From NCBI GenBank assembly GCA_029945445.1, contig JAQSCO010000057.1, forward strand, positions 418,985 to 482,984: a DNA stretch of 64,000 bases, given 5' to 3'. The notes under the pieces are model-generated. The model did no database searches, had not been told where the DNA came from, and saw only the letters and a program-made list of their open reading frames with translations. Within the stretch, counting starts at the first letter, position 1. Each line of letters starts with the position of its first letter. Positions 1 to 64,000 of this stretch are shown in pieces. The position numbers were made by a program, and so were the translations under genes. The stretch comes from Lacunisphaera sp. (GTDB taxonomy: Bacteria; Verrucomicrobiota; Verrucomicrobiia; Opitutales; Opitutaceae).

Positions 1-1940
1 CTGCTTTCATCAATGAAAGCCCAAGAATACACCACCGCAACCTTGCCGCCCAGCTTGGCCTCGAGGTTGGTGCGCGTCAGCACGAGGCCGCGCGGAGCCC
101 AGACAAGATCGGGGACGTTCAGCACACCGCTGCCATGCTGATCCTCCAGGCCGATCGGCCGGTCAGCCTTCAGATCGAAACCCGGCCCGTAACGGCGCTT
201 CCGATCGGGGTCGAGGAAGTCAAAGGAACCGGCAAGGGGGTCTATGTAACCTCCCGCCCATTTGTCCCGTTGCCATTCCCCGGAGAGAGTAACCCCGAGC
301 TTGTCGGGTTTCACCCCTTGGCGCGCCGAATCGCGCAGCTGGGCCGAGCCGTTGGGCGACGACCACCAGCCGGTCCAGTTGCTCCACGGACCATCGTCGT
401 CCTTGTTCCAAGAAAATAACACCGGCGCAATGACCAGCAGATCACTCGAGTCGCGCAGTTCTCCCTCCCAGACGAGCAGCGGGAAGCGGTCGCTGGCCGT
501 GACCACTCCCGGTTTCGGCGTGGTGATCGTCGCGTCGGGCACGAAGTCGTTGGTCTGGATGCCGCCCTTGTCGCTCGCCGTGCCGGCCTGCAGGCGGTAG
601 GGAAAACCATTGGTGTCGCCCATGACCTTAGTGCGGGCAAAGCTCCCGGAAGCCGGGGTCACGTTACTGCTATAGCGCGCCACTCTCACAGTGTAAGCGC
701 CGGCGTAGACCTCGTCGCGTTTGCCGTCGAGTTGGAGCGGGTCGTCCTTCGACTCGTGCCAGCACTGCAGGCCCAGAAAGACAATGCGATAGCGGCCGCG
801 GTCAGGCAGCACGTCGAAATTGACCGTGGCAACCTTGGGAGCGGGCACCCACTGGGGCGGGTCACCATAACCATACAATAAGGCGACCCGCACCGATTGG
901 TTGCCGACGGGCACATCGGTGAGTTCGATCGAATTGGTGCTGACCCCCAACCCTTCTGCCGGCAAGGTCGGGCCGTAAACCTGGTAGATATTCGGAGGAT
1001 TGGTCTTCGGCTGCCAGTAGACCTCATAATAGCTCGTCTGTTTCCAGGTGAGCTTGTGCTTGCCCGGCCCGGACAGGACTGCCTGCAGGTCGGTTACAAC
1101 CAGGGGCTGGGGTGGATTGACATAGGTGTATTCCAGATTTCCCTCGCGGCCATCCGCATAATGCACGACCAGACGATAGAGAGTGTTGGGTTCCAGGAAG
1201 GCCCGGTCGGAAAATTTCTTCGCCGTGATATGGTTGGCCACCTGGGTCCCCCCGCTCGAATCCACCCGGTAGATGTCGCATGTCGCCGAACCGGCGTCGG
1301 ACCACGACAGATTGTGCTCGTAGGCGTTATCGGATTGGATCTTGAAGCCGGTCGGCGGCGGCCCCAGCGGTGCCGCGCCCAGCGCCTTGGACTTGGCCGC
1401 GGCGTTGCTCGCGGCGGCCTGCGCCGGAGTGGCGGTGGCGGGTGCAATGTCCGCGGCGGTGGGCCGGGTCGTCTTGAAGGTGAAGATGCGCACCCGCAGG
1501 TCGGAGCCGCCGCCTTTGGCGGCATAGAACCGGACCTCGGCCTCCTTAGCGGGCGTATGCCACTCGATCATCCGGAGCCGGTTCATATCGGAACCGCTGA
1601 CGGAGTCGGACACCTTCTTCCAACCGGCCGTCTGCAGTTGTTCAAGGTAGTAGGCCGCGACCGTATCCATCGCGGCCTGCGCGTGGTAGGTGGCGATTTC
1701 CGTGTCGTAGAGTCGGCCCGGATCCTGGCTGTAGGATTTGCGCACGAGGCCCGACGCCCGGGGAAAATCCGCCGGGTCCTTCGCGCCGGCGTCGGTCTCC
1801 GGGGGAGAGGCCTTGGGCGAAGCAACCGGACTGCCCTTGGTGGCCGGAGCCGCCGCCTTGGTGGCGGCAACGACCGTGGCCGGCGCCAGCAGCGCCAGAC
1901 CGAGGTTCAGCGTGGCCAGCCAGAAGGGGAGGCGTCTCAT
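1..1940 (-). CDS. Large secreted protein, 3' end outside window
   Basis: Reading from an ATG at 1940 on the minus strand, the frame stays open for 646 codons to the left edge, so the C-terminus is missing. The product begins with a signal peptide (MRRLPFWLATLNLGL, hydrophobic to about residue 26) and an Ala/Pro-rich linker. Residues about 58-157 form a module with the motif A-Y-Y-L-E-Q-L-Q-T-A-G-W; the same module is in the lipoprotein encoded just upstream. Residues about 185-280 look like a fibronectin type III-like domain (L-S-W-S-D, then L-E-P-N-T-L-Y-R-L-V-V). The rest is beta-rich and not recognised. The gene starts 76 bp after the lipoprotein gene and is probably co-transcribed with it. 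Location in the periplasm, outer membrane or outside is inferred from the signal peptide. No enzymatic motif was seen and the function is unknown. Confidence 0.8.
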   Translation of the reverse strand, partial: MRRLPFWLATLNLGLALLAPATVVAATKAAAPATKGSPVASPKASPPETDAGAKDPADFPRASGLVRKSYSQDPGRLYDTEIATYHAQAAMDTVAAYYLEQLQTAGWKKVSDSVSGSDMNRLRMIEWHTPAKEAEVRFYAAKGGGSDLRVRIFTFKTTRPTAADIAPATATPAQAAASNAAAKSKALGAAPLGPPPTGFKIQSDNAYEHNLSWSDAGSATCDIYRVDSSGGTQVANHITAKKFSDRAFLEPNTLYRLVVHYADGREGNLEYTYVNPPQPLVVTDLQAVLSGPGKHKLTWKQTSYYEVYWQPKTNPPNIYQVYGPTLPAEGLGVSTNSIELTDVPVGNQSVRVALLYGYGDPPQWVPAPKVATVNFDVLPDRGRYRIVFLGLQCWHESKDDPLQLDGKRDEVYAGAYTVRVARYSSNVTPASGSFARTKVMGDTNGFPYRLQAGTASDKGGIQTNDFVPDATITTPKPGVVTASDRFPLLVWEGELRDSSDLLVIAPVLFSWNKDDDGPWSNWTGWWSSPNGSAQLRDSARQGVKPDKLGVTLSGEWQRDKWAGGYIDPLAGSFDFLDPDRKRRYGPGFDLKADRPIGLEDQHGSGVLNVPDLVWAPRGLVLTRTNLEAKLGGKVAVVYSWAFIDES

Positions 1941-2016
1941 GGGAATTGGCGACTGGGTCGTGGCGGTTGATTCGGTCGGGCGGGGGTCGGGCAGCTCGCG
2001 TGCGGGGCCGTTCGGA

Positions 2017-2502
2017 CTACTTACCGGCCACGTTGGTCGAAATCGAGGCGACGGTCAGATTGTCTTCCGTGGAAAACATCACGGTGCACTGACGTTGGCC
2101 TTTCTTGGCGGTCACCATGTTCATCATCTCCATCTTCATGACGCTGACCTCCCAGCCATCGACCTTCATTTTCTCCTCATAAAACTTCATGCCTTCCTCC
2201 AGCGGAGCCTTGAACGTGGTCTGCACCTGCATCGCATCTCCCGCGATGTAGGCGGAGACAACCAACGCGTCCTTGAAGATCGGCACGTCCTTGGGAAACT
2301 CCGCCGGCAGGACCCCGCCTTTCTCGTTGGACATGATCTTCATGCCTGGTTCCCCATCCTTGCCCTTGAATTCAACGGTAGCGTCATCGCCCTTCTGCTC
2401 CACGGTGACGCCACCGACGGTGGTTTTCTGCGAGCTCTTTCTGCCGCAGCCGGCGGTGACGAGCAACAGGGCGGACAGGAGGATCAGGAGTTTCGTGGGC
2501 AT
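2017..2502 (-). CDS. Small lipoprotein sharing a module with its neighbour
   Basis: A 161-residue protein. The ATG at 2502 is chosen because it opens a classic lipoprotein signal peptide ending in V-T-A-G-C (lipidated Cys19); an upstream in-frame start would add 15 unsuitable residues. Residues about 67-157 begin E-F-P-K, continue through M-Q-V-Q-T-T-F-K and F-Y-E-E-K-M-K-V-D-G-W-E-V-S, and end in a beta-rich Met-rich segment. This matches residues 58-157 of the downstream secreted protein (D-F-P-R ... Y-Y-L-E-Q-L-Q-T-A-G-W-K-K-V-S). The module, in which a helix precedes G-W, is typical of small periplasmic proteins of unknown function. Membrane anchoring follows from the lipobox. No catalytic residues are apparent. 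Confidence 0.8.
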   Translation of the reverse strand: MPTKLLILLSALLLVTAGCGRKSSQKTTVGGVTVEQKGDDATVEFKGKDGEPGMKIMSNEKGGVLPAEFPKDVPIFKDALVVSAYIAGDAMQVQTTFKAPLEEGMKFYEEKMKVDGWEVSVMKMEMMNMVTAKKGQRQCTVMFSTEDNLTVASISTNVAGK

Positions 2503-2705
2503 GGCGGACGAGGGGTTGGGGTTTGAGACTACAAGCGCCCGAATCAATGGCGGTGAATTCGGCCGGGCGGGGGAACCACGGCCATCTGTCGAAACCGAGC
2601 TTTTGACCCGGCGGGATGGGCTGACAACCGAAATGACCGGCCGGGCCGGTATATAAGCGGGGGCAATGTTAAAAAACGCGCATGGGTTCGCGGATGTTGT
2701 CCAAC

Positions 2706-2732
2706 AAAAAGGCCGCGGCGTGAGCCGCGGCC
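2706..2732 (-). terminator. Rho-independent terminator downstream of hppA
   Basis: A perfect 9-bp GC stem (GGCCGCGGC at 2711-2719 with its complement at 2724-2732) encloses a 4-base loop. On the minus strand it is followed directly by five T (2710-2706). It lies 78 bp beyond the pyrophosphatase stop codon and is well placed to end that transcript. It sits in a gene-free stretch (2503-2809) that otherwise holds only the palindromic segment listed separately. Confidence 0.8.
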
Positions 2733-2740
2733 GGGCCCGC

Positions 2741-2795
2741 CGTCGCCCTGCGGGCTATGGCGAGGCTCGTCCAGTGGCTTTCGCCACAGGCGAGG
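2741..2795. repeat. REP-like palindromic intergenic segment
   Basis: Several short dyads are packed between hppA and its terminator: GCCC-TGC-GGGC within 2745-2755, GTGGC-TTTC-GCCAC at 2774-2787, and two direct copies of GGCGAGG (2759-2765 and 2789-2795). This layout resembles dispersed palindromic intergenic repeats of GC-rich bacteria. Only one copy is in the window, so repetition in the genome is not shown. Confidence 0.3.
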
Positions 2796-2809
2796 AGGAG
2801 TTGGTGATG

Positions 2810-5287
<2,478 letters not shown>

Positions 5288-5439
5288 CTTTGGGGTAGGT
5301 GGGGGGTTGCTTTTAAGGGCGCGAACTTGCCAAACGCCCCGGGGTGAGGCCAGTTAAATCACGCGCCACCGCAGGCCGGCGCCGACGTCTTAGCTGGCTT
5401 AATCACGGCCGCCAGTTTCGCTTCATTAATCTTATCATC

Positions 5440-6123
5440 ATGCCGCTGCTCGAAATCAACGACCTCGTGAAGACCTACGCCCGGCCGGCGGGCGCCGGGG
5501 TGCAGCGCGTCGTGGACGTGCGGACGTTCGCCCTCGAGGCCGGCGCCCAGCTCGCGCTGCGCGGCGAGAGCGGCACGGGCAAGACCACCTTCCTCAACCT
5601 CATCGCCGGCATCCTTGCCGCGGACAGCGGCACCATCCGGTTCGACGGCCGGGAGGTGACGACGCTTGGCGAGGCGGCCCGCGACCGGCTGCGCGCGGCG
5701 ACCATCGGGTATATTTTCCAGACGTTCAACCTGCTCCAGGGCCACACGGTCCTCGAGAACGTGGAGTTCGGCATGGCGTTCGGCCGCGGCGTGGACCGCG
5801 CCTACGCGGAATCCCTGCTCCAGCGCGTCGGGCTTGGCGACAAGCTCGGGCATTTCCCGTGGCAGCTCTCCACCGGCCAGCAGCAGCGCGTGGCCGTGGC
5901 CCGCGCGCTGGCGAACCACCCCAAGCTCGTGCTGGCCGACGAGCCGACCGGCAACCTCGACCGCCGCAACGCCCGCGAGGCGCTCGCGCTCATCCGCGAG
6001 GTCTGCGCCGAGTCCGGCGCCGCGCTGCTGCTCGTGAGCCACGACGAGCGCGTGCTGGCGACGTTCGAGCAGATGCAGGATTTTGCCGCCATGAACCGGG
6101 CGCTGGCGGGGGCCGCACCATGA
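5440..6123 (+). CDS. ABC transporter ATP-binding protein (LolD/MacB type)
   Basis: A 227-residue ATPase of the MacB/LolD class. It has Walker A G-E-S-G-T-G-K-T-T (about 43-51), the Q-loop F-Q-T-F-N-L-L-Q, the signature L-S-T-G-Q-Q-Q-R-V-A-V-A-R-A-L, Walker B L-V-L-A-D-E-P-T-G-N-L-D and the H-loop V-S-H-D-E. The signature has T in place of the more usual G (L-S-G-G-Q). The ATG at 5440 is chosen because it opens directly into the domain (M-P-L-L-E-I-N-D-L-V-K-T-Y). The stop overlaps the start of the permease gene by 4 bp (ATGA), so the two are translationally coupled. With the permease it should form a mechanotransmission-type ABC complex rather than a classical importer. The 152-bp upstream region must hold the operon promoter, but I could not identify one. 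Confidence 0.9.
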   Translation: MPLLEINDLVKTYARPAGAGVQRVVDVRTFALEAGAQLALRGESGTGKTTFLNLIAGILAADSGTIRFDGREVTTLGEAARDRLRAATIGYIFQTFNLLQGHTVLENVEFGMAFGRGVDRAYAESLLQRVGLGDKLGHFPWQLSTGQQQRVAVARALANHPKLVLADEPTGNLDRRNAREALALIREVCAESGAALLLVSHDERVLATFEQMQDFAAMNRALAGAAP

Positions 6124-7325
6124 TCTGGAACCTCATCTATCGCTCGCTCCGCCAGCACGCGCTCGCGACGCTCGTGACGGCGGCCAGCATCGCGCTGGCG
6201 GCCGGCCTGCTCCTGACGGTGTGGGTGGTGAAGACGCAGACGCAGGCCGTGTTCGCCGCGACGAACTCCGGCTTCGACGCCGTGCTCGGCGCGCGCGGCT
6301 CCAAGCTTCAGCTCGTGCTCAACGCCATCTTCCACCTCGAGGCGTCGCCCGGCAACATCGCGGCGAAGGATTTTGAAATGATCCGCCACCATCCGGCGGT
6401 GAAAAATGCCATCCCGATCGCACTCGGCGACAATTTCCAGGGCTGGCGGATCGTCGGCACGGTGCCCGCGCTGTTCTCGGATATCGAGTTCCTGCCCGGC
6501 CGGCACTACGCGGTCAGGGCCGGCGAAAAGTTTTTCGAGATCGGCAAATTGGAGGCGGTCGTCGGCAGTTACGCGGCGCAGCGGCTCGGCTGGAAGGCCG
6601 GCACGACGTTCCGCCCCTACCACGGCCTCGCGTTCAATCCCGACGGCGAGCAGCATGCGGAAGTCTACACGGTCGTCGGCGTGCTCGCGCCGACGAACAC
6701 GCCGGTCGATCGCGTCATCTGGATTCCGCTCGAGGGCGTGCAGACGATGAGCGGCCACAATCCGCTCGCGGCGACGGAGCTGAGCGCCGTGCTTATCCAG
6801 CTGCGCGCGCCCGCCGCCGGCCTGATGCTCAACAACCAGCTCAACGCCTCGGGCGGCCGGCTGACGTTCGCCTATCCCATCGGCAGCATCGTGGCGGAGT
6901 TGTTCAACAAGATCGGCTGGATGGACCAGGTGCTGACGCTGATCGCGTGGCTCGTCGCCGTGATGGCGTCGGGCTCCGTGCTGGTGAGCATCTATAACTC
7001 GATGAGCGCGCGGGCGCGCGACATCGCCATCCTGCGCGCGCTCGGGGCGCGGCGCCGCACGGTATTCGGCGCCGTGGTCGGCGAGGCGGCCGCCATCGGC
7101 CTGCTCGGTGCGGCGGCGGGCTTCGCGGTTTTTGCCGGGCTCGCGTTGTTCGTGGCCTCCCTCATCCAGGCGCAGACGGGCGTGGTGCTCGAGCCCTTGA
7201 AATGGAATCCGGTTTTCTGGTGGGGCCCGGCGACCTTCGTCGGGCTGTGCGTGCTCGGCGGCATCGTGCCGGCCCTCAAGGCCTATCGCGTGCCGGTCGC
7301 CGAGACCATTGCGCCGGTGTCGTGA
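6120..7325 (+). CDS. FtsX/MacB-type ABC transporter permease
   Basis: A 401-residue permease. One N-terminal transmembrane helix (about 20-40) is followed by a periplasmic MacB-like core domain (about 45-265) and three C-terminal helices: about 285-310, then R-A-R-D-I-A-I-L-R-A-L-G-A-R-R, then two more before the C-terminus. The coupling-helix motif A-I-L-R-A-L-G-A is diagnostic for the FtsX/MacB/LolC fold. It overlaps the ATPase gene by 4 bp and is followed 86 bp later by a DUF3299 gene. The same set (ATPase, FtsX-type permease, DUF3299) occurs in proteobacterial Zrg clusters linked to zinc uptake. A role in metal handling is inferred from this context only; a lipoprotein or general envelope role is the alternative. 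Confidence 0.88.
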   Translation: MIWNLIYRSLRQHALATLVTAASIALAAGLLLTVWVVKTQTQAVFAATNSGFDAVLGARGSKLQLVLNAIFHLEASPGNIAAKDFEMIRHHPAVKNAIPIALGDNFQGWRIVGTVPALFSDIEFLPGRHYAVRAGEKFFEIGKLEAVVGSYAAQRLGWKAGTTFRPYHGLAFNPDGEQHAEVYTVVGVLAPTNTPVDRVIWIPLEGVQTMSGHNPLAATELSAVLIQLRAPAAGLMLNNQLNASGGRLTFAYPIGSIVAELFNKIGWMDQVLTLIAWLVAVMASGSVLVSIYNSMSARARDIAILRALGARRRTVFGAVVGEAAAIGLLGAAAGFAVFAGLALFVASLIQAQTGVVLEPLKWNPVFWWGPATFVGLCVLGGIVPALKAYRVPVAETIAPVS

Positions 7326-7411
7326 AGGTGGTCGCCGATTTCCTGATCGGCGACAGGCCGGCGCCCAGCAAATTCTTTGACGGGCGGCTCGTCGTGGCTA
7401 GGTTGCGGCGC

Positions 7412-7909
7412 ATGAAGCTCTCTTTCCGTCTCCTCGTCCTTCTGCTCGGCGGCACCCTCGTGCTGCGCGCTGCCGATGCGCCGAAGGACGGCGACTACCA
7501 GACGGTGGGCTTCGACCGGCTGGCGTCGTATACCTTCACGCCGCCGGATTACGACCCCACGGTGGCGAACGCCAAGCCGCCCTCCGGCGCCGACCAGATT
7601 CCCGCCGCGATCAAGGCGCTCGACCAGCAGAAGGTCGCCGTCACCGGCTTCATGCTGCCGACCAAGATGGACAAGGGCCTCGTCGTGGAATTCCTGTTGG
7701 TGAAGGACCCGATGATGTGCTGCTACGGCGTGATGCCGAAGATCAACGAGTGGGTCGTCGTCAAGATGACCGGCGCCGGCGTGAAGCCGCTCATGGACAT
7801 CCCGATCACCTTCGACGGCAAGCTGCGCGTCGGCGAGATGTATGAGAACGGCTACCTGACCGGCATCTACCTGCTCGAAGGCGACAAAATGGCCGCGGTG
7901 AAGGGGTGA
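7412..7909 (+). CDS. DUF3299 periplasmic protein
   Basis: A 165-residue protein with a signal peptide (MKLSFRLLVLLLGGTLVLRA, cut near A20). The conserved DUF3299 core reads V-T-G-F-M-L-P (77-83), F-L-L-V-K-D-P-M-M-C-C-Y-G-V-M-P-K (94-110) and ends with D-G-K-L-R-V-G-E and a tyrosine-rich turn. The Cys103-Cys104 pair is the family hallmark and a plausible metal or redox site. The ATG at 7412 is chosen because it starts the signal peptide; earlier in-frame codons lie in the intergenic region. It follows the ABC transporter genes, as in Zrg-type clusters. The biochemical function of the family is not known to me. Confidence 0.85.
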   Translation: MKLSFRLLVLLLGGTLVLRAADAPKDGDYQTVGFDRLASYTFTPPDYDPTVANAKPPSGADQIPAAIKALDQQKVAVTGFMLPTKMDKGLVVEFLLVKDPMMCCYGVMPKINEWVVVKMTGAGVKPLMDIPITFDGKLRVGEMYENGYLTGIYLLEGDKMAAVKG

Positions 7910-7966
7910 TCCGCCCGGGCGGGCGTTGCGCGCGGCGGGATTGCCAGAAGGTAGGGCGCGCCCATT

Positions 7967-8917
7967 ATGCCGCGTTTCCCTATGACTTCATTCTCCCTGC
8001 CGTTCCGTCGTTGCACGCCCGCGGGCATCGCGCTGCTGGGCTTGCTGGGGGTGACCCGGGCCTGGGCGCAAACCGCGCCCGCAGAGAATTCCACCAAGCT
8101 TGAAACCCTCACCGTGCACGGGCAGCCCGTGCCCGGCGAAAACAAGGCGATGGGCAGCTATCTGCAGCCGGAGTGGACGGCGCGGCGGCGCTTCGTCGCG
8201 ACGCGCGTCTATGTCCAGCCGGAGGGACAGGCCGAGGTGGAACTGGGCTATGATTCGGCCCGGGTGGCCGGGGGTTTCGCGACAAATCTTTTCCGGCAGG
8301 AAATCGAGCTGGGCCTGCCGCATCGCTTGCAGGTGGACCTCGAGAACACCCTGCAGAATTTCCGCGAGGGTGAGCCGGGCCCGGGCAAATGGCACCGGGA
8401 CAGCACGGCGGTCGAACTCCGCTACGCCCTCGCCGACTGGGACAAGCTTCCGCTCAACCCCACGGTCAGCGTGGCGTGGAAGTCGAACGCCCGGGCCGCC
8501 GATGCGCTCGAAGGCCAGCTGCTCCTGGGCGCGGAGCTTTCGCCGCGGTGGCATTGGGGCGTCAACTTCCTCTACGAGAATCAGGTCGGCGACGACCGCC
8601 GGCGGGAGCGAGCGGTGAGCGGCGCGATCGGCTACACACTCCTCAACGAGAAGCTGGGCATCGGGCTGGAGACGCGGTATTGGGAGGAGTCGGACAAGGA
8701 CTCGCGCGCGCATCCGGAGCGGCGCTGGGCCATCGGGCCGAGCCTGCAGTGGCGTCCCACCGACGAGACCCACGTTGATTTGGTGCCGATGTGGGGCGCG
8801 ACCAAGGATGCCCCCCGGCTGGAAGTTTTCATCTTCTTCGGCTTTGAATTCGGCCCCGGTGCCGACGACGGCGACGACAAGAAGAAGGCCGAGCCGGCGT
8901 CCCTGCGCGGCCGGTGA
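7967..8917 (+). CDS. Outer-membrane beta-barrel-like protein
   Basis: A 316-residue protein with a signal peptide ending A-W-A-Q (about residue 34). Residues after 75 are alternating polar/hydrophobic strands with aromatic girdles (W-H-W-G-V-N-F-L-Y-E-N, L-G-I-G-L-E-T-R-Y-W-E-E, W-A-I-G-P-S-L-Q-W-R). A penultimate strand F-I-F-F-G-F-E-F precedes a charged tail. This suggests a small outer-membrane barrel of about 8-12 strands. A second ATG at 7982 is possible; 7967 has an AGGTAGGG sequence about 11 bases upstream. It lies 57 bp after the DUF3299 gene on the same strand, so it may be the outer-membrane partner of the ABC system. Substrate unknown. Confidence 0.7.
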   Translation: MPRFPMTSFSLPFRRCTPAGIALLGLLGVTRAWAQTAPAENSTKLETLTVHGQPVPGENKAMGSYLQPEWTARRRFVATRVYVQPEGQAEVELGYDSARVAGGFATNLFRQEIELGLPHRLQVDLENTLQNFREGEPGPGKWHRDSTAVELRYALADWDKLPLNPTVSVAWKSNARAADALEGQLLLGAELSPRWHWGVNFLYENQVGDDRRRERAVSGAIGYTLLNEKLGIGLETRYWEESDKDSRAHPERRWAIGPSLQWRPTDETHVDLVPMWGATKDAPRLEVFIFFGFEFGPGADDGDDKKKAEPASLRGR

Positions 8918-8926
8918 GGGCGGAGC

Positions 8927-11641
8927 TCAGTTCTTATAGGTGCCGAACGGGCGCAGGCCCGGCTCGATGGTCACCTTGAAGGTCTGTTTTGTCTTCACGT
9001 CCTTGTAGCTGAGGGTGGCGGTGTAGTCGCCGGGCGGGGCGAAGCGGTCGGCGTCGTCGCCCATGTATTCGAAGCGATAGTCCTTCTGCAGGCGGAGGTC
9101 CCAGTTGAGGCGGTTGAAGCCGGGCACGCCGGCCTGCTCGAACTTCGCGACCTCGCGGCCGTTGGCGTCGGCGATGGTGATCTTGAATTTCTCGCCGGTG
9201 AACTCCTTCACCCAGACCGTGAGCAGCGCGCCCTCGGCCGGGTTCTTGCCTTCGAAGAAACCGGTGCCGCCGGAATCGACCCAGCCGGGCAGCAGCAGGC
9301 GGCCGTGCGCCGGCCGGATGCTGAAGAGGTGCGCGTCCTTCGCCGCGATCTCGGGCGTGAACTCGCGCAGTGCGCGACTGTCGTCGAACACGTAGAGCGA
9401 ACGGCCGTGCGTGGCGATGACGACGTCGGCCTCGCGCGGATGGATTTGGATGTCGTCGACGCGGACGGCGGGCAGGCCGCCGAACTTCACCCAGTTCTTG
9501 CCGGCGTTGAGCGAGGTGAAGAGGCCGAACTCGGTGCCGAGGTAGAGCAGATTCGCGTTCACCGGATCCTCGCGCAGCACGATGGCGGGAGTCGCGGCCG
9601 GCAGGTCGCCGGTTACGCGCGTCCACTCCGCGCCGAGCTTGGTGAACCGGTAGACGTAGGTCGCGTCGTCGCCGGCCCGGTAGGCGGTGAACACCACGTA
9701 GCCGGCCTCGGCGTCGTAATGGCTCGGCTCGATGCGCGCGACCCACTTCCCGCGGGCTTCGGCGGGGATCTTGTCGGTGAGCTCGGTCCACTGCTTGCCC
9801 TCGTCGGAGGTGAGCCAGAGGCGGCCGTCGTCGGTGCCGGCGAAAAGCCGGCCGGCCTTGAGCGGCGACTCGGCGAGGGCGTAGACGATCGCGTAGTTCT
9901 CGGCCGCGCTGCCGACGGTGGCGGTCTTGTCGCGGTCGTTGTAGGAAAGGTCGGGGCTGATGATCTCGAAGGCCTCGCCGTGGTTGGTGAGCTTGAAGAC
10001 GCGGTTGCCGCCAAGGTAGAGCACGTCCTTGGCGTGGGCGCTGCCGATCAGCGGCGCGCACCACTGGAACCGGAAGCCCTTCGAGCCCTCGGTGGGCTTG
10101 GGCTGGGAGTCGCGCATCTCGCCGGTGCGGCCGTTGAAGCGGTGCACCGTGCCGCCCTGGGACTCGGCGAAGATGACGTCCTTGTCCTCCGGATCGAAGA
10201 CGGCGTAGAAGCCGTCGCCGCCGCCGATCATGGTCCAGTCGGAGTTGCGGATGCCCTCCTTGGTGCTGGTGCGCGAGGGCCCGACCCAGTTGGTGTTGTC
10301 CTGCAGGCCGCCGGCGATGCGGTAGGGCGCGGAGTTGTCGAGGGCGATGCGGTAATACTGGCCCGAGGGCACGGAGTTCAGGAACTGCCAGTTCTCACCG
10401 GCATCAAAGGTCTGGTAAAGGCCGCCGTCGGTGCCGATGAGAAGGCGCTGCGAGACCGGCGGCACGGGCTTGGCGGCCTTGTCGTCGGGCTTCGGGGGCG
10501 CGGGGGGCGGCACGCTGCCGGCCTGGATGGCGATGGCATGCACGTCGGAGTGGACCTTGCCCGAGCGGTCCTCGCGGAAATTCCTGCCGGCATCCTCGGA
10601 CACATAGACGTGCCAGCCGATCACGTAGACGCGTTGGTCGTTGGCCGGGTCGATGTCGAGGCGGCTGAAGTAGAAGGGGCGGGGATTGAAGTTGTTCACG
10701 CGCGTCCAGGTCGCGCCGGCGTCCTCCGTGCGGAAAATGCCGCCGCGGCGGCTGTGGTTCTGGTCGATGTCGCTGGTGCCACCCTCGTCGCTCTGGACGA
10801 CCGCCATCACGGTGCCGGGTTTGCTGCGCGCGACGGCGAGCCCGATGCGGCCGAGCTGGCCGGGAAGGTTGTTGGTCAGCTTGGTCCAGGTGCTGCCGCC
10901 GTCAGTGGACTTGAAGATGCCGCCCACGTCGGCGCCGTCCTTGGTCGCGCCGGCGCCATAAAGGAACCCCCAAGGCTTGCGCTGACGCGCATAGAGCGCG
11001 GCGTAGAGCACGTCGGGATTCGCCGGGTCCAGCACCACGTCGGAGCAGCCGGTGACCGCGTCATGCGGGGCGGGGGCCCCGAGGACAAGCTTCCAGGTCT
11101 TGCCGCCGTCGGTGGTGCGGTAGAGGCCGCGCTCGCCGCCGTCAGCCCAAAGCGAGCCGCCGGCCGCTGCGAAGACGATGTCGGGATTGGTCGGATGCAC
11201 GACGAGCCGGCGGATCGTGCGCGAGTCCTTCAGGCCTGCAGCCGTCCACTTGCCGCCGCCGTCGGTGGACTTGAAGACGCCGAGGCCCCAGCCCGAGGAG
11301 TTGCGGTCGTTGCCCTCGCCGGTGCCAACGTAGACGACATCGGTGTTCGAGGGGGCGACGGCGATGGCGCCGATGGACTGGACGGGCTGGTCGTCAAAGA
11401 TGGGCGAGAGCGTCACGCCGTGGTTGGTGCTCTTCCAGACGCCGCTGGTGGCGAAGCCGACGTAGAAGACCGCGGGGTTGCGCGGGTCGAGCGCGATGTC
11501 GGAAATGCGCCCGCCCATGATGGCGGGGCCGATGGCGCGGGCGGTGAGGCTCTTCAGCTGGCTTTCGGTGGCGGGCTGGGCGGTGGCGGCGACGGCGGCG
11601 GCCACGAGTGCGAGCAGGGGGACAAGCAGGCGCAATTTCAT
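8927..11641 (-). CDS. Secreted BNR/sortilin-like beta-propeller protein
   Basis: A 904-residue exported protein (signal peptide to about A21). At least eight Asp-box (BNR) repeats can be read: S-T-D-G-G-G-K-W, T-T-D-G-G-K-T-W, S-T-D-G-G-S-T-W, T-E-D-A-G-A-T-W, S-E-D-A-G-R-N-F, T-F-D-A-G-E-N-W, T-S-D-E-G-K-Q-W and S-L-N-A-G-K-N-W. Together they fill about 700 residues, as expected for two consecutive seven-bladed propellers of the sortilin/VPS10 or GH74-like fold. The last 150 residues form an Ig-like C-terminal domain (L-N-W-D-L-R-L-Q ... P-G-D-Y-T-A-T-L). Homologues are often labelled glycosyl hydrolase, but I see no catalytic pair, so a binding or unknown role is safer. The stop is 9 bp from the convergent barrel gene. 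Confidence 0.85.
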   Translation of the reverse strand: MKLRLLVPLLALVAAAVAATAQPATESQLKSLTARAIGPAIMGGRISDIALDPRNPAVFYVGFATSGVWKSTNHGVTLSPIFDDQPVQSIGAIAVAPSNTDVVYVGTGEGNDRNSSGWGLGVFKSTDGGGKWTAAGLKDSRTIRRLVVHPTNPDIVFAAAGGSLWADGGERGLYRTTDGGKTWKLVLGAPAPHDAVTGCSDVVLDPANPDVLYAALYARQRKPWGFLYGAGATKDGADVGGIFKSTDGGSTWTKLTNNLPGQLGRIGLAVARSKPGTVMAVVQSDEGGTSDIDQNHSRRGGIFRTEDAGATWTRVNNFNPRPFYFSRLDIDPANDQRVYVIGWHVYVSEDAGRNFREDRSGKVHSDVHAIAIQAGSVPPPAPPKPDDKAAKPVPPVSQRLLIGTDGGLYQTFDAGENWQFLNSVPSGQYYRIALDNSAPYRIAGGLQDNTNWVGPSRTSTKEGIRNSDWTMIGGGDGFYAVFDPEDKDVIFAESQGGTVHRFNGRTGEMRDSQPKPTEGSKGFRFQWCAPLIGSAHAKDVLYLGGNRVFKLTNHGEAFEIISPDLSYNDRDKTATVGSAAENYAIVYALAESPLKAGRLFAGTDDGRLWLTSDEGKQWTELTDKIPAEARGKWVARIEPSHYDAEAGYVVFTAYRAGDDATYVYRFTKLGAEWTRVTGDLPAATPAIVLREDPVNANLLYLGTEFGLFTSLNAGKNWVKFGGLPAVRVDDIQIHPREADVVIATHGRSLYVFDDSRALREFTPEIAAKDAHLFSIRPAHGRLLLPGWVDSGGTGFFEGKNPAEGALLTVWVKEFTGEKFKITIADANGREVAKFEQAGVPGFNRLNWDLRLQKDYRFEYMGDDADRFAPPGDYTATLSYKDVKTKQTFKVTIEPGLRPFGTYKN

Positions 11642-11696
11642 GTGGGCGCCAGCCCAGTCGATCCGCGCGCGACCGGCAAAACAAAACCCGCGGGTG

Positions 11697-12152
11697 CTAC
11701 CGCGAAATGTCGCGCTGCGTAAGGACCTTGAAGCCGCTCGTGTTGAGCGCGCTGGCGGCGATGTCGTTGTCCTCGACGCTGAGAGCGAGGGCCGAGCGGC
11801 CCCGCGGCCGCATCAGGAAGGAGTAGGCGTAATGGATGTTTACCTCGACGGTGAGCAGCGCGCGGAGCACGGCGCCCAGCTGGGACTCGTCGGTGATCTC
11901 CACCGCGATCACCTCGCACTCGGTGAAGAAGAAATTATTGGCCGCCATCAGCTCGCGGGCGCGTTCCGGGTCGTCGACGATGATCCGGTCGAGCGCGGTG
12001 TCGGTCTGGTCGATGGTGGTCATCGCCATGATGTGGACGTTGTGCTTGGCGAACAGCGCGACGAGGTCGTGCAGGCGGCCGACGCGGTTCTCGATGAACA
12101 CGGAGAACTGCTTCACGGGATCGGCGGCCAGCGGTGCGGCGGTGTCGGACAT
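11697..12152 (-). CDS. Tandem ACT-domain protein
   Basis: A 151-residue cytoplasmic protein made of two ACT domains: about 14-80 (K-Q-F-S-V-F-I-E-N-R-V-G-R-L-H-D-L) and about 82-150 (E-V-I-A-V-E-I-T-D-E-S-Q-L-G-A-V-L-R-A-L). The first begins with the usual N-x-x-G-R-L turn, the second with D-E-S-Q-L-G. Stand-alone double-ACT proteins are small amino-acid sensors. This one resembles the type found in archaea and Planctomycetes/Verrucomicrobia with no attached enzyme. It lies 55 bp downstream of nothing else on its strand except the BNR gene, and is divergent from the cation efflux gene. The ligand cannot be read from the sequence. Confidence 0.8.
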   Translation of the reverse strand: MSDTAAPLAADPVKQFSVFIENRVGRLHDLVALFAKHNVHIMAMTTIDQTDTALDRIIVDDPERARELMAANNFFFTECEVIAVEITDESQLGAVLRALLTVEVNIHYAYSFLMRPRGRSALALSVEDNDIAASALNTSGFKVLTQRDISR

Positions 12153-12252
12153 ACGCGGTGAGGGGCAAGGTAGGCCCGGCCGGCGGGCCGGTCAATGCCG
12201 CCGTGGCTGCGTGCAGGCTTGTATGCGCCGGGCGAAAACTTAGGGTAAGCCG

Positions 12253-13158
12253 ATGCCCTCGATCGACACGCATGCCCGCACGACCCGGCGCGCCCGGGAA
12301 AGCGCCCGGCTTGTGCTGCGCGGCATCGGGCTGAACGCCGTGCTCGCGGTCGTGAAGCTCGCCGGCGGGATCTTCGGCCACACCTATGCGCTCATCGCCG
12401 ACGCGGCCGAGTCGATGCTCGACATCCTTTCCTCCACGCTCGTGTGGATGGGCTTCCAGGTGGCGGCGCGCCCGCCGGACGCGGACCATCCCTACGGCCA
12501 CGGCAAGGCCGAGTCGCTGGCCGGCATGGCGGTGTCGCTTTTCATTTTCGCCATGGCCGGCTGGGTCGGCTGGCACGCGGTGCACGAGATCATCACGCCC
12601 CACCAGGGCCCGGCGTGGTGGACGCTCGTCGTGCTCGCCGGCGTGATCGTCGCGAAGGCCCTGTTCTCCCGCCGGATGGCGTCGGCCAGCGAGGCCGTGG
12701 GCAGCACGGCGCTCGGCATCGAGGCGCTGCACCACTGGTCCGACGCGCTGACCTCGGCGGCGGCGTTCGTCGGCATCGCCATCGCCCTGTGGGGCGGCAA
12801 GGGCTGGGAAACCGCCGACGACTGGGCGGCGCTGTTTGCGTGTGTCATCATCGCCTTCAACGGCGTCGGCATGTTCCTCAAGGCGCTCGGCGACGTGATG
12901 GACTCGGCGCTGCCGCAGAATCTGGAGAACGAGGTGCGCGCCTTGGCGCTGGTCGTGCCGGGCGTGCAGGCGCTGCACAAGGTCCGCATGCGCAAAAGCG
13001 GGCTCAGCCTCCTCGTCGACATCCAGGTGCAGGTCGACGGCAACCTCACGGTGCGCGAGGGCCACGACATCGCGCACGCGGTGAAGGACGCCCTGCTCGC
13101 CTCCGCTTCGCACAGCATCGACGACGTCACGGTGCACATCGAGCCGACGCGAAGGTAG
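12253..13158 (+). CDS. Cation diffusion facilitator (CDF) metal efflux protein
   Basis: A 301-residue CDF transporter exporting a divalent metal (Zn, Fe, Mn or similar) in exchange for protons. Six helices are seen between about 20 and 210. Helix 2 carries the metal site (A-D-A-A-E-S-M-L-D, about 50-58) and helix 5 the site H-H-W-S-D-A (about 158-163). The D-H-P-Y-G-H-G-K-A-E motif (about 78-87) in the loop between helices 2 and 3 is diagnostic. The C-terminal cytoplasmic domain (about 215-301) ends D-D-V-T-V-H-I-E. The ATG at 12253 gives the usual length. It is divergent from the ACT gene. Confidence 0.92.
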   Translation: MPSIDTHARTTRRARESARLVLRGIGLNAVLAVVKLAGGIFGHTYALIADAAESMLDILSSTLVWMGFQVAARPPDADHPYGHGKAESLAGMAVSLFIFAMAGWVGWHAVHEIITPHQGPAWWTLVVLAGVIVAKALFSRRMASASEAVGSTALGIEALHHWSDALTSAAAFVGIAIALWGGKGWETADDWAALFACVIIAFNGVGMFLKALGDVMDSALPQNLENEVRALALVVPGVQALHKVRMRKSGLSLLVDIQVQVDGNLTVREGHDIAHAVKDALLASASHSIDDVTVHIEPTRR

Positions 13159-13215
13159 GCGCGGTCCGCGCCTATTGGGGTTGAAAAGCCCCGGGCTCTC
13201 TGCCGGATTGCGGCC

Positions 13216-15210
13216 GTGCCCCGGATATTCCGCCTCCTCCTGACCGGCAGCCTCCTGCTGGGCGTCCTGACGGCGCCGGGCCGCGCGCAGCCCGCGGCGC
13301 CCCGGCCCGCGCGGGAGGCGGGCCCGCCGCTCTCCCCCGCGACCGACGCCGAGCCGCCCGACGGCGACGAGGTCTGGGAAACCGCGCAGCAGGCCCTGGC
13401 CAAGGCCGGCTCCGAGACCGAGGCCGTGCATGCACTCGTAACGGTCGTGAACCTGCAGCGCCGCCGCGGTGATTATCCCGCGGGCCTGGCCGGCGCGCGC
13501 GCGGGGCTCGCCCGCGCGCGCAAGCTCGGCGACGTCCGCCTGCAGGTGGACTTTCTCTACCTGCTGGGCCGGCTCTACTGGAACCTCACCGACTATCCGC
13601 ACTCGCTCGAGAGCCACCTCGAGGAGCTGAAGCTCGCCCAGACGCTGGGCGACGACGATCTGCTCGCCCGCACGCACGGCGGGCTGGGCCTGACCTACCA
13701 GCGCTACGGCCGCAACGAGGACGCCCTGCAGCACTTCAAGCTCGGGCTGGAATATGCGGCCAAGGCGGGCGACATCCGCATCCGCTCGAGCCTGCTCAAC
13801 AGCCTCGGCAACTATCACCTCGGCCTTGGCAATCTCGACCAGGCGGAGCTCATTCACCAGCAGGCGCTGAAGCTCCGCGAGAGTTACAACAACCGCCGGG
13901 CCATCGCGGAATCACTCACCAACCTCGGCTTGATCGCCGAGGCGCGCGGCGATCCGCCGAAGGCGCTGGATTACCTGCAGCGGGCGCTCGCCACGTTCGA
14001 GGCGCTCAAATACCGGCGCTACCTCGTCAACACGCACCGCCGGCTCGCCCTCGTGCTGCGCAAGGCCGGCCGCACGGACGAGGCGCTCGGCCACCTGCAG
14101 GCCGCGTTGTCCCTCGCCGAGACGCTGGAGAGTACGGAGGTGTTCGCCGACCTTTACCAGGAATTCGCCCTGACCAGCGAGGCGCGCGGCGATTTCGCCG
14201 CGGCCCTCGACTACCAGCGCAAGTCGGCCGCCGCCACCGAGCAGATGCGCGGCGAGCAGGACCGGCAGCGCATGAGCGAGCTGCGCGCCCGTTACGGCGC
14301 CGAGCAGCGCGAGCTCGAGATCGCGCTGCTGAAGCGCGACCAGGAACTGCAGAACGCCGAGAGCCAGCGCCGCCGTTCGCAGACCATCACCCTCGCCACG
14401 GGGCTGGCCGGCGGGTTGCTCCTGCTGGGGGCGATCGCCCTGTTGCAGCGCTACCGGCTGCGCGCCGAGCGGCGGATGCACGCGGTGACCGAGCACGCGC
14501 GCGAGCGCGCCGAGGCCGCCGAGCGGCTGAAGTCGCGCCTCCTGCAGATCGCCTCGCACGACCTGAAGGTGCCGCTCTCGGCGCTCAACGCCACCGCAGG
14601 CCTGATCGGCCGCAATCCCACCGACGAGACGGCCGTCCGCCGCCTCGCGGGCAGCATCCAGGCGGACACGACGCGCATGCGCAGCCTCGTGCGGGATTTT
14701 CTCGATGCCGCGGCCATGGAGGACGGCAACCTCCAGCTGCACACGGCGGAGCACGACCTTGGCGAAATCGCCCGCAGCGCGGTGACGAGCCTCGAGCCGG
14801 TCGCCGCCGCGAAAAACCAGAAGCTGGTCCTCGTGCCGGCCGGGGCGCCGTTGCCGAAGGTCAAGGCCGACGGCGAGCGCCTGCGCCAGGTGTTCGACAA
14901 CCTCATCGGCAACGCGCTGAAATTCACGCCGCCGGGCGGCGATGTGACGATCGAGCTCGGCGAGGCGGCCGGCTGGGTTTATGCGGAGGTGCGCGACAGC
15001 GGCCCGGGGCTGGGGCCGGCGGATTTTGCCCGCATGTTCTCGCCGCACCAGCGGCTCTCCGCGCAGCCGACGGGCATCGGCGAGGATTCGACCGGGCTCG
15101 GCCTGTTCATCGCGCGCGAGCTGCTGACGCTGCTCGGCGGCCGGCTGGAGGTGCAGTCGCAGCCGGGGCACGGCGCGGTGTTCCGCGTGAATTTGCCGGT
15201 AGCCGCCTGA
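13216..15210 (+). CDS. TPR-containing sensor histidine kinase
   Basis: A 664-residue kinase starting at GTG. The signal peptide (to about 24) is followed by about seven TPR-like repeats (75-345; for example Y-P-A-G-L-A-G-A-R-A-G-L, N-L-D-Q-A-E-L-I-H-Q-Q-A-L), a coiled coil (345-390), one transmembrane helix (about 392-411), a dimerisation domain with phospho-acceptor His448 in A-S-H-D-L-K-V-P-L, and an ATPase domain with N-box Q-V-F-D-N-L-I-G-N-A-L-K-F, G1 D-S-G-P-G-L-G and G2 G-L-G-L-F-I-A-R-E-L. The TPR region is thus periplasmic and probably the sensor. The gene ends exactly where the convergent response regulator gene ends (15210/15211), which suggests that the two are partners. Confidence 0.92.
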   Translation: MPRIFRLLLTGSLLLGVLTAPGRAQPAAPRPAREAGPPLSPATDAEPPDGDEVWETAQQALAKAGSETEAVHALVTVVNLQRRRGDYPAGLAGARAGLARARKLGDVRLQVDFLYLLGRLYWNLTDYPHSLESHLEELKLAQTLGDDDLLARTHGGLGLTYQRYGRNEDALQHFKLGLEYAAKAGDIRIRSSLLNSLGNYHLGLGNLDQAELIHQQALKLRESYNNRRAIAESLTNLGLIAEARGDPPKALDYLQRALATFEALKYRRYLVNTHRRLALVLRKAGRTDEALGHLQAALSLAETLESTEVFADLYQEFALTSEARGDFAAALDYQRKSAAATEQMRGEQDRQRMSELRARYGAEQRELEIALLKRDQELQNAESQRRRSQTITLATGLAGGLLLLGAIALLQRYRLRAERRMHAVTEHARERAEAAERLKSRLLQIASHDLKVPLSALNATAGLIGRNPTDETAVRRLAGSIQADTTRMRSLVRDFLDAAAMEDGNLQLHTAEHDLGEIARSAVTSLEPVAAAKNQKLVLVPAGAPLPKVKADGERLRQVFDNLIGNALKFTPPGGDVTIELGEAAGWVYAEVRDSGPGLGPADFARMFSPHQRLSAQPTGIGEDSTGLGLFIARELLTLLGGRLEVQSQPGHGAVFRVNLPVAA

Positions 15211-15870
15211 TCAGCCGAGGCCGTTGCGCAGGCACCAGCGCACGAGCATCGGCACGTCGCGCAGGCCGAGCTTGGCCAGGATGCGCGCGCGGTGCTTTTC
15301 CACGGTGCGCGGGCTGAGCCCGAGCTGGTCCGCGACTTCCTTCGACACGAGGCCGCGCGCGACCAGGCGCACGACCTCCTGCTCGCGCTCGGAAAGGATC
15401 TCGGCCCCCGCGCGCGGCAGGGCCGGCTCGCTGGCCAACGACGACGGCACCGGCGGCGGCACGGTCGCGGAGAAAAACATGCCGCCCTCCAGCACGCATT
15501 GCACGGCGCGGTCGATCTGCTCGAGCGGGGAATTCTTGTCCACGAAGCCGGCGACACCCAGCGACACCAGCTCGGCCGGCAGCTGTGCCTCGGGGTGGGC
15601 CGTGAGGATGACCACCTTGGTGTTGATGCCGCGCTGGCGCAGCGCGCGGACGATGTCGCGGCCATCCATGTCGCGCAGGTAGAGATCGGCGATCAGCAGG
15701 TCGGGCGGGGCGGCCAGACAGGCGGCCAGCGCCTCGCGGCCGTCACCGAAATCTTGCAGCACCGACGGCTGGAACCGCCGTTGCAGCGCGTCCTTGAGCA
15801 GCCCGCGAAACGTCGCCGTGTCGTCGACGAGCACGAACCTCAGCGCGGCGGTGGGGGTGGGGACGGGCAT
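15211..15870 (-). CDS. NarL/LuxR-family response regulator
   Basis: A 219-residue regulator. The receiver domain (10-130) has acidic residues D16-D17, phospho-acceptor Asp62 (L-L-I-A-D-L-Y-L), Thr in V-V-I-L-T-A-H and Lys in F-V-D-K-N. The C-terminal LuxR helix-turn-helix (about 155-215) reads L-S-E-R-E-Q-E-V-V-R-L-V-A-R-G ... L-S-P-R-T-V-E-K-H-R-A-R. The ATG at 15870 starts just before the domain; ATG 15891 or GTG 15903 would add 7 or 11 residues. It is convergent with the TPR histidine kinase, its probable partner. Its upstream region contains a CGTA-GATA-TACG dyad that also occurs upstream of the second hydrolase gene; NarL-type regulators bind such short dyads. Confidence 0.9.
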   Translation of the reverse strand: MPVPTPTAALRFVLVDDTATFRGLLKDALQRRFQPSVLQDFGDGREALAACLAAPPDLLIADLYLRDMDGRDIVRALRQRGINTKVVILTAHPEAQLPAELVSLGVAGFVDKNSPLEQIDRAVQCVLEGGMFFSATVPPPVPSSLASEPALPRAGAEILSEREQEVVRLVARGLVSKEVADQLGLSPRTVEKHRARILAKLGLRDVPMLVRWCLRNGLG

Positions 15871-15926
15871 GACTGAACCAAGCACACGCATGTCCCCGCC
15901 CACTGCAAGACCAGGCTGGCGGCCGT

Positions 15927-15941
15927 TACGTAGATATACGC
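15927..15941. promoter_or_regulatory. 15-bp dyad element, copy 1
   Basis: TACGTAGATATACGC contains the inverted repeat CGTA-GATA-TACG. It lies between the divergent response regulator and membrane-hydrolase genes, and an identical 15-mer is at 17911-17925 upstream of the next hydrolase. A perfect 15-bp match in two neighbouring intergenic regions of GC-rich DNA, both upstream of hydrolase genes, suggests an operator. The LuxR-type regulator encoded alongside is the obvious candidate protein (inference). Confidence 0.5.
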
Positions 15942-16000
15942 TGCCAGTGGGGCGAGGGCCCCGTCTGTGGCCGCAACGACAAAGCTGCTATGCTGGCGGC

Positions 16001-17875
16001 TTGTCCCCGGAACCCCAACCCAGTCCGCCCGCTCCGGCCGGCCGGAGCAGCGGTCGCCTGCTGGCCGCCTGCCTGCTGACGGTGGTCGTGTGTTCGCTGC
16101 TGGCGTCGCTGGTCCAGTCCTCATGGGGTCGCGTGCAGGTTGTCGACCTCAAGCTCCCCATGCAGAACGGCCAGTGGCTGACGGCGGACCTCTTTCGGCC
16201 GAGAACCGCAACGAATGAAAACAAAGCCCCGCTGGTCGTGGTGGTGCCCGGCTTCCAGCGCTCGAAGGAATCCCTGGAAAACGTTTCCATGGAGCTCGCG
16301 CGGCGCGGCATCGTGGCCATCACCATCGATCCCTACGCGCAGGGCGGTTCCAGTTCCTCGATGACCCCGCAGTCCGCGACCACCGAGGGCTACGGCATGT
16401 TTGCCGTGGTGGATTTCGTCGCGGATACCGGCATCCTGAACTACGTCGACCAAACCCGCCTCGGCGTCACGGGCCACTCGGCCGGCGGCAACGCGGCGAT
16501 CCTGGCCGCCAGCTATTTCGGCCGCGAGGCCGCGCGGACCGGCCGCCCGAGCAAGCTCCAGTCCGTGTTCGTCTCCGGCTACGTGCTCTCCATGACCGAC
16601 AAGGTCCTGCGTCACGTCCGCTGCAACGTCGGCATGAGTTACGCGCTGTATGACGAGGGCGCCTACCGCAATGAAATGAAAAACGGCGACATGCGCCGCG
16701 CACCCGAGGCGCTGCGCCTGGTCAACTCCCCGCCCGGCCGGGCGGAGGCGCCCGTGACGGAAGTGGAGATCGGCCACTACTACGGGACGGTGGCGGAGAG
16801 CAACCTCCGCGTGGTCCACAACGAGCGCATGATCCATCCGTTCCAGCCTTACAGCATCACGGCCACGGCCAACCAGATTGAATACTTCGAAAAGGTGTTC
16901 GGCCTGAACAGCGGCCTCGCCAGCCACGATCAGGTCTGGTTTTGGAAGGAACTCCTCACGCTGGTCTCGCTGGTGGCATCTTTTGTCGCCCTCGTGCCCG
17001 CGGCGCAACTGCTGTTGGCCCACGTCCGTTTCTTCCAGCCCCTCGTGCATTCGATCCCGCCACCGCAGCCGCGGGCGCAGGGCCCGGGCCGGGTGGTCTT
17101 CTGGGTCCTGCTGGTGGCCGGGGCGCTGGTGGCCTGCTTCTCCTACATTCCGCTGGCGGAGCTGTCGCAAAAACTTTTTGCGGAGGCTTCGGGCCGCGAG
17201 CAGACGTGGTTCTTTCCCCAGCGGATGAACAACGCGGTCATGCTGTGGGCGCTGTTGAACGGCCTCGTCGGCTTCCTGCTGTTCTACCTCGGACACCGCT
17301 GGTCCGGCCAGGCGGCCGGTGTCACGCCCGCCAGGTGGGGCACGCAGACCAGTGCGCGGGAGCTGGCCCGCACCGCGGTCCTGGCCCTGGTGCTGTTCAC
17401 CGGGTTCTTCGGGCTGCTTTTTGGCGTGCACTATTTCTTCCAGGTGGATTATCGCTTCGCGTTTATCGGCGTGCGCGTTTTCCAGCCGACGCTGCTGGTC
17501 CTGCTGCTGCTGTATGCCCCGGCGTTCCTGCCGTTCTTTCTGGCCAATTCCCTGCGCGTCAACGGGGCCATGCGGCCGGCCGGCGTGCCCGAGTGGCGCA
17601 GCATGCTCCTGGCGGGCGTCGCCAACTCCCTCGGCCTGCTGCTGATCGTCATCGTGCAATACGCGGCCCTTGCCGCCACCGGCACCGTCCACTGGACCGA
17701 CGGCTGGCTCTACATCAACCTGCTCTTCGGGGTGGTCCCGATGATGTTCATCCTGCCGTATTTCAACCGCCATTTCTTCCGGCTCACCGGCCGGGTTTAC
17801 CTCGGCCCGCTGACCACGTGCCTGATTTTCATCATGATCCTGATCTCGAGCACGGTCTGCTACATTCCGCTGTGA
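16001..17875 (+). CDS. Alpha/beta hydrolase fused to C-terminal membrane domain
   Basis: With a TTG start at 16001 the product has 624 residues: an N-terminal hydrophobic helix (about 19-38), an alpha/beta-hydrolase domain (about 45-330; P-G-F-Q-R-S as oxyanion region, nucleophile elbow G-H-S-A-G-G with Ser160), then about eight transmembrane helices (350-624; examples V-V-F-W-V-L-L-V-A-G and C-L-I-F-I-M-I-L-I-S-S). In-frame ATGs at 15869 and 15890 exist but overlap the divergent regulator, and they would place a long proline-rich stretch before the first helix, so I prefer TTG. The orientation that places the hydrolase domain in the periplasm is inferred. Substrate unknown; an acyl ester or peptide is possible. 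A second, secreted hydrolase and a TonB receptor follow on the same strand. Confidence 0.8.
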   Translation: MSPEPQPSPPAPAGRSSGRLLAACLLTVVVCSLLASLVQSSWGRVQVVDLKLPMQNGQWLTADLFRPRTATNENKAPLVVVVPGFQRSKESLENVSMELARRGIVAITIDPYAQGGSSSSMTPQSATTEGYGMFAVVDFVADTGILNYVDQTRLGVTGHSAGGNAAILAASYFGREAARTGRPSKLQSVFVSGYVLSMTDKVLRHVRCNVGMSYALYDEGAYRNEMKNGDMRRAPEALRLVNSPPGRAEAPVTEVEIGHYYGTVAESNLRVVHNERMIHPFQPYSITATANQIEYFEKVFGLNSGLASHDQVWFWKELLTLVSLVASFVALVPAAQLLLAHVRFFQPLVHSIPPPQPRAQGPGRVVFWVLLVAGALVACFSYIPLAELSQKLFAEASGREQTWFFPQRMNNAVMLWALLNGLVGFLLFYLGHRWSGQAAGVTPARWGTQTSARELARTAVLALVLFTGFFGLLFGVHYFFQVDYRFAFIGVRVFQPTLLVLLLLYAPAFLPFFLANSLRVNGAMRPAGVPEWRSMLLAGVANSLGLLLIVIVQYAALAATGTVHWTDGWLYINLLFGVVPMMFILPYFNRHFFRLTGRVYLGPLTTCLIFIMILISSTVCYIPL

Positions 17876-17910
17876 GCCCTTCCTCCGCACCGGCCCGGGT
17901 CCGGCCCGAC

Positions 17911-17925
17911 TACGTAGATATACGC
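17911..17925. promoter_or_regulatory. 15-bp dyad element, copy 2
   Basis: Identical to 15927-15941 (TACGTAGATATACGC) and located 36 bp after the membrane-hydrolase stop codon and 140 bp before the ATG of the secreted hydrolase gene. It is the only other copy I found by eye in the window. The intergenic region 17876-18064 holds nothing else recognisable. Confidence 0.5.
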
Positions 17926-18064
17926 CATGGACGCGGCAAGTCTCCCACCTTGGCGGTCACGCCGGAACTGCTACAGTTCCAGCCACCCCACTGCGGCACA
18001 ATCCCGTCCACCGTCCGCCGTTCCGGCCGGCGCCCGGGAGCATGAGCTGCCTCCCGCACCCCGC

Positions 18065-18928
18065 ATGAAATTCTTCCGCCATCTGACCATCGCCCTGAGT
18101 CTTGGGCTGGTGAGCCTCATGGGCCAGCCGGCGGCACCGGCCGGCCGCGGGAACTTCGGCTTTGAGAACGGCGGGCACAAGCTCACGGTCTGGTATTACC
18201 GGCCGGCGGGATTGACGGCGGACGCCCCGGTGCTCTTCGTCATCCACGGGGTCGGCCGCAACGCCGAGGAATACCTCGGCGACTGGATCGAGTTCGCCGA
18301 CCAGAAGCATTTCCTGCTGGTCGTGCCGGAATTTTCCAAGGCGGAGTTTCCCGGCGAGGAAGCCTTCAACTCGGGCAACCTGTTCGATGCCGCCGGCGGG
18401 CCGCGACCGCGCGGGCAGTGGTCGTTCAGCGTGATCGAACCGCTCTTTGACGCGCTGCCCGGCCAGCTGGGCACGCGCCGCAAGGACTATATGATCTACG
18501 GCCACTCCGCCGGGGCGCAGTTCGTGCAGCGCTTCCTCTACTTTGTGCCGGAGGCGCGGGTCACCCGGGCCATCGCCGCCAACGCCGGGTGGTATATGCT
18601 GCCCACGTTCGCCACTGGCTTCCCCTACGGGCTCAAGGGCACCGCGGCGGACGCGGCGGCGCTGCGGGTCGCGTTCGCGCGTCCGATGGTGGTGCTCCTG
18701 GGCGAGGCGGATACGGACGCCGGTCATCCCGCGCTGCGGCACACCCCGGAATCGGATGCACAGGGGCTCTACCGCTTGGCGCGCGGCCAGTTTTTCTTTG
18801 CCCACGCCAAGGCGGAGGCCGAGGCCCTGCACGTTCCCTTTCACTGGACCCTTGCGACGGCGCCGGGGATAGCCCATGTCAACAAGGCCATGGCGCCCTT
18901 CGCCGTCCGCCTGCTCTTTCCCGACTAA
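18065..18928 (+). CDS. Secreted alpha/beta hydrolase
   Basis: A 287-residue hydrolase. The ATG at 18065 opens a signal peptide (MKFFRHLTIALSLGLVSLMG). Motifs in order: F-V-I-H-G-V-G-R-N (oxyanion region), nucleophile elbow Y-G-H-S-A-G-A-Q (Ser about 143), L-G-E-A-D-T-D (probable acid) and G-I-A-H-V-N-K (probable catalytic His). The layout matches poly(3-hydroxybutyrate)-depolymerase/esterase-like secreted hydrolases. Its stop lies 24 bp before the TonB-receptor gene, so the two are probably co-transcribed and the enzyme may act on the receptor's substrate. Substrate not known. Confidence 0.85.
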   Translation: MKFFRHLTIALSLGLVSLMGQPAAPAGRGNFGFENGGHKLTVWYYRPAGLTADAPVLFVIHGVGRNAEEYLGDWIEFADQKHFLLVVPEFSKAEFPGEEAFNSGNLFDAAGGPRPRGQWSFSVIEPLFDALPGQLGTRRKDYMIYGHSAGAQFVQRFLYFVPEARVTRAIAANAGWYMLPTFATGFPYGLKGTAADAAALRVAFARPMVVLLGEADTDAGHPALRHTPESDAQGLYRLARGQFFFAHAKAEAEALHVPFHWTLATAPGIAHVNKAMAPFAVRLLFPD

Positions 18929-18952
18929 GACTCCTCACCCCAACCGATCACC

Positions 18953-21900
18953 ATGAGCAAACCGCAATATCCTCACCGCCGGCACCTTGCTGCCGTCTTT
19001 CTCGCGTCCACCCTGTTCACCCTGAACCTGCCCGCCCAGCAGGCGCCCACGGCCAATGTCGCGGCCGAGGGGCCCGTGGTGCAGCTCGAACGGTTCACCG
19101 TCACCGGCTCGAACATCAAGCGGCTCGATCAGGAAAAAGCCCTGCCCGTCACCGTCCTCGACCGCGACGCGATGGAGGGGCGCGACGCCGCGCAGGCCTC
19201 GGACCTGATGACCGCGCTGCCGTTCGTCACCGGCCTGCCCGGCAACGAGACCGCGACGCTCGGCGCCACCGCGCGCGGCGACAACGCCACCGTCTCGCTG
19301 CGCGGCATCCCCTCGAGCAATACGCTCGTGCTGCTGAACGGCCGCCGCCTTGCCCCGCACCCCATCAGCCAGGCCGAGGCCGGCGTGCCGACGCTGTCCA
19401 CCAACATCAACCAGCTGCCCACCCGCGGCCTCAATCGCATTGACGTGCTGCGCGACGGCGCCTCCTCCGTCTACGGCACCGACGCAGTGGCCGGCGTGGT
19501 GAACTACATCACGCGCGCCGATTTTCGCGGCACGGAGCTGCAACTGCGCTTCGGCGAGACCAACTACTCCGACGGCCAGGAATACCGCGCCACACTCACG
19601 CACGGATTTGATTTCGCCAGCGGCAAGGGCCGCGCCATGATCACCGCCGACTACTACAACCGCGCGGCGATGTTCGCCCGCGACCGCGATTTCTCCGCCG
19701 AGGCCGACAACAGCTACCGCGCGCCGGCGCCGTGGAATGTCTCGACGAACACCACCTTCAACCTGCGGTCCGCCACCACCCAATACGGCAACTACCTGCT
19801 CGGCAGTATCACTGCGACCGACGCGTTCGGCAACGTCACCGGCTTCACCGGCGCGCGCCCGACCGGCGTGCCGTCCACCCTCGCCGCCACCTCCGGCCAG
19901 TTCTTCCTCGCCCCCAACGGCACCGGCGGCGTGCAGTTCCTGACTGCTACGCCCAGCCGTGCCGGCGCGACGCACGACTATTACTGGAACAATAACGCCT
20001 ACCGCGTCATCCAGCCCGAGTCGAAGCGCACCTCGCTCTTCGCCAGCGGCGAATACGATCTCACGCCGAAGCTCACGCTGTTCTCCGACCTGAGTCTCTA
20101 CCGTGCGGATTCCCTGACCTTCCGCGAGCCCGACGGCATCACGCAGAGCACGGACGGATTCATCATCGTGCCGTCCACCAACCCCTGGAATCCCTTCGGC
20201 GACCGTTTCTGGTCGCCCACCGGCGCGGCCAACGCCGACGGCACGCCGCGCCTCACCGGCACGCCCTCCGCGGTCTCGATCACCAACAAGCGCCTCAGCG
20301 ACCTGATGCAGCGCACCGCCACGGTCACCGACACGATCTACCGCGGCGTCGCGGGCGTGCGCGGCAAGCTCTTCGACACCTGGTCGTGGGAGGGCGCGGT
20401 GCTCTACTCGCAGGCCAAGGTCAGCGACGACGAGGAGGGCCCCAGCCGCAAGAGCAAGATCATCGCCGCCATCAACCAGACCACCCCGGCGACGGCGTTC
20501 AACCCCTTCACCCGCACCTTCGCCGTGCAGGGCGGCACGCTCGCGGTCACCGGCGACTACGTGAATCCGGAGAGTGTCCAGCAGACCTTCCGCTCCCAGT
20601 TTGTCCGCGAGGGCACGACCAAGCTCGGCAGCGGCGACATCCGCGCGTCCGGCGACCTGCTCCCGACTTGGGGCGGCAATTCAATCAGCACGGCCGTGGG
20701 CGGCGAGTGGCGCTATGAGGGCTACGACGACGTCCGCCCCCCCTACGCCGGCCTGAATCCCGCCGGCTCCGGCCTCGATCCGTCCACGAACGATTTCCTC
20801 GGTTTCTCGCCGAACTCCGACACGCACGGCACCCGACACGTCGCCGCCGCCTATGCCGAGGTGGTCGTGCCGCTGGCCGGCAATAAATTCCGCCTGCCGC
20901 TGGTCCACTCGTTCGAACTCTCCGCGTCCGCGCGCTATGAAAACTACTCCGACTTCGGCAGCACCACGAAGCCCAAATTCGGCGCCAACTGGCGGCCGTT
21001 GCCTTGGGTGATGGTGCGCGCGTCCTACAACGAGGGCTTCCATGCGCCGAACCTTGCGCAGCTCTTCACCGGCACGCTCATCCGCACCGTGACCGGCAGC
21101 ACGGATACCTACCGCAGCCCGGTCACGGGCCTGCCGACCGACGGCCCGTCCAACCGCCGCAGCGTCGCCTCGGGTAACCCGAACCTCCAGCCCGAGGAAT
21201 CCAAGGGCAAATCCGCCGGCCTCGTCATTGAGGTGCCGAAGGTCAAGGGCCTGTCCTTTGGCGTCGACTACTGGGAGATCGCGCAGACAAGCGTGATCGC
21301 CGCGTCCGGCTCGATCGCCGACGACAACCAGGCGCTCAACGTCGCCACGCAGGCCGCGCTCGCCGCCGGTACCCCCATCGCGAACATCGACCTCGGCTCC
21401 GGCACGGCCAACTACCTGGGCGACAACTCGGTCGTCCGCCTCGCGGTCACGCAGGCCGACCGCGACGCCTTCGCGCTCTTCAATTCCACCCGCACGCCCG
21501 GCAACCAGAAGGCCGTGGTCGGCGCCATCGACATCCTCCGCACGACCTACTTCAACAAGTCGTCCCAGTTCGTGAACGGCCTCGACTTCGACCTGAACTA
21601 CAAGTTTCCCGCCCTGGCGATCGGCAACTTCACGTTCAACACGACGTGGACGAAGCTGATCGACTTCCACGCTTACAACAGCGCCGGCGCCGCGCGCACC
21701 GACCTGCTCTGGACCAACTCCGCCGCCGTCGGCGGCGCCACCCCGAAGTGGCGCGGCAGCATGGCGCTCAACTGGCGCCACCAGGCCTGGGGCGCCGGCT
21801 TTTCCGCCTACTACATCGGCGACTACAGCGACAGCGGCGCGACGACCACGCAGTCCATCGCGGATTCGCTGGGCAACCCGAAATACATCGTGCCGGTCTT

Positions 21901-22144
21901 CACCGGCGGCACCACGGTCTACCGCTACCGGGTGAACAGCTCCATCAGCTACAACGCCAGCGTCTCATATCGCCTCCGCACCAATAACAAATGGACGAAC
22001 GACATGACCATCCGCGTCGGCGTCGTGAACCTGTTCAACGCGAAGCCGCCGCTCTCGAGCGACTCGCGCGGCTACGATCCGGCCATCTACAACCTGATGG
22101 CGCGCGGCCAGTCGTGGTCGATCCAGCTGACCAAGCGGCTGTAG
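18953..22144 (+). CDS. TonB-dependent outer-membrane receptor
   Basis: A 1063-residue receptor with signal peptide (to about A26). A TonB-box-like segment reads V-Q-L-E-R-F-T-V-T-G-S-N-I-K. The plug (about 45-200) contains T-V-S-L-R-G-I, T-L-V-L-L-N-G-R-R-L-A and V-L-R-D-G-A-S-S-V-Y-G-T-D-A-V-A-G-V-V-N. The 22-strand barrel follows, with typical N-P-N-L-Q-P-E-E-S (about 740) and a C-terminal strand ending Q-S-W-S-I-Q-L-T-K-R-L. It imports a bulky nutrient across the outer membrane using TonB energy. The hydrolase gene just upstream and the DctA symporter downstream suggest uptake and breakdown of an ester-, acid- or peptide-containing compound (inference). Confidence 0.93.
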   Translation: MSKPQYPHRRHLAAVFLASTLFTLNLPAQQAPTANVAAEGPVVQLERFTVTGSNIKRLDQEKALPVTVLDRDAMEGRDAAQASDLMTALPFVTGLPGNETATLGATARGDNATVSLRGIPSSNTLVLLNGRRLAPHPISQAEAGVPTLSTNINQLPTRGLNRIDVLRDGASSVYGTDAVAGVVNYITRADFRGTELQLRFGETNYSDGQEYRATLTHGFDFASGKGRAMITADYYNRAAMFARDRDFSAEADNSYRAPAPWNVSTNTTFNLRSATTQYGNYLLGSITATDAFGNVTGFTGARPTGVPSTLAATSGQFFLAPNGTGGVQFLTATPSRAGATHDYYWNNNAYRVIQPESKRTSLFASGEYDLTPKLTLFSDLSLYRADSLTFREPDGITQSTDGFIIVPSTNPWNPFGDRFWSPTGAANADGTPRLTGTPSAVSITNKRLSDLMQRTATVTDTIYRGVAGVRGKLFDTWSWEGAVLYSQAKVSDDEEGPSRKSKIIAAINQTTPATAFNPFTRTFAVQGGTLAVTGDYVNPESVQQTFRSQFVREGTTKLGSGDIRASGDLLPTWGGNSISTAVGGEWRYEGYDDVRPPYAGLNPAGSGLDPSTNDFLGFSPNSDTHGTRHVAAAYAEVVVPLAGNKFRLPLVHSFELSASARYENYSDFGSTTKPKFGANWRPLPWVMVRASYNEGFHAPNLAQLFTGTLIRTVTGSTDTYRSPVTGLPTDGPSNRRSVASGNPNLQPEESKGKSAGLVIEVPKVKGLSFGVDYWEIAQTSVIAASGSIADDNQALNVATQAALAAGTPIANIDLGSGTANYLGDNSVVRLAVTQADRDAFALFNSTRTPGNQKAVVGAIDILRTTYFNKSSQFVNGLDFDLNYKFPALAIGNFTFNTTWTKLIDFHAYNSAGAARTDLLWTNSAAVGGATPKWRGSMALNWRHQAWGAGFSAYYIGDYSDSGATTTQSIADSLGNPKYIVPVFTGGTTVYRYRVNSSISYNASVSYRLRTNNKWTNDMTIRVGVVNLFNAKPPLSSDSRGYDPAIYNLMARGQSWSIQLTKRL

Positions 22145-22167
22145 GTCCCGCATCCATGCAATCGGAA

Positions 22168-22239
22168 TGTAGGGTCGCCGCTTGCCGGCGGACCGCGCCA
22201 CGAGCGAACAACGGCCCGGCGACAAGCGCCGGCCCTACA
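22168..22239. repeat. 72-bp imperfect inverted repeat, REP/MITE-like
   Basis: The arms begin TGTAGGG at 22168 and end CCCTACA at 22239. Each arm is about 27 bp, and the arms differ at about six positions, mostly C/G swaps in GC-rich triplets. The loop is about 18 bp. The arm text (TGTAGGG, then a GC-rich stretch with CGCTTG) resembles dispersed intergenic palindromes of this type. It sits between the receptor and dctA genes, where it could also stop or stabilise transcripts. Only one copy is in the window. Confidence 0.55.
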
Positions 22240-22342
22240 TCCGTATTGGGGTGATTGAGCCTGACGGATCAGCCTTAACCGGCGTTCAGTCCCGGTTCAG
22301 CCTCGATTCACCCGGCGCGCTCATCTTAATGCCGGCTACCCC

Positions 22343-23596
22343 ATGAAGAAAATTGCCTCCCACCTCTATGTCCAGGTGCTGATCGCGATCGTGGCGGGCA
22401 TCTTCCTCGGGCATTTTGAGCCGGAGTTCGGCGCCTCCCTGAAGCCGCTCGGCGATGCGTTCATCAAGCTCATCAAGATGCTCATCGGGCCGATCATCTT
22501 CACGACGGTCGTGGCGGGCATCGGCGGCATGGGCAACCTGCGGCAGGTCGGGCGCGTCGGGCTCAAGTCGCTGCTTTATTTCGAGGTCGTCACCACGTTC
22601 GCGCTCATCATCGGTCTGGTCGTCGCCAACACCTTTGCCCCCGGCACCGGCGTGCACGCCACGGCGGCTTCGCTGGATGCCGGGGCGGTCGCTCAATACA
22701 CCAAGGCCGCGTCCAGCCTGGGCATTGTCGACTGGGCCCTGCATGTGATTCCCGCGACCTTTGTCGGCGCGTTCACGGAGGGCGAGATTCTGCAGGTGCT
22801 GCTTATTGCGCTCCTGTTCGGGTTTGCGCTGGCGCACCTCGGGGATATCGGCCGGCCGGTCGTTGTGCTGCTGCATGATGTTTCCAAGGTCTTTTTCGTC
22901 ATGGTCGGCCTGATCTCGAAACTCGCTCCGCTCGCGGCTTTCGGCGCGATGGCCTTCACCATCGGCAAATACGGGCTCGGCTCGCTCAAGTCCCTCGCCG
23001 GCCTGATGGCCTGCGTCTACCTGACCTGCTTCTTGTTCATCACCGTGGTGCTGGGGCTGATCGCGCGTTTCGCCGGCTTCTCGCTGTGGAAGATCATCAA
23101 GTTCATCCGCGAGGAACTGCTCATCGTCATCGGCACCTCGTCGTCCGAGGCGGCGCTGCCGGGGTTGATGAGCAAGATGGAGCGGGCGGGCTGCCAGCCG
23201 TCCGTCGTCGGCATCGTCGTGCCCGCGGGCTACTCCTTCAACCTCGACGGCACCTGCATCTACCTGACGATGGCGTCGATTTTCATCGCCCAGGCCACCG
23301 ACACGCCGCTTACGCTCGCCCAGGAACTTGGGCTGCTGGGCGTGCTGCTGCTGACGTCGAAGGGCGCGGCGGGCGTCACCGGCAGCGGCTTCATCACGCT
23401 GGCGGCCACGCTGGCCGCGACCGGCACCGTGCCCGTGGCCGGCATGGCGCTCATCCTCGGCGTCGACCGCTTCATGTCGGAGGCGCGCGCCATCACCAAT
23501 TTCATCGGCAACACCGTCGCCACGCTCGTGATCGCCAAGTGGGACGGCAGCTACGATGCCGCCAGCGCGGAGGCGCGCGAGGTCCTGCGGTCCTGA
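22343..23596 (+). CDS. dctA: C4-dicarboxylate/amino acid:cation symporter
   Basis: A 417-residue symporter of the DctA/GltP family (SLC1 fold), taking up C4-dicarboxylates (succinate, fumarate, malate) or acidic amino acids with protons or sodium. Key motifs: [14 protein letters not shown] in the N-terminal half, serine-rich [10 protein letters not shown] (hairpin 1), [12 protein letters not shown] (helix 7) and [12 protein letters not shown] (hairpin 2). These match DctA more closely than glutamate carriers. The ATG at 22343 begins M-K-K-I-A-S-H-L-Y. The GGT-like gene starts 6 bp after its stop, so they form an operon. Confidence 0.92.
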
Positions 23597-23602
23597 TCCC
23601 TG

Positions 23603-25300
23603 ATGCACCGCCTGGTCCGCCTCTCCCTCTGCTGGTTCGTCGGCACGCTGGCCGTCGTCGCGGCGGCGGTGCCGGTCAAGGTCGACCCGGTCAGCGCGCC
23701 GCACGGCATGGTCGTCGCCGGTCACCCGCAGGCCGCGCAGGCCGGGTTCGACACGCTCAAGGCCGGCGGCAACGCCATCGACGCGGCGATCGCCGTCTCG
23801 CTCGCCCTCGGCGTGACCGAGCCCTACGGCTCCGGTCTCGGCGGCAAGCTCATGCTGCTTTATTACGAGGCGACGACGCGCCGGACCTACGTGATCGAGG
23901 CGATGGACGCAGCCGGCTCGCTCGACGTGGCCGACTACCAGAAACGCCCCGACGAGGACCACAGCTACGGCTACGGCGCGGTCTGCGTGCCCGGCCTGGC
24001 GGCGGGCCTGTGGACGGCGCACGGGAAATGGGGCAAATTAAAATGGGCCGACGATGTCGCGCCCTCGATCAAGCTCGCGCGCGAGGGCTTCGAGATCCTG
24101 CCCAAGACGCGCGACTTCTTTGCCGAGCAGGAAAAGAAACTCCGCCGCGGCGATGCCGAGATTGCGCGGCTCTACCTGCCCGGTGGCCAGTTGCCGGCGA
24201 TCGGTTCGCGGCTGGCGAACGCCGACCTCGCGTCCACGCTCGAGATGCTGGCGAAGAACGGCCGCGACGGTTTCTACCGCGGCCCGGTGGCCGAGGCCAT
24301 CCTCGCGGCGTCGGCCAAGGGTGGGGGCGTGCTGACCGCGGACGACCTGGCGCACTACGAGGCGCGGGTGGTCGAGCCCATCGGCATTGATTTCCGCGGT
24401 TATCACCTGGCCTCGAGCCCGCCGCCGACGAACGGCGCGCCGCTATTCCTCACCATCATGAAGGCGCTCGAGGACGACACCTTCGCCGGCGGGCCGCTGC
24501 GCTCCGCGGCGAACATGGACCGCATCGGCCGGGTCTGGCGCGTGGTGCAGCCGCTCGTGCAGCGCACGGCCGGTGATGCGCCGGCGGCGCGGTTCAATTT
24601 CGAGAAGCTGGTCGCGCCGGATTCCATCGCGGCAATCCGCGCGCAGGCCGCGGCCGACACGGTGGTGGTGCCCAAGGCGGCGTGGTTCGACGACAGCGGC
24701 TCCTCTGACAGCGCGATGGCGGCGACCACGCACTTCCTAGTCGCCGATGCGGCGGGCAACATTGTCTGCGCCACGCAATCCCAGAGCCTCCACTTTGGTG
24801 CGGGCGTCGTCCCGCCCGGCACCGGCGTCGTGCTCAACGACTCGATGAGTAATTTCTCCTTCAATGAGCCGCGGAGCCCGAACTACCTCGCGCCCGGCCA
24901 GCGCCCGCGCAGCACGATTTCGCCGACGATCGTGTTCCGCGCCGGCCGGCCGGTGTTCGCGATCGGCATTCCGGGCGCCGCGCGCATCCCGACCGCGATG
25001 CTGCAGGCATTGCTCGACCGGCTCGCGCTTAACCGGCCGCTGGCCGAGGCCATCGGCGACACGCGCGTGCACTTCGACCGCAACTGGCGCCGCAACGACG
25101 AGGAGTCCATCGAGGGCGAGCTTTCCTATCCGGCGACCGATGCGACGGAGCTGCGCCGGCTCGGCTGGAAGGTGGAGCTCGCGGAACCGCCTGGCACCGG
25201 CCGGCTGTTCGGCGGCATCAACGCCATCGAACTGAATCCCGGCGGCGGCTACACCGGCTACGCCGATCCGCGCCGGACCAACGCCGCGATCGGTTACTGA
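23603..25300 (+). CDS. Divergent gamma-glutamyltransferase-family Ntn hydrolase
   Basis: A 565-residue exported protein (signal peptide to about A22) of the self-cleaving GGT superfamily. The autoprocessing Thr375 is in A-T-T-H-F-L-V-A-D. Also conserved are N-A-I-D-A-A-I-A (57-64), P-P-P-T-N-G-A and R-P-R-S-T-I-S-P-T. Compared with the E. coli enzyme, several residues that bind the glutamyl group are changed. The R-E-x-A-P region reads A-M-D-A-A-G (the glutamate-binding Arg is absent), L-N-N-Q-M-D-D-F is L-N-D-S-M-S-N-F (Gln and Asp lost), and G-S-P-G-G-S-R-I is G-I-P-G-A-A-R-I. It is therefore probably active on another amide, or not a gamma-glutamyl enzyme. It is co-transcribed with dctA. 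Confidence 0.85.
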
Positions 25301-25314
25301 AACGCCGCGCGCGA

Positions 25315-25485
25315 TTATTTATAATGCAGCGCGACTTTCCAGCCCACCCACACGCCCAGCATGCTGCCCAGGCCGCTCAGCACGATCGAGCCCAGCGAAA
25401 AAGAGTCCATGCCCAGCACCGTGGCGAGGAGGCCGCCGAGCGTGCCGAAGATCGCCGTCCCGGCGAAAATGCAGAGCTTCATCAT
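25315..25485 (-). CDS. Small membrane protein, 56 residues
   Basis: Reading the minus strand from ATG 25485 gives 56 codons ending in TAA at 25315. The protein has two hydrophobic segments (about 4-24, [11 protein letters not shown], and 32-52, [20 protein letters not shown]) separated by a short polar turn. This is a common pattern of small two-helix inner-membrane proteins in this lineage. No ribosome-binding site is evident and the gene is on the opposite strand to both neighbours. It is the only coding content seen between 25301 and 25625. Function unknown. Confidence 0.55.
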
Positions 25486-25625
25486 GCGCGCAGCGTAGCC
25501 GCGGGCTTTTTACAGGCGAGGCGCAAAACGCCCCCGCTAATCCTGAACACAAATTAACTTCATTCACCCCGGCCGCCGGGTCTTTCCCGTTTACTCACCC
25601 CCGGCCTTCGACACTCTCAACGCCC

Positions 25626-27446
25626 ATGAAGCCCAATACGAAGCCCCTGACGAACAACCCCCATCTCATCCAATGGGTAAAGAAAATGGAGGCCCTCTGT
25701 CAGCCCGACGCCATCCACTGGGTGGATGGCACCCAGGAGGAATACGACGCGCTGTGCGGCGTCATGGTGGCCGCCGGCACGTTCATCAAGCTCAACCAAC
25801 ACAAGTGGCCGGGCTGCTATTACGCGCGCTCGGACGCCGGGGACGTGGCCCGCGTCGAGGACCGCACCTACATCTGCTCGCATTCCAAGGAGGCCGCCGG
25901 CCCCACGAACAACTGGGTCAACCCTTATGAGATGAAGAAGACCCTGCGCGGGCTCTTCGACGGCTGCATGAAGGGCCGCACCATGTATGTGCTCGCCTAC
26001 AGCATGGGCCCCATCGGCTCGCCCATGTCGCAGATCGGCGTCCAGTTGACCGACTCGCCCTACGTCGTCGTGAACATGCGCATCATGGCGCGCATCGGCA
26101 CCAAGGTGTTTCATCTGATCGACAAGGATTTCAAGCGCGTCGTTCCTTGCATGCACTCCGTCGGCCTGCCGCTGGCCAAGGACCAGCAGGATGTCCCGTG
26201 GCCGTGCAACAAGGAGAAATACATCGTCCACTTCCCGGAGACGCGCGAGATCTGGAGCTACGGTTCCGGCTATGGCGGCAACGCGCTGCTCGGCAAGAAG
26301 TGCTTCGCGCTCCGCATCGCCAGCGCGATGGCGCGCGACGAGGGCTGGATGGCCGAGCACATGCTCATCCTCGGCGTCGAGAACCCGCAGGGCAAAAAGA
26401 CCTACGTCGCGGCCGCGTTCCCCAGCGCGTGCGGCAAGACCAACTTTGCCATGATGATCCCGCCGCCGGCCTTCGCCAAGAAGGGCTGGAAGGTCTGGAC
26501 CGTCGGCGACGACATCGCCTGGATCAAGCCCGACGCCGCCGGCCGCCTGCACGCGATCAACCCGGAGGCCGGCTTCTTCGGCGTCGCGCCGGGCACGAGC
26601 AACTCGACCAACCCGAACGCCATGGCCGCGCTCGCGAAGAACACCATCTTCACCAACGTCGCGCTCACGCCCGACGGCGGCGTGTGGTGGGAAGGCATGA
26701 CCGGGCAGGCCCCGGCCGAGTGCCTCGACTGGCAGGGCAAGCGCTGGACGCCCGAGATGGCACTCCAGACCGGCGCCAAGGCCGCGCACCCGAACTCCCG
26801 CTTCACCGCCCCGGCGTCCCAGTGCCCGACGATCGACCCCGACTGGGAGAATCCCGAGGGCGTGCCGATCAGCGCGTTCATCTTCGGCGGCCGCCGCGCG
26901 ACGACGATGCCGCTGGTCTACCAGGCCTTCAACTGGTCGAGCGGCGTCTACGTCGGCGCCACGATGGGCTCGGAGATGACTGCGGCCGCCGCCGGCACGG
27001 TCGGCAAGGTCCGCCGCGACCCGATGGCCATGCTGCCGTTCTGCGGCTACAACATGGGCGACTACTTCCGCCACTGGATCAACATGCAGCGCAACCTCAG
27101 CGAGACGCCGCGCATTTTCCACGTGAACTGGTTCCGCAAGGACGCGGACGGCAAGTTCATGTGGCCGGGCTTCTCGGAAAACATGCGCGTCCTCAAGTGG
27201 ATCGTGGACCGCGTGCGCGCCGGCGGCCGGGCCAAGGAGACGCCCATCGGCTGGATGCCGCGCTATCAGGACCTCGAGTGGGACGGCATGGATTTCCCGA
27301 AGGAGAAGTTCGAGGAGCTGCAGGCCTTCGACCGCGCCGCGTGGCGCGCCGAGGTGCTCGGGCACGAGGAACTCTTCATCGACCTGCACTCGCACCTCCC
27401 GAAGGAGCTCATGTTCGAGCGCGAACTGCTCATCTGCCGCATGTAG
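25626..27446 (+). CDS. pckG: Phosphoenolpyruvate carboxykinase, GTP-type
   Basis: A 606-residue enzyme converting oxaloacetate and GTP to phosphoenolpyruvate, GDP and CO2, the first committed step of gluconeogenesis, in the cytoplasm. Family hallmarks: the kinase P-loop [13 protein letters not shown] (about 263-275) with the hyper-reactive Cys, [10 protein letters not shown] (about 125-134), G-D-D-I-A-W and [12 protein letters not shown]. Length is standard. The neighbouring acetate symporter, dctA and putA fit growth on organic acids and amino acids, where PEPCK is needed. A hairpin follows 37 bp beyond the stop. Confidence 0.96.
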
Positions 27447-27483
27447 GCCGGCTTGATCGTAAATCTTGCCGAAACAAATTCCC

Positions 27484-27510
27484 GGCGCATGGTTCCAAGG
27501 ACCATGCGCC
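27484..27510 (+). terminator. Stem-loop after pckG overlapping next start
   Basis: GGCGCATGGT (27484-27493) and ACCATGCGCC (27501-27510) form a perfect 10-bp stem around TCCAAGG, extendable with one bulge. It is followed by the T-rich stretch GTTTGCTTTTTG. It looks like a terminator for pckG, but both candidate start codons of the next gene (27489 and 27504) lie inside the stem, so it may control expression of that gene too. Confidence 0.55.
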
Positions 27511-28322
27511 GTTTGCTTTTTGCCCTCAGCCTCCTCCTGACCGCCGCCACGGTGCGCGCCGCTGACCAGCCGCGCCCGGCTACGGCCGACGAGGTCGCGC
27601 TGTTCAAGGCCGCGATGAAGAACAGCAGCCAGGACACCGAGCACTGGGCCTACACGGAAAGCTCCGTCGCGAAGACGAGCAAGGGCCGGGAGCGCGGCGA
27701 GACCATCATGCGCTTCGACCCCTCGAAACCCTACGCAGAGCAGTTCACGCCCCTGCAGGTCGAGGGCAAGCCGCCGACGGAGAGGCAGCTCAAGGCCGCC
27801 CGCGAGCGCGGGGAAAAGCGCGGCGAGCGGGTGTCCCGCGCCGCCCAGGCCGCGAAGGACCCCACCTACGTGCCGCCGCCCGCCCAGCTGCGCATCGGCG
27901 GCAACAGCGTGACCCCCGATCTCGATCATCCGCTGGTGATTCGCGGGGAGGAGGGGCGGGTGACTTTCGAGGTGCCGGTGTCGAGCCCGCAGAAGGATAT
28001 TCCGATGGACAAGTTCCAGGTCCTCGTGACCGTCGCCCGGTCGGCCGTGCAGATCGAGAATGTCTCCTTCACCATCCGCGAGTCGTTTCGCGTGAAACTG
28101 ATCGCCAAGATCAAGGCGGGGGAGGCCAGCATGGACTTCACCGTGGTGGATCCGAAATACCCGCCGGTGCTCACTTCCCTGACGGGCGATTTCGACGCCT
28201 CGATTCTCTTCATTCCGGTGAGCGGCACGTTCACGCGCACCCGCACCGAATGGAAGCGGGTGAAGTCCTACGACGAGCGCCTGCAGGTGAAGATCGGGCC
28301 GCTGCAGCTGATGGATTTCTAG
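27504..28322 (+). CDS. Secreted protein of unknown function, paralogue 1
   Basis: A 272-residue exported protein (signal peptide MRRLLFALSLLLTAATVRA). An ATG at 27489 is also possible. Motifs E-H-W-A-Y-T-E, M-R-F-D-P-S-K-P, L-Q-V-E-G-K-P-P-T and I-P-M-D-K-F-Q-V-L-V-T-V-A-R recur in the same order in the protein encoded at 30535-31257 (D-Q-W-A-F-T-Q, E-R-Y-D-P-S-Q-P, L-S-V-N-G-R-L-P, F-P-M-D-R-V-N-L-K-V-T-V-N-R), so the two are paralogues. The long charged loop between the P-T motif and the beta-rich C-terminal half is Lys/Arg-rich. No catalytic motif seen. The pair flanks the DUF485/acetate symporter genes. Confidence 0.7.
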   Translation: MRRLLFALSLLLTAATVRAADQPRPATADEVALFKAAMKNSSQDTEHWAYTESSVAKTSKGRERGETIMRFDPSKPYAEQFTPLQVEGKPPTERQLKAARERGEKRGERVSRAAQAAKDPTYVPPPAQLRIGGNSVTPDLDHPLVIRGEEGRVTFEVPVSSPQKDIPMDKFQVLVTVARSAVQIENVSFTIRESFRVKLIAKIKAGEASMDFTVVDPKYPPVLTSLTGDFDASILFIPVSGTFTRTRTEWKRVKSYDERLQVKIGPLQLMDF

Positions 28323-28398
28323 GCGGGCGGGCGCCGGGTCTGACGTTTCGCAAAAAACCGGGTTGCCTGTCCCGGGGCGGCTCGCATCTTGCAGCCCA

Positions 28399-28710
28399 AT
28401 GTCTCCGCCCCCGCCCCCGGATGCCGTGCATAGCGAGGAGTTCCTCCGCCTGCTCATGCGCCGCCAGCTGAAACTGTCCGTGGCCTGCGCGGCCGCGTTT
28501 ATGGTCGGCCTCATCGGCCTGCCGCTGCTCAATTACTACGCCCCGGCGCTCATGGCCACCCGCGTGGCGGGCTTCACGCTCAGCTGGCTGCTGCTGGGCG
28601 TGATGTGTTTCCCGCTGGTCTGGACCGTCTCGTATTTCTTCATCCGCCGCTCCATCTGGCTGGAGGAGGACGAGGTCCGCATGGTGCACGAAAACCGGAA
28701 GGAGAACTGA
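28399..28710 (+). CDS. DUF485 inner-membrane protein
   Basis: A 103-residue two-helix protein of the DUF485 (YjcH) type. The pattern H-S-E-E-F-L-R-L-L-M-R-R-Q is followed by helix 1 (L-S-V-A-C-A-A-A-F-M-V-G), L-L-N-Y-Y-A-P-A-L-M, and helix 2 (S-W-L-L-L-G-V-M-C-F-P-L-V-W). The ATG at 28399 skips a short upstream in-frame extension. The family is nearly always next to the acetate symporter ActP; here the symporter gene begins 3 bp after this stop, so the genes are co-transcribed and the product is presumably its accessory subunit. Confidence 0.85.
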   Translation: MSPPPPPDAVHSEEFLRLLMRRQLKLSVACAAAFMVGLIGLPLLNYYAPALMATRVAGFTLSWLLLGVMCFPLVWTVSYFFIRRSIWLEEDEVRMVHENRKEN

Positions 28711-28713
28711 GCC

Positions 28714-30471
28714 ATGCACCTTCCCCAAATGCTCGCGGCGGGCGGTTTCTTCGCCGGGGTGGATCCGTGGATCTTCAGTTTCTCGTTCGTCACCGTGGCG
28801 GTGACCATCTGGATGGGGTTCCGCTCGGCCCGGACCTCCAAGACCGCCAGCGACTTCTTCGTGGCCGGCCGCTCGGTGTCGGTCGGCATGAACGCCTCGG
28901 CCATCTCCGGCGAATACCTGTCGGCCGCGTCCTTCATGGGCGTGGCGGGCATGGTGATGTCGAGCGGCTACGACGCGCTGTGGTATCCGGTCTGCTACGC
29001 GTGCGGCTACCTGTTCCTGCTGCTGTTCATCGCGGGGCCGCTGCGCCGGTTCGGCGCCTACACGATCCCGGATTTCGCCGAGGGCCGGTTTGACTCGCCG
29101 TTGTTCCGCAAGATCGCCGTCTGCTTCGTGCTGTTCATCGGCTTTTTCTATACCATGCCGCAGATGAAGGGCGCGGGCACGACGCTCGCCTATATTTTTC
29201 CCGGCCTGCCCTACTGGGTGGGCGTGGCGGTGGTCGGCGCCGTGATCACCCTCAACGTCGCGCTCGGCGGCATGAAGGGCATCACGCTCGTGCAGGCGTT
29301 CCAGTATTGGATGAAGATGTTCGCGATCAGCGTGCCGGTCTTCGTGCTGATGTCGGTCTACGGTTTCTACGGCGCGCACCTCGGCGCCAACGACGGCCGT
29401 CCGCCGTCCGCCGCGACCGAACCCGCCGCGATCGTCCGGACCGTCGAGCGCAAGCCGCTCGTCGAAAAGGCGCCGGCCGACGCGCCGTGGATCTCGCCCT
29501 TCGGCCCGCTCACGACCAAGGCGGCCAAGGCCGCCGGCCTCACCGCCGAGCAGGCGCGGCCGTATTCGCTCCTCTATACCTACTCGCTCATCATCGCGCT
29601 CGTCTGCGGCACGGCCGGCCTGCCGCACATCCTCGTGCGGTTCTACACCAACCCCGACGGCGTCGCGGCCAAGAAGACGACCATGTGGGTGATGATCCTG
29701 ATCGGCATCTTCTACGTGTTCCCGCCGATCTTCGGCGTCATCGGGCGCGACCTGCTGCCCGAGCTCTACGCGGCCACCGGCGCCAAGGGTACCGACAAGA
29801 TCGTGCTCGAGCTGCCGCGCGCCGTCGGCGGCGTCTGGGGCAGCATCCTGAGCGGCATCACCTGCGCCGGCGCCTTCGCGGCGTTCATGAGCACCTTCAG
29901 CGGCCTGCTCGTCTCGATGACCGGCGCGCTGGCGCACGACGTCTACGGCCGCATGCTGCGGCCCAACGCGACGCCGGAGCAGCGGATGCGGATGTTCAAG
30001 ATCGCCGCGGTCGTCATCGGCGCCGTGGCCATCCTGCTCGGCTCGCAGGTGGAGCAGCTCCAGATCAACTTCATGGTCGGCCAGGCCTTCGCCATCGCTG
30101 CCGCCAGTTATTTCCCGCTGCTCTTCATGAGCGTGTGGTGGCGCGGCATGACCATGACCGGCGCCGCGACCGGCATGCTGACCGGCGGCCTCGCGGCCCT
30201 GGCCTGCACGACCGTCATCAATCTCAGCGACCTGAAGATGGTGAACCTGGTAGATTTCTGGAAGGCCAACCCGCTGGCCCGCATCCTCTGCGAGCAGCCG
30301 GCGATCTGGACCGTGCCGCTCGCCATCGGGCTGATGATCGTGATCTCGAAGCTGACGGCCGCGAACGTGCCGGCCGACATCCGGATGAAGATGCTCGTGC
30401 TGCACGCGCCGGAGAATCTCGGCCTCAAGCAGGAATACATTCAGGAGCACAGCCACGGCGCCGGGCACTGA
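28714..30471 (+). CDS. actP: Cation/acetate symporter, SSS family
   Basis: A 585-residue sodium:solute symporter with about 13 helices. The family signature region reads D-F-F-V-A-G-R-S-V-S-V-G-M-N-A-S-A-I-S-G-E-Y-L, and the helix-5 region reads G-F-F-Y-T-M-P-Q-M-K-G-A-G. Pairing with DUF485 marks it as an ActP-like carrier of acetate or another short monocarboxylate. A hydrophilic loop of about 60 residues (225-285) lies mid-protein, as in other ActP homologues. GGAGAA ahead of the ATG is a good ribosome-binding site. With pckG nearby it supports growth on acetate. Confidence 0.9.
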   Translation: MHLPQMLAAGGFFAGVDPWIFSFSFVTVAVTIWMGFRSARTSKTASDFFVAGRSVSVGMNASAISGEYLSAASFMGVAGMVMSSGYDALWYPVCYACGYLFLLLFIAGPLRRFGAYTIPDFAEGRFDSPLFRKIAVCFVLFIGFFYTMPQMKGAGTTLAYIFPGLPYWVGVAVVGAVITLNVALGGMKGITLVQAFQYWMKMFAISVPVFVLMSVYGFYGAHLGANDGRPPSAATEPAAIVRTVERKPLVEKAPADAPWISPFGPLTTKAAKAAGLTAEQARPYSLLYTYSLIIALVCGTAGLPHILVRFYTNPDGVAAKKTTMWVMILIGIFYVFPPIFGVIGRDLLPELYAATGAKGTDKIVLELPRAVGGVWGSILSGITCAGAFAAFMSTFSGLLVSMTGALAHDVYGRMLRPNATPEQRMRMFKIAAVVIGAVAILLGSQVEQLQINFMVGQAFAIAAASYFPLLFMSVWWRGMTMTGAATGMLTGGLAALACTTVINLSDLKMVNLVDFWKANPLARILCEQPAIWTVPLAIGLMIVISKLTAANVPADIRMKMLVLHAPENLGLKQEYIQEHSHGAGH

Positions 30472-30534
30472 GCGGCGATTGACCGGCACCGGACCCGTGA
30501 TTGCGGGTCGTTAGGGTGGCCCTCCGGGCCATCC

Positions 30535-31257
30535 ATGCGCTGGCCGATCATTTCCTTCTGGCTGCTGGCTGCCGCGACCCTCGCGCGGGCGGCGGTGCCG
30601 GCGTTGCTTGGCCAGGCCGTGGACAAGTGGATTGGTGAACGCGACCAATGGGCGTTCACGCAGTTCGTGCGGGAGTTTGACGGGGGCGCGATCAAGGAGG
30701 AGCGCCTGGAGCGCTACGATCCCTCGCAGCCCGGCGAACGGCGCTGGCAGTTGTTGTCCGTCAACGGCCGGCTGCCCGCGGCCGGGCGCCGCGCGGAATG
30801 GCAGCAGCGCAAGATGAAGAAACGCCTGAATCCCGGCAAACCGCTCGGCGGGTTCTTCGATTTCGAGCACGCGACCGTGGCGGACGAAACCGCGCAGGTG
30901 GTGCGGTATCATCTGCCACTGCGCAACGACCACAGCTGGCTGTTCCCCATGGACCGGGTCAACCTGAAGGTGACGGTCAACAGGACGACCCATGCCATCG
31001 ACCAGATCGAGGCGGGGATCGACGAACCCTTTCGCGTCGCGCTGGGCCTCGGGCGCGTGCTGGACCTCGATTTCGATGTGCAGATGAATCCCTCCACGCG
31101 GCGCGGGGAGACGGACAATCCCAACGCGGCCAAGCCGTCTGGCACCGCGACCGCGGCGATGAACAAGCTTGGCGAGCGGGTCGAATACGCGTGGAGCAAG
31201 TTCCAGCGCGTCACGCCGCACCCCGACAACGCGCTCACGGCCGCGCCGAAGGGTTAG
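30535..31257 (+). CDS. Secreted protein of unknown function, paralogue 2
   Basis: A 240-residue exported protein (signal peptide to about A19) paralogous to the product of 27504-28322: the same ordered motifs D-Q-W-A-F-T-Q, E-R-Y-D-P-S-Q-P, L-S-V-N-G-R-L-P and F-P-M-D-R-V-N-L-K-V-T-V-N-R. It lacks the extended basic loop of paralogue 1 and ends in a helical, charged tail. It is 63 bp after the acetate symporter gene on the same strand. The stop overlaps the convergent putA stop by 4 bp. Function unknown. Confidence 0.75.
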   Translation: MRWPIISFWLLAAATLARAAVPALLGQAVDKWIGERDQWAFTQFVREFDGGAIKEERLERYDPSQPGERRWQLLSVNGRLPAAGRRAEWQQRKMKKRLNPGKPLGGFFDFEHATVADETAQVVRYHLPLRNDHSWLFPMDRVNLKVTVNRTTHAIDQIEAGIDEPFRVALGLGRVLDLDFDVQMNPSTRRGETDNPNAAKPSGTATAAMNKLGERVEYAWSKFQRVTPHPDNALTAAPKG

Positions 31258-34253
31258 TCTTCCTCCGGTGGGGTAAAACCTCTCCGGATTACGTTTTCCG
31301 CGACCAGCCGCGGGAACAGGAAGTTCTCGAGATACTCCTTGCCGCCGGCCTTCGTGCCGCCGCCGGACATCTTGAAGCCGCCGAAGGGATGCCGCTCCAC
31401 AATGGCGCCGGTGCAGCCGCGGTTGATATAGAGGTTGCCGACGAACATTTCCTCCCGGGCACGCTCGAGGGTCCGCGGGCTGCGCGAGAAGATGCCGGCG
31501 GTGAGCGCATAGTCGGAGGCGTTCACCATGGCGAAAGCCTCATCGAGATCCTTCGCCTTCATGATCGCGAGCACCGGCCCGAAGATTTCCTCGCGCACGA
31601 TGGTATGCTCGACCTTGCACCCGGTGAACACGGTCGGCGGGACGTAGTAGCCGCCGCTGGCGATGAGCTCGGGGGCGAGCGTCGCCTGCCAGGCGAGCTT
31701 GCACTCCTTCTTGCCGGCTTCGATGTAGCCGAGGATGGATTTTTGCGCGGCCTCGTCGATGACCGGGTTGACGATGGTGCCGGGGTGCACGGGATCGCCC
31801 ACGGGAAAACTGGGGCAGGCGCTGAGGAAGCGCTCGACGAACTTGTCGTAGACGCCCTCGAGCACGATGAGGCGGGAGAGCGCCGAGCATTTCTGGCCGG
31901 CGTAGCCGAAGGCGCTGTAGAGTGCGCCGGGGATCGCCTCGTCGAGGTCGGCGTCGTTGTCGATGATCAGGGCGTTCTTGCCGCCCATCTCGCAGACGAC
32001 CTTCTTGAGGTTGAGCTGGCCCGGGAGAACCTTGCCCGCGGTCGCGTAGATGTCGCAGCCGACGGAGCGCGAGCCGGTGAAGGCGATGAAGTCGATCTGC
32101 GGGTGCGCCACGAGGTGCGCGCCGGCGTCGGCGCCGGAGCAGGGGAGGAAGTGCAGCGCGCCCGGGGGCGTGCCGGCCTCCAGCATGACCTCCATCAGCA
32201 GCGCGCCGATGATCGAGGTCTGCCGCGCCGGCTTGATGATCATGCAATTGCCGGCGACGAGCGGCGCGACCGTCAGGCCGGTGAGGATCGCCAGCGGGAA
32301 ATTCCACGGCGCGACCGACACGCCGACGCCGCGGGGCGTCCACATCTGCGTGCATTTCTCGCCGGGGACGGCCTGCGTGACGACGGGCTTCGCGAGCTTC
32401 ACCATCTCGATCGCGTAGAAACGCAGGAAGTCGATCGCCTCGGAGAGATCGCCGTCGGCCTCGACCCAGGGCTTGCCCGCCTCGAGGATAAGCAGGGAAT
32501 TGATCTCGAAGCGGCGCGACTCCATGAGATCGGCGGCGCGCAGGAGGATCGCGGCGCGCTCCGCGACCGGCGTGGCGCGCCACTTCGGGAAATACGCCAC
32601 GGACGCGGCGACGGCGGCCTCGGCGTCGGCGACGGTGCCTTTGGCCCAATAGCCGACGACCTGCGCGGGGCGCGCGGGATTGACGGAGGGCAGGTAGGGT
32701 CGGTCGGTGATCTTTTTGCCGTTGATGATGACCGGCCACTTCTTGCCGAGCTGGGTGGCCTCGTAATGCTTGAGGGCGACGCGCTGCTTCTCGCGGTTGG
32801 CGGCGAGGGTGAAGTCGGTGTTCGCGGCGTTGATGAACGTGCCGGGCGGGCGCGGCTGGCGCGCGAGCGGCTCGGCCGCGGCGGCGATGGCGTTGACCGG
32901 GTTGCCGAGGAGCTGCTCCTTCGTGGCCTCGCCCATGTTCTTGATACGGAGAAAGCCCTCGTTGGAGGTGTTCTCGAGCAGGCGGCGGACGAGGTAGGCC
33001 ATGCCGGGGAGCAGCTCGCCGATGGCGCAGTATTCGCGGACGCGGTGGCCCATCTGCAGGAGCGAAGCCTTCAGCTCGTCGGCCATGCCGTAGAGCGCCT
33101 GAAACTCGTAGGCCTGCGGGTTGATGCCGAGGCGCTCAGCCTGCGCGATGGCGTGGGCGCAGGAGCGGACGTTGTGCGAGGCGAAGTTCGGCGTGACGAT
33201 GTCGATGTTCTCGAGGAGAAACACCGTGAGCTTCTCGTAGTTGGCGTCGGACTCGGGCTTCTTCTGCCAGACCGGGATGGGCCAGTCGCGCTGCTGGGCG
33301 ATGATGGTTTCGTAGTCCCAGTAGGCGCCCTTGACGAGGCGGACGGAAAGCGGACGGTGGCGCTGCCGGGCCCAGGCGACGAGGTCGCGGAGGTCGGCCT
33401 CGCAGTCGCGCAGGTAGGCCTGCACGGCGATGCCGATGGCGGGCTTTTGGGCGAACTCGGGTTCCTCGAAGATCGACTTGAAGAGCTGGAGCGTGAGGTC
33501 CTTCAGCTTGTAGCTCTCCATGTCGAAGTTGATCAGCGCGCCGACCTCGGTGGCGCGGCGGAGGATCGGGCGGAGGCGCTCCTTGAGCGCGGCGATGGAA
33601 TTCTCCGGGTCGGCGGGATGGACGTCGGGCGTGAGCGCGGAAATCTTGACCGAGAGATTGAGGCGCGGGATCGGGCCGCCGGGGCCGATATCGCTGAAGG
33701 CCGGGGCGGGCTCCTTGGCGAAAAACTTCGAAACGGAGTCGAGGATCTCGAGGTTGCGCTGGAGGAACACGTCGGCCTCGGCCTCGTTGACGACGGCCTC
33801 GCCGAGCAGGTCGATGGTCGTGGCCAGCCCGAGCTTGGTGTTCTTCCGGATTTGCTTGATGAGATCCTCGCCGGTCTCGCCGGCGACGAACTGGCTGGCC
33901 ATGTCGACGATCTGCGCCTTGACGGGGGTGGCGACGAGCGCGGGCGCGAAGGACGAGGCGGCGAGGCCGGCCTTGAGGGCGGGGTTGAGCTCGACGGCCT
34001 TGTCACCGAGGTATTCCTGCAGGTGCCGGACGATCTCGGCGGACGAGTTAAGGGAAGGGAGGACGTCGACAAAGCGGAAGAGCTGGGTCTTGAAAACCGG
34101 GTCCTTCATCGACCAATCCATCAGGCGGGCGTAGGCGCCCTTCTTGGAGAACAGCGCCGGGGGCGGCTGCTGGTCCATCAGCGCGAAGAGCTGTTCGCCC
34201 TTGGCGCGGACGGCGGATTCGATTTTCAGGTCGGGAGTAAGGAAAGCGGACAT
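31254..34253 (-). CDS. putA: Bifunctional proline dehydrogenase/P5C dehydrogenase
   Basis: A 999-residue fusion enzyme oxidising proline to glutamate. The N-terminal proline dehydrogenase barrel (about 80-440) contains S-V-R-L-V-K-G-A-Y-W-D-Y-E and Y-E-F-Q-A-L-Y-G-M-A-D-E and binds FAD. The C-terminal aldehyde dehydrogenase (about 510-985) has the general base Glu755 (C-E-M-G-G-K-N) and the nucleophile Cys789 (Y-A-G-Q-K-C-S-A-L). There is no N-terminal ribbon-helix-helix domain, so unlike the enterobacterial protein it is not its own repressor. The ATG at 34253 is chosen because residues further upstream look non-coding. The gene is transcribed towards paralogue 2 and divergent from the ECF sigma gene. 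Confidence 0.95.
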   Translation of the reverse strand: MSAFLTPDLKIESAVRAKGEQLFALMDQQPPPALFSKKGAYARLMDWSMKDPVFKTQLFRFVDVLPSLNSSAEIVRHLQEYLGDKAVELNPALKAGLAASSFAPALVATPVKAQIVDMASQFVAGETGEDLIKQIRKNTKLGLATTIDLLGEAVVNEAEADVFLQRNLEILDSVSKFFAKEPAPAFSDIGPGGPIPRLNLSVKISALTPDVHPADPENSIAALKERLRPILRRATEVGALINFDMESYKLKDLTLQLFKSIFEEPEFAQKPAIGIAVQAYLRDCEADLRDLVAWARQRHRPLSVRLVKGAYWDYETIIAQQRDWPIPVWQKKPESDANYEKLTVFLLENIDIVTPNFASHNVRSCAHAIAQAERLGINPQAYEFQALYGMADELKASLLQMGHRVREYCAIGELLPGMAYLVRRLLENTSNEGFLRIKNMGEATKEQLLGNPVNAIAAAAEPLARQPRPPGTFINAANTDFTLAANREKQRVALKHYEATQLGKKWPVIINGKKITDRPYLPSVNPARPAQVVGYWAKGTVADAEAAVAASVAYFPKWRATPVAERAAILLRAADLMESRRFEINSLLILEAGKPWVEADGDLSEAIDFLRFYAIEMVKLAKPVVTQAVPGEKCTQMWTPRGVGVSVAPWNFPLAILTGLTVAPLVAGNCMIIKPARQTSIIGALLMEVMLEAGTPPGALHFLPCSGADAGAHLVAHPQIDFIAFTGSRSVGCDIYATAGKVLPGQLNLKKVVCEMGGKNALIIDNDADLDEAIPGALYSAFGYAGQKCSALSRLIVLEGVYDKFVERFLSACPSFPVGDPVHPGTIVNPVIDEAAQKSILGYIEAGKKECKLAWQATLAPELIASGGYYVPPTVFTGCKVEHTIVREEIFGPVLAIMKAKDLDEAFAMVNASDYALTAGIFSRSPRTLERAREEMFVGNLYINRGCTGAIVERHPFGGFKMSGGGTKAGGKEYLENFLFPRLVAENVIRRGFTPPEED

Positions 34254-34480
34254 AGGGATCGTTTGCGCTGAGCTTTGGGCAGCGGGATTAATTGGCAAGG
34301 GCGGCCCGGTAGGCCAAACGGAGCAAAACACCGGCTAATCAGTGACTTTAGGCGCGGGCGGGCGGGTGCTGCGACTTTCCCGGTGGGGCGGGTGTATTGC
34401 AGGGGGTTATGGCTTGGCGGCTCGGGATTTGCGTGGCAGGAGGTTTCTGCAACTCTGCCGCAGCACGCCGTGTTCTTAGC

Positions 34481-35077
34481 ATGAATGAAGATCCCACAGT
34501 GCACCCAACCACTCCCCCGGGCGTGACGGTCCCGCCCGACTTCACTACGTTCATGCGCAACTACCAGGACATGGTCTACTCCACCGCGGTGCGGCTCATC
34601 GGAAATGAGACGCAGGCGGAGGACATTGCCCAGGAAGTCTTCATCAAGGCGCACGAGCATTTCGACAACCTGCGCACGAGCGCGACCGCCGGCGGCTGGC
34701 TGAAGACGGTCGCGACCAACCTCTCGATCAACCACATCCAGCGCTACAAGAAGCGCTGGAGCTTCTTCTCCGATCTCGTGCACCGGGACGACGAGGGCAG
34801 CGAGAAGGAAGTCGAGTTCGCCGCGCCCGACACGTTTTTCTCCGGCGTCGACTCCAGTGAGCGCCGCGAGTGGATCGAACAGGCGCTCGCCAAGCTGCCC
34901 GATCACCAGCGCGTGCCGCTGACGCTCTATCATTTCGAGGACATGCCCTACGAGGACATCGCGAAGAAAATGCGCGTCTCCCTCAGCAAGGTGAAGACCG
35001 ACATCCTGCGCGGCCGCGAGGCCTTGGCCAAGATCCTCGTCCGGAGCGGCGCCACCCACGAACAATTCCAAACCTGA
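34481..35077 (+). CDS. ECF RNA polymerase sigma factor (RpoE-like)
   Basis: A 198-residue sigma factor. Region 2 reads F-M-R-N-Y-Q-D-M-V-Y-S-T-A-V-R-L and E-D-I-A-Q-E-V-F-I-K-A; region 4 reads A-L-A-K-L-P-D-H-Q-R-V-P-L, F-E-D-M-P-Y-E-D-I-A and V-S-L-S-K-V-K-T-D-I-L-R-G-R. A start at 34481 gives M-N-E-D-P-T and avoids an unlikely 28-residue extension. The next gene starts 10 bp after its stop and encodes a membrane protein, the usual position of the anti-sigma factor. The 227-bp gap to putA should contain its promoter, but I did not find a clear ECF-type site. Confidence 0.9.
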   Translation: MNEDPTVHPTTPPGVTVPPDFTTFMRNYQDMVYSTAVRLIGNETQAEDIAQEVFIKAHEHFDNLRTSATAGGWLKTVATNLSINHIQRYKKRWSFFSDLVHRDDEGSEKEVEFAAPDTFFSGVDSSERREWIEQALAKLPDHQRVPLTLYHFEDMPYEDIAKKMRVSLSKVKTDILRGREALAKILVRSGATHEQFQT

Positions 35078-35087
35078 GGAGCCCCCG

Positions 35088-35678
35088 ATGAAAAAAATGA
35101 CTCCCGAGGAACTTGAGCAATTCATCCACCGCGAGCTGCGGGCACTCCCGCCGCGCAAGGCCCCGGCGGGTTTCGAGGCGCGCCTCCAGGCGGCCATTCA
35201 GGAGCGCACGGTCCGGCCGGCGTTGTCGCCTGAACGGCTCGAACAGCTGGTGCACCGCGAGCTCCGTTCGCTCCCGCTGCGCCGCGCGCCGCGCTCGCTG
35301 GAGGCGCGCGTTCTGGCCGCGCTCGAGCACCAGGCGGCGGTTGCATGGTATCACAAGAGCTGGAGCTACTGGCCCGCGGCGGTCCGCGCGGCCTTCCTGG
35401 CCTTTGCGACTGCAGTCACTGGCGGCGTCCTGGCGGCATTTTACCTGGTGTTCAACGGCGTCGACACCGGCGCCCTGGCCGCGGCGGCCGGCGCGCGGCT
35501 CGGTTTCTTCACCAAGCTCTACCACGCGGCCGTGTGGACCGCCGACTTCACCGCCAATGTCTTCGGCAGCATCCCTTCGCTTTGGCTCTACGGCGGCGTG
35601 GCGCTGGTCGCCGCGCTCTACGCCACCTTCTTCGGCCTCGGCGCCGCCGCCTACCGCACCCTCTACCGCCACAACTGA
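35088..35678 (+). CDS. Membrane protein, putative anti-sigma factor with duplicated motif
   Basis: A 196-residue protein with a good ribosome-binding site (GAGGAG). Residues 5-36 (T-P-E-E-L-E-Q-F-I-H-R-E-L-R-A-L-P ... ) are repeated at 47-78 (S-P-E-R-L-E-Q-L-V-H-R-E-L-R-S-L-P ...), with 20 of 32 positions identical at an offset of 42. A helix at about 95-120 and another at about 160-185 anchor it in the inner membrane. The cytoplasmic N-terminal repeats probably bind the sigma factor encoded upstream. No zinc-binding H-x-x-x-C-x-x-C motif is present, so it is not a ZAS-type anti-sigma factor. The anti-sigma role is inferred from position. Confidence 0.7.
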   Translation: MKKMTPEELEQFIHRELRALPPRKAPAGFEARLQAAIQERTVRPALSPERLEQLVHRELRSLPLRRAPRSLEARVLAALEHQAAVAWYHKSWSYWPAAVRAAFLAFATAVTGGVLAAFYLVFNGVDTGALAAAAGARLGFFTKLYHAAVWTADFTANVFGSIPSLWLYGGVALVAALYATFFGLGAAAYRTLYRHN

Positions 35679-35693
35679 CCTGTCTTTTTTCCG

Positions 35694-37466
35694 ATGAAAT
35701 TCAAGCTGACCCCGATCCTTTCCGTCCTCTGGCTCGCCCTTGCGCTGGCCAGCCTGCCGGCGCTCCGCGCACAGCAGGTAACGCCCCCGGCCACCCCGGC
35801 CCCGGCGACGACGGAGCAAGCCGCCACTGCCGCCAAGACGAGCGAGGCGGACAAGCCCGCCCCGGCGACCGAAGCACCCGCTGCGGCCGCGACGCCTGCA
35901 GCGGAGGAAACCAAGCCGCCGGTCGCCGCCGCGGACGACGCCAAGAAGGTGGAGGAGAAGTCCGCCGAGCCGGAAAAACCCGCCACAGAGGTGAAGACCT
36001 CCAGAAAAATCCGCAGTATCGGCGCATCCTCCAGCCGCCGGTCAAACAATGAACGCGTCAGCTTCGGGCATGGCAGCACGCTGGCCGCCGGCGAATCGGC
36101 CGACACGGTGGTCTCCATCCTGGGCTCCTCCACTTCGGCGGGTGACGTGAGCGATGTCGTCGTCTCGGTCATTGGCAACACCAGCATCACTGGCGGGACC
36201 GTCGGCGATGCCGCCGTGGCCGTGCTGGGCAACGTCTACGTCAACGGCCACGTCAAGGGCGAGATTGTCGCGGTGCTGGGCAACATCGAGCTGGGGCCTG
36301 ACGCCATCGTGGATGGCGAGATTGTCTGCATCGGCGGCGAGATGAAGCGCGACACCAAGGCGGTCGCGCACGGCAACGTGCAGAACATCGCGATCGGCGG
36401 CCGGCATTTCAATTTCGATAAATTGCAGGCGTGGTTCACCGAGTGCGCGCTCTACGGCCGGCTGCTGGCCTTCGGGCCCAACCTGCACTGGGCCTGGGTG
36501 ATCGCCGTCAGCTTCCTGGTGTTCTACCTCCTGCTCGCCTTGATGGCTCCGACCGGCGTGACCAAGTGCGTCGAGACCCTGGAAGACCGGCCCGGCTATT
36601 CGCTGCTTAGCGCGGTGCTGACGCTGCTACTCACACCAGTGGCCTTCATCCTGCTGGCGCTCACCCTGGCCATCGGCATCGGCTTTGCCCTGATTCCGCT
36701 CTTTTCTCTCGGGCTTTTCTTCGCCGGACTTTTTGGCAAGACGGTCATGCTCGCCTGGCTCGGCCGGCGCCTCACAAAACTTTTCGGCGACGGCCCGCTG
36801 GCTCATCCCGCGGTCGCCGTGCTCATTGGCGGCATCATCGTGCTCCTGCTCTACACCGTGCCGGTGGTGGGCTTCGTGGTCTACAAGCTGCTGGGCATCC
36901 TCGGTCTTGGGGTGGTGCTCTATACGCTCCTGCTACAATATAAGGCGAGTCGTCCCGTGCCGCTGCCACGCCTTGCCCCTGTGGCGGCGGGCGCCGGCAT
37001 GGCCGTATCCGGCATGACCGCCGGCGAGATGGCCGCACCGCCGGTGTTGCTGCCGCCGGTGATTTCCGCGGCAACGCTGCCGCGGGCGGGGTTCTGGATC
37101 CGTATCGCCGCCTCTTTCCTGGACATGGCCATGGTGGGCATCGCTTATGGCATGCTCAACGGCATCATCTGGCATGGACTGCCCGGCATCCCCCCGTTCT
37201 GGTATGCCGTCTACTGCGTCATCATGTGGGCGACCAAGGGCACGACCATCGGCGGCATCGTCTGCGGCCTCAAGGTGGTGCGGCTCGATGACCGCCCCAT
37301 CGACTGGAGCATCGCCATCGTGCGGGGCCTGAGCGCCTTCCTTTCGGCCGCCGTGGCCGGCCTCGGGTTCATCTGGGTCGCCTTCGACGACGAGAAGCAA
37401 TCCTGGCACGACAAGATCGCCGGCACGACCATCGTCCGGGTCCCGAAGGGCACGGCGCTGCTCTGA
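35694..37466 (+). CDS. Polymer-forming/RDD-domain membrane protein
   Basis: A 590-residue multidomain protein. A signal peptide (1-26) is followed by an Ala/Pro/Glu-rich linker (27-105), a bactofilin-like beta-solenoid (121-230; repeats such as [13 protein letters not shown] and [18 protein letters not shown]), four or five transmembrane helices (about 255-430), and an RDD domain (about 463-585; [14 protein letters not shown]). It is the third gene of the sigma/anti-sigma operon, 15 bp after the anti-sigma gene. The role is probably envelope-stress-linked, but it is not known. A strong terminator follows. Confidence 0.8.
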
Positions 37467-37488
37467 GGCGCCGGCCGTCATAACTTCC

Positions 37489-37520
37489 GGCGTAAGGCTC
37501 CTCCAGCCTTGCGCCTTTTT
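37489..37520 (+). terminator. Rho-independent terminator after the sigma operon
   Basis: GGCGTAAGGCT (37489-37499) pairs with AGCCTTGCGCC (37505-37515), one G-T wobble, around a CCTCC loop. Five T follow (37516-37520). It closes the sigma-factor operon 22 bp before the purE start codon. Confidence 0.85.
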
Positions 37521-37542
37521 GTTAATGCCCTTCGCTCGTCCC

Positions 37543-38028
37543 ATGGCGAAAGCACTCGTCGGAATCATCATGGGCAGCGCCTCGGACTGGGACACGATGC
37601 AGCACGCGGCGGCCACGCTCGCGGCGCTCGGCGTGCCATTCGAGAAGCGCGTGATCAGCGCCCACCGCACGCCGAAGCTCATGGTCAGCTACGCCGAGTC
37701 GGCCGAGAAGCGCGGCCTCCGGCTCATCATCGCCGGCGCCGGCGGCGCGGCGCACCTGCCGGGCATGACCGCCTCGCTCACCGCCCTGCCCGTGCTCGGT
37801 GTGCCCGTCGAATCCAAGTCGCTCCACGGCCTCGACTCGCTCCTCTCCATCGCGCAAATGCCCGGCGGCGTGCCGGTCGCCACCTTTGCCATCGGCCGGC
37901 CCGGCGCGATCAACGCCGCGCTTTTCGCCGCGTCGCTGCTGGCGCAGGGTGACGCGAAGACGCGCCGCGCCTGGCAGAAGTTCCGCACCGGGCAGACGAG
38001 AAAAATCCTGCAGACGAAGCTGCCGTGA
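37543..38028 (+). CDS. purE: N5-carboxyaminoimidazole ribonucleotide mutase
   Basis: A 161-residue PurE, which rearranges N5-CAIR to CAIR in purine synthesis (cytoplasm). Class I motif [10 protein letters not shown] (about 7-16) with the catalytic Ser/Asp region, S-A-H-R-T-P (about 38-43) and [12 protein letters not shown]. The ATG at 37543 gives the usual start; an ATG at 37525 would add six residues. The stop overlaps the purK GTG start (GTGA), so the two subunit functions are translationally coupled, as usual. Confidence 0.95.
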
Positions 38029-39161
38029 GCGCGGGCCACGCGATTCTTCCCGGGAAGACCATCGGCGTCCTCGGTGGCGGCCAGCTCGGCCGGATGCTCG
38101 CCCAAGCCGCGACGCGGCTCGGCTATCGCGTCCACGTCTATGAGCCGCAGACCGGCTGCCCGGCCGGCGCCGTGGCGCATCAGGAGGTCAACGCGCTCTA
38201 CGAGGACACCGCGGCGCTGACGGCCTTCGCGAAGGAGTGTGACGTCGTCACCTATGAATTCGAGAACGTGCCCGCCGCGCCGCTGCAGGCGATCGAGGCG
38301 CTCACGCTGCTGCGCCCGCACTGGAGCGTGCTGGAGACCGCCCAGAACCGCTCGCGGGAAAAACGCTGGCTGCGCGACAACAAATTTCCGCACGCGAAGT
38401 TCGCCGAGGTCGCCGCTCCCGGCGATGTGCTCTCGGGCATCCGCGAGGTCGGCGTGCCCTGCGTGGTGAAGACGGCGGACTTCGGCTACGACGGCAAGGG
38501 GCAGCTCAAGGTGATGGGCGAGGCGGACATTCCCGCCGCGGTGAAGAAATTCGCCGGCCAGCCGGTGGTGATCGAGCAGTTCGTGGATTTTGCCTGCGAG
38601 GTGTCGGCGGTGGTCGCGCGCTCACCGAATGCCGCGGTGCGGGTGTTCCCGGTCGCCGAGAACATCCACACGAACCACATCCTGGATTTTTCCATCGTGC
38701 CCGCACGCGTGGCGCCGGCGGTGACGGCGGCGGCGGAGAAACTCGCGCGGCTCATCGCCGAGAAAATCAACCTCGTGGGCGTGATGGGCGTGGAGTTTTT
38801 CGTCACGAAAGCCGGCGAGGTGCTCGTGAACGAGCTCGCGCCGCGCCCGCACAACAGCGGGCACTGGACGCTTGACGCGTGCATGACCTCGCAGTTCGAG
38901 CAGCAGGTGCGCGCGATCTGCGGGCTGCCGCTCGGCGCGGTGACGCTGCTCTCACCGGTCGTGATGGTGAACATCCTCGGCGACGCGTGGGCGCAGGGTG
39001 AACCGCACTGGGACGCGCTGCTCGCGCAGCCCAACGTGCGGTTGCATCTCTACGGCAAGACGGAGCCGCGGCCGGGCCGGAAGATGGGCCACTTCACCGT
39101 GACGGCGCGCGACGCCGACATGGCGCTGGAGTTCGCGCAGAAATACCAGGCGCGGCTGTGA
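38025..39161 (+). CDS. purK: N5-carboxyaminoimidazole ribonucleotide synthase
   Basis: A 378-residue ATP-grasp enzyme carboxylating AIR with bicarbonate and ATP to N5-CAIR, the substrate of PurE. It starts at GTG 38025. Key segments: [12 protein letters not shown] (about 13-24), [14 protein letters not shown] (ATP lid), F-V-D-F-A-C-E-V-S and [11 protein letters not shown]. Length is typical. It overlaps purE by 4 bp. Confidence 0.95.
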
Positions 39162-39261
39162 GGGTTTCCTATGGTGGGCATGGTGCCCTCACCCCGCAAG
39201 GCTGAGGCAGCTGAAACCATCACCCGCGTGCGCGAGCATCCTAGGCAATGACCTCGGACCC

Positions 39262-39319
39262 TAGTATACTATTAGTTGACAATAGAGCCTCTCCGACGAT
39301 GTCAACTAATAGTATACTA
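39262..39319. repeat. Perfect 20-bp AT-rich inverted repeat
   Basis: The left arm 39262-39281 (TAGTATACTATTAGTTGACA) and the right arm 39300-39319 are perfect reverse complements, separated by 18 bp. Each arm starts or ends with the palindrome TAGTATACTA. The AT content is far above that of the surroundings. There is no T-tract typical of a terminator. It lies just upstream of the sulfatase-modifying-factor pseudogene, at the edge of the purK gene. Possible meanings are a mobile-element remnant or recombination site, or an operator. Confidence 0.6.
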
Positions 39320-39366
39320 ATGTCCGGAGGCCGGGGCGCAGTCATCCCCCCCAGCGCGTAGAACGC

Positions 39367-39916
39367 GTGCGAGCCGTCGAAGCTCGGCACGGGATGCGAC
39401 CCGGGCGGGCGGCCGCGACCTTCAAGGCGCATAACCACCCGGTGAACGCCGCGGGCCGCGTGATGCTGGACCTGCCACGGGGCGCGCAGACGGTGCTCGT
39501 GCAGGCCCCCGGCTATCTCGACTGGGAGGGCGAAGCCGGCGGGACCGAAAACGAATCCGAGACGGCCATTCCGCTGCAACTCGTGCCGCCGCCCGAGGTG
39601 ACGGTGACACTGCCGGACGGCCCGGCCCTGAAGTTCAAGTGGGTGCCGCCGGGCAGTTATTATCTCGGCTCCCCGCCGGACGAGCGCGGTCGGCAGCGCA
39701 ACGACCTGCCGCGCGCCCACGGGCAAGAATCCCAGCAACAGCCGCGCTCTCGGCGACGAGACGCGGCCGGTCGAGCAGGTGACGTGGCGCGACCTGCCCA
39801 GCGAGGTCGAGTGGGAGTATGTGTGCCGCGCCGCGTCGCGCGTCGAGGTCACGCCCGAGGCGCGGCCGACCGACGCGATGGGTTACCGGCTGATGCTGCG
39901 GCCGCTCGAGGATTAA
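39367..39916 (+). pseudogene. Formylglycine-generating-enzyme (SUMF1) pseudogene
   Basis: Two frames together resemble the FGE-sulfatase (SUMF1) family. From 39367 one frame reads a PEGA-like stretch and F-K-W-V-P-P-G-S-Y-Y-L-G-S-P-P-D-E-R-G. Near 39700-39720 the reading shifts to another frame that carries G-K-N-P-S-N, R-P-V-E-Q-V-T-W-R-D, then directly L-P-S-E-V-E-W-E-Y-V-C-R-A-A-S and Y-R-L-M-L-R-P-L-E-D before TAA at 39914. A stretch between T-W-R-D and L-P-S-E, and most of the catalytic C-terminal part, are deleted. The gene is therefore frameshifted and internally deleted. It abuts a divergent AT-rich inverted repeat. Confidence 0.75.
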
Positions 39917-40431
39917 CCGCCGGCCGGCTTGGGCGCGACCGGAGGAGCGGGCGGGGTTGGGGGCGCCGGCGGAGTGGGCGGACGGTCGGGCGCGCCGGTA
40001 TCCATGGTGTATCGCCAGGAGCCGTCGGCCTGGCGTTTCCAGATGGTGAGAAACCAGCCGCCGCGCACGACCTCCTTGCCGTCCTTGCCGGTCCGGCGGG
40101 ATTCGTAGCGGCCGTAGTTGTAACCCATGGTGCCGTCGTCAGAGACGTCGGTGAAGGACGCGGACCAGGTGAGCGCCACGCCCGGCTGGTCGGGTCCCAT
40201 GCGCTCCTGCACGGCGGCCGGGCCGCGGAATTTCCGCGGATCGGTGTCGATGAACGCGACGTCCGGCGCGGCGAAATGGGCGAACGCGGCGTTGAGGCCC
40301 TTCTCCTTCGCCATGGCGCAGAAGGCGTCCTCCATGGCGGCGACCTCGGCCTTGAGCTTTTCCTTGTCGGGGGCGGCCCGGCCCGAGGTTAGCCAGCAAA
40401 GGAGGGAAAGGAGGATGAGGATTTTTTTCAT
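39913..40431 (-). CDS. Exported DUF4440/SnoaL-like protein
   Basis: A 172-residue protein with a signal peptide (MKKILILLSLLCWLTSGRA). Residues about 25-145 form an NTF2/SnoaL-like DUF4440 domain (M-E-D-A-F-C-A-M-A-K-E-K-G, F-A-A-P-D-V-A-F, W-S-A-S-F-T-D-V-S-D-D-G, G-G-W-F-L-T-I-W-K-R-Q-A-D-G-S-W-R-Y). It ends in a Pro/Ala-rich tail of about 25 residues (P-P-T-P-P-A-P-P). The ATG at 40431 starts the signal peptide. The stop overlaps the pseudogene stop by 3 bp. Function unknown. Confidence 0.75.
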   Translation of the reverse strand: MKKILILLSLLCWLTSGRAAPDKEKLKAEVAAMEDAFCAMAKEKGLNAAFAHFAAPDVAFIDTDPRKFRGPAAVQERMGPDQPGVALTWSASFTDVSDDGTMGYNYGRYESRRTGKDGKEVVRGGWFLTIWKRQADGSWRYTMDTGAPDRPPTPPAPPTPPAPPVAPKPAGG

Positions 40432-40510
40432 GCGGTAGAACGTGTGGAATGAAGCTGGTTTCGGGCGAGCGCGAAGCGACCAGCGTCCACGCGATTGAGC
40501 CGGTGCGCGG

Positions 40511-41827
40511 TCAGGTTGCGGCGGGCAGCACGATGCCACGGCATTCGCCGAGCCCGATGCGGCGGGCGCCGGGGCGCTCCGCGTGGCCGCGCAGGATGAC
40601 CTCGTCGCCGTCGTGCAGGAAGCGGCGCGCCTCGCCGTTGGGCAAGGTGAGGGGCTCGGCGCCGCGCCAGGTCAGCTCGAGCAGGCAGCCGCGCGAGTCC
40701 TTGGTTTCACCCGAGACCGTGCCGCTGCCGAGGAGATCGCCGGGGCGCAGATTGCAGCCGTTGCTGGCGTGGTGCGTCAGCAGCTGTGCGAGCGTCCAAT
40801 ACATTTTTTGGAAATTGCCGGAGGAAAGCCGGTGCGGTGCGGCGCCGGCCGCGCGCATCCGGGGCGTGAGGAGCCAGACCTCCAGAGTGAGGTCAAGTCC
40901 GCCGAGCGCGGCGTTGCCCGGGTCGCTGAGGTAGGGGAGCGGCGCCGGATCGGTCGCGGGGCGCGGGAAGGCCGGGACGCGGAACGGCGCGAGCGCCTCC
41001 AACGTGATCACCCACGGCGAGATCGTGGTCGCGAAATTTTTGGCGAGAAAGGGGCCGAGCGGCTGGTATTCCCAGGACTGGATGTCGCGCGCCGACCAGT
41101 CGTTGAGCAACACGACGCCGAAAAGCTGGCCGGCGGCCTGCGCCAGCGGGATGGATTCACCGTGTTGGTTGCCCGACCCGACAAAGGCGCCCAGCTCGAG
41201 TTCGTAGTCGAGATTTTGGGTGGGACCGACGACGGGCACAGTCGCGTCGGCCGGCAGGATCTGGCCGCACGGCCGGCGGACGGGCGTGCCGCTGACCACA
41301 AGCGACGAACTCCGGCCATGATAGCCGACGGGCACCCACTTGTAGTTGGGCAGGAGCGGCGGTCCCGGCCGGAACATCGCGCCGACGTTGGTGGCGTGAA
41401 AACTGGACGCGTAGAAATCCGTGTAGTCGCCGACCGCCGCGGGCAGGAGCATGGTGGCAGCGCGCAGCGGCACGAGGCACGCTTCAACGCGCGTCCGCAT
41501 TGCTACAGCCGGGCACGAGTCGGCGCCGAGCAGTTCACTCAGCCGCTGACGCAAGGTGGACCAAGCCGGCGCGCCGAGCGCCATCAGGGCATTGAGAACG
41601 GATGACTGGCAGGCGGGCGCGACGCCGGCGGGCAGCAGCCCCGCTTGCGCGGCGGCGCGGAGATCGAGGATGCGGTCGCCAATGGCCACGCCGATCCGTG
41701 CGCCGGCATCAGCCTCCGTCCGAAACGCGCCGTAAGGCAGGTTCTGCAACGGGAAGTCGGTCGCCGCGTCATTGGCGGACTCAAGCCAGCTGCGGCGCGC
41801 GGGGTCGTTGGCAGGAAGGGAAAGCAT
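40511..41827 (-). CDS. fahA: Fumarylacetoacetase
   Basis: A 438-residue enzyme hydrolysing fumarylacetoacetate to fumarate and acetoacetate, the last step of tyrosine degradation (cytoplasm). Hallmarks: D-Y-T-D-F-Y-A-S-S-F-H-A-T-N-V-G-A-M-F-R (catalytic His, metal Asp), Y-K-W-V-P-V-G-Y-H-G-R-S-S-S, L-D-Y-E-L-E-L-G-A-F-V and D-I-Q-S-W-E-Y. Start ATG at 41827; an upstream TTG at 41893 is less likely. The other genes of the tyrosine pathway are not in the window. Its 222-bp upstream region is shared with the divergent TonB receptor. Confidence 0.94.
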   Translation of the reverse strand: MLSLPANDPARRSWLESANDAATDFPLQNLPYGAFRTEADAGARIGVAIGDRILDLRAAAQAGLLPAGVAPACQSSVLNALMALGAPAWSTLRQRLSELLGADSCPAVAMRTRVEACLVPLRAATMLLPAAVGDYTDFYASSFHATNVGAMFRPGPPLLPNYKWVPVGYHGRSSSLVVSGTPVRRPCGQILPADATVPVVGPTQNLDYELELGAFVGSGNQHGESIPLAQAAGQLFGVVLLNDWSARDIQSWEYQPLGPFLAKNFATTISPWVITLEALAPFRVPAFPRPATDPAPLPYLSDPGNAALGGLDLTLEVWLLTPRMRAAGAAPHRLSSGNFQKMYWTLAQLLTHHASNGCNLRPGDLLGSGTVSGETKDSRGCLLELTWRGAEPLTLPNGEARRFLHDGDEVILRGHAERPGARRIGLGECRGIVLPAAT

Positions 41828-42049
41828 ATTCAACGCGGGGCCATTGGGGTGAACGGCAGCGACAGACTTGAAGTGGGGAATGTAGGGAGTCAACCGGTGG
41901 CAAGCCCTTCAATTAGGTATACCGCAATAAACGCCTGGGTTTTTACAAATTAGAAAGTTATTGAATCTCAACGCGGGAAATGCTCCATTGGGCGCAAGAA
42001 ATTAGCCGGTCATGGTGGTTTCTTACTAACACAACACACACCTAGAACT

Positions 42050-45046
42050 ATGAACAATAGCTCCGTAAGTCTACGGAAGCCTTTGGCGCTGCTTAGCGTC
42101 GGGCTTTCCCTGTTCGCGGCCCAGGCCGCTTTTGCCCAGACAGCCACGGTTGAAAAGAAGGAAGATAAGAAGGAAGAGACGCTGAAACTCGAAAAGTTCA
42201 CCGTCACCGGTTCCTTCATTCCCCAGGCTTCGGCCGAGCCGATTGCCCCGGTGGCGATCTTCACGGAAGCCGACATTCGGGCCTCCGGCGCTGCGACTCC
42301 CATCGAGGCCCTGCGCAGCCTGCCGTCCTTCGTCAGCAGCAGTGGTGCGAACGAAAACGACTCCAACGGCGGCAGTGGCGCCGCGTTCGTCAGCTTGCGC
42401 GGCGTCGGTGCCAGCCAAACCCTGGTGCTCCTGAATGGTCTGCCGGCCGGCAACCAATCCAACCTCAACGTGCTGCCGATCGAGGCGATCGAACGCATCG
42501 AGGTGATGCGTGACGGCGCCGGCATCATTTACGGTTCGAACGCCATCGGCGGCGCCGTAAACGTCATCCTCAAGAAAAACTATACCGGACTGAAGGTTAC
42601 TATCGGTGGCGAGATGGCCACGCGCAGCCCCGGCACGGCGGATCGCTCCAGCGCCGACTTCATTGCGGGTGCTTCCAATGACAAGACCTCGATCGTCGTC
42701 ACGGGCAGCTTCTACAACAAGCGCACGCTTTATGCCAATTCGCGTCCGAACTCGAACACCCCCGACAACCGTCGCTTCGGCGGCACCAACGGTGGTTCGC
42801 CGACCTTCGCCGGCAACGTCCAGTCCGCCGCTCTCGGCATCGTCGTCCTGAAGCCCGGCTTCAGCTCCTCGGCGAGCCCCACCGGCGCGGGAGACTACGT
42901 CGCGATAGATCAAAACGGGTTCAGCTCGAACCAGCTGTTCAACTTCCGCGCGTATGCGCCGTCGGCCCCCGGCCAGAAGCGGAATTCGCTCTACTTTAAC
43001 ATCAATCACCAGCTCGCCGGCCGGGCGCTGGAATTCTACGGCACCTTCTTCTACTCGCAACTGCGCTCGCTCAACGGTCTGGCTCCGGCGCCCTTCGCCT
43101 TGTCGGTTGACCCGGTCCTGGGGCCCGCCAACGGCAGCCTGATGCAGTGGGGTCCCTACAACCAGCTGCTCGGCGCGAGCCAGTTGCTGGAAGACGACAC
43201 CGACTTCATCCGCTATCGCTCGGTCGAGCTCGGCAACCGTGCGAATGAGCAGGTTTACAACGACTTCAAGTATATCGCCGGCCTGAAGGGCGAAATCGGC
43301 GACACCGGCTGGAAGTGGGATATCACCTACACCGTCGACAATGAGCAGTATCGCCAACTCGACACCGGTGTTCCCTCCCTGCCGTTGCTGGATGCCCAAG
43401 TCAAAAAGGGTAACTGGAATCCGTTTGCCTTGGCTAACTCGACGGGCACCGCGACCGTCGGTGGTGTGACCTACAACTGGGACCAAGCCAAGGCCCTCAA
43501 GGCCGCCGAGATTCAGGCCCGCCAGCTGAGCGATTCGGTCAACACCTCGTGGGATGCCAAGGTCGCCGGCACGATAATGGAGTTGCCGGCCGGCTCGCTC
43601 GGTGCGGCCGCTGGCTATGAATACAGCAAAGGCAGTTCCGAGTTCAATGCGGACTCCCTCTATGCCTCCGGCTCGGTGCTCGGCTTGAATTCGTTCGCCA
43701 TCCACGATTTCAATTCGGCCTCGAGCAACGCGGTGTTCGGTGAAATCAAGGTGCCGATCCTCTCGAAGAAGAACAACATTCCCTTCGTCAATGACCTCAC
43801 CGTCGGCGCCCTGGCCCGCCGCGAAACTCAGACGGTTCGTGGCACCAATGGGAAGACCAACCTCTTCGATTCCCGCACGTTCACCAAGACCAATCCGAGT
43901 GTAAACTTCCAGTATTCCCCGCACGAGGACTACAAGATTCGCGGCAGTTACAGCAAGGGCTTCCTGGCCCCGTCAGCCGGTCTGGTCTTTGCCTCCACGG
44001 GCACCAGCAACCCGACGATTGCCGATCCGCTCGGCTTCCCGACGCTCGCCCAGCAGACCATCGTCATCCGCGGCAACTCCGCCCTGCAGCCCGCCGAGTC
44101 GAAGGCTTGGGGCATTGGCTTTGTCGCGCAGCCGAAGAACCTGCTGAAGAACTTCAGCCTCACGGTTGACCTCTACAACATCGACGTCACGGGCATCATC
44201 GCCAACAACGCCAATGCCGTCCTCGCGGCCAACGCCGCCGGTCAGGGCGCGGGCTTCGTCTCCGGCAACGCGGCGACGATCAACCCGAACGCGCCCTTCG
44301 CCTCGCAGATCCGGCGCTCGGCCAGCGGCAGCCTGAACAACTCCGGCAGCTTCTCGGCCGCCTTCCCCGGCGTCACCCAGCGCGGTGCGGTCCTCTCCGA
44401 CTACCTGAACATCGCCTCGCGCAACAGCCGTGGTCTGGAATACACCGCCACCTACGTGTATAACACGTCGGATTGGGGCCGGTTTACCGTCGTCGCCCAG
44501 GCCAACCAGTTCCTGCGCTTCGAGCAGCAGAGCGGCCCCGGCCTGCCGAAGATCAGCTACAAGGGCAAGTTCGTGAGCACGGTCGGCGACCCGATCTCGC
44601 CCGGCAGTCTCCCGACCTGGAAGAGCAACACCAGCGTCCGCTGGCAGTGGAAGGACATCACCGCAAGCGTGACGTATAACCACATCGCCGCCTATCAGGA
44701 CGACCCGCTGTTCGTGCTCTCGCCAAAGACGCTCGCCTTCTATCAGGCCGGCACCCCGAAGTCCGACCCGGCCTTCGCGACATTCCTCGGCACGTCGGCC
44801 GCCCTGGCCCCGAAGGTCGGTGGGTTCCGCATGATCTCCGCGTTCGACACCTACGACACGCAGGTCAGCTACCGCTTCGGCAGCGACAATAGCTACCTCA
44901 AGGGGCTGACCCTCATCATCGGTGCGAACAACGTCTTCGACAAGCTGGCCCCCAATGCGGCCGGTGCGTTCAACGACAGCTACGACACCCGCACGGCCAA
45001 CAACTACGGCCGGCAGATCTACGCCCGCCTCAGCAAGGAGTTCTAA
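42050..45046 (+). CDS. TonB-dependent outer-membrane receptor
   Basis: A 998-residue receptor. A signal peptide to about A26 is followed by a Lys/Glu-rich segment, then L-K-L-E-K-F-T-V-T-G-S-F-I-P-Q and a plug (F-V-S-L-R-G-V-G-A-S-Q-T-L-V-L-L-N-G-L-P, I-E-V-M-R-D-G-A-G-I-I-Y-G-S-N-A-I-G-G-A-V-N). The barrel has N-S-A-L-Q-P-A-E-S-K-A-W-G-I, and the C-terminal strand ends R-Q-I-Y-A-R-L-S-K-E-F. The substrate is unknown. It is divergent from fahA, with no neighbour on its strand, and is followed by a strong terminator, so it is probably monocistronic. It is clearly related to, but distinct from, the receptor at 18953-22144. Confidence 0.93.
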   Translation: MNNSSVSLRKPLALLSVGLSLFAAQAAFAQTATVEKKEDKKEETLKLEKFTVTGSFIPQASAEPIAPVAIFTEADIRASGAATPIEALRSLPSFVSSSGANENDSNGGSGAAFVSLRGVGASQTLVLLNGLPAGNQSNLNVLPIEAIERIEVMRDGAGIIYGSNAIGGAVNVILKKNYTGLKVTIGGEMATRSPGTADRSSADFIAGASNDKTSIVVTGSFYNKRTLYANSRPNSNTPDNRRFGGTNGGSPTFAGNVQSAALGIVVLKPGFSSSASPTGAGDYVAIDQNGFSSNQLFNFRAYAPSAPGQKRNSLYFNINHQLAGRALEFYGTFFYSQLRSLNGLAPAPFALSVDPVLGPANGSLMQWGPYNQLLGASQLLEDDTDFIRYRSVELGNRANEQVYNDFKYIAGLKGEIGDTGWKWDITYTVDNEQYRQLDTGVPSLPLLDAQVKKGNWNPFALANSTGTATVGGVTYNWDQAKALKAAEIQARQLSDSVNTSWDAKVAGTIMELPAGSLGAAAGYEYSKGSSEFNADSLYASGSVLGLNSFAIHDFNSASSNAVFGEIKVPILSKKNNIPFVNDLTVGALARRETQTVRGTNGKTNLFDSRTFTKTNPSVNFQYSPHEDYKIRGSYSKGFLAPSAGLVFASTGTSNPTIADPLGFPTLAQQTIVIRGNSALQPAESKAWGIGFVAQPKNLLKNFSLTVDLYNIDVTGIIANNANAVLAANAAGQGAGFVSGNAATINPNAPFASQIRRSASGSLNNSGSFSAAFPGVTQRGAVLSDYLNIASRNSRGLEYTATYVYNTSDWGRFTVVAQANQFLRFEQQSGPGLPKISYKGKFVSTVGDPISPGSLPTWKSNTSVRWQWKDITASVTYNHIAAYQDDPLFVLSPKTLAFYQAGTPKSDPAFATFLGTSAALAPKVGGFRMISAFDTYDTQVSYRFGSDNSYLKGLTLIIGANNVFDKLAPNAAGAFNDSYDTRTANNYGRQIYARLSKEF

Positions 45047-45080
45047 GCCAGGTCTGACCTGGGGATTCCTGTAATCCTTC

Positions 45081-45115
45081 AGCCCCGGTGGAGCAATCCA
45101 CCGGGGCTTTTCTTT
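45081..45115 (+). terminator. Rho-independent terminator after TonB receptor
   Basis: A perfect 12-bp stem, AGCCCCGGTGGA (45081-45092) with TCCACCGGGGCT (45097-45108), has a GCAA loop and a T-rich tail (TTTCTTT). It lies 35 bp after the receptor stop codon. It is the strongest terminator in the window. Confidence 0.9.
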
Positions 45116-45208
45116 GCCCGGACGGAAGAGGCGCCGGCCTTGCGCCACACCAGGCCGCGCCACAAGAATAAATGAAAAGCCCTTGCGGACGAGAACGCCG
45201 GCGGACCC

Positions 45209-45808
45209 TTAATCGAGTTTCACCGGCTTCACCCGACAGCGCTGGTTGACCCCCTCGATCTGCAGCCAAAACGTGCCGAACGAGGCCGGCGATATCTTCA
45301 CCTTGGGCGAGTGGAGGGTCGGGGAGTAGTCGTAGCTGTCACTGTTGGCCTGGGCCCAGAGCTGGCCGTTTTCCAACCGGAACGTCGAGCGCCCGCTCCA
45401 CCCGGTGAAGTTGCCGGTGAGACGGCTCTCCAAAGTCTGGTCGCTTTCCGGTTTGTCGACGGTGTGCTGCAGGGTGATGAGCGCCCCCACCCACTCAGGC
45501 ATGAGCTTCCTGGGCTTGGCCGGTTCCGCGCTGCGGGCTTCCGCCGCCTTTTGGGTCGCGACCGCGACCTGGCCGGACCGATAGCGCTCCACCAAGGCCT
45601 CGAGCCGGACCAGTTCTTCCGGGGAAAGCTTGGCCAGTCCGGCCGCCTGGCTTTCCTCGGGGGTCAGCGTCCTCCCAAAAGCGCCCTCCGCGGCGCGCGC
45701 GGCCGGCGCGATCAGCAGCAAACCGAGGAGAATGGTGGCGTGGATTTTGATGGCGGCATCGAGCCAACAAATCTCCGGGCTGGCAACGGCAAAGCCGGCG
45801 GCGGGCAT
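45209..45808 (-). CDS. Exported protein of unknown function
   Basis: A 199-residue protein. It begins at ATG 45808, directly adjacent to the stop of the GH20 gene (TGA then ATG), so it is translationally coupled. The hydrophobic segment of the signal peptide lies at about 22-41 after an unusually long N-region. The N-terminal part holds L-T-P-E-E-S-Q-A-A-G-L-A-K-L-S-P-E-E-L-V-R-L (about 47-68), a motif common in exported proteins of this lineage. The C-terminal half is beta-rich (L-T-G-N-F-T-G-W-S-G-R-S-T-F-R-L-E-N-G-Q, K-I-S-P-A-S-F-G-T-F-W-L-Q). No enzyme motif seen. Confidence 0.65.
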   Translation of the reverse strand: MPAAGFAVASPEICWLDAAIKIHATILLGLLLIAPAARAAEGAFGRTLTPEESQAAGLAKLSPEELVRLEALVERYRSGQVAVATQKAAEARSAEPAKPRKLMPEWVGALITLQHTVDKPESDQTLESRLTGNFTGWSGRSTFRLENGQLWAQANSDSYDYSPTLHSPKVKISPASFGTFWLQIEGVNQRCRVKPVKLD

Positions 45809-47719
45809 TCAACCGAAGGTCACGGCTAGGCTTGCCTGGTTGACCTGCCAGTCGGCCGCAGGGAAGCCCCGGGCGGGTGCCCGTTTGCCGAGAATTTTGG
45901 CCGGTTGGTAAACCCGCGCCCGACGTTCGGTCACGCCGTCGGTCAGCGTGACGTGGCTGATGGCCACCTGGCCGACGCCCCGCACCGCGATGCGCAGCTT
46001 GGCGCCGGCTGAATCGACCGGCACGGTGAACTCGCGTTTCAGCTTCGTGCGCGGTCGGGCGGCGTAAGCGCGGAACTCGAGGGTGAAGCGGCCCGCCAGC
46101 TCGTGCCAAGTGCCGTCGCCGGCCTGTTGCTCGACGACGACCTTCTGCACGGCGGGGGCGAAGTTGTGCACCATGAACTGCAACTGCCACGCGCCGCACA
46201 CCGGCGAGGCCCCCGCGGCGATTTCCGGCTGCCGGGCGGCTCGCTTCAGCCACGTCCGCCAGTCCGCCAGCCGACGCTCGTCCAAATCCAGCACGAACTC
46301 GTTGGGGCCGCGGGCATGAGGGTTCCGCGTCTGCCGCCACATGGCCTGCGCCGCCTTGCGCCCGGTCTTCAAGGCCTGGGCAAAGACTGTGGCGGCACCC
46401 GACATGGCTTTGAGGTGGAGCGCAGCCTCAGGGCGTGCCGCCTTGGACAACAGCCGCCGAAGCTTGAACACGTCCCTCGCGGCCTGCCGCACGAACCAAT
46501 CGCGTTCCGCCAGATAGGATCGAAAGGTAACACTGGCGGCCAGCGCCCCGGGCAGCTTCGCCCGGCCGAGCCGCGCGAAAAAAGTCCGTTCGCGCTCGTA
46601 GGGTTTCAGGCCCTCGTTGCCGGCAAAGGTGTCCCAGCGGTCGTTGATCTGCCAGCGGGCGTAGCCGGCAAACGCGGACGCGTCGGCCGCGAGCAGCGTG
46701 CGCGCCAGATCGCGCGGCGCCTTGGCCTGGAAAATCCGTTCGAGCCCGCGGGCCAGCATGGACGTGGAGTCATCGGCATCCGGCTCCAGCCAGAGGTTCG
46801 CCGCCGCCGCATCCACAAGGGTTGTGGTTTCCAGCGCGAGCCGCTGGGGTTCCCAGGCCGTGACCAGGAAGCCCGCCGCCTTCACCGCAGTGCAGCGCTG
46901 CCACCAGGAGCGGATGTTGGCCAGGCGGTCGCCGAACACCGGCAGCGGCTCGTGGCGGAAGGCGCCGTTCATCGGGCAACCATAGTAGGCGATGCCCTGC
47001 TTCTGCAGCGCGGGCTGCAGGTCGCGCTCGGCGAAGTTAAAGAACTCCACGCGCGGTTTCTTGGCGAACGGATAGTAATACCAGTCGTAGGCCGTGATCC
47101 CGCGCGGCAGCAGCGGAATGGCCTCCGGCGTGAAATACAGCATGTCGGCCCACAGGCCCAGGGAGAGATTGAGCGCGCCGCACACGGTGTGCAGCCGGTT
47201 CACATGGCCGGCGAAATGCCCGCCCAGGCCCAGGCGGGCGGCTTCCTCGCGGCAACGCGGGCATTTTCCAAGGTGAAGGGACTCGTCGAGCCCGACGTGC
47301 ACCTTGCCGGCCGTGCAATACGGCGCCACGTCGCGCAGCAGTTTGTCCGCCACCTCCAGCGTGCGGGGATGCAGCGGGCAGAGCTGGCCGGTGGCGAGCG
47401 GGCGGTCGCGCTCGTCGCGCAGTTCGTTCAGGTCGCGCCAGTCCGGATGCTTGATGAGATACTGCGTGTGCCCGAGCAGGTTCACGATGGGCACGACCCG
47501 GATGCCGTTCTGCGCAGCCGTCAGCACCAGTTCGCCCAGTTCCTGATAGGTGTAGGCATCGTCGCGGGCGATGCCGGGCAGGCTGGGGTAGTGCACCGCG
47601 TCCTCGAGGTGCAGGTATAACTCCTCGTAGCCCCACGCGGCGTAGCGGGGCAGGAGGGCCTGCAGGAAGTCCAGCCGCTCAACCTGCCGCGCAAGGTCCC
47701 ACTGGAAGGCGCGGATCAT
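45809..47719 (-). CDS. GH20-like glycoside hydrolase
   Basis: A 636-residue protein with a TIM-barrel domain (about 1-350) resembling family GH20 beta-N-acetylhexosaminidases: L-H-L-E-D near residue 36, N-L-L-G-H-T-Q-Y (80-87) and H-V-G-L-D-E-S-L-H-L with D145-E146, the family's catalytic Asp-Glu pair. A helical region and a C-terminal beta-sandwich (about 480-636) follow. There is no signal peptide, so it is predicted to act in the cytoplasm, probably on imported N-acetylhexosaminides. Substrate not proven; other amino-sugar glycosides are possible. It follows the transaldolase gene by 25 bp. Confidence 0.8.
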   Translation of the reverse strand: MIRAFQWDLARQVERLDFLQALLPRYAAWGYEELYLHLEDAVHYPSLPGIARDDAYTYQELGELVLTAAQNGIRVVPIVNLLGHTQYLIKHPDWRDLNELRDERDRPLATGQLCPLHPRTLEVADKLLRDVAPYCTAGKVHVGLDESLHLGKCPRCREEAARLGLGGHFAGHVNRLHTVCGALNLSLGLWADMLYFTPEAIPLLPRGITAYDWYYYPFAKKPRVEFFNFAERDLQPALQKQGIAYYGCPMNGAFRHEPLPVFGDRLANIRSWWQRCTAVKAAGFLVTAWEPQRLALETTTLVDAAAANLWLEPDADDSTSMLARGLERIFQAKAPRDLARTLLAADASAFAGYARWQINDRWDTFAGNEGLKPYERERTFFARLGRAKLPGALAASVTFRSYLAERDWFVRQAARDVFKLRRLLSKAARPEAALHLKAMSGAATVFAQALKTGRKAAQAMWRQTRNPHARGPNEFVLDLDERRLADWRTWLKRAARQPEIAAGASPVCGAWQLQFMVHNFAPAVQKVVVEQQAGDGTWHELAGRFTLEFRAYAARPRTKLKREFTVPVDSAGAKLRIAVRGVGQVAISHVTLTDGVTERRARVYQPAKILGKRAPARGFPAADWQVNQASLAVTFG

Positions 47720-47744
47720 GGGCGAAAGCGCGCGGAGACCGCAC

Positions 47745-48695
47745 TCAGCCGCGCTTCTGCCGGATGAGCTGCTCGAGCTTGACGATGTCGGCGGCGAAGA
47801 CCCGGATGCCCTCGGCGGTCTTCTCCGTGGCCATGGCGTCCTCGTTGAGCGCGAACCGGAAGCCCTTCTCGTCGAAGGTGACCTGCTTGAGGTCGGCGAC
47901 CTTCGCCTTGGCCGGGTCGAGTTTGCGGGCGAGCGGCTCGGAGCTGGCCTTGAGTTCGCCGAGGAGCGCCGGGCTGATCGTGAGCAGGTCGCAGCCGGCG
48001 AGCTCGGTGATCTCGCCCTTGTTGCGGAAGGAGGCCCCCATGACCTCGGTGGCGTGGCCGTATTTCTTGTAGTAGGTGTAGATTTCCGTGACCGACTTCA
48101 CGCCCGGATCCTCGGCCGGCGCGTAGTCCTTGCCGGTGCTTTTCTTATACCAGTCGAGGATGCGGCCGACGAAGGGCGAGATGAGCTGCACCTGCGCCTC
48201 GGCGCACGCGACCGCCTGGGCAAACGAGAAGAGGAGGGTCAGGTTGCAGCTGATCTTTTCCTTCTGCAGCAGCTCGGCGGCCTTGATGCCCTCCCAGGTC
48301 GAGGCGAGCTTGATAAGGATGCGCTCGCGCGGGATGCCGGCCTTCTCGTAGAGGCCGATGATTTCGCGGGCCTTGGCGATGGAGCCGTCGCGGTCGAAGG
48401 ACAGGCGCGCATCCACCTCGGTCGAGACGCGGCCGGGCACGATCTTGAGAATCTCACTGCCGAACAGCACCAGCAACCGGTCGATGACCTGCGCCGTGCT
48501 GGCGGAGGCGCCGGCGTCCTTCACCGCCTGGTCCAGCAGGTGGGCGTAGCCGGGCATGGCGGCGGCCTTCAGGATCAGGCTGGGGTTGGTCGTCGCATCC
48601 TGCGGCGCATACTCCTTCATGCTGGCAAAGTCGCCGGTGTCGGCCACGACCTGCGTGAATTGTTTCAGCTGTTCAAGTTGGTTGGGAGTGCTCAT
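47745..48695 (-). CDS. tal: Transaldolase
   Basis: A 316-residue transaldolase of the TalB type, transferring dihydroxyacetone between sugar phosphates in the non-oxidative pentose phosphate pathway (cytoplasm). The Schiff-base Lys129 is in [11 protein letters not shown]. Other markers are [10 protein letters not shown] and [12 protein letters not shown]. The ATG at 48695 overlaps the stop of the CCA-enzyme gene by 4 bp (ATGA). It sits in an operon with tRNA maturation and GH20 genes. Confidence 0.95.
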
Positions 48696-50119
48696 GGGGC
48701 GGGAATCTGGGGTGAGTTTAAAACAGGCGGATGCGCCCGCAAATAGTTTCGCATCCACTCGAGGCCGCCCGCCTCGTCGGTGAAGGCGCCGTCAAGCTGC
48801 GACTCAAATGCCGCGTCGAGGGCCGGCTTGAACTGTGGTCCGGGCGGCAGACCCAGGGTGACGAGGTGCCGGCCGAGGATGATGGGTTTGGGCGCGGCGT
48901 GCTCCAGCGCGAGCCGGCGCGCGGCGGTGCGCAGGTGATCCAGGCGACGCACCGTCTCGGTGGAGACCAGCGGCGGGCGGCCCAGGTGATCGGCCTGCAT
49001 CACCGCGATCAGTTCGTCGATGGTGGCCGGCTCGATCTTGCGGGCGAGCCGCCGCACCGTGGTGTCGCGGTATTCCTCCGCCCCCTGGTGATGCAGCAGA
49101 TGGTTCACCACCAGCTGGCGCACCCGCGGGATCAACTCGAGCGGCGAACCGATCTGTTGCAGGAAGCTTTCGGCGATCGGTCCGCCGGCCGCCTCGTGCT
49201 CCGGGCTGACCCAGCGCAGCTTGCTGCGGCGCTCCGCCTGCTTGGTCGTCGAGGGTTTGCCAAAGTCATGGGCCAGGACGCTGAACGAGAGCAGCCGCCG
49301 GCCGGCGGGCGCCGCCGCGCGCCACGTCTCGAGCTTCACCAGGGCGTCGAGGCAGTGGCCCGTGTGCACGAGCACATCGCCCTCAGGATGCCACTCGGGC
49401 TCCTGCGGCACGCCGTCGAGCGCGGCGACCGCGGGGAAATGCTGCAGCCAGCCGCTCTGCTTCAACACGACGAGGCCGGCCGAGGGCTTGCTGGCCTTGG
49501 TCGCCCACTTGTCCCATTCGCCCCAGACGCGCTCGACGGCCAGTTCCGCAAAAGTGCCGCTGATCGAGCGGCAGAGCACGGCCGTCTCCGGGGCGAGGGT
49601 AAGGTCGAAACGCGCGGCAAACTGGAACGCGCGCAGCACGCGCAGCGGGTCCTCCACGAAGGCCGCGCTCGTGTGGCGCAGGATTCTCTTCTGCAGGTCG
49701 CCGGCCCCGTCATGGAAATCCAGCACGCGGTGCGTGAACGGATCGTAGGCCATCGCGTTGATCGTGAAGTCGCGTCGCGCCGCCGCCGCGGCCTCGGTGA
49801 GCGCCGGATCGGGCGCAACCGCAAAGCCGCGGTGGCCAGCGCCGGTCTTGGATTCACGGCGCGGCAGGCTGAAATCGTATTCGGCGCCCTCGAGCCGGAC
49901 CTTCAGCACGCCGAAGCTGCGCCCGACGACATCCGTCGGGCCAAACGGCGCGAGCGCCCGGCGCAGCGTCTCGTAATCGAGTCCGTAGACCTCGACGTCG
50001 AAGTCCTTCGGTTCCAGCCCGAGCTGCCAGTCGCGCACGCAACCGCCGACCAGCAGGGGACGGCCGCCCGCGGAGCGCAGGACGGCCAGGGCGGCGAGCA
50101 GTGGGGGAGGGAGTTTCAT
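48692..50119 (-). CDS. cca: CCA tRNA nucleotidyltransferase with HD domain
   Basis: A 475-residue enzyme of the class II nucleotidyltransferase family, which adds or repairs the 3' CCA of tRNAs. The catalytic motif is L-L-V-G-G-C-V-R-D (about 24-32) with D-F-D-V-E-V-Y-G, followed by [12 protein letters not shown] and [10 protein letters not shown] phosphodiesterase-like HD domain is in the C-terminal half ([11 protein letters not shown], about 280-290). Poly(A) polymerase belongs to the same family; the HD domain favours CCA-adding. The ATG at 50119 overlaps DUF423 by 4 bp. Confidence 0.88.
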
Positions 50120-50499
50120 GCCTGGGCTTGACGAAAGGCGTTCCACGCCACGAGCAGCCAGCCGGCGAGGAAGAGCAGGCCGCCGAGCGGAGTAATGGGA
50201 CCGAGAACCTTGGGGCCGCCCAAGGCGAGCCAGTAGAGCGAACCGGAAAACAAAATCACTCCCAGGAGCCAGCACGCGCCGATCCAGCGCGCGTTGGCCC
50301 AGTCACCAGCCATGCCGGCGAGCGCGAGCAGCGCGACCGCGTGGATGAGATGGTAAAGCACGGCGGTTTGCCACGTGGAGAGAGTGCCGCGGTCGGCGAG
50401 CGTGTCCTTGAGCGCGTGGGCGCCGAACGCGCCGAGCGCGATCCCGGTGAAACCGAGAATTCCGGCGGCGAGGGTGATCCAGTAGAGGGAGCGGTGCAT
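50116..50499 (-). CDS. DUF423 membrane protein
   Basis: A 127-residue protein with four predicted helices. The DUF423 signature is G-I-A-L-G-A-F-G-A-H-A-L-K-D with L-Y-H-L-I-H-A-V-A-L and F-S-G-S-L-Y-W-L-A-L-G-G. The ATG at 50499 gives the normal short N-terminus. It is the first gene of an operon DUF423-cca-tal-GH20-exported protein, joined by 4-bp overlaps or small gaps. Function of DUF423 unknown. Confidence 0.85.
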   Translation of the reverse strand: MHRSLYWITLAAGILGFTGIALGAFGAHALKDTLADRGTLSTWQTAVLYHLIHAVALLALAGMAGDWANARWIGACWLLGVILFSGSLYWLALGGPKVLGPITPLGGLLFLAGWLLVAWNAFRQAQA

Positions 50500-50708
50500 G
50501 GCGGCGGCAAATTTATCAACGGTGGCGGCCAAACCAACACATCATTGCGGTTGCACTTCAATGCGTTTCGCGACGGGATCTCAGGCCGCCGCCCGGTGTA
50601 AACCCCGATTTTTGAGGGGTTAAGCGTCTCCATAGGTGGTTTTCAGAAATGTGAAGGGTTCGGGGTTGACAGGGGTAGGCGAAATCCTTCCCTTTGGCCC
50701 CTTTCCGC

Positions 50709-51137
50709 ATGAAAACCTATCTGGCCAAGAATGAGACTAAGCAACCCCCCAAGTGGCATCTGATCGATGCCGAAGGCAAGGTGCTGGGCCGTCTCGCCGT
50801 CAAAGCCGCGAACATCCTGCGCGGCCGTCACAAGCCCACTTACACGCCCCACGTTGACACCGGCGACTTCGTGGTCGTCATCAACGCGAGCAAGGTCGTC
50901 CTCACCGGCAAGAAGGAAGAGCACACCGAATACATGTCGTTCTCCGGCTACGTCGGCGGCGAGAAGTATCGCAAGCTCACCGAGGTCCGCGCCAAGAAGC
51001 CCGAGTTCATCATCATGCAGGCCGTGAAAGGCATGCTCCCGCGGAACCGTCTCGCGGCCAAGATGCTGACCAAGCTCCGGGTTTTCCCGGGCGCCACCCA
51101 CGATCATGCGGCCCAGAACCCCGTCGCCTTAAAGTAA
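50709..51137 (+). CDS. rplM: 50S ribosomal protein L13
   Basis: A 142-residue L13, the usual length. Motifs: W-H-L-I-D-A-E-G-K-V-L-G-R-L-A, R-G-R-H-K-P-T-Y-T-P-H-V-D-T-G-D-F and V-K-G-M-L-P-R-N-R-L. The ATG at 50709 is favoured over an upstream TTG. TTGACA at 50666-50671 is a candidate -35, but no good -10 follows at the right spacing. It forms the conserved two-gene operon with rpsI, 3 bp apart. Confidence 0.97.
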   Translation: MKTYLAKNETKQPPKWHLIDAEGKVLGRLAVKAANILRGRHKPTYTPHVDTGDFVVVINASKVVLTGKKEEHTEYMSFSGYVGGEKYRKLTEVRAKKPEFIIMQAVKGMLPRNRLAAKMLTKLRVFPGATHDHAAQNPVALK

Positions 51138-51140
51138 TCC

Positions 51141-51543
<403 letters not shown>

Positions 51544-51568
51544 CCGAAACTGGAAATTCGACTCACCC

Positions 51569-51604
51569 GCAGCGGAGCGCCCCACGGCCTCCGCTGCTTT
51601 TTTT
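51569..51604 (+). terminator. Rho-independent terminator after rpsI
   Basis: GCAGCGGAG (51569-51577) pairs perfectly with CTCCGCTGC (51589-51597) around an 11-base loop, followed by a run of seven T. It separates the ribosomal operon from argC. Confidence 0.85.
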
Positions 51605-51739
51605 GCGGTTGAACGCCGCCACCACCGGGCGGCGTCCTATCCTGACCAGAAAATCCCGCAGCAGGCTGCGGGAAGTGTTTTAGCAATCACGAAACTTCTC
51701 GATTCCCCTCTGGGAATTCATAATCCTATCACTCCTGAA

Positions 51740-52771
51740 ATGAATGTCGGCATCGTCGGCGCGTCGGGTTACTCCGGCGAAGTTCTGGTCAAGCTCCTCC
51801 TCGGTCATCCGCAGGTCAAACTGACGGTGGTCACGTCACGCCAGCACGCGGGCAAGCCCGTCACCCAGCTGATCCCGGCCCTGCGCGGCACGGCCGCCGA
51901 GCACCTCAAGTTCATCGACTCCGATGCCGCGGCGCTCGCCGCCCGGAACGATATCGACGTCTGGTTCCTGGCCCTGCCGCATGGCGCCGCCGCGGATTTC
52001 GCCAAAACCCTCGTGCCCGCCGGCCGCAAGGTCATTGACCTCAGCGCCGACTTCCGGATCGCGGACCTCGCGACCTATGAGAATTACTACGGCAAGCACC
52101 ACGCGCCCGAGTTGCTGGCGTCGGCCCGGTTCGTCCTGCCCGAGCTGACCGATCCCAAGTGGCGGGCCGAGATCAAGCTTGCTGCCGCGCCCGGTTGCTA
52201 CCCGACGAGCACGCTCGTGCCGCTCGTGCCGCTGCTCAAGGCCGGCCTCGTCTCCCGCGAGCACATCGTGGTGAACTCCTTCAGCGGCGTCAGCGGCGCC
52301 GGCAAGAAGGTCGACGAAATGTATCTCTACGTCGAGCGCACCGAAAGCGCCAAGGCCTACGGCCTGGTGAAGCACCGGCACCTCGCCGAGATCGAGGAGC
52401 AGCTTTCCGGCGCCGCGGGGGCGAAGATCATCGTGCAGTTCAACCCGCACCTCGCGCCCATGCGGCGCGGCATCGCCACGACCATCACCGTGCCGGCGGC
52501 CAAGGGCGCGACGATCGAGTCGCTCTACGCCGCGTGGAAGTCGGCCTACGCCGGCCGGCCTTTTATCGCCATCCTGCCCTCGGGCGAGACGCCCGATACG
52601 GCCCACGTCACCGGCACCAACCGGGTGGACCTCTCCGCCGTGCACGACGCGCGGACGGGCAACTTCGTTATCACCTCGGCCGTCGACAACCTCGTGAAGG
52701 GCGCGAGCGGCCAGGCGGTGCAGATCATGAACCTCTGGTGCGGTTTCCCCGAGACCGGCGGGCTCGCCTGA
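51740..52771 (+). CDS. argC: N-acetyl-gamma-glutamyl-phosphate reductase
   Basis: A 343-residue enzyme reducing N-acetylglutamyl phosphate with NADPH in ornithine synthesis. N-terminal Rossmann G-A-S-G-Y-S-G-E; catalytic Cys153 in A-A-P-G-C-Y-P-T-S; H-R-H-L-A-E-I near the C-terminal half. First gene of the arginine cluster. A weak CATAAT box at 51718 may be its -10. Confidence 0.95.
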   Translation: MNVGIVGASGYSGEVLVKLLLGHPQVKLTVVTSRQHAGKPVTQLIPALRGTAAEHLKFIDSDAAALAARNDIDVWFLALPHGAAADFAKTLVPAGRKVIDLSADFRIADLATYENYYGKHHAPELLASARFVLPELTDPKWRAEIKLAAAPGCYPTSTLVPLVPLLKAGLVSREHIVVNSFSGVSGAGKKVDEMYLYVERTESAKAYGLVKHRHLAEIEEQLSGAAGAKIIVQFNPHLAPMRRGIATTITVPAAKGATIESLYAAWKSAYAGRPFIAILPSGETPDTAHVTGTNRVDLSAVHDARTGNFVITSAVDNLVKGASGQAVQIMNLWCGFPETGGLA

Positions 52772-52810
52772 TAACGTTCTGCGTGCCGCGAAGAATCCAG
52801 TTATCCCCTA

Positions 52811-54043
52811 ATGACCCAACTGACCGTTACCCCTGACAGCGCCGGCATCACCGACGTCCCCGGCTTCGAATGCGCGGGCGTGCCCTGCGACATTCGCGAA
52901 AAGCACGACCTCAAGCGCCTCGATCTTGCGCTGCTTTTCTCCCTGCGGCCCTGCACGGCCGCCGGCACCTTCACCACCAACGCCGTCAAGGCCGCCCCGG
53001 TGCTGCTCTGCCAGAAACACCTCGCCGAGGGCGGGCCGTTTCACGGCATCATCGCCAACTCCGGCAACGCCAACGCCTGCACCGGCCCCGACGGCCTGCG
53101 CGACGCCCAGTTGACCGCGCAGCGCGCCGCGGCCTCGCTCAACCTCAAGCCGGCTTCGTTCTTCGTCTGCTCGACGGGCCGCATCGGCCAGCCGATGCCA
53201 ATGCCCCGGTTACTCAAGGGCCTCGAGCGCGCCGTCAGCGAGAAGGGCCGCACGCCCGCGCACGGCAAGCACGCGGCCGACGCCATCCTCACGTCCGACA
53301 CCCGCGCGAAGACCGTGACGGTGAGCTTCACCTACGACGGCAAGAAGCACTTCGTCTCCGGCATCGCCAAGGGCGCCGGCATGATCCAGCCGAACATGGC
53401 CACGATGCTCGCGTTTCTGGCGACGGACTTTTCCGTGCCGCGCAGCTTCCTCCAGAAGACGCTCTCCGAGGCCGTGAGCGGGACCTTCAACTGCATCACC
53501 GTCGACGGCGACATGAGCACCAACGACACCGTCATCATGCTGGCCAACGGCCACTCCGGCGTCAGCGTCGGTGACAAGAGCCCGCGCGAACTGCGCGTGC
53601 TCTTCGCCGAAGCCGTCTGGAAGGCGTGCGAGGCCCTGGCCGAGAAGATCGTCTCCGACGGCGAGAAGATCACCAAGGTCGTGGAATTGAAAATCAACGG
53701 CGCGGCCTCGGCCGAGGACGCCGAGAAGGTCGCGCGCGCCATCGGCAACTCGCTGCTCGTCAAATCCTCCTGGTATGGCGAGGACCCCAACTGGGGCCGT
53801 CTGGCCGATGCGGCCGGCTACGCGGGGGCCAAGCTGGTCGAGGCGAAGCTGGATATCCTCTACAACGATACGCCGGCCATGACGGCCGGCCGGCCGCATG
53901 CCGACCTGAAGCCGAAGTGGAAGGAGATCGTGAAAGCGAAGCGCTTCACCATCACGCTGAACCTCCACCTCGGGAAGGCCACGTTCCGCCTGCTGGCGAG
54001 CGACCTGACCGAGGGCTACGTGAACTACAACAAGAGCGAGTAG
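52811..54043 (+). CDS. argJ: Glutamate N-acetyltransferase (ornithine acetyltransferase)
   Basis: A 410-residue self-processing Ntn enzyme that transfers the acetyl group from N-acetylornithine to glutamate, recycling acetate and yielding ornithine. The cleavage site and nucleophile Thr198 are in Q-P-N-M-A-T-M-L. Other markers are N-S-G-N-A-N-A-C-T-G and G-E-D-P-N-W-G-R. No separate argA or argE is in the cluster, consistent with the cyclic pathway. It follows argC by 39 bp and is separated from hss by 145 bp. Confidence 0.95.
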   Translation: MTQLTVTPDSAGITDVPGFECAGVPCDIREKHDLKRLDLALLFSLRPCTAAGTFTTNAVKAAPVLLCQKHLAEGGPFHGIIANSGNANACTGPDGLRDAQLTAQRAAASLNLKPASFFVCSTGRIGQPMPMPRLLKGLERAVSEKGRTPAHGKHAADAILTSDTRAKTVTVSFTYDGKKHFVSGIAKGAGMIQPNMATMLAFLATDFSVPRSFLQKTLSEAVSGTFNCITVDGDMSTNDTVIMLANGHSGVSVGDKSPRELRVLFAEAVWKACEALAEKIVSDGEKITKVVELKINGAASAEDAEKVARAIGNSLLVKSSWYGEDPNWGRLADAAGYAGAKLVEAKLDILYNDTPAMTAGRPHADLKPKWKEIVKAKRFTITLNLHLGKATFRLLASDLTEGYVNYNKSE

Positions 54044-54188
54044 TCCGGCCGCGGATTTGTCGCCGGTTTGTTGCTCAATAATCGCTTGCAGTCGCGTGCG
54101 ATTCGCCCCCAGATTTTGTGCAAATTTTCCAATGACCGGCCGCGGGGTTTCGCAGCGGGTTCAGTAGAAAAACCAACACTTAGAATTC

Positions 54189-55646
54189 ATGCTCCCATTC
54201 AAGAATAATATCCTGTTCGTCGGCTACGGCGCCGTCGCCGAGTGCACCCTGCCCATCCTCTTCAAGCATCTCAAGGTGCCCGCGAAGAACGTCACCGTGA
54301 TGGATTTCGCCGACCGCCAGGCGAAGCTCGCGCCGTGGATCAAGAAGGGTGTCCGCTTCCTGCGCGACCGTGTCACGGAAAAGAACATGACGAAACTGCT
54401 GGCGAAGCACGTCGGCCCCGGTGACATCCTCATCGACCTCGCCTGGAACATCGACGCCTGCGAGATCCTCCAGTGGTGCCACGACCACGGCGTGCGCTAC
54501 ATCAACACCTCGACCGAGCTCTGGGATCCTTACGCGGCCGGCCCGAACGCCCACCCGACGACCAAGACGCTTTACTACCGGCACATGAACCTGCGCCGCA
54601 TGCTGAAGAAGTGGAAGACCAAGGGCCCGACCGCCGTCATCGAGCACGGTGCCAACCCCGGCCTCATCTCGCACTTCGTCAAGCAGGGCCTCATCGACAT
54701 CGGCACCAAGCTGATCAAGGACAAGAAAGCGAAGGGCGCGAAGGCCAAGAAGATCGCCGGCCTGATCGCGACCCGCCAGTTCAACGTCCTCGCGCAGGCG
54801 CTGGGCGTGAAGGTCATCCACTGCTCCGAGCGCGACACCCAGATCACCGACCAGCCGAAGCAGATCGACGAGTTCGTGAACACCTGGAGCATCGAGGGCT
54901 TCCGCGAGGAAGGCACCACGACCTCCGAGATGGGCTGGGGCACGCACGAGAAGACGCTTCCGAAAAACGCCTTCCAGCACAAGCAGGGGCCGAAGAACCA
55001 GATCTGTCTCGCCCAAATGGGCATGAACACCTGGGTCCGTTCCTTCGTCCCGAACTGGAACATCCAAGGCATGGTCGTCCGCCACGGCGAAGCCTTCACG
55101 ATTTCCGACAAGCTCACGGTCTGGAAGGACGGCAAGGCCGTCTACCGTCCGACGATGCATTACGCCTACTGCCCGTGCGACGAGGCCATCGCCTCGTTGA
55201 ACGAAATGCGCGGCTACAATTACCACCTGAACGAGAACCAGCGCATCATGAACGACGAAATCACGAGCGGCGCCGACGTCCTCGGCGCGCTGATCATGGG
55301 CCACGACTACAACTCCTGGTGGGTCGGCTCCGACCTCAGCATCGGGGAGTCCCGCCGCCTGGTCCCGCACCAGAACGCGACCACCATGCAGGTCGCCATC
55401 TCGGTGGTCGCCGCCACGATGTGGATGATCGAGAACCCGGCGGAAGGCGTCGTGGTCCCCGATGCGCTGCCGCACGACTACGTGCTCAAGATCTCGAAGC
55501 CGTATCTCGGCAAGTGGATCTCGAAGCCCTACGACTGGACCCCGCTGCAGAACCGCGACACGACCTTTGCCGGCTATAATGATGCCGACCTCGACAAGAA
55601 GGATCCGTGGCAGTTCAAGAACTTCCTCGTCACGGACGCCGGGTAA
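54189..55646 (+). CDS. hss: Homospermidine synthase
   Basis: A 485-residue enzyme resembling saccharopine-dehydrogenase-fold homospermidine synthases (I-L-F-V-G-Y-G-A-V-A at residues 8-17 binds NAD; E-H-G-A-N-P-G-L-I-S-H-F-V-K; H-H/Y-A-Y-C-P-C-D-E-A). It condenses two putrescines, releasing ammonia, to homospermidine. It lies in the arginine cluster between argJ and argB and is followed after 10 bp by the decarboxylase gene, so the pathway ornithine - putrescine - homospermidine is complete in two adjacent genes. A generic saccharopine dehydrogenase is the main alternative, but length and motifs match homospermidine synthase better. Confidence 0.85.
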   Translation: MLPFKNNILFVGYGAVAECTLPILFKHLKVPAKNVTVMDFADRQAKLAPWIKKGVRFLRDRVTEKNMTKLLAKHVGPGDILIDLAWNIDACEILQWCHDHGVRYINTSTELWDPYAAGPNAHPTTKTLYYRHMNLRRMLKKWKTKGPTAVIEHGANPGLISHFVKQGLIDIGTKLIKDKKAKGAKAKKIAGLIATRQFNVLAQALGVKVIHCSERDTQITDQPKQIDEFVNTWSIEGFREEGTTTSEMGWGTHEKTLPKNAFQHKQGPKNQICLAQMGMNTWVRSFVPNWNIQGMVVRHGEAFTISDKLTVWKDGKAVYRPTMHYAYCPCDEAIASLNEMRGYNYHLNENQRIMNDEITSGADVLGALIMGHDYNSWWVGSDLSIGESRRLVPHQNATTMQVAISVVAATMWMIENPAEGVVVPDALPHDYVLKISKPYLGKWISKPYDWTPLQNRDTTFAGYNDADLDKKDPWQFKNFLVTDAG

Positions 55647-55656
55647 CGGCCCATCG

Positions 55657-56796
55657 ATGATCACCAAAGCGCGGCTCCAGAAACTCGCCCAGCAACACGG
55701 CACTCCGCTGTTCGTCATCGATCATGACGCGCTGCGGAAGGTCTACCGGGAGTTCCGGAAGCACCTGCCGCGCATCCAGGTCTACTACGCGGTCAAGGCG
55801 AACCCTGATCCGCAGATCGTCCGTACCCTCTTCAAGGAGGGGGCGAGCTTCGACGTGGCCTCGATGCCGGAGTTCATGATTGTCTACGAGAACATCAGGA
55901 AAATGCCGGCCAAGAAGCGGCAGGACTGGATTTGGGACAAGATCATCTACGCGAATCCGACGAAGCCGACGGACACGCTCGAGCAGCTCAACAAATACAA
56001 GCCGCTCGTCACCTTCGATAACATCGAGGAGATCCACAAGATCAAGAAGCACGCGCCCAACGCGGGTCTCGCGCTGCGCCTCAAGGTGCCGAACACCGGC
56101 GCGATGGTGGAACTTTCGTCCAAGTTCGGCGCGCTGCCGGGCGAGGCGGTGGACCTCATTCTCGAGGCCGACCGCGTCGGCCTGACCGTCGAGGGCATCA
56201 GCTTCCACGTCGGCAGCCAGACGACCAACTTCGAGAACTACGTTCAGGCGCTGAACCTGACGGCCAACATCTTCAAGGAGGCGCGTGAGCGCGGTTACAC
56301 GAAGATGAACCTTCTTGATATCGGCGGCGGTTTTCCGGCGCCCTATGATTCCTCCGTCCGCCCCTTCAAGGAACTGGCCAAGGTCATCAACACCGAGCTC
56401 GACCGGCTGTTCCCGAAGGACATCCAGGTGCTCGCCGAGCCCGGCCGCTTCCTCGCCGCCGTTTGCGGCACAAGTGTCGCGTCCGTCATCGGCAAGGCCG
56501 TGCGCGATGGCAAGACGAGCTACTACATCAACGACGGCGTCTACCACACCTACTCGGGCGTCATCTTCGACCACTGCAAGTATCCGGTGAAGGCCTTCAA
56601 GAAGGGCCCGACGAGCCTGTCTTGTGTGTTCGGCCCCACCTGCGATGCGCTCGACGTCGTGTCGATGGCCGAGAACCTGCCCAACCTCGAGCGCGGCGAC
56701 CTCGTCTACAGTGTGAACATCGGCGCCTACAGCCACGCGTCGGCGACCTGGTTCAACGGTTTCCCGCCGGCCAAGGTCGTCCACGTGAACCAGTAG
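55657..56796 (+). CDS. Ornithine decarboxylase-type enzyme (group IV)
   Basis: A 379-residue PLP enzyme of the alanine-racemase-fold decarboxylases. PLP Lys47 is in [13 protein letters not shown] (184-188), D-I-G-G-G-F-P (221-227), E-P-G-R (261-264) and the catalytic Cys329 in G-P-T-C-D-A-L-D follow. The C-D-x-L-D pattern is that of ornithine or lysine/ornithine decarboxylases; diaminopimelate decarboxylases have C-E-S-x-D and carboxynorspermidine decarboxylases a different loop. The gene lies between hss and argB in the arginine cluster, so ornithine is the likely substrate (inference). Automated labels of diaminopimelate decarboxylase would be wrong. Confidence 0.8.
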
Positions 56797-56815
56797 GCGG
56801 TCCGCCGCCTCCGCG

Positions 56816-57697
56816 ATGGAAATTTCCGAAGTCATCTCCAAGGCCAAGGTGCTGCTCGAGGCGCTGCCTTACATTCAGGATTTCAAGGGCTCGATCTTCG
56901 TCGTCAAATATGGCGGCAGTTTCATGGACGATCCCGACCCGACCGTGCGCCTCCGCGTGGCCACGGACCTCGCCTTCCTCGCGGCGGTCGGCATCAACGT
57001 CGTCGTCGTGCACGGCGGCGGCAAGGCCATCAGCCGCGCGATGGACGGCTCGGGCCTCAAGGCGAATTTCATCAACGGCCTGCGCGTCACCGACGAGGCG
57101 ACCATCGCCATCGTGAAGAAGACGCTCGACGAGGTCGTGAACAAGGACGTGTGCGACATGCTCACGTCCATCAAGGCCCGGCCCAAGGGCCTGCCGGGCG
57201 ACACCGTGCTGGTTTGCGAAAAGCTCCAGGCCGACGACGACGGCAATCCCGTCGATCTCGGTTACGTCGGGGACGTGACCGAGGTGAAGGTGAAGCTCAT
57301 CAAGAAGGAAATCGCCGACGGCTACATGCCCGTGATCTCGCCGGTCGCCGAGGGGCTCGATGGCAAGCCCTACAACGTGAACGCCGATACGGCCGCCGGG
57401 CGCGTGGCGAGCGCGCTGCGGGCGCGCCGGCTGGTCTACATGAGCGACGTGCCCGGCCTGCTCGCCGACCCGAAGAAGCCGGACTCGCTCATCGCCACGC
57501 TCAAGATCAGCGAAGTCGACGGCCTGAAGAAGAAGGGCGTCATCGACAAGGGCATGCGCCCGAAGGTGCAGAGCGCCGTGCGCGCGCTGCAGGAAGGCGT
57601 GCAGCGCGTCCACTTCGTCGACGGCCGGATGCCGCACAGCCTGCTGCTGGAGATTTTTACCGACCAGGGTGTAGGCACTGAAATCGTGCAAGGCTGA
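56816..57697 (+). CDS. argB: Acetylglutamate kinase
   Basis: A 293-residue kinase phosphorylating N-acetylglutamate, the committed step of ornithine synthesis. V-K-Y-G-G-S-F-M (about 28-35; G-S in place of the usual G-N/G-A), [19 protein letters not shown] and the late Lys motif are present. The N-terminal helix suggests the hexameric, arginine-inhibited type. It follows the decarboxylase gene by 19 bp. Confidence 0.95.
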
Positions 57698-57767
57698 GCT
57701 GGTGCCCGGCGCATTGTGCGCGTGCATTTGCCGCCCTGATACATAAGCTCCGCCTCTTCCCTTTACC

Positions 57768-59000
57768 ATGAGCCAGCCCGCCATCGTCCGCACGAATACC
57801 GCCGAGCTTTACGACGCCTACGTCATGAAGAATTACGGCCGCCCGCCGCTCACGATCGTGCGCGGCGCGGGCGTCAGCGTGTGGGATGACACCGGCCGCG
57901 AATACCTCGACTTCACTTCCGGCGTGGCCGTGGCCGCGCTCGGGCACTGCCATCCGGTCTGGGTCGAGGCCATCCGCCGGCAGGCCGGCGAGCTGATCCA
58001 TTGCAGCAATCTCTTCCGCAATCCCAACCAGGGCGAACTGGCGCGGCGGCTCGTGCAGCGCGCCGGTCCCGGCCGGGTCTTCTTCTGCAATAGCGGCACC
58101 GAGGCCAATGAGGGGCTGATCAAGCTCGCGCGGCTGCATGGCGTGCGCAAATCCGGCGCCGAAGCGAAGTGCTTCAAGATCATCTGCGCGAAGAACGCTT
58201 TTCATGGCCGCACCTTCGGTGGCATGAGCGCCACGCCGCAGGAGAAGATCCAGAGGGGTTTCCGGCCGATGCTACCGGGCTTCGCCTTCGGCGAGCTGAA
58301 CAACCTGCAGAGTTTTGCCGACCTGGTGGACGAGAACACCGCGGCCATTTTCCTCGAGACCATCCAGGGCGAGGGCGGCATCACGCCCTGCACGGACGAA
58401 TTTCTCTGGGGCCTGCGCCAGCTGTGCGACCAGCACAACCTGCTGCTCATGCTCGACGAGGTGCAGTGCGGGCTCGGCCGCACCGGCACGTTCTACGCGT
58501 TCCAACATTCCGGCATCCGCGCGGACGCCATTGGCATGGCCAAGGGCCTCGGCGGCGGCTACCCGATGGGCGCCATCTGGGCCGCCGAGAAGCACGCCGA
58601 GCTGTTCACGCCCGGCTCGCACGGCTCGACCTTCGGTGGCACGCCACTGGCCTGCGCGGCGGCGCTGGCGGTGCTCGAGGTCATCGAGCGGGAGAACATT
58701 CTTCAAAAAGTGCAGGCCAACGGGGTCGCGTGGAAAGCCGAATTGGAGAAACTCATGGCGGAGTTCCCGCAGCAGCTGAAGGCCGTCACGGGCCGCGGCT
58801 ACATGATCGGCCTCCTCATGCATGGCGAACCGGCGCCGTATATCACGGCGCTGCGGGAGGCGGGCCTGCTGGCTCCGTCCGCCGGGACCAACACCATCCG
58901 CTTGCTTCCGCCGCTGATTGCGACCAAGGAACAGCTGGACCGGGCCACGGCCATCTTCCGGTCGGTCCTCGCCAAGAACCCCCCCGCACCCGCGCCATGA
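57768..59000 (+). CDS. argD: Acetylornithine aminotransferase
   Basis: A 410-residue PLP-dependent class III aminotransferase. F-C-N-S-G-T-E-A-N-E, L-D-E-V-Q-C-G-L-G-R-T-G and the PLP lysine in M-A-K-G-L-G-G-G-Y-P identify the family; position in the cluster identifies the substrate. The stop overlaps argF by 4 bp (ATGA). Confidence 0.93.
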   Translation: MSQPAIVRTNTAELYDAYVMKNYGRPPLTIVRGAGVSVWDDTGREYLDFTSGVAVAALGHCHPVWVEAIRRQAGELIHCSNLFRNPNQGELARRLVQRAGPGRVFFCNSGTEANEGLIKLARLHGVRKSGAEAKCFKIICAKNAFHGRTFGGMSATPQEKIQRGFRPMLPGFAFGELNNLQSFADLVDENTAAIFLETIQGEGGITPCTDEFLWGLRQLCDQHNLLLMLDEVQCGLGRTGTFYAFQHSGIRADAIGMAKGLGGGYPMGAIWAAEKHAELFTPGSHGSTFGGTPLACAAALAVLEVIERENILQKVQANGVAWKAELEKLMAEFPQQLKAVTGRGYMIGLLMHGEPAPYITALREAGLLAPSAGTNTIRLLPPLIATKEQLDRATAIFRSVLAKNPPAPAP

Positions 59001-59932
59001 GGCATTTTCTCCAGGAGACGGATTTTTCCCGCGCCGAGGCCGGCGAGATTTTTGCCCTCGCGCGGCATTTCAAGCGGCAGCGCGGCGCGCACGAGAAACC
59101 GCTCGCCGGGCAGACCTGGGCGATGATTTTCGCCAAGTCGAGCACGCGCACGCGTGTGTCGTTCGAGGTCGGCATCCACGAGCTCGGTGGCAATCCGCTT
59201 TTTCTCAACACCAACGACATCCAGATCGGCCGCGGCGAAACCATTGCCGATACGGCGAAGGTGTTGTCGCGTTTCGTGCACGGGCTGGTGGTCCGCACCT
59301 ATGCGCAGAAAGACCTGACGGACCTCGCGGAGCACGGCGGTCTGCCGGTGGTGAACGCGCTGACGGACTTTCTCCATCCCTGCCAGGTCTACGCCGATGC
59401 CTTCACGGCGGCGGAACGCTGGGCCGGGCCGTCCGGCGACCTGATGGACGCGCTGGCGGGCCGCAAGGTGGCTTTCCTGGGCGACACGGGCTTCAACATG
59501 GCGAACTCGTGGATCCTCGGCGCCGGCCTTTTCGGCATGAAGGTGTCGCTGGGCGGACCCGCCAGCGCCGCTCCCGGCCGGGAAATTAGCGAACTCGCGG
59601 CGAAAGCCGGGGCAAAGTTTGAATTCACCAGCGACCCGTTTGAGGCGGTGGCGGGCGCCGACCTCGTCTACACCGACGTCTGGACCAGCATGGGGCAGGA
59701 GAGCGAGGCCGCCGAGCGGCGCCGGCGCCTGCTGCCGTTCCAGGTGACCGGAAAACTTTTTGCCACGGCGAAACCGGATGCGTTCTTCATGCATTGTCTG
59801 CCGGCGCATGCGGGCGAAGAGGTGACGCAGGAGGTGCTCGACAATCCGCGCTGCGTGATCTTCGACGAGGCGGAGAACCGCCTGCACGTCCAGAAAGCCA
59901 TCCTCGCCCTGCTCGCGCGGCACCGCGCCTGA
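58997..59932 (+). CDS. argF: Ornithine carbamoyltransferase
   Basis: A 311-residue enzyme making citrulline from ornithine and carbamoyl phosphate. S-T-R-T-R (49-53) binds carbamoyl phosphate, H-P-C-Q-V is present, and H-C-L-P-A-H near the C-terminus binds ornithine. It overlaps argD by 4 bp. It competes with the neighbouring decarboxylase for ornithine. It ends 6 bp from the convergent pseudopilin gene. Confidence 0.95.
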   Translation: MRHFLQETDFSRAEAGEIFALARHFKRQRGAHEKPLAGQTWAMIFAKSSTRTRVSFEVGIHELGGNPLFLNTNDIQIGRGETIADTAKVLSRFVHGLVVRTYAQKDLTDLAEHGGLPVVNALTDFLHPCQVYADAFTAAERWAGPSGDLMDALAGRKVAFLGDTGFNMANSWILGAGLFGMKVSLGGPASAAPGREISELAAKAGAKFEFTSDPFEAVAGADLVYTDVWTSMGQESEAAERRRRLLPFQVTGKLFATAKPDAFFMHCLPAHAGEEVTQEVLDNPRCVIFDEAENRLHVQKAILALLARHRA

Positions 59933-59938
59933 GCCCGG

Positions 59939-60427
59939 CTACTGCTCGAGGACCAGCATCACGCGGTTTGGTCCCGTCGAGACCACGCGGAAATTCCCGG
60001 TGGTAAGATCGCCGTCGTCCAGCTTGGCATCAATCAGGGCCAGTTGCGTATCGTCGCAAGTGTAACCAGAAATGGAGATGCCCGCGGTGATCCCGAAATT
60101 GCCCTTGTCCCAATTCCAGCGACCGCCGATGGGGGTCACTTTCTGCCAAACATCGGTCTTGAAATCTCCGGACATGCTGGGCGGCACCACCCCGGCGCCA
60201 ACGTTGGCCGGCCAAGTGCCATTTTGTGTGCTATAAACTTCAAAGGCTTGGGCGAAGACCCGAAAATCATTCACGATCCGGCTGTTCTCAGAGGCCTGCC
60301 GCACACGCTGGAAGGCCGGGATGGCGAGCGCCGCCAGCAGACCGATGATGACCACGACGATCATGATTTCCACGAGCGTGAATCCGCGCGTGGCAGAGGA
60401 ACCGGGCCGGGGTTGGGCGGGCCTCAT
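59939..60427 (-). CDS. Type IV pilin-like/pseudopilin protein
   Basis: A 162-residue protein with a prepilin peptidase site R-G-F-T-L-V-E-I-M (cleavage after Gly15, Glu at mature position 5) and a long hydrophobic helix (I-V-V-V-I-I-G-L-L-A-A-L-A-I). ATG 60445 would add six residues. The globular C-terminal domain carries one visible Cys and resembles major-pseudopilin type proteins exported by type II systems. It is isolated from other pilus genes, converges on argF and diverges from argG. Confidence 0.82.
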   Translation of the reverse strand: MRPAQPRPGSSATRGFTLVEIMIVVVIIGLLAALAIPAFQRVRQASENSRIVNDFRVFAQAFEVYSTQNGTWPANVGAGVVPPSMSGDFKTDVWQKVTPIGGRWNWDKGNFGITAGISISGYTCDDTQLALIDAKLDDGDLTTGNFRVVSTGPNRVMLVLEQ

Positions 60428-60549
60428 GGGAGTGGCTAAAATCATGCGGACACCGAGGCAGAAGGCAACGCGCTTAGCGGATAACTGACTCGCCCTGCGC
60501 CATTTTTACTTTGCGCGGTCGCGGTGAATATCAACACTCGGACTTCACC

Positions 60550-61776
<1,227 letters not shown>

Positions 61777-61947
61777 GCCGGCACGCCGAATCTCCCGAAG
61801 TCCGCGACCGGCCGCAGCTGCCCGATGAGACTGGGCGCGGCAGATTGGCGTTTCATCGCGCCGGCATGGGGCCGAGCCACACCCGCGTTGTAGCCCAGCG
61901 GCGCATTGCGTTGGCTGCGGCCGTTGGTAGGTTGGGAAAGAAACACA

Positions 61948-63606
61948 ATGACTACGACTCCCCGCGTCCATTGGTGGATCGGCCTGGCTTTGCTCGCGCT
62001 GGGCGGCCTCATGGCCGGGGTGTTCCTGGGCCCGCGGCGTGCGCTCGCGGTCATCCCGCGGGCACCCGAGGACCAGAACGTGCTGCGCGTGGCCTACACG
62101 CAGCATCTGGTGCCCGATCCCAACCGCCGCAGTTTTCCGATGGCGCCGGGCAACCAGTTCATCCTGGGCCTGTGGGAGCCGCTGGTGGAATGCGACCCGG
62201 ACACCGGTGAGCCGTTACCGGCCGCGGCGCAGAGCTGGGAGTGGTCGGCGGACCGCAAGGTACTCACCTTGAAACTCCGGCCGGACGCCCGGTGGAGCAA
62301 TGGCGACCCGGTGACGGCCCACGATTTCGTGCGCGGCTGGAGTCGGTTGCTGCGGCAGACCATGGCGTGGGCGCAAAATCTGTTTCCCCTCCACAACGCC
62401 GAGGCCTACCACCGCGGCCAGATCAAGGACCTGGCGGCGGTGGGCCTGCACGCGCTCGACGACCTGACGCTGCGGCTAGAGCTCGACCAGATCCGGTCGA
62501 CACTGGTGGCGGAGCTGGCCGATCCACTGCTTGCCCCGCTGCACGCGAGCAGCGCGCAGGTGCTCGCCGACAAGGCCTATTTCTCCAACCCGGCGAAACT
62601 GGTGACCAACGGACCCTTCCAGCTGCAGTCGGCCAACGACAACGGCTTTCGCCTGCAAGCGTGCCCCTATTACCACGGGCGCACGGACGTCCGCCTCGCG
62701 GGCGTGCAGTTCATCCGGACGGGCAGTCCGTCCGCCGCCGTGCTGCTGCTGGCGGCCGGCGCGGTCGACGTGGTCTCGCCCACGCCCTGGGAGGAAATGG
62801 AAATGCCAACCAACCGGCCCGTGAAACGGGAGCTGGAGCTGGTGCTGGGCGTGACGACGATTGATTTCAACGTGACCCGCGGCCCCTTGCGCGACGTGCG
62901 GGTGCGGCAGGCGCTGGCGCTGGCCTTGGACCGGAACAGCCCGGTGGAAAAATTCAACCCCGGTCGCATGACGCCGGCGTGGTCGATGGTGCCCGACATG
63001 CCCGGCCGGCCGGGCCTGCAGTTGTTGAAGGAGAATGCGGACGAGGCGCGGCGTCTGTTGGCCGCGGCCGGCTACTCTGGCGGCAAGGGGTTTCCTGTGT
63101 TGGATCTGTCCCTGCCCTTGTGGGAAACGTCTGACCCGTATCCGGCCACTTGGACGGAGCAATGGTATCGGGAATTGGGGGTGAAGACCCATCTGGTCTA
63201 CGAGCCGGGGCCCGTGCGCTCGAAGCGCATGACCGCGGAGGGCGATTACGATGTGTTCTACGGCACCTTGCTTGCCACCGTGCCGGATGCCGGCGACCTG
63301 ATGAGCGGCTACCTCTGGCCGTCCGAATACAGCGTGAACAAGTGGAGTGACAAGGAGGTCGTCCGGCTGCTCACCGCCGCCAACACGAAGACCGGCGCCG
63401 AGCACCTGGCCCTGTTGGAAAAGGCGGAGCGGCTGATCATGGCGGCGGTGCCCTCTGTGCCGGTGATGTTTGAGCAACGCCAGTCGTTGCTGGCCGACGA
63501 GGTTCGGGGCTGGTATCAGGACCCGTTGGCGCGCCAGTCCCTCCGGCGACTCTGGCTGGAGCCCGGGCCCCTTCACTCAAATCCCAACCCCGATCCCCGG
63601 CTATGA
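61948..63606 (+). CDS. Peptide ABC transporter substrate-binding protein (OppA-like)
   Basis: A 552-residue SBP_bac_5 protein. The N-terminal hydrophobic segment (about 12-30) is a signal peptide or membrane anchor with no lipobox. L-L-P-A-A-A-Q-S-W-E-W-S-A-D-R-K-V-L-T-L-K-L-R and F-V-R-G-W-S-R-L-L are typical of oligopeptide-binding proteins, as is V-R-Q-A-L-A-L-A-L-D-R. The permease and ATPase genes do not follow immediately, since the next gene overlaps by 4 bp and encodes another kind of membrane protein. The gap 61777-61947 shows no gene. Confidence 0.88.
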   Translation: MTTTPRVHWWIGLALLALGGLMAGVFLGPRRALAVIPRAPEDQNVLRVAYTQHLVPDPNRRSFPMAPGNQFILGLWEPLVECDPDTGEPLPAAAQSWEWSADRKVLTLKLRPDARWSNGDPVTAHDFVRGWSRLLRQTMAWAQNLFPLHNAEAYHRGQIKDLAAVGLHALDDLTLRLELDQIRSTLVAELADPLLAPLHASSAQVLADKAYFSNPAKLVTNGPFQLQSANDNGFRLQACPYYHGRTDVRLAGVQFIRTGSPSAAVLLLAAGAVDVVSPTPWEEMEMPTNRPVKRELELVLGVTTIDFNVTRGPLRDVRVRQALALALDRNSPVEKFNPGRMTPAWSMVPDMPGRPGLQLLKENADEARRLLAAAGYSGGKGFPVLDLSLPLWETSDPYPATWTEQWYRELGVKTHLVYEPGPVRSKRMTAEGDYDVFYGTLLATVPDAGDLMSGYLWPSEYSVNKWSDKEVVRLLTAANTKTGAEHLALLEKAERLIMAAVPSVPVMFEQRQSLLADEVRGWYQDPLARQSLRRLWLEPGPLHSNPNPDPRL

Positions 63607-64000
63607 ACAACGGCCACGGCAACACGGCGACCCCGCCCTGGCGCAACCGGCGGTTCTGGCTGATCGTCTGGCTGACCGGCACGGCCGGCCTGTTGGCGCT
63701 GTTGTTGTGGGATGCCTGGTCCTGGTTGAGCGGCGATCCGCAGGCGAGCTTCCGCAGCACCCGGCTGAATGAATGGCCCCTCGAGGTGATCTGGTGGCTG
63801 CTGGCGCCGGGCATTCTCTGGCTGCAGGCCAGCCTCATGCGAATTGACCGGCACTGGCTCTGGGCCATCGGCCTCCACGGGCTCACGGCTGCACTCATCA
63901 CCGGCCTGTTTATCATCCTGCAGGCGGCCCGGGTGCTGCTCGCGAACCACCTGCCGGCGAACTTCCTGCCGGTGGTGGTGAATGACCTGCGTTGGCTGGG
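63603..64000 (+). CDS. Membrane protein, cut by right edge
   Basis: At least 132 residues, starting at ATG 63603 in a 4-bp overlap with the peptide-binding gene (ATGA). Three hydrophobic helices are seen (about 18-38, 63-80, 90-112); W-W-L-L-A-P-G-I-L-W-L and R-H-W-L-W-A-I-G-L-H-G resemble the N-terminal membrane region of LytS-type sensor kinases, but nothing catalytic is in the window. Identity is uncertain. Confidence 0.6.
   Translation, partial: MNNGHGNTATPPWRNRRFWLIVWLTGTAGLLALLLWDAWSWLSGDPQASFRSTRLNEWPLEVIWWLLAPGILWLQASLMRIDRHWLWAIGLHGLTAALITGLFIILQAARVLLANHLPANFLPVVVNDLRWL

Follow-up and report, generated by a model that had tools for sequence, protein, structure and literature searches.

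We identified two predicted polyamine genes, hss and odc, inside an arginine biosynthesis cluster of Lacunisphaera sp. (Opitutaceae; GCA_029945445.1, contig JAQSCO010000057.1, positions 418,985–482,984; this 64,000-nt stretch is referred to as the window). On balance, hss-odc is rather probably a two-gene homospermidine module that has been exchanged between lineages and is lodged at the argJ|argB junction with its own promoter, with transcription running from the argJ-hss gap into argB, and probably argD and argF, and with argC-argJ transcribed from upstream.

Gene order in the arginine cluster

The order in the window, as read from ORFs and DNA, is argC-argJ-hss-odc-argB-argD-argF, all on the + strand (Table 1). 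The initial annotation had placed hss and a decarboxylase gene between argJ and argB at spacings of 10 bp (hss-odc) and 19 bp (odc-argB), which is confirmed; the other gaps are 39 bp (argC-argJ), 145 bp (argJ-hss) and 70 bp (argB-argD), and argD and argF overlap by 4 bp. argG lies 3' of the cluster (60550–61776), beyond a pilin-like gene encoded on the opposite strand. Bacterial arg gene clusters of the argCJBDF type have the same gene content and order, argC-argJ-argB-argD-argF, but lack hss-odc between argJ and argB.

Table 1 Features of the arginine cluster in the window
Feature	Predicted product or nature	Coordinates	Strand	Evidence
argC	N-acetyl-gamma-glutamyl-phosphate reductase	51740..52771	+	NCBIfam TIGR01850, 370 bits (cut-off 233.6)
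argJ	Ornithine acetyltransferase	52811..54043	+	NCBIfam NF003802, 417 bits (cut-off 351)
Promoter-like block in argJ-hss gap	Putative	54076..54115	+	Aligned block in 12 argJ-hss gaps; two-box pattern
hss	Homospermidine synthase, saccharopine-dehydrogenase-like type	54189..55646	+	PDB 6s65, E 9e-100; six conserved residues
odc	Alanine-racemase-fold ornithine (or lysine/ornithine) decarboxylase	55657..56796	+	PDB 2plj, E 3e-80; PF02784, PF00278
argB	N-acetylglutamate kinase	56816..57697	+	NCBIfam TIGR00761, 217 bits (cut-off 151)
argD	Acetylornithine transaminase	57768..59000	+	NCBIfam TIGR00707, 464 bits (cut-off 410)
argF	Ornithine carbamoyltransferase	58997..59932	+	NCBIfam NF001986, 394 bits (cut-off 306)

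Predicted functions of Hss and Odc

Odc has the domains Orn_Arg_deC_N (PF02784, 185 bits) and Orn_DAP_Arg_deC (PF00278, 57.7 bits), and its best solved matches are the lysine/ornithine decarboxylases 2plj and 5gjm, followed by eukaryotic ODC. Lys47, His184, Glu261, Arg264, Asp305, Cys329 and Asp330, which we take to be active-site motif residues of alanine-racemase-fold decarboxylases, are the sole letters at their positions in 77 sequences, gaps aside. Odc is therefore predicted to be an ornithine or lysine/ornithine decarboxylase of this fold; it shares domains and conserved motifs with 2plj and 5gjm, but its gene adjoins hss and arg genes. Assignments as diaminopimelate decarboxylase (NCBIfam lysA, 166 bits, with the cut-off at 298) and as carboxynorspermidine/carboxyspermidine decarboxylase (nspC, 26.8 against 409 bits) were rejected; a separate lysA (444 bits) lies ~47 kb downstream, outside the window.

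Hss is predicted to be a bacterial-type homospermidine synthase. Both Pfam saccharopine-dehydrogenase domains scored above cut-off (PF03435, 93 bits; PF16653, 109 bits), NCBIfam families gave no match, and residues 8–483 of 485, nearly the full length, align with the best solved match, the homospermidine synthase of Blastochloris viridis (BvHSS; PDB 6s65/4tvb), an organism of a different phylum. All six BvHSS residues checked (N162, E237, H296, E298, W229 and E117) have counterparts in Hss (N156, E241, H299, E301, W233 and E110), and these are invariant in 81/81 loci. The available text of PMC4725965 describes BvHSS variants at N162, E237, H296 and E298 as inactive, assigns W229 and E117 roles as catalytic or pocket residues, and describes one site as highly specific for putrescine. 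The BvHSS loop residue Tyr123 aligns with Ala in Hss in an alignment read by eye. SpeY, a deoxyhypusine-synthase-like homospermidine synthase, makes the same product and is non-homologous to Hss (PMC9992855, available text); the hss product falls outside that family. The enzyme assignments of the initial annotation, with ornithine as a substrate shared with arginine synthesis, thus stand at the level of domains, residues and solved matches.

A distant relative of the SpeY family is encoded elsewhere in the genome (PF01916, deoxyhypusine-synthase-like, 129 bits, with a WGK motif). SpeA scored above cut-off and PF04371 matched with 409 bits, so that the genome likely has a second, arginine-based route to putrescine. 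With this route and the deoxyhypusine-synthase-like protein, hss-odc need not be the sole polyamine source. That the cell makes its polyamines mainly by way of arginine decarboxylase and agmatine deiminase, together with the deoxyhypusine-synthase-like protein, and uses hss-odc as an accessory is a possibility to be taken seriously, if not a likely one: PF04371 and PF01916 also match in six hss-less congeners with adjoining argJ and argB, but the deoxyhypusine-synthase-like protein is far below the best curated equivalog (108 against 450 bits) and PF04371 also covers deiminases other than agmatine deiminase. We found no polyamine measurements for Opitutaceae in the literature, and the description of Lacunisphaera (PMC5303756) does not contain the words polyamine, spermidine, putrescine or arginine.

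Distribution and probable exchange of the gene pair

The 81 hss loci compared span six phyla, as labelled in the sequence records, and odc lies 3' of hss in 79 of them, with two loci cut by a contig end. Arginine genes are neighbours in 37 loci. In the DNA retrieved for the other 44, no match to argC, argJ or argB reaches 75% length; shorter or low-identity matches were dropped from the neighbour table, two of these loci (L112, L120) do have partial arg matches, and contig ends limit others. Across 95 genomes, hss was present in 29 (own included), all from the window's own family, and nspC mostly outside it; hss never occurred together with nspC above cut-off (n = 15) or AdoMet decarboxylase (n = 7), a pattern confounded by kinship.

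Among 21 genomes of the window's genus (own included), 12 bear hss, and all 12 show the window's arrangement or are consistent with it (nine on one contig, two split over contig ends, one with additional DNA separating argJ from hss). A genome of another genus (G059) has it as well; taken together, the arrangement is not due to chance. Seven close relatives lack the pair. The odc-argB gap is 5–36 bp in seven of nine loci of the window's type. Linkage of the pair to arginine genes persists across many genera of Opitutaceae and takes two forms, the window's arrangement and another that has an inverted argJ-like gene between odc and argB; co-transcription of odc and argB therefore cannot be general.

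HSS sequences of the window's genus are not monophyletic (AU p 3.5e-5; the test was run with the tree already known and with G029, which keeps a deleted hss, left out). For the 31 loci having both hss and argB, hss distances correlate with those of argB, argC and argD at 0.43–0.57, compared with 0.70–0.85 among these three; argG distances correlate with those of the other arg genes at 0.33–0.50, no better than hss. On the arg tree, calculated without G001, G008 and G013 (no argJ match, no close argB) and without G052 and G053, presence and absence of the pair need two to three changes, and strong branch support makes just one of these unavoidable. These few changes and the deleted hss of G029 fit loss, but loss alone as the cause of the pattern is countered by the HSS tree and by a sequence element common to six pair-less congeners and G047 (see below), which suggests that exchange was also involved.

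The pair could also be a horizontally exchanged neighbour that sits between argJ and argB but is not coupled to the arginine genes in its regulation. We regard this as rather doubtful: the 44 loci without such arg matches (within the limits given above), the presence of hss in only 29/95 genomes, the discordant trees and four genomes (G021, G030, G044 and G050) in which hss and argB fall on separate contigs agree with it, but the linkage held over many genera and the mostly <40 bp between odc and argB in the window's type argue against it.

Putative promoter and transcription unit

hss apparently has its own putative promoter in the argJ-hss gap. The 12 gaps compared measure 138–308 bp (141–311 bp including the stop codon) and share an aligned block, which in the window consists of an A/T-rich CAATAAT, TTGCAG (54086–54091), 18 nt and CAGATT (54110–54115). 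The block also lies 5' of hss in genomes where hss does not adjoin argJ, and stays intact with hss in G011 (locus L097), where 3.4 kb of other DNA separate argJ from hss. A two-box pattern, devised post hoc after the alignments had been seen and a weight matrix had largely failed, was found upstream of hss in 25/36 arg-linked loci and in 9/20 other Verrucomicrobiota loci (shuffle mean 0.1 each; L126, lacking upstream DNA, left out); for the window's arrangement, the count is 8/10 loci. It was absent from 11/36 arg-linked loci and all 24 remaining loci, and in the arg-linked set it did not occur before odc (n = 36), argB (n = 31), argD (n = 28), argF (n = 24), argG (n = 20) or argC (n = 27). 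The failed matrix (42 columns, built from the other arrangement and intended to be transferable) exceeded the shuffle 95% level in 3/11 Lacunisphaera-type loci, the window's own not among them, 2/21 other Verrucomicrobiota loci and 4/25 remaining loci. Rfam matches in the region were all sub-threshold, and no RNA structure signal emerged from the argJ-hss gap, whose folding did not surpass that of shuffled sequences (z 0.62).

Some observations count against a module promoter that serves the downstream genes: a strict sigma-70 consensus scan of the region found no promoter, argB and argD are 70 bp apart, and two loci, L101 (167 bp) and L168 (174 bp), have a long odc-argB gap.

According to the initial annotation, the whole cluster appears to be one transcription unit. 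The part from hss-odc to argB remains plausible because of the short odc-argB gaps, and the argJ-hss link is weakened by the gap lengths, the promoter-like block and the DNA inserted in G011. The unit is likely hss-odc-argB(-argD-argF) and not argC to argF. A single operon from a promoter before argC, in which arginine demand sets polyamine output, is unlikely: genes on one strand throughout, the short argC-argJ and odc-argB gaps and the lack of a detected terminator-like site on the + strand between argJ and hss fit it, but so long a gap with a promoter-like block, the 3.4 kb insert and the two-box pattern before hss genes without arg neighbours do not; also, the genome yielded no match to the ArgR repressor family (PF01316; the search was positive in 9/14 controls).

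In the module reading that we prefer, a transcript would start in the argJ-hss gap and run through odc into argB, probably further through argD and argF, so that the module's promoter would also feed the middle arginine genes; argC-argJ would be transcribed from upstream. Odc would decarboxylate ornithine to putrescine, and Hss, with bound NAD, would convert two putrescines to sym-homospermidine. That Odc prefers lysine or takes both substrates, and that the pair makes cadaverine-derived triamines besides or instead of homospermidine, is improbable: the best-matching solved structures belong to decarboxylases that use both lysine and ornithine, and substrate choice is beyond what sequence alone can settle, but odc regularly follows hss, adjoins ornithine-forming genes here, and one BvHSS site is described as highly specific for putrescine (PMC4725965).

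The argJ|argB junction without the pair

In six congeners and G047, a member of another genus, hss and odc are absent and argJ adjoins argB. A ~40-bp, nearly invariant element lies between the two genes in these seven genomes, one copy per genome, with a 27-base core before argB that likewise occurs once per genome. None of the 13 hss-bearing genomes with the window's arrangement has the core, as if argB without the pair needs another start. More distant hss-less genomes with adjoining argJ and argB (e.g., G028, G032, G039, G052 and G053) also lack the element; argB is therefore not always dependent on it. When the argJ-argB gaps of these seven were searched for leftovers of hss or odc, none of the matches listed was better than E ~0.1. 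At order level, argJ adjoins argB in 21/24 genomes with both genes, with 8–73 bp between match ends. The claim that arginine and polyamine output are tied is weakened by the argJ-argB genomes without the pair and by the likely second putrescine route; flux coupling through hss-odc may hold where the pair is present.

Tentatively, and with less probability than the arginine-based main route, the junction may exist in two alternative forms that species swap by recombination: a homospermidine cassette whose own promoter drives argB, or the ~40-bp element, which would take charge of argB where there is no cassette. If so, a single allele would switch both the capacity for polyamines and the wiring of the arginine genes.

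Ornithine is a branch point between arginine and polyamines. Here, some species of a family carry the genes of the branch enzymes within the arginine cluster, and close relatives have none at that site. Such species are matched pairs for testing how the ornithine branch is set, and they also bear on what homospermidine is for in Verrucomicrobiota.

Predicted enzyme identity and other possible polyamine routes

Reading frames in the DNA bore out the seven-gene order of the initial annotation, argC-argJ-hss-odc-argB-argD-argF, and the argC, argJ, argB, argD, and argF products exceeded curated cut-offs in family searches. The hss product aligned with the solved bacterial homospermidine synthase 6s65 (residues 8–483/485, E 9e-100) and retains the equivalents of N162, E237, H296, and E298 as well as W229 and E117 (B. 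viridis enzyme numbering). All six residues were invariant in 81/81 aligned loci (the best 80 of 138 relatives plus the window), and N162, E237, H296, and E298 variants of the B. viridis enzyme are inactive according to the accessible part of its description (PMC4725965). odc encodes a decarboxylase of the alanine-racemase fold whose nearest solved structures are lysine/ornithine decarboxylases; judged by sequence, its substrate may be ornithine, lysine, or both.

Also present in the genome are a gene for biosynthetic arginine decarboxylase, scoring 739 bits against a cut-off of 624, an agmatine deiminase family gene, and an arginase/agmatinase family gene; AdoMet decarboxylase had no match in it, and nspC had none above the cut-off. 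Its deoxyhypusine-synthase-like protein keeps a WGK motif, which we take to be catalytic, but falls well short of the curated families that it matched. PF01916 matches occurred in 46 of the 95 genomes compared. Since the available part of PMC9992855 describes a deoxyhypusine-synthase-like homospermidine synthase, SpeY, hss-odc may not be the sole homospermidine source in this genome. A deoxyhypusine synthase family gene in G052, a genome without hss, scored 537.8 against the NCBIfam cut-off of 500 for 1,9-bis(guanidino)-5-aza-nonane synthase.

Features located in the window and in single loci (L numbers) of the compared genomes
Feature	Location	Orientation	Remarks
Inverted argJ-like gene	L113:12643–13986	opposite strand to arg genes	ArgJ family PF01960, 350 bits
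GspG/pilin-like gene	window 59939–60445	minus, opposite to flanking argF and argG	
Deoxyhypusine-synthase-like protein	L209:6403–7473		adjoins waaA-like gene; far below curated cut-offs
Deoxyhypusine synthase family gene (G052)	L203:1501–2400		
DNA between argJ and hss (G011)	L097:6607–10000		3.4 kb
~40-bp element before argB	argJ-argB gaps of L039, L042, L043, L044, L046, L054, L055		one copy per genome

Distribution of the pair and arrangements of the cluster

A scan with one genome per species found 138 loci encoding a relative, of which the best 80 were annotated by tblastn together with the window. In 77 of these 81 loci odc comes next after hss in the same orientation, across a gap that could be measured (median 26 bp, range −1 to 657); in L100 and L144 it visibly follows hss in a locus cut by a contig end, and in L137 none was found in the DNA available around hss. 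L159 holds tandem hss-like genes (69% and 50% identity to hss of the window), and no odc was found in that locus. Record titles place the 81 loci in Verrucomicrobiota, Planctomycetota, Myxococcota, Elusimicrobiota, Gemmatimonadota, and Acidobacteriota, although metagenome bins may be mislabelled. Matches to argC, argJ, or argB over at least 75% of their length accompanied hss in the fetched DNA of 37/81 loci, all inside one 41-row set of a quick HSS tree (SH-aLRT 90) titled Opitutaceae, Opitutae, Opitutia, Lacunisphaera, Oleiharenicola, or simply Verrucomicrobia; L133, L140, L144, L152, and L157, titled Opitutaceae, had no such match.

The window's order is that of its genus, recognized by proximity to records named Lacunisphaera and Oleiharenicola, and other Opitutaceae loci read argC-hss-odc-(inverted argJ-like)-argB-argD-argF-argG. 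Outside the genus, and with G029 and G059 set aside, 15 hss-bearing genomes of the family remained among the relatives: ten have the inverted gene and argB at most about 8 kb from odc, G041 has both within about 20 kb, and argB lies on another contig than hss in G021, G030, G044, and G050. The inverted ArgJ-family protein of L113 falls below both NCBIfam ArgJ cut-offs (346 vs 351; 255 vs 298). Many Opitutaceae have a divergent gene of this kind and lack the order-typical argJ; G029 has both kinds. Order-level genomes with argJ and argB have them adjacent in 21/24 cases, with 8–73 bp between match ends.

The polyamines of Verrucomicrobia and other phyla were reportedly treated by Hosoya et al. 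in 2006. No description of hss-odc within an arginine cluster was found in the accessible portions of the open papers listed for homospermidine, Verrucomicrobia/Opitutus, and arginine gene clusters, in those of the open papers listed for polyamines and Opitutaceae, or in the available sections of PMC8503589, PMC11999265, PMC4725965, PMC9992855, and PMC11107197.

Probable loss and exchange of hss-odc

hss is present in 29/95 genomes, including 12 of the 21 in the window's genus (own genome counted). argJ adjoins argB in six congeners without hss (G004, G005, G009, G012, G014, G015; gaps of 109–238 bp including the stop codon) and in G047 of another genus, also without hss (211 bp, likewise counted). 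Neither argJ nor a close argB was found in the congeners G001, G008, and G013, which also lack hss and two of which are at most 80% complete. G029 retains odc between argJ and argB (L192), and three-frame translation, read by eye, placed the first and last hss codons in different frames of its argJ-odc gap, the remnant of an hss deleted in place. A second HSS of G029, 52% identical, lies on a different contig.

Presence of hss required two to three changes on the argC+argJ+argB tree. The HSS and ArgB trees are discordant, G059 HSS grouping among G003, G016, and G020 (support 100/98), and a single clade for the HSS of the genus was rejected (AU p 3.5e-5; 4e-4 with G059 added) in a test made post hoc on a tree already seen. 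Taken together, these patterns make it probable that the pair has undergone loss as well as exchange. The distance correlations fit this in part: those of argB, argC, and argD among themselves are 0.70–0.85, and with these three genes hss reaches 0.43–0.57 and odc 0.26–0.40, but argG also reaches only 0.33–0.50.

Promoter-like block before hss and possible coupling to argB

The 12 argJ-hss gaps compared show little similarity apart from a block resembling AATAATCGCTTGC and a few positions close to it, and the argC-hss gaps of the other arrangement share AAAA..CTTGTCAC, about 18 nt, and then CACAGT or CAGAGT. A two-box pattern (CTTG(T/C), 18–20 nt, NANA(G/T)T, at most 150 nt before the start) was found before hss in 25/36 arg-linked loci (among them 8/10 with the window's arrangement), in 9/20 other Verrucomicrobiota loci, and in 0/24 remaining loci, dinucleotide shuffles giving about 0.1; as the pattern was devised after viewing the alignments, these rates are descriptive, and the informative part is the contrast with odc, argB, argC, argD, argF, and argG of the arg-linked set, before which it never occurred. 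A stricter weight matrix transferred poorly (above the shuffle 95% level in 3/11 Lacunisphaera-type, 2/21 other Verrucomicrobiota, and 4/25 remaining loci), and a consensus sigma-70 scan of the region gave no promoter match. In L097 (G011, labelled Oleiharenicola), inserted DNA parts argJ from hss, and the block is kept about 105 bp before hss; one reading frame of the insert was searched and had no Pfam match.

Seven argJ-argB gaps without hss-odc share a nearly invariant ~40-bp block (consensus TGCATTTTGTTAGTGAAATCTGCGCGCATTGCCTTAACA), which we guess to be a candidate promoter, operator, or leader for argB. Its 27-base core, searched in the 95 genomes with four positions open, occurred once and without mismatch in each of these seven genomes, in 0/29 hss-bearing genomes, and elsewhere only in G033 (one occurrence, three mismatches); the single copy per genome argues against an element of a regulon kind. 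The core was also absent from more distant argJ-argB genomes without hss.

The best-supported working reading, which we hold to be somewhat probable from the sequence comparisons, is a predicted homospermidine module, hss-odc, that would have its own transcription start and whose transcript would probably continue into argB. That the argJ/argB junction takes one of two forms, either an hss-odc cassette with its own promoter or the ~40-bp element serving argB, is a rather doubtful proposal. Both are slightly weakened because the element is missing from more distant argJ-argB genomes. Of nine loci with the window's arrangement, seven have 5–36 bp between odc and argB, and the other two have 167 and 174 bp. 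By eye, the gaps of about 170 bp (L101, L168) contain the inverted repeat TGTCATTCTGAGCG...AGAATGACA or similar.

In the initial annotation, arginine and polyamine output appeared to be tied in one transcription unit. Such coupling may exist, but the promoter-like block of hss itself and the mostly tight odc-argB gap suggest that its direction is perhaps reversed: given an own start before hss and a transcript probably reaching argB, a polyamine promoter may thus feed argB, rather than an arginine promoter feeding hss.
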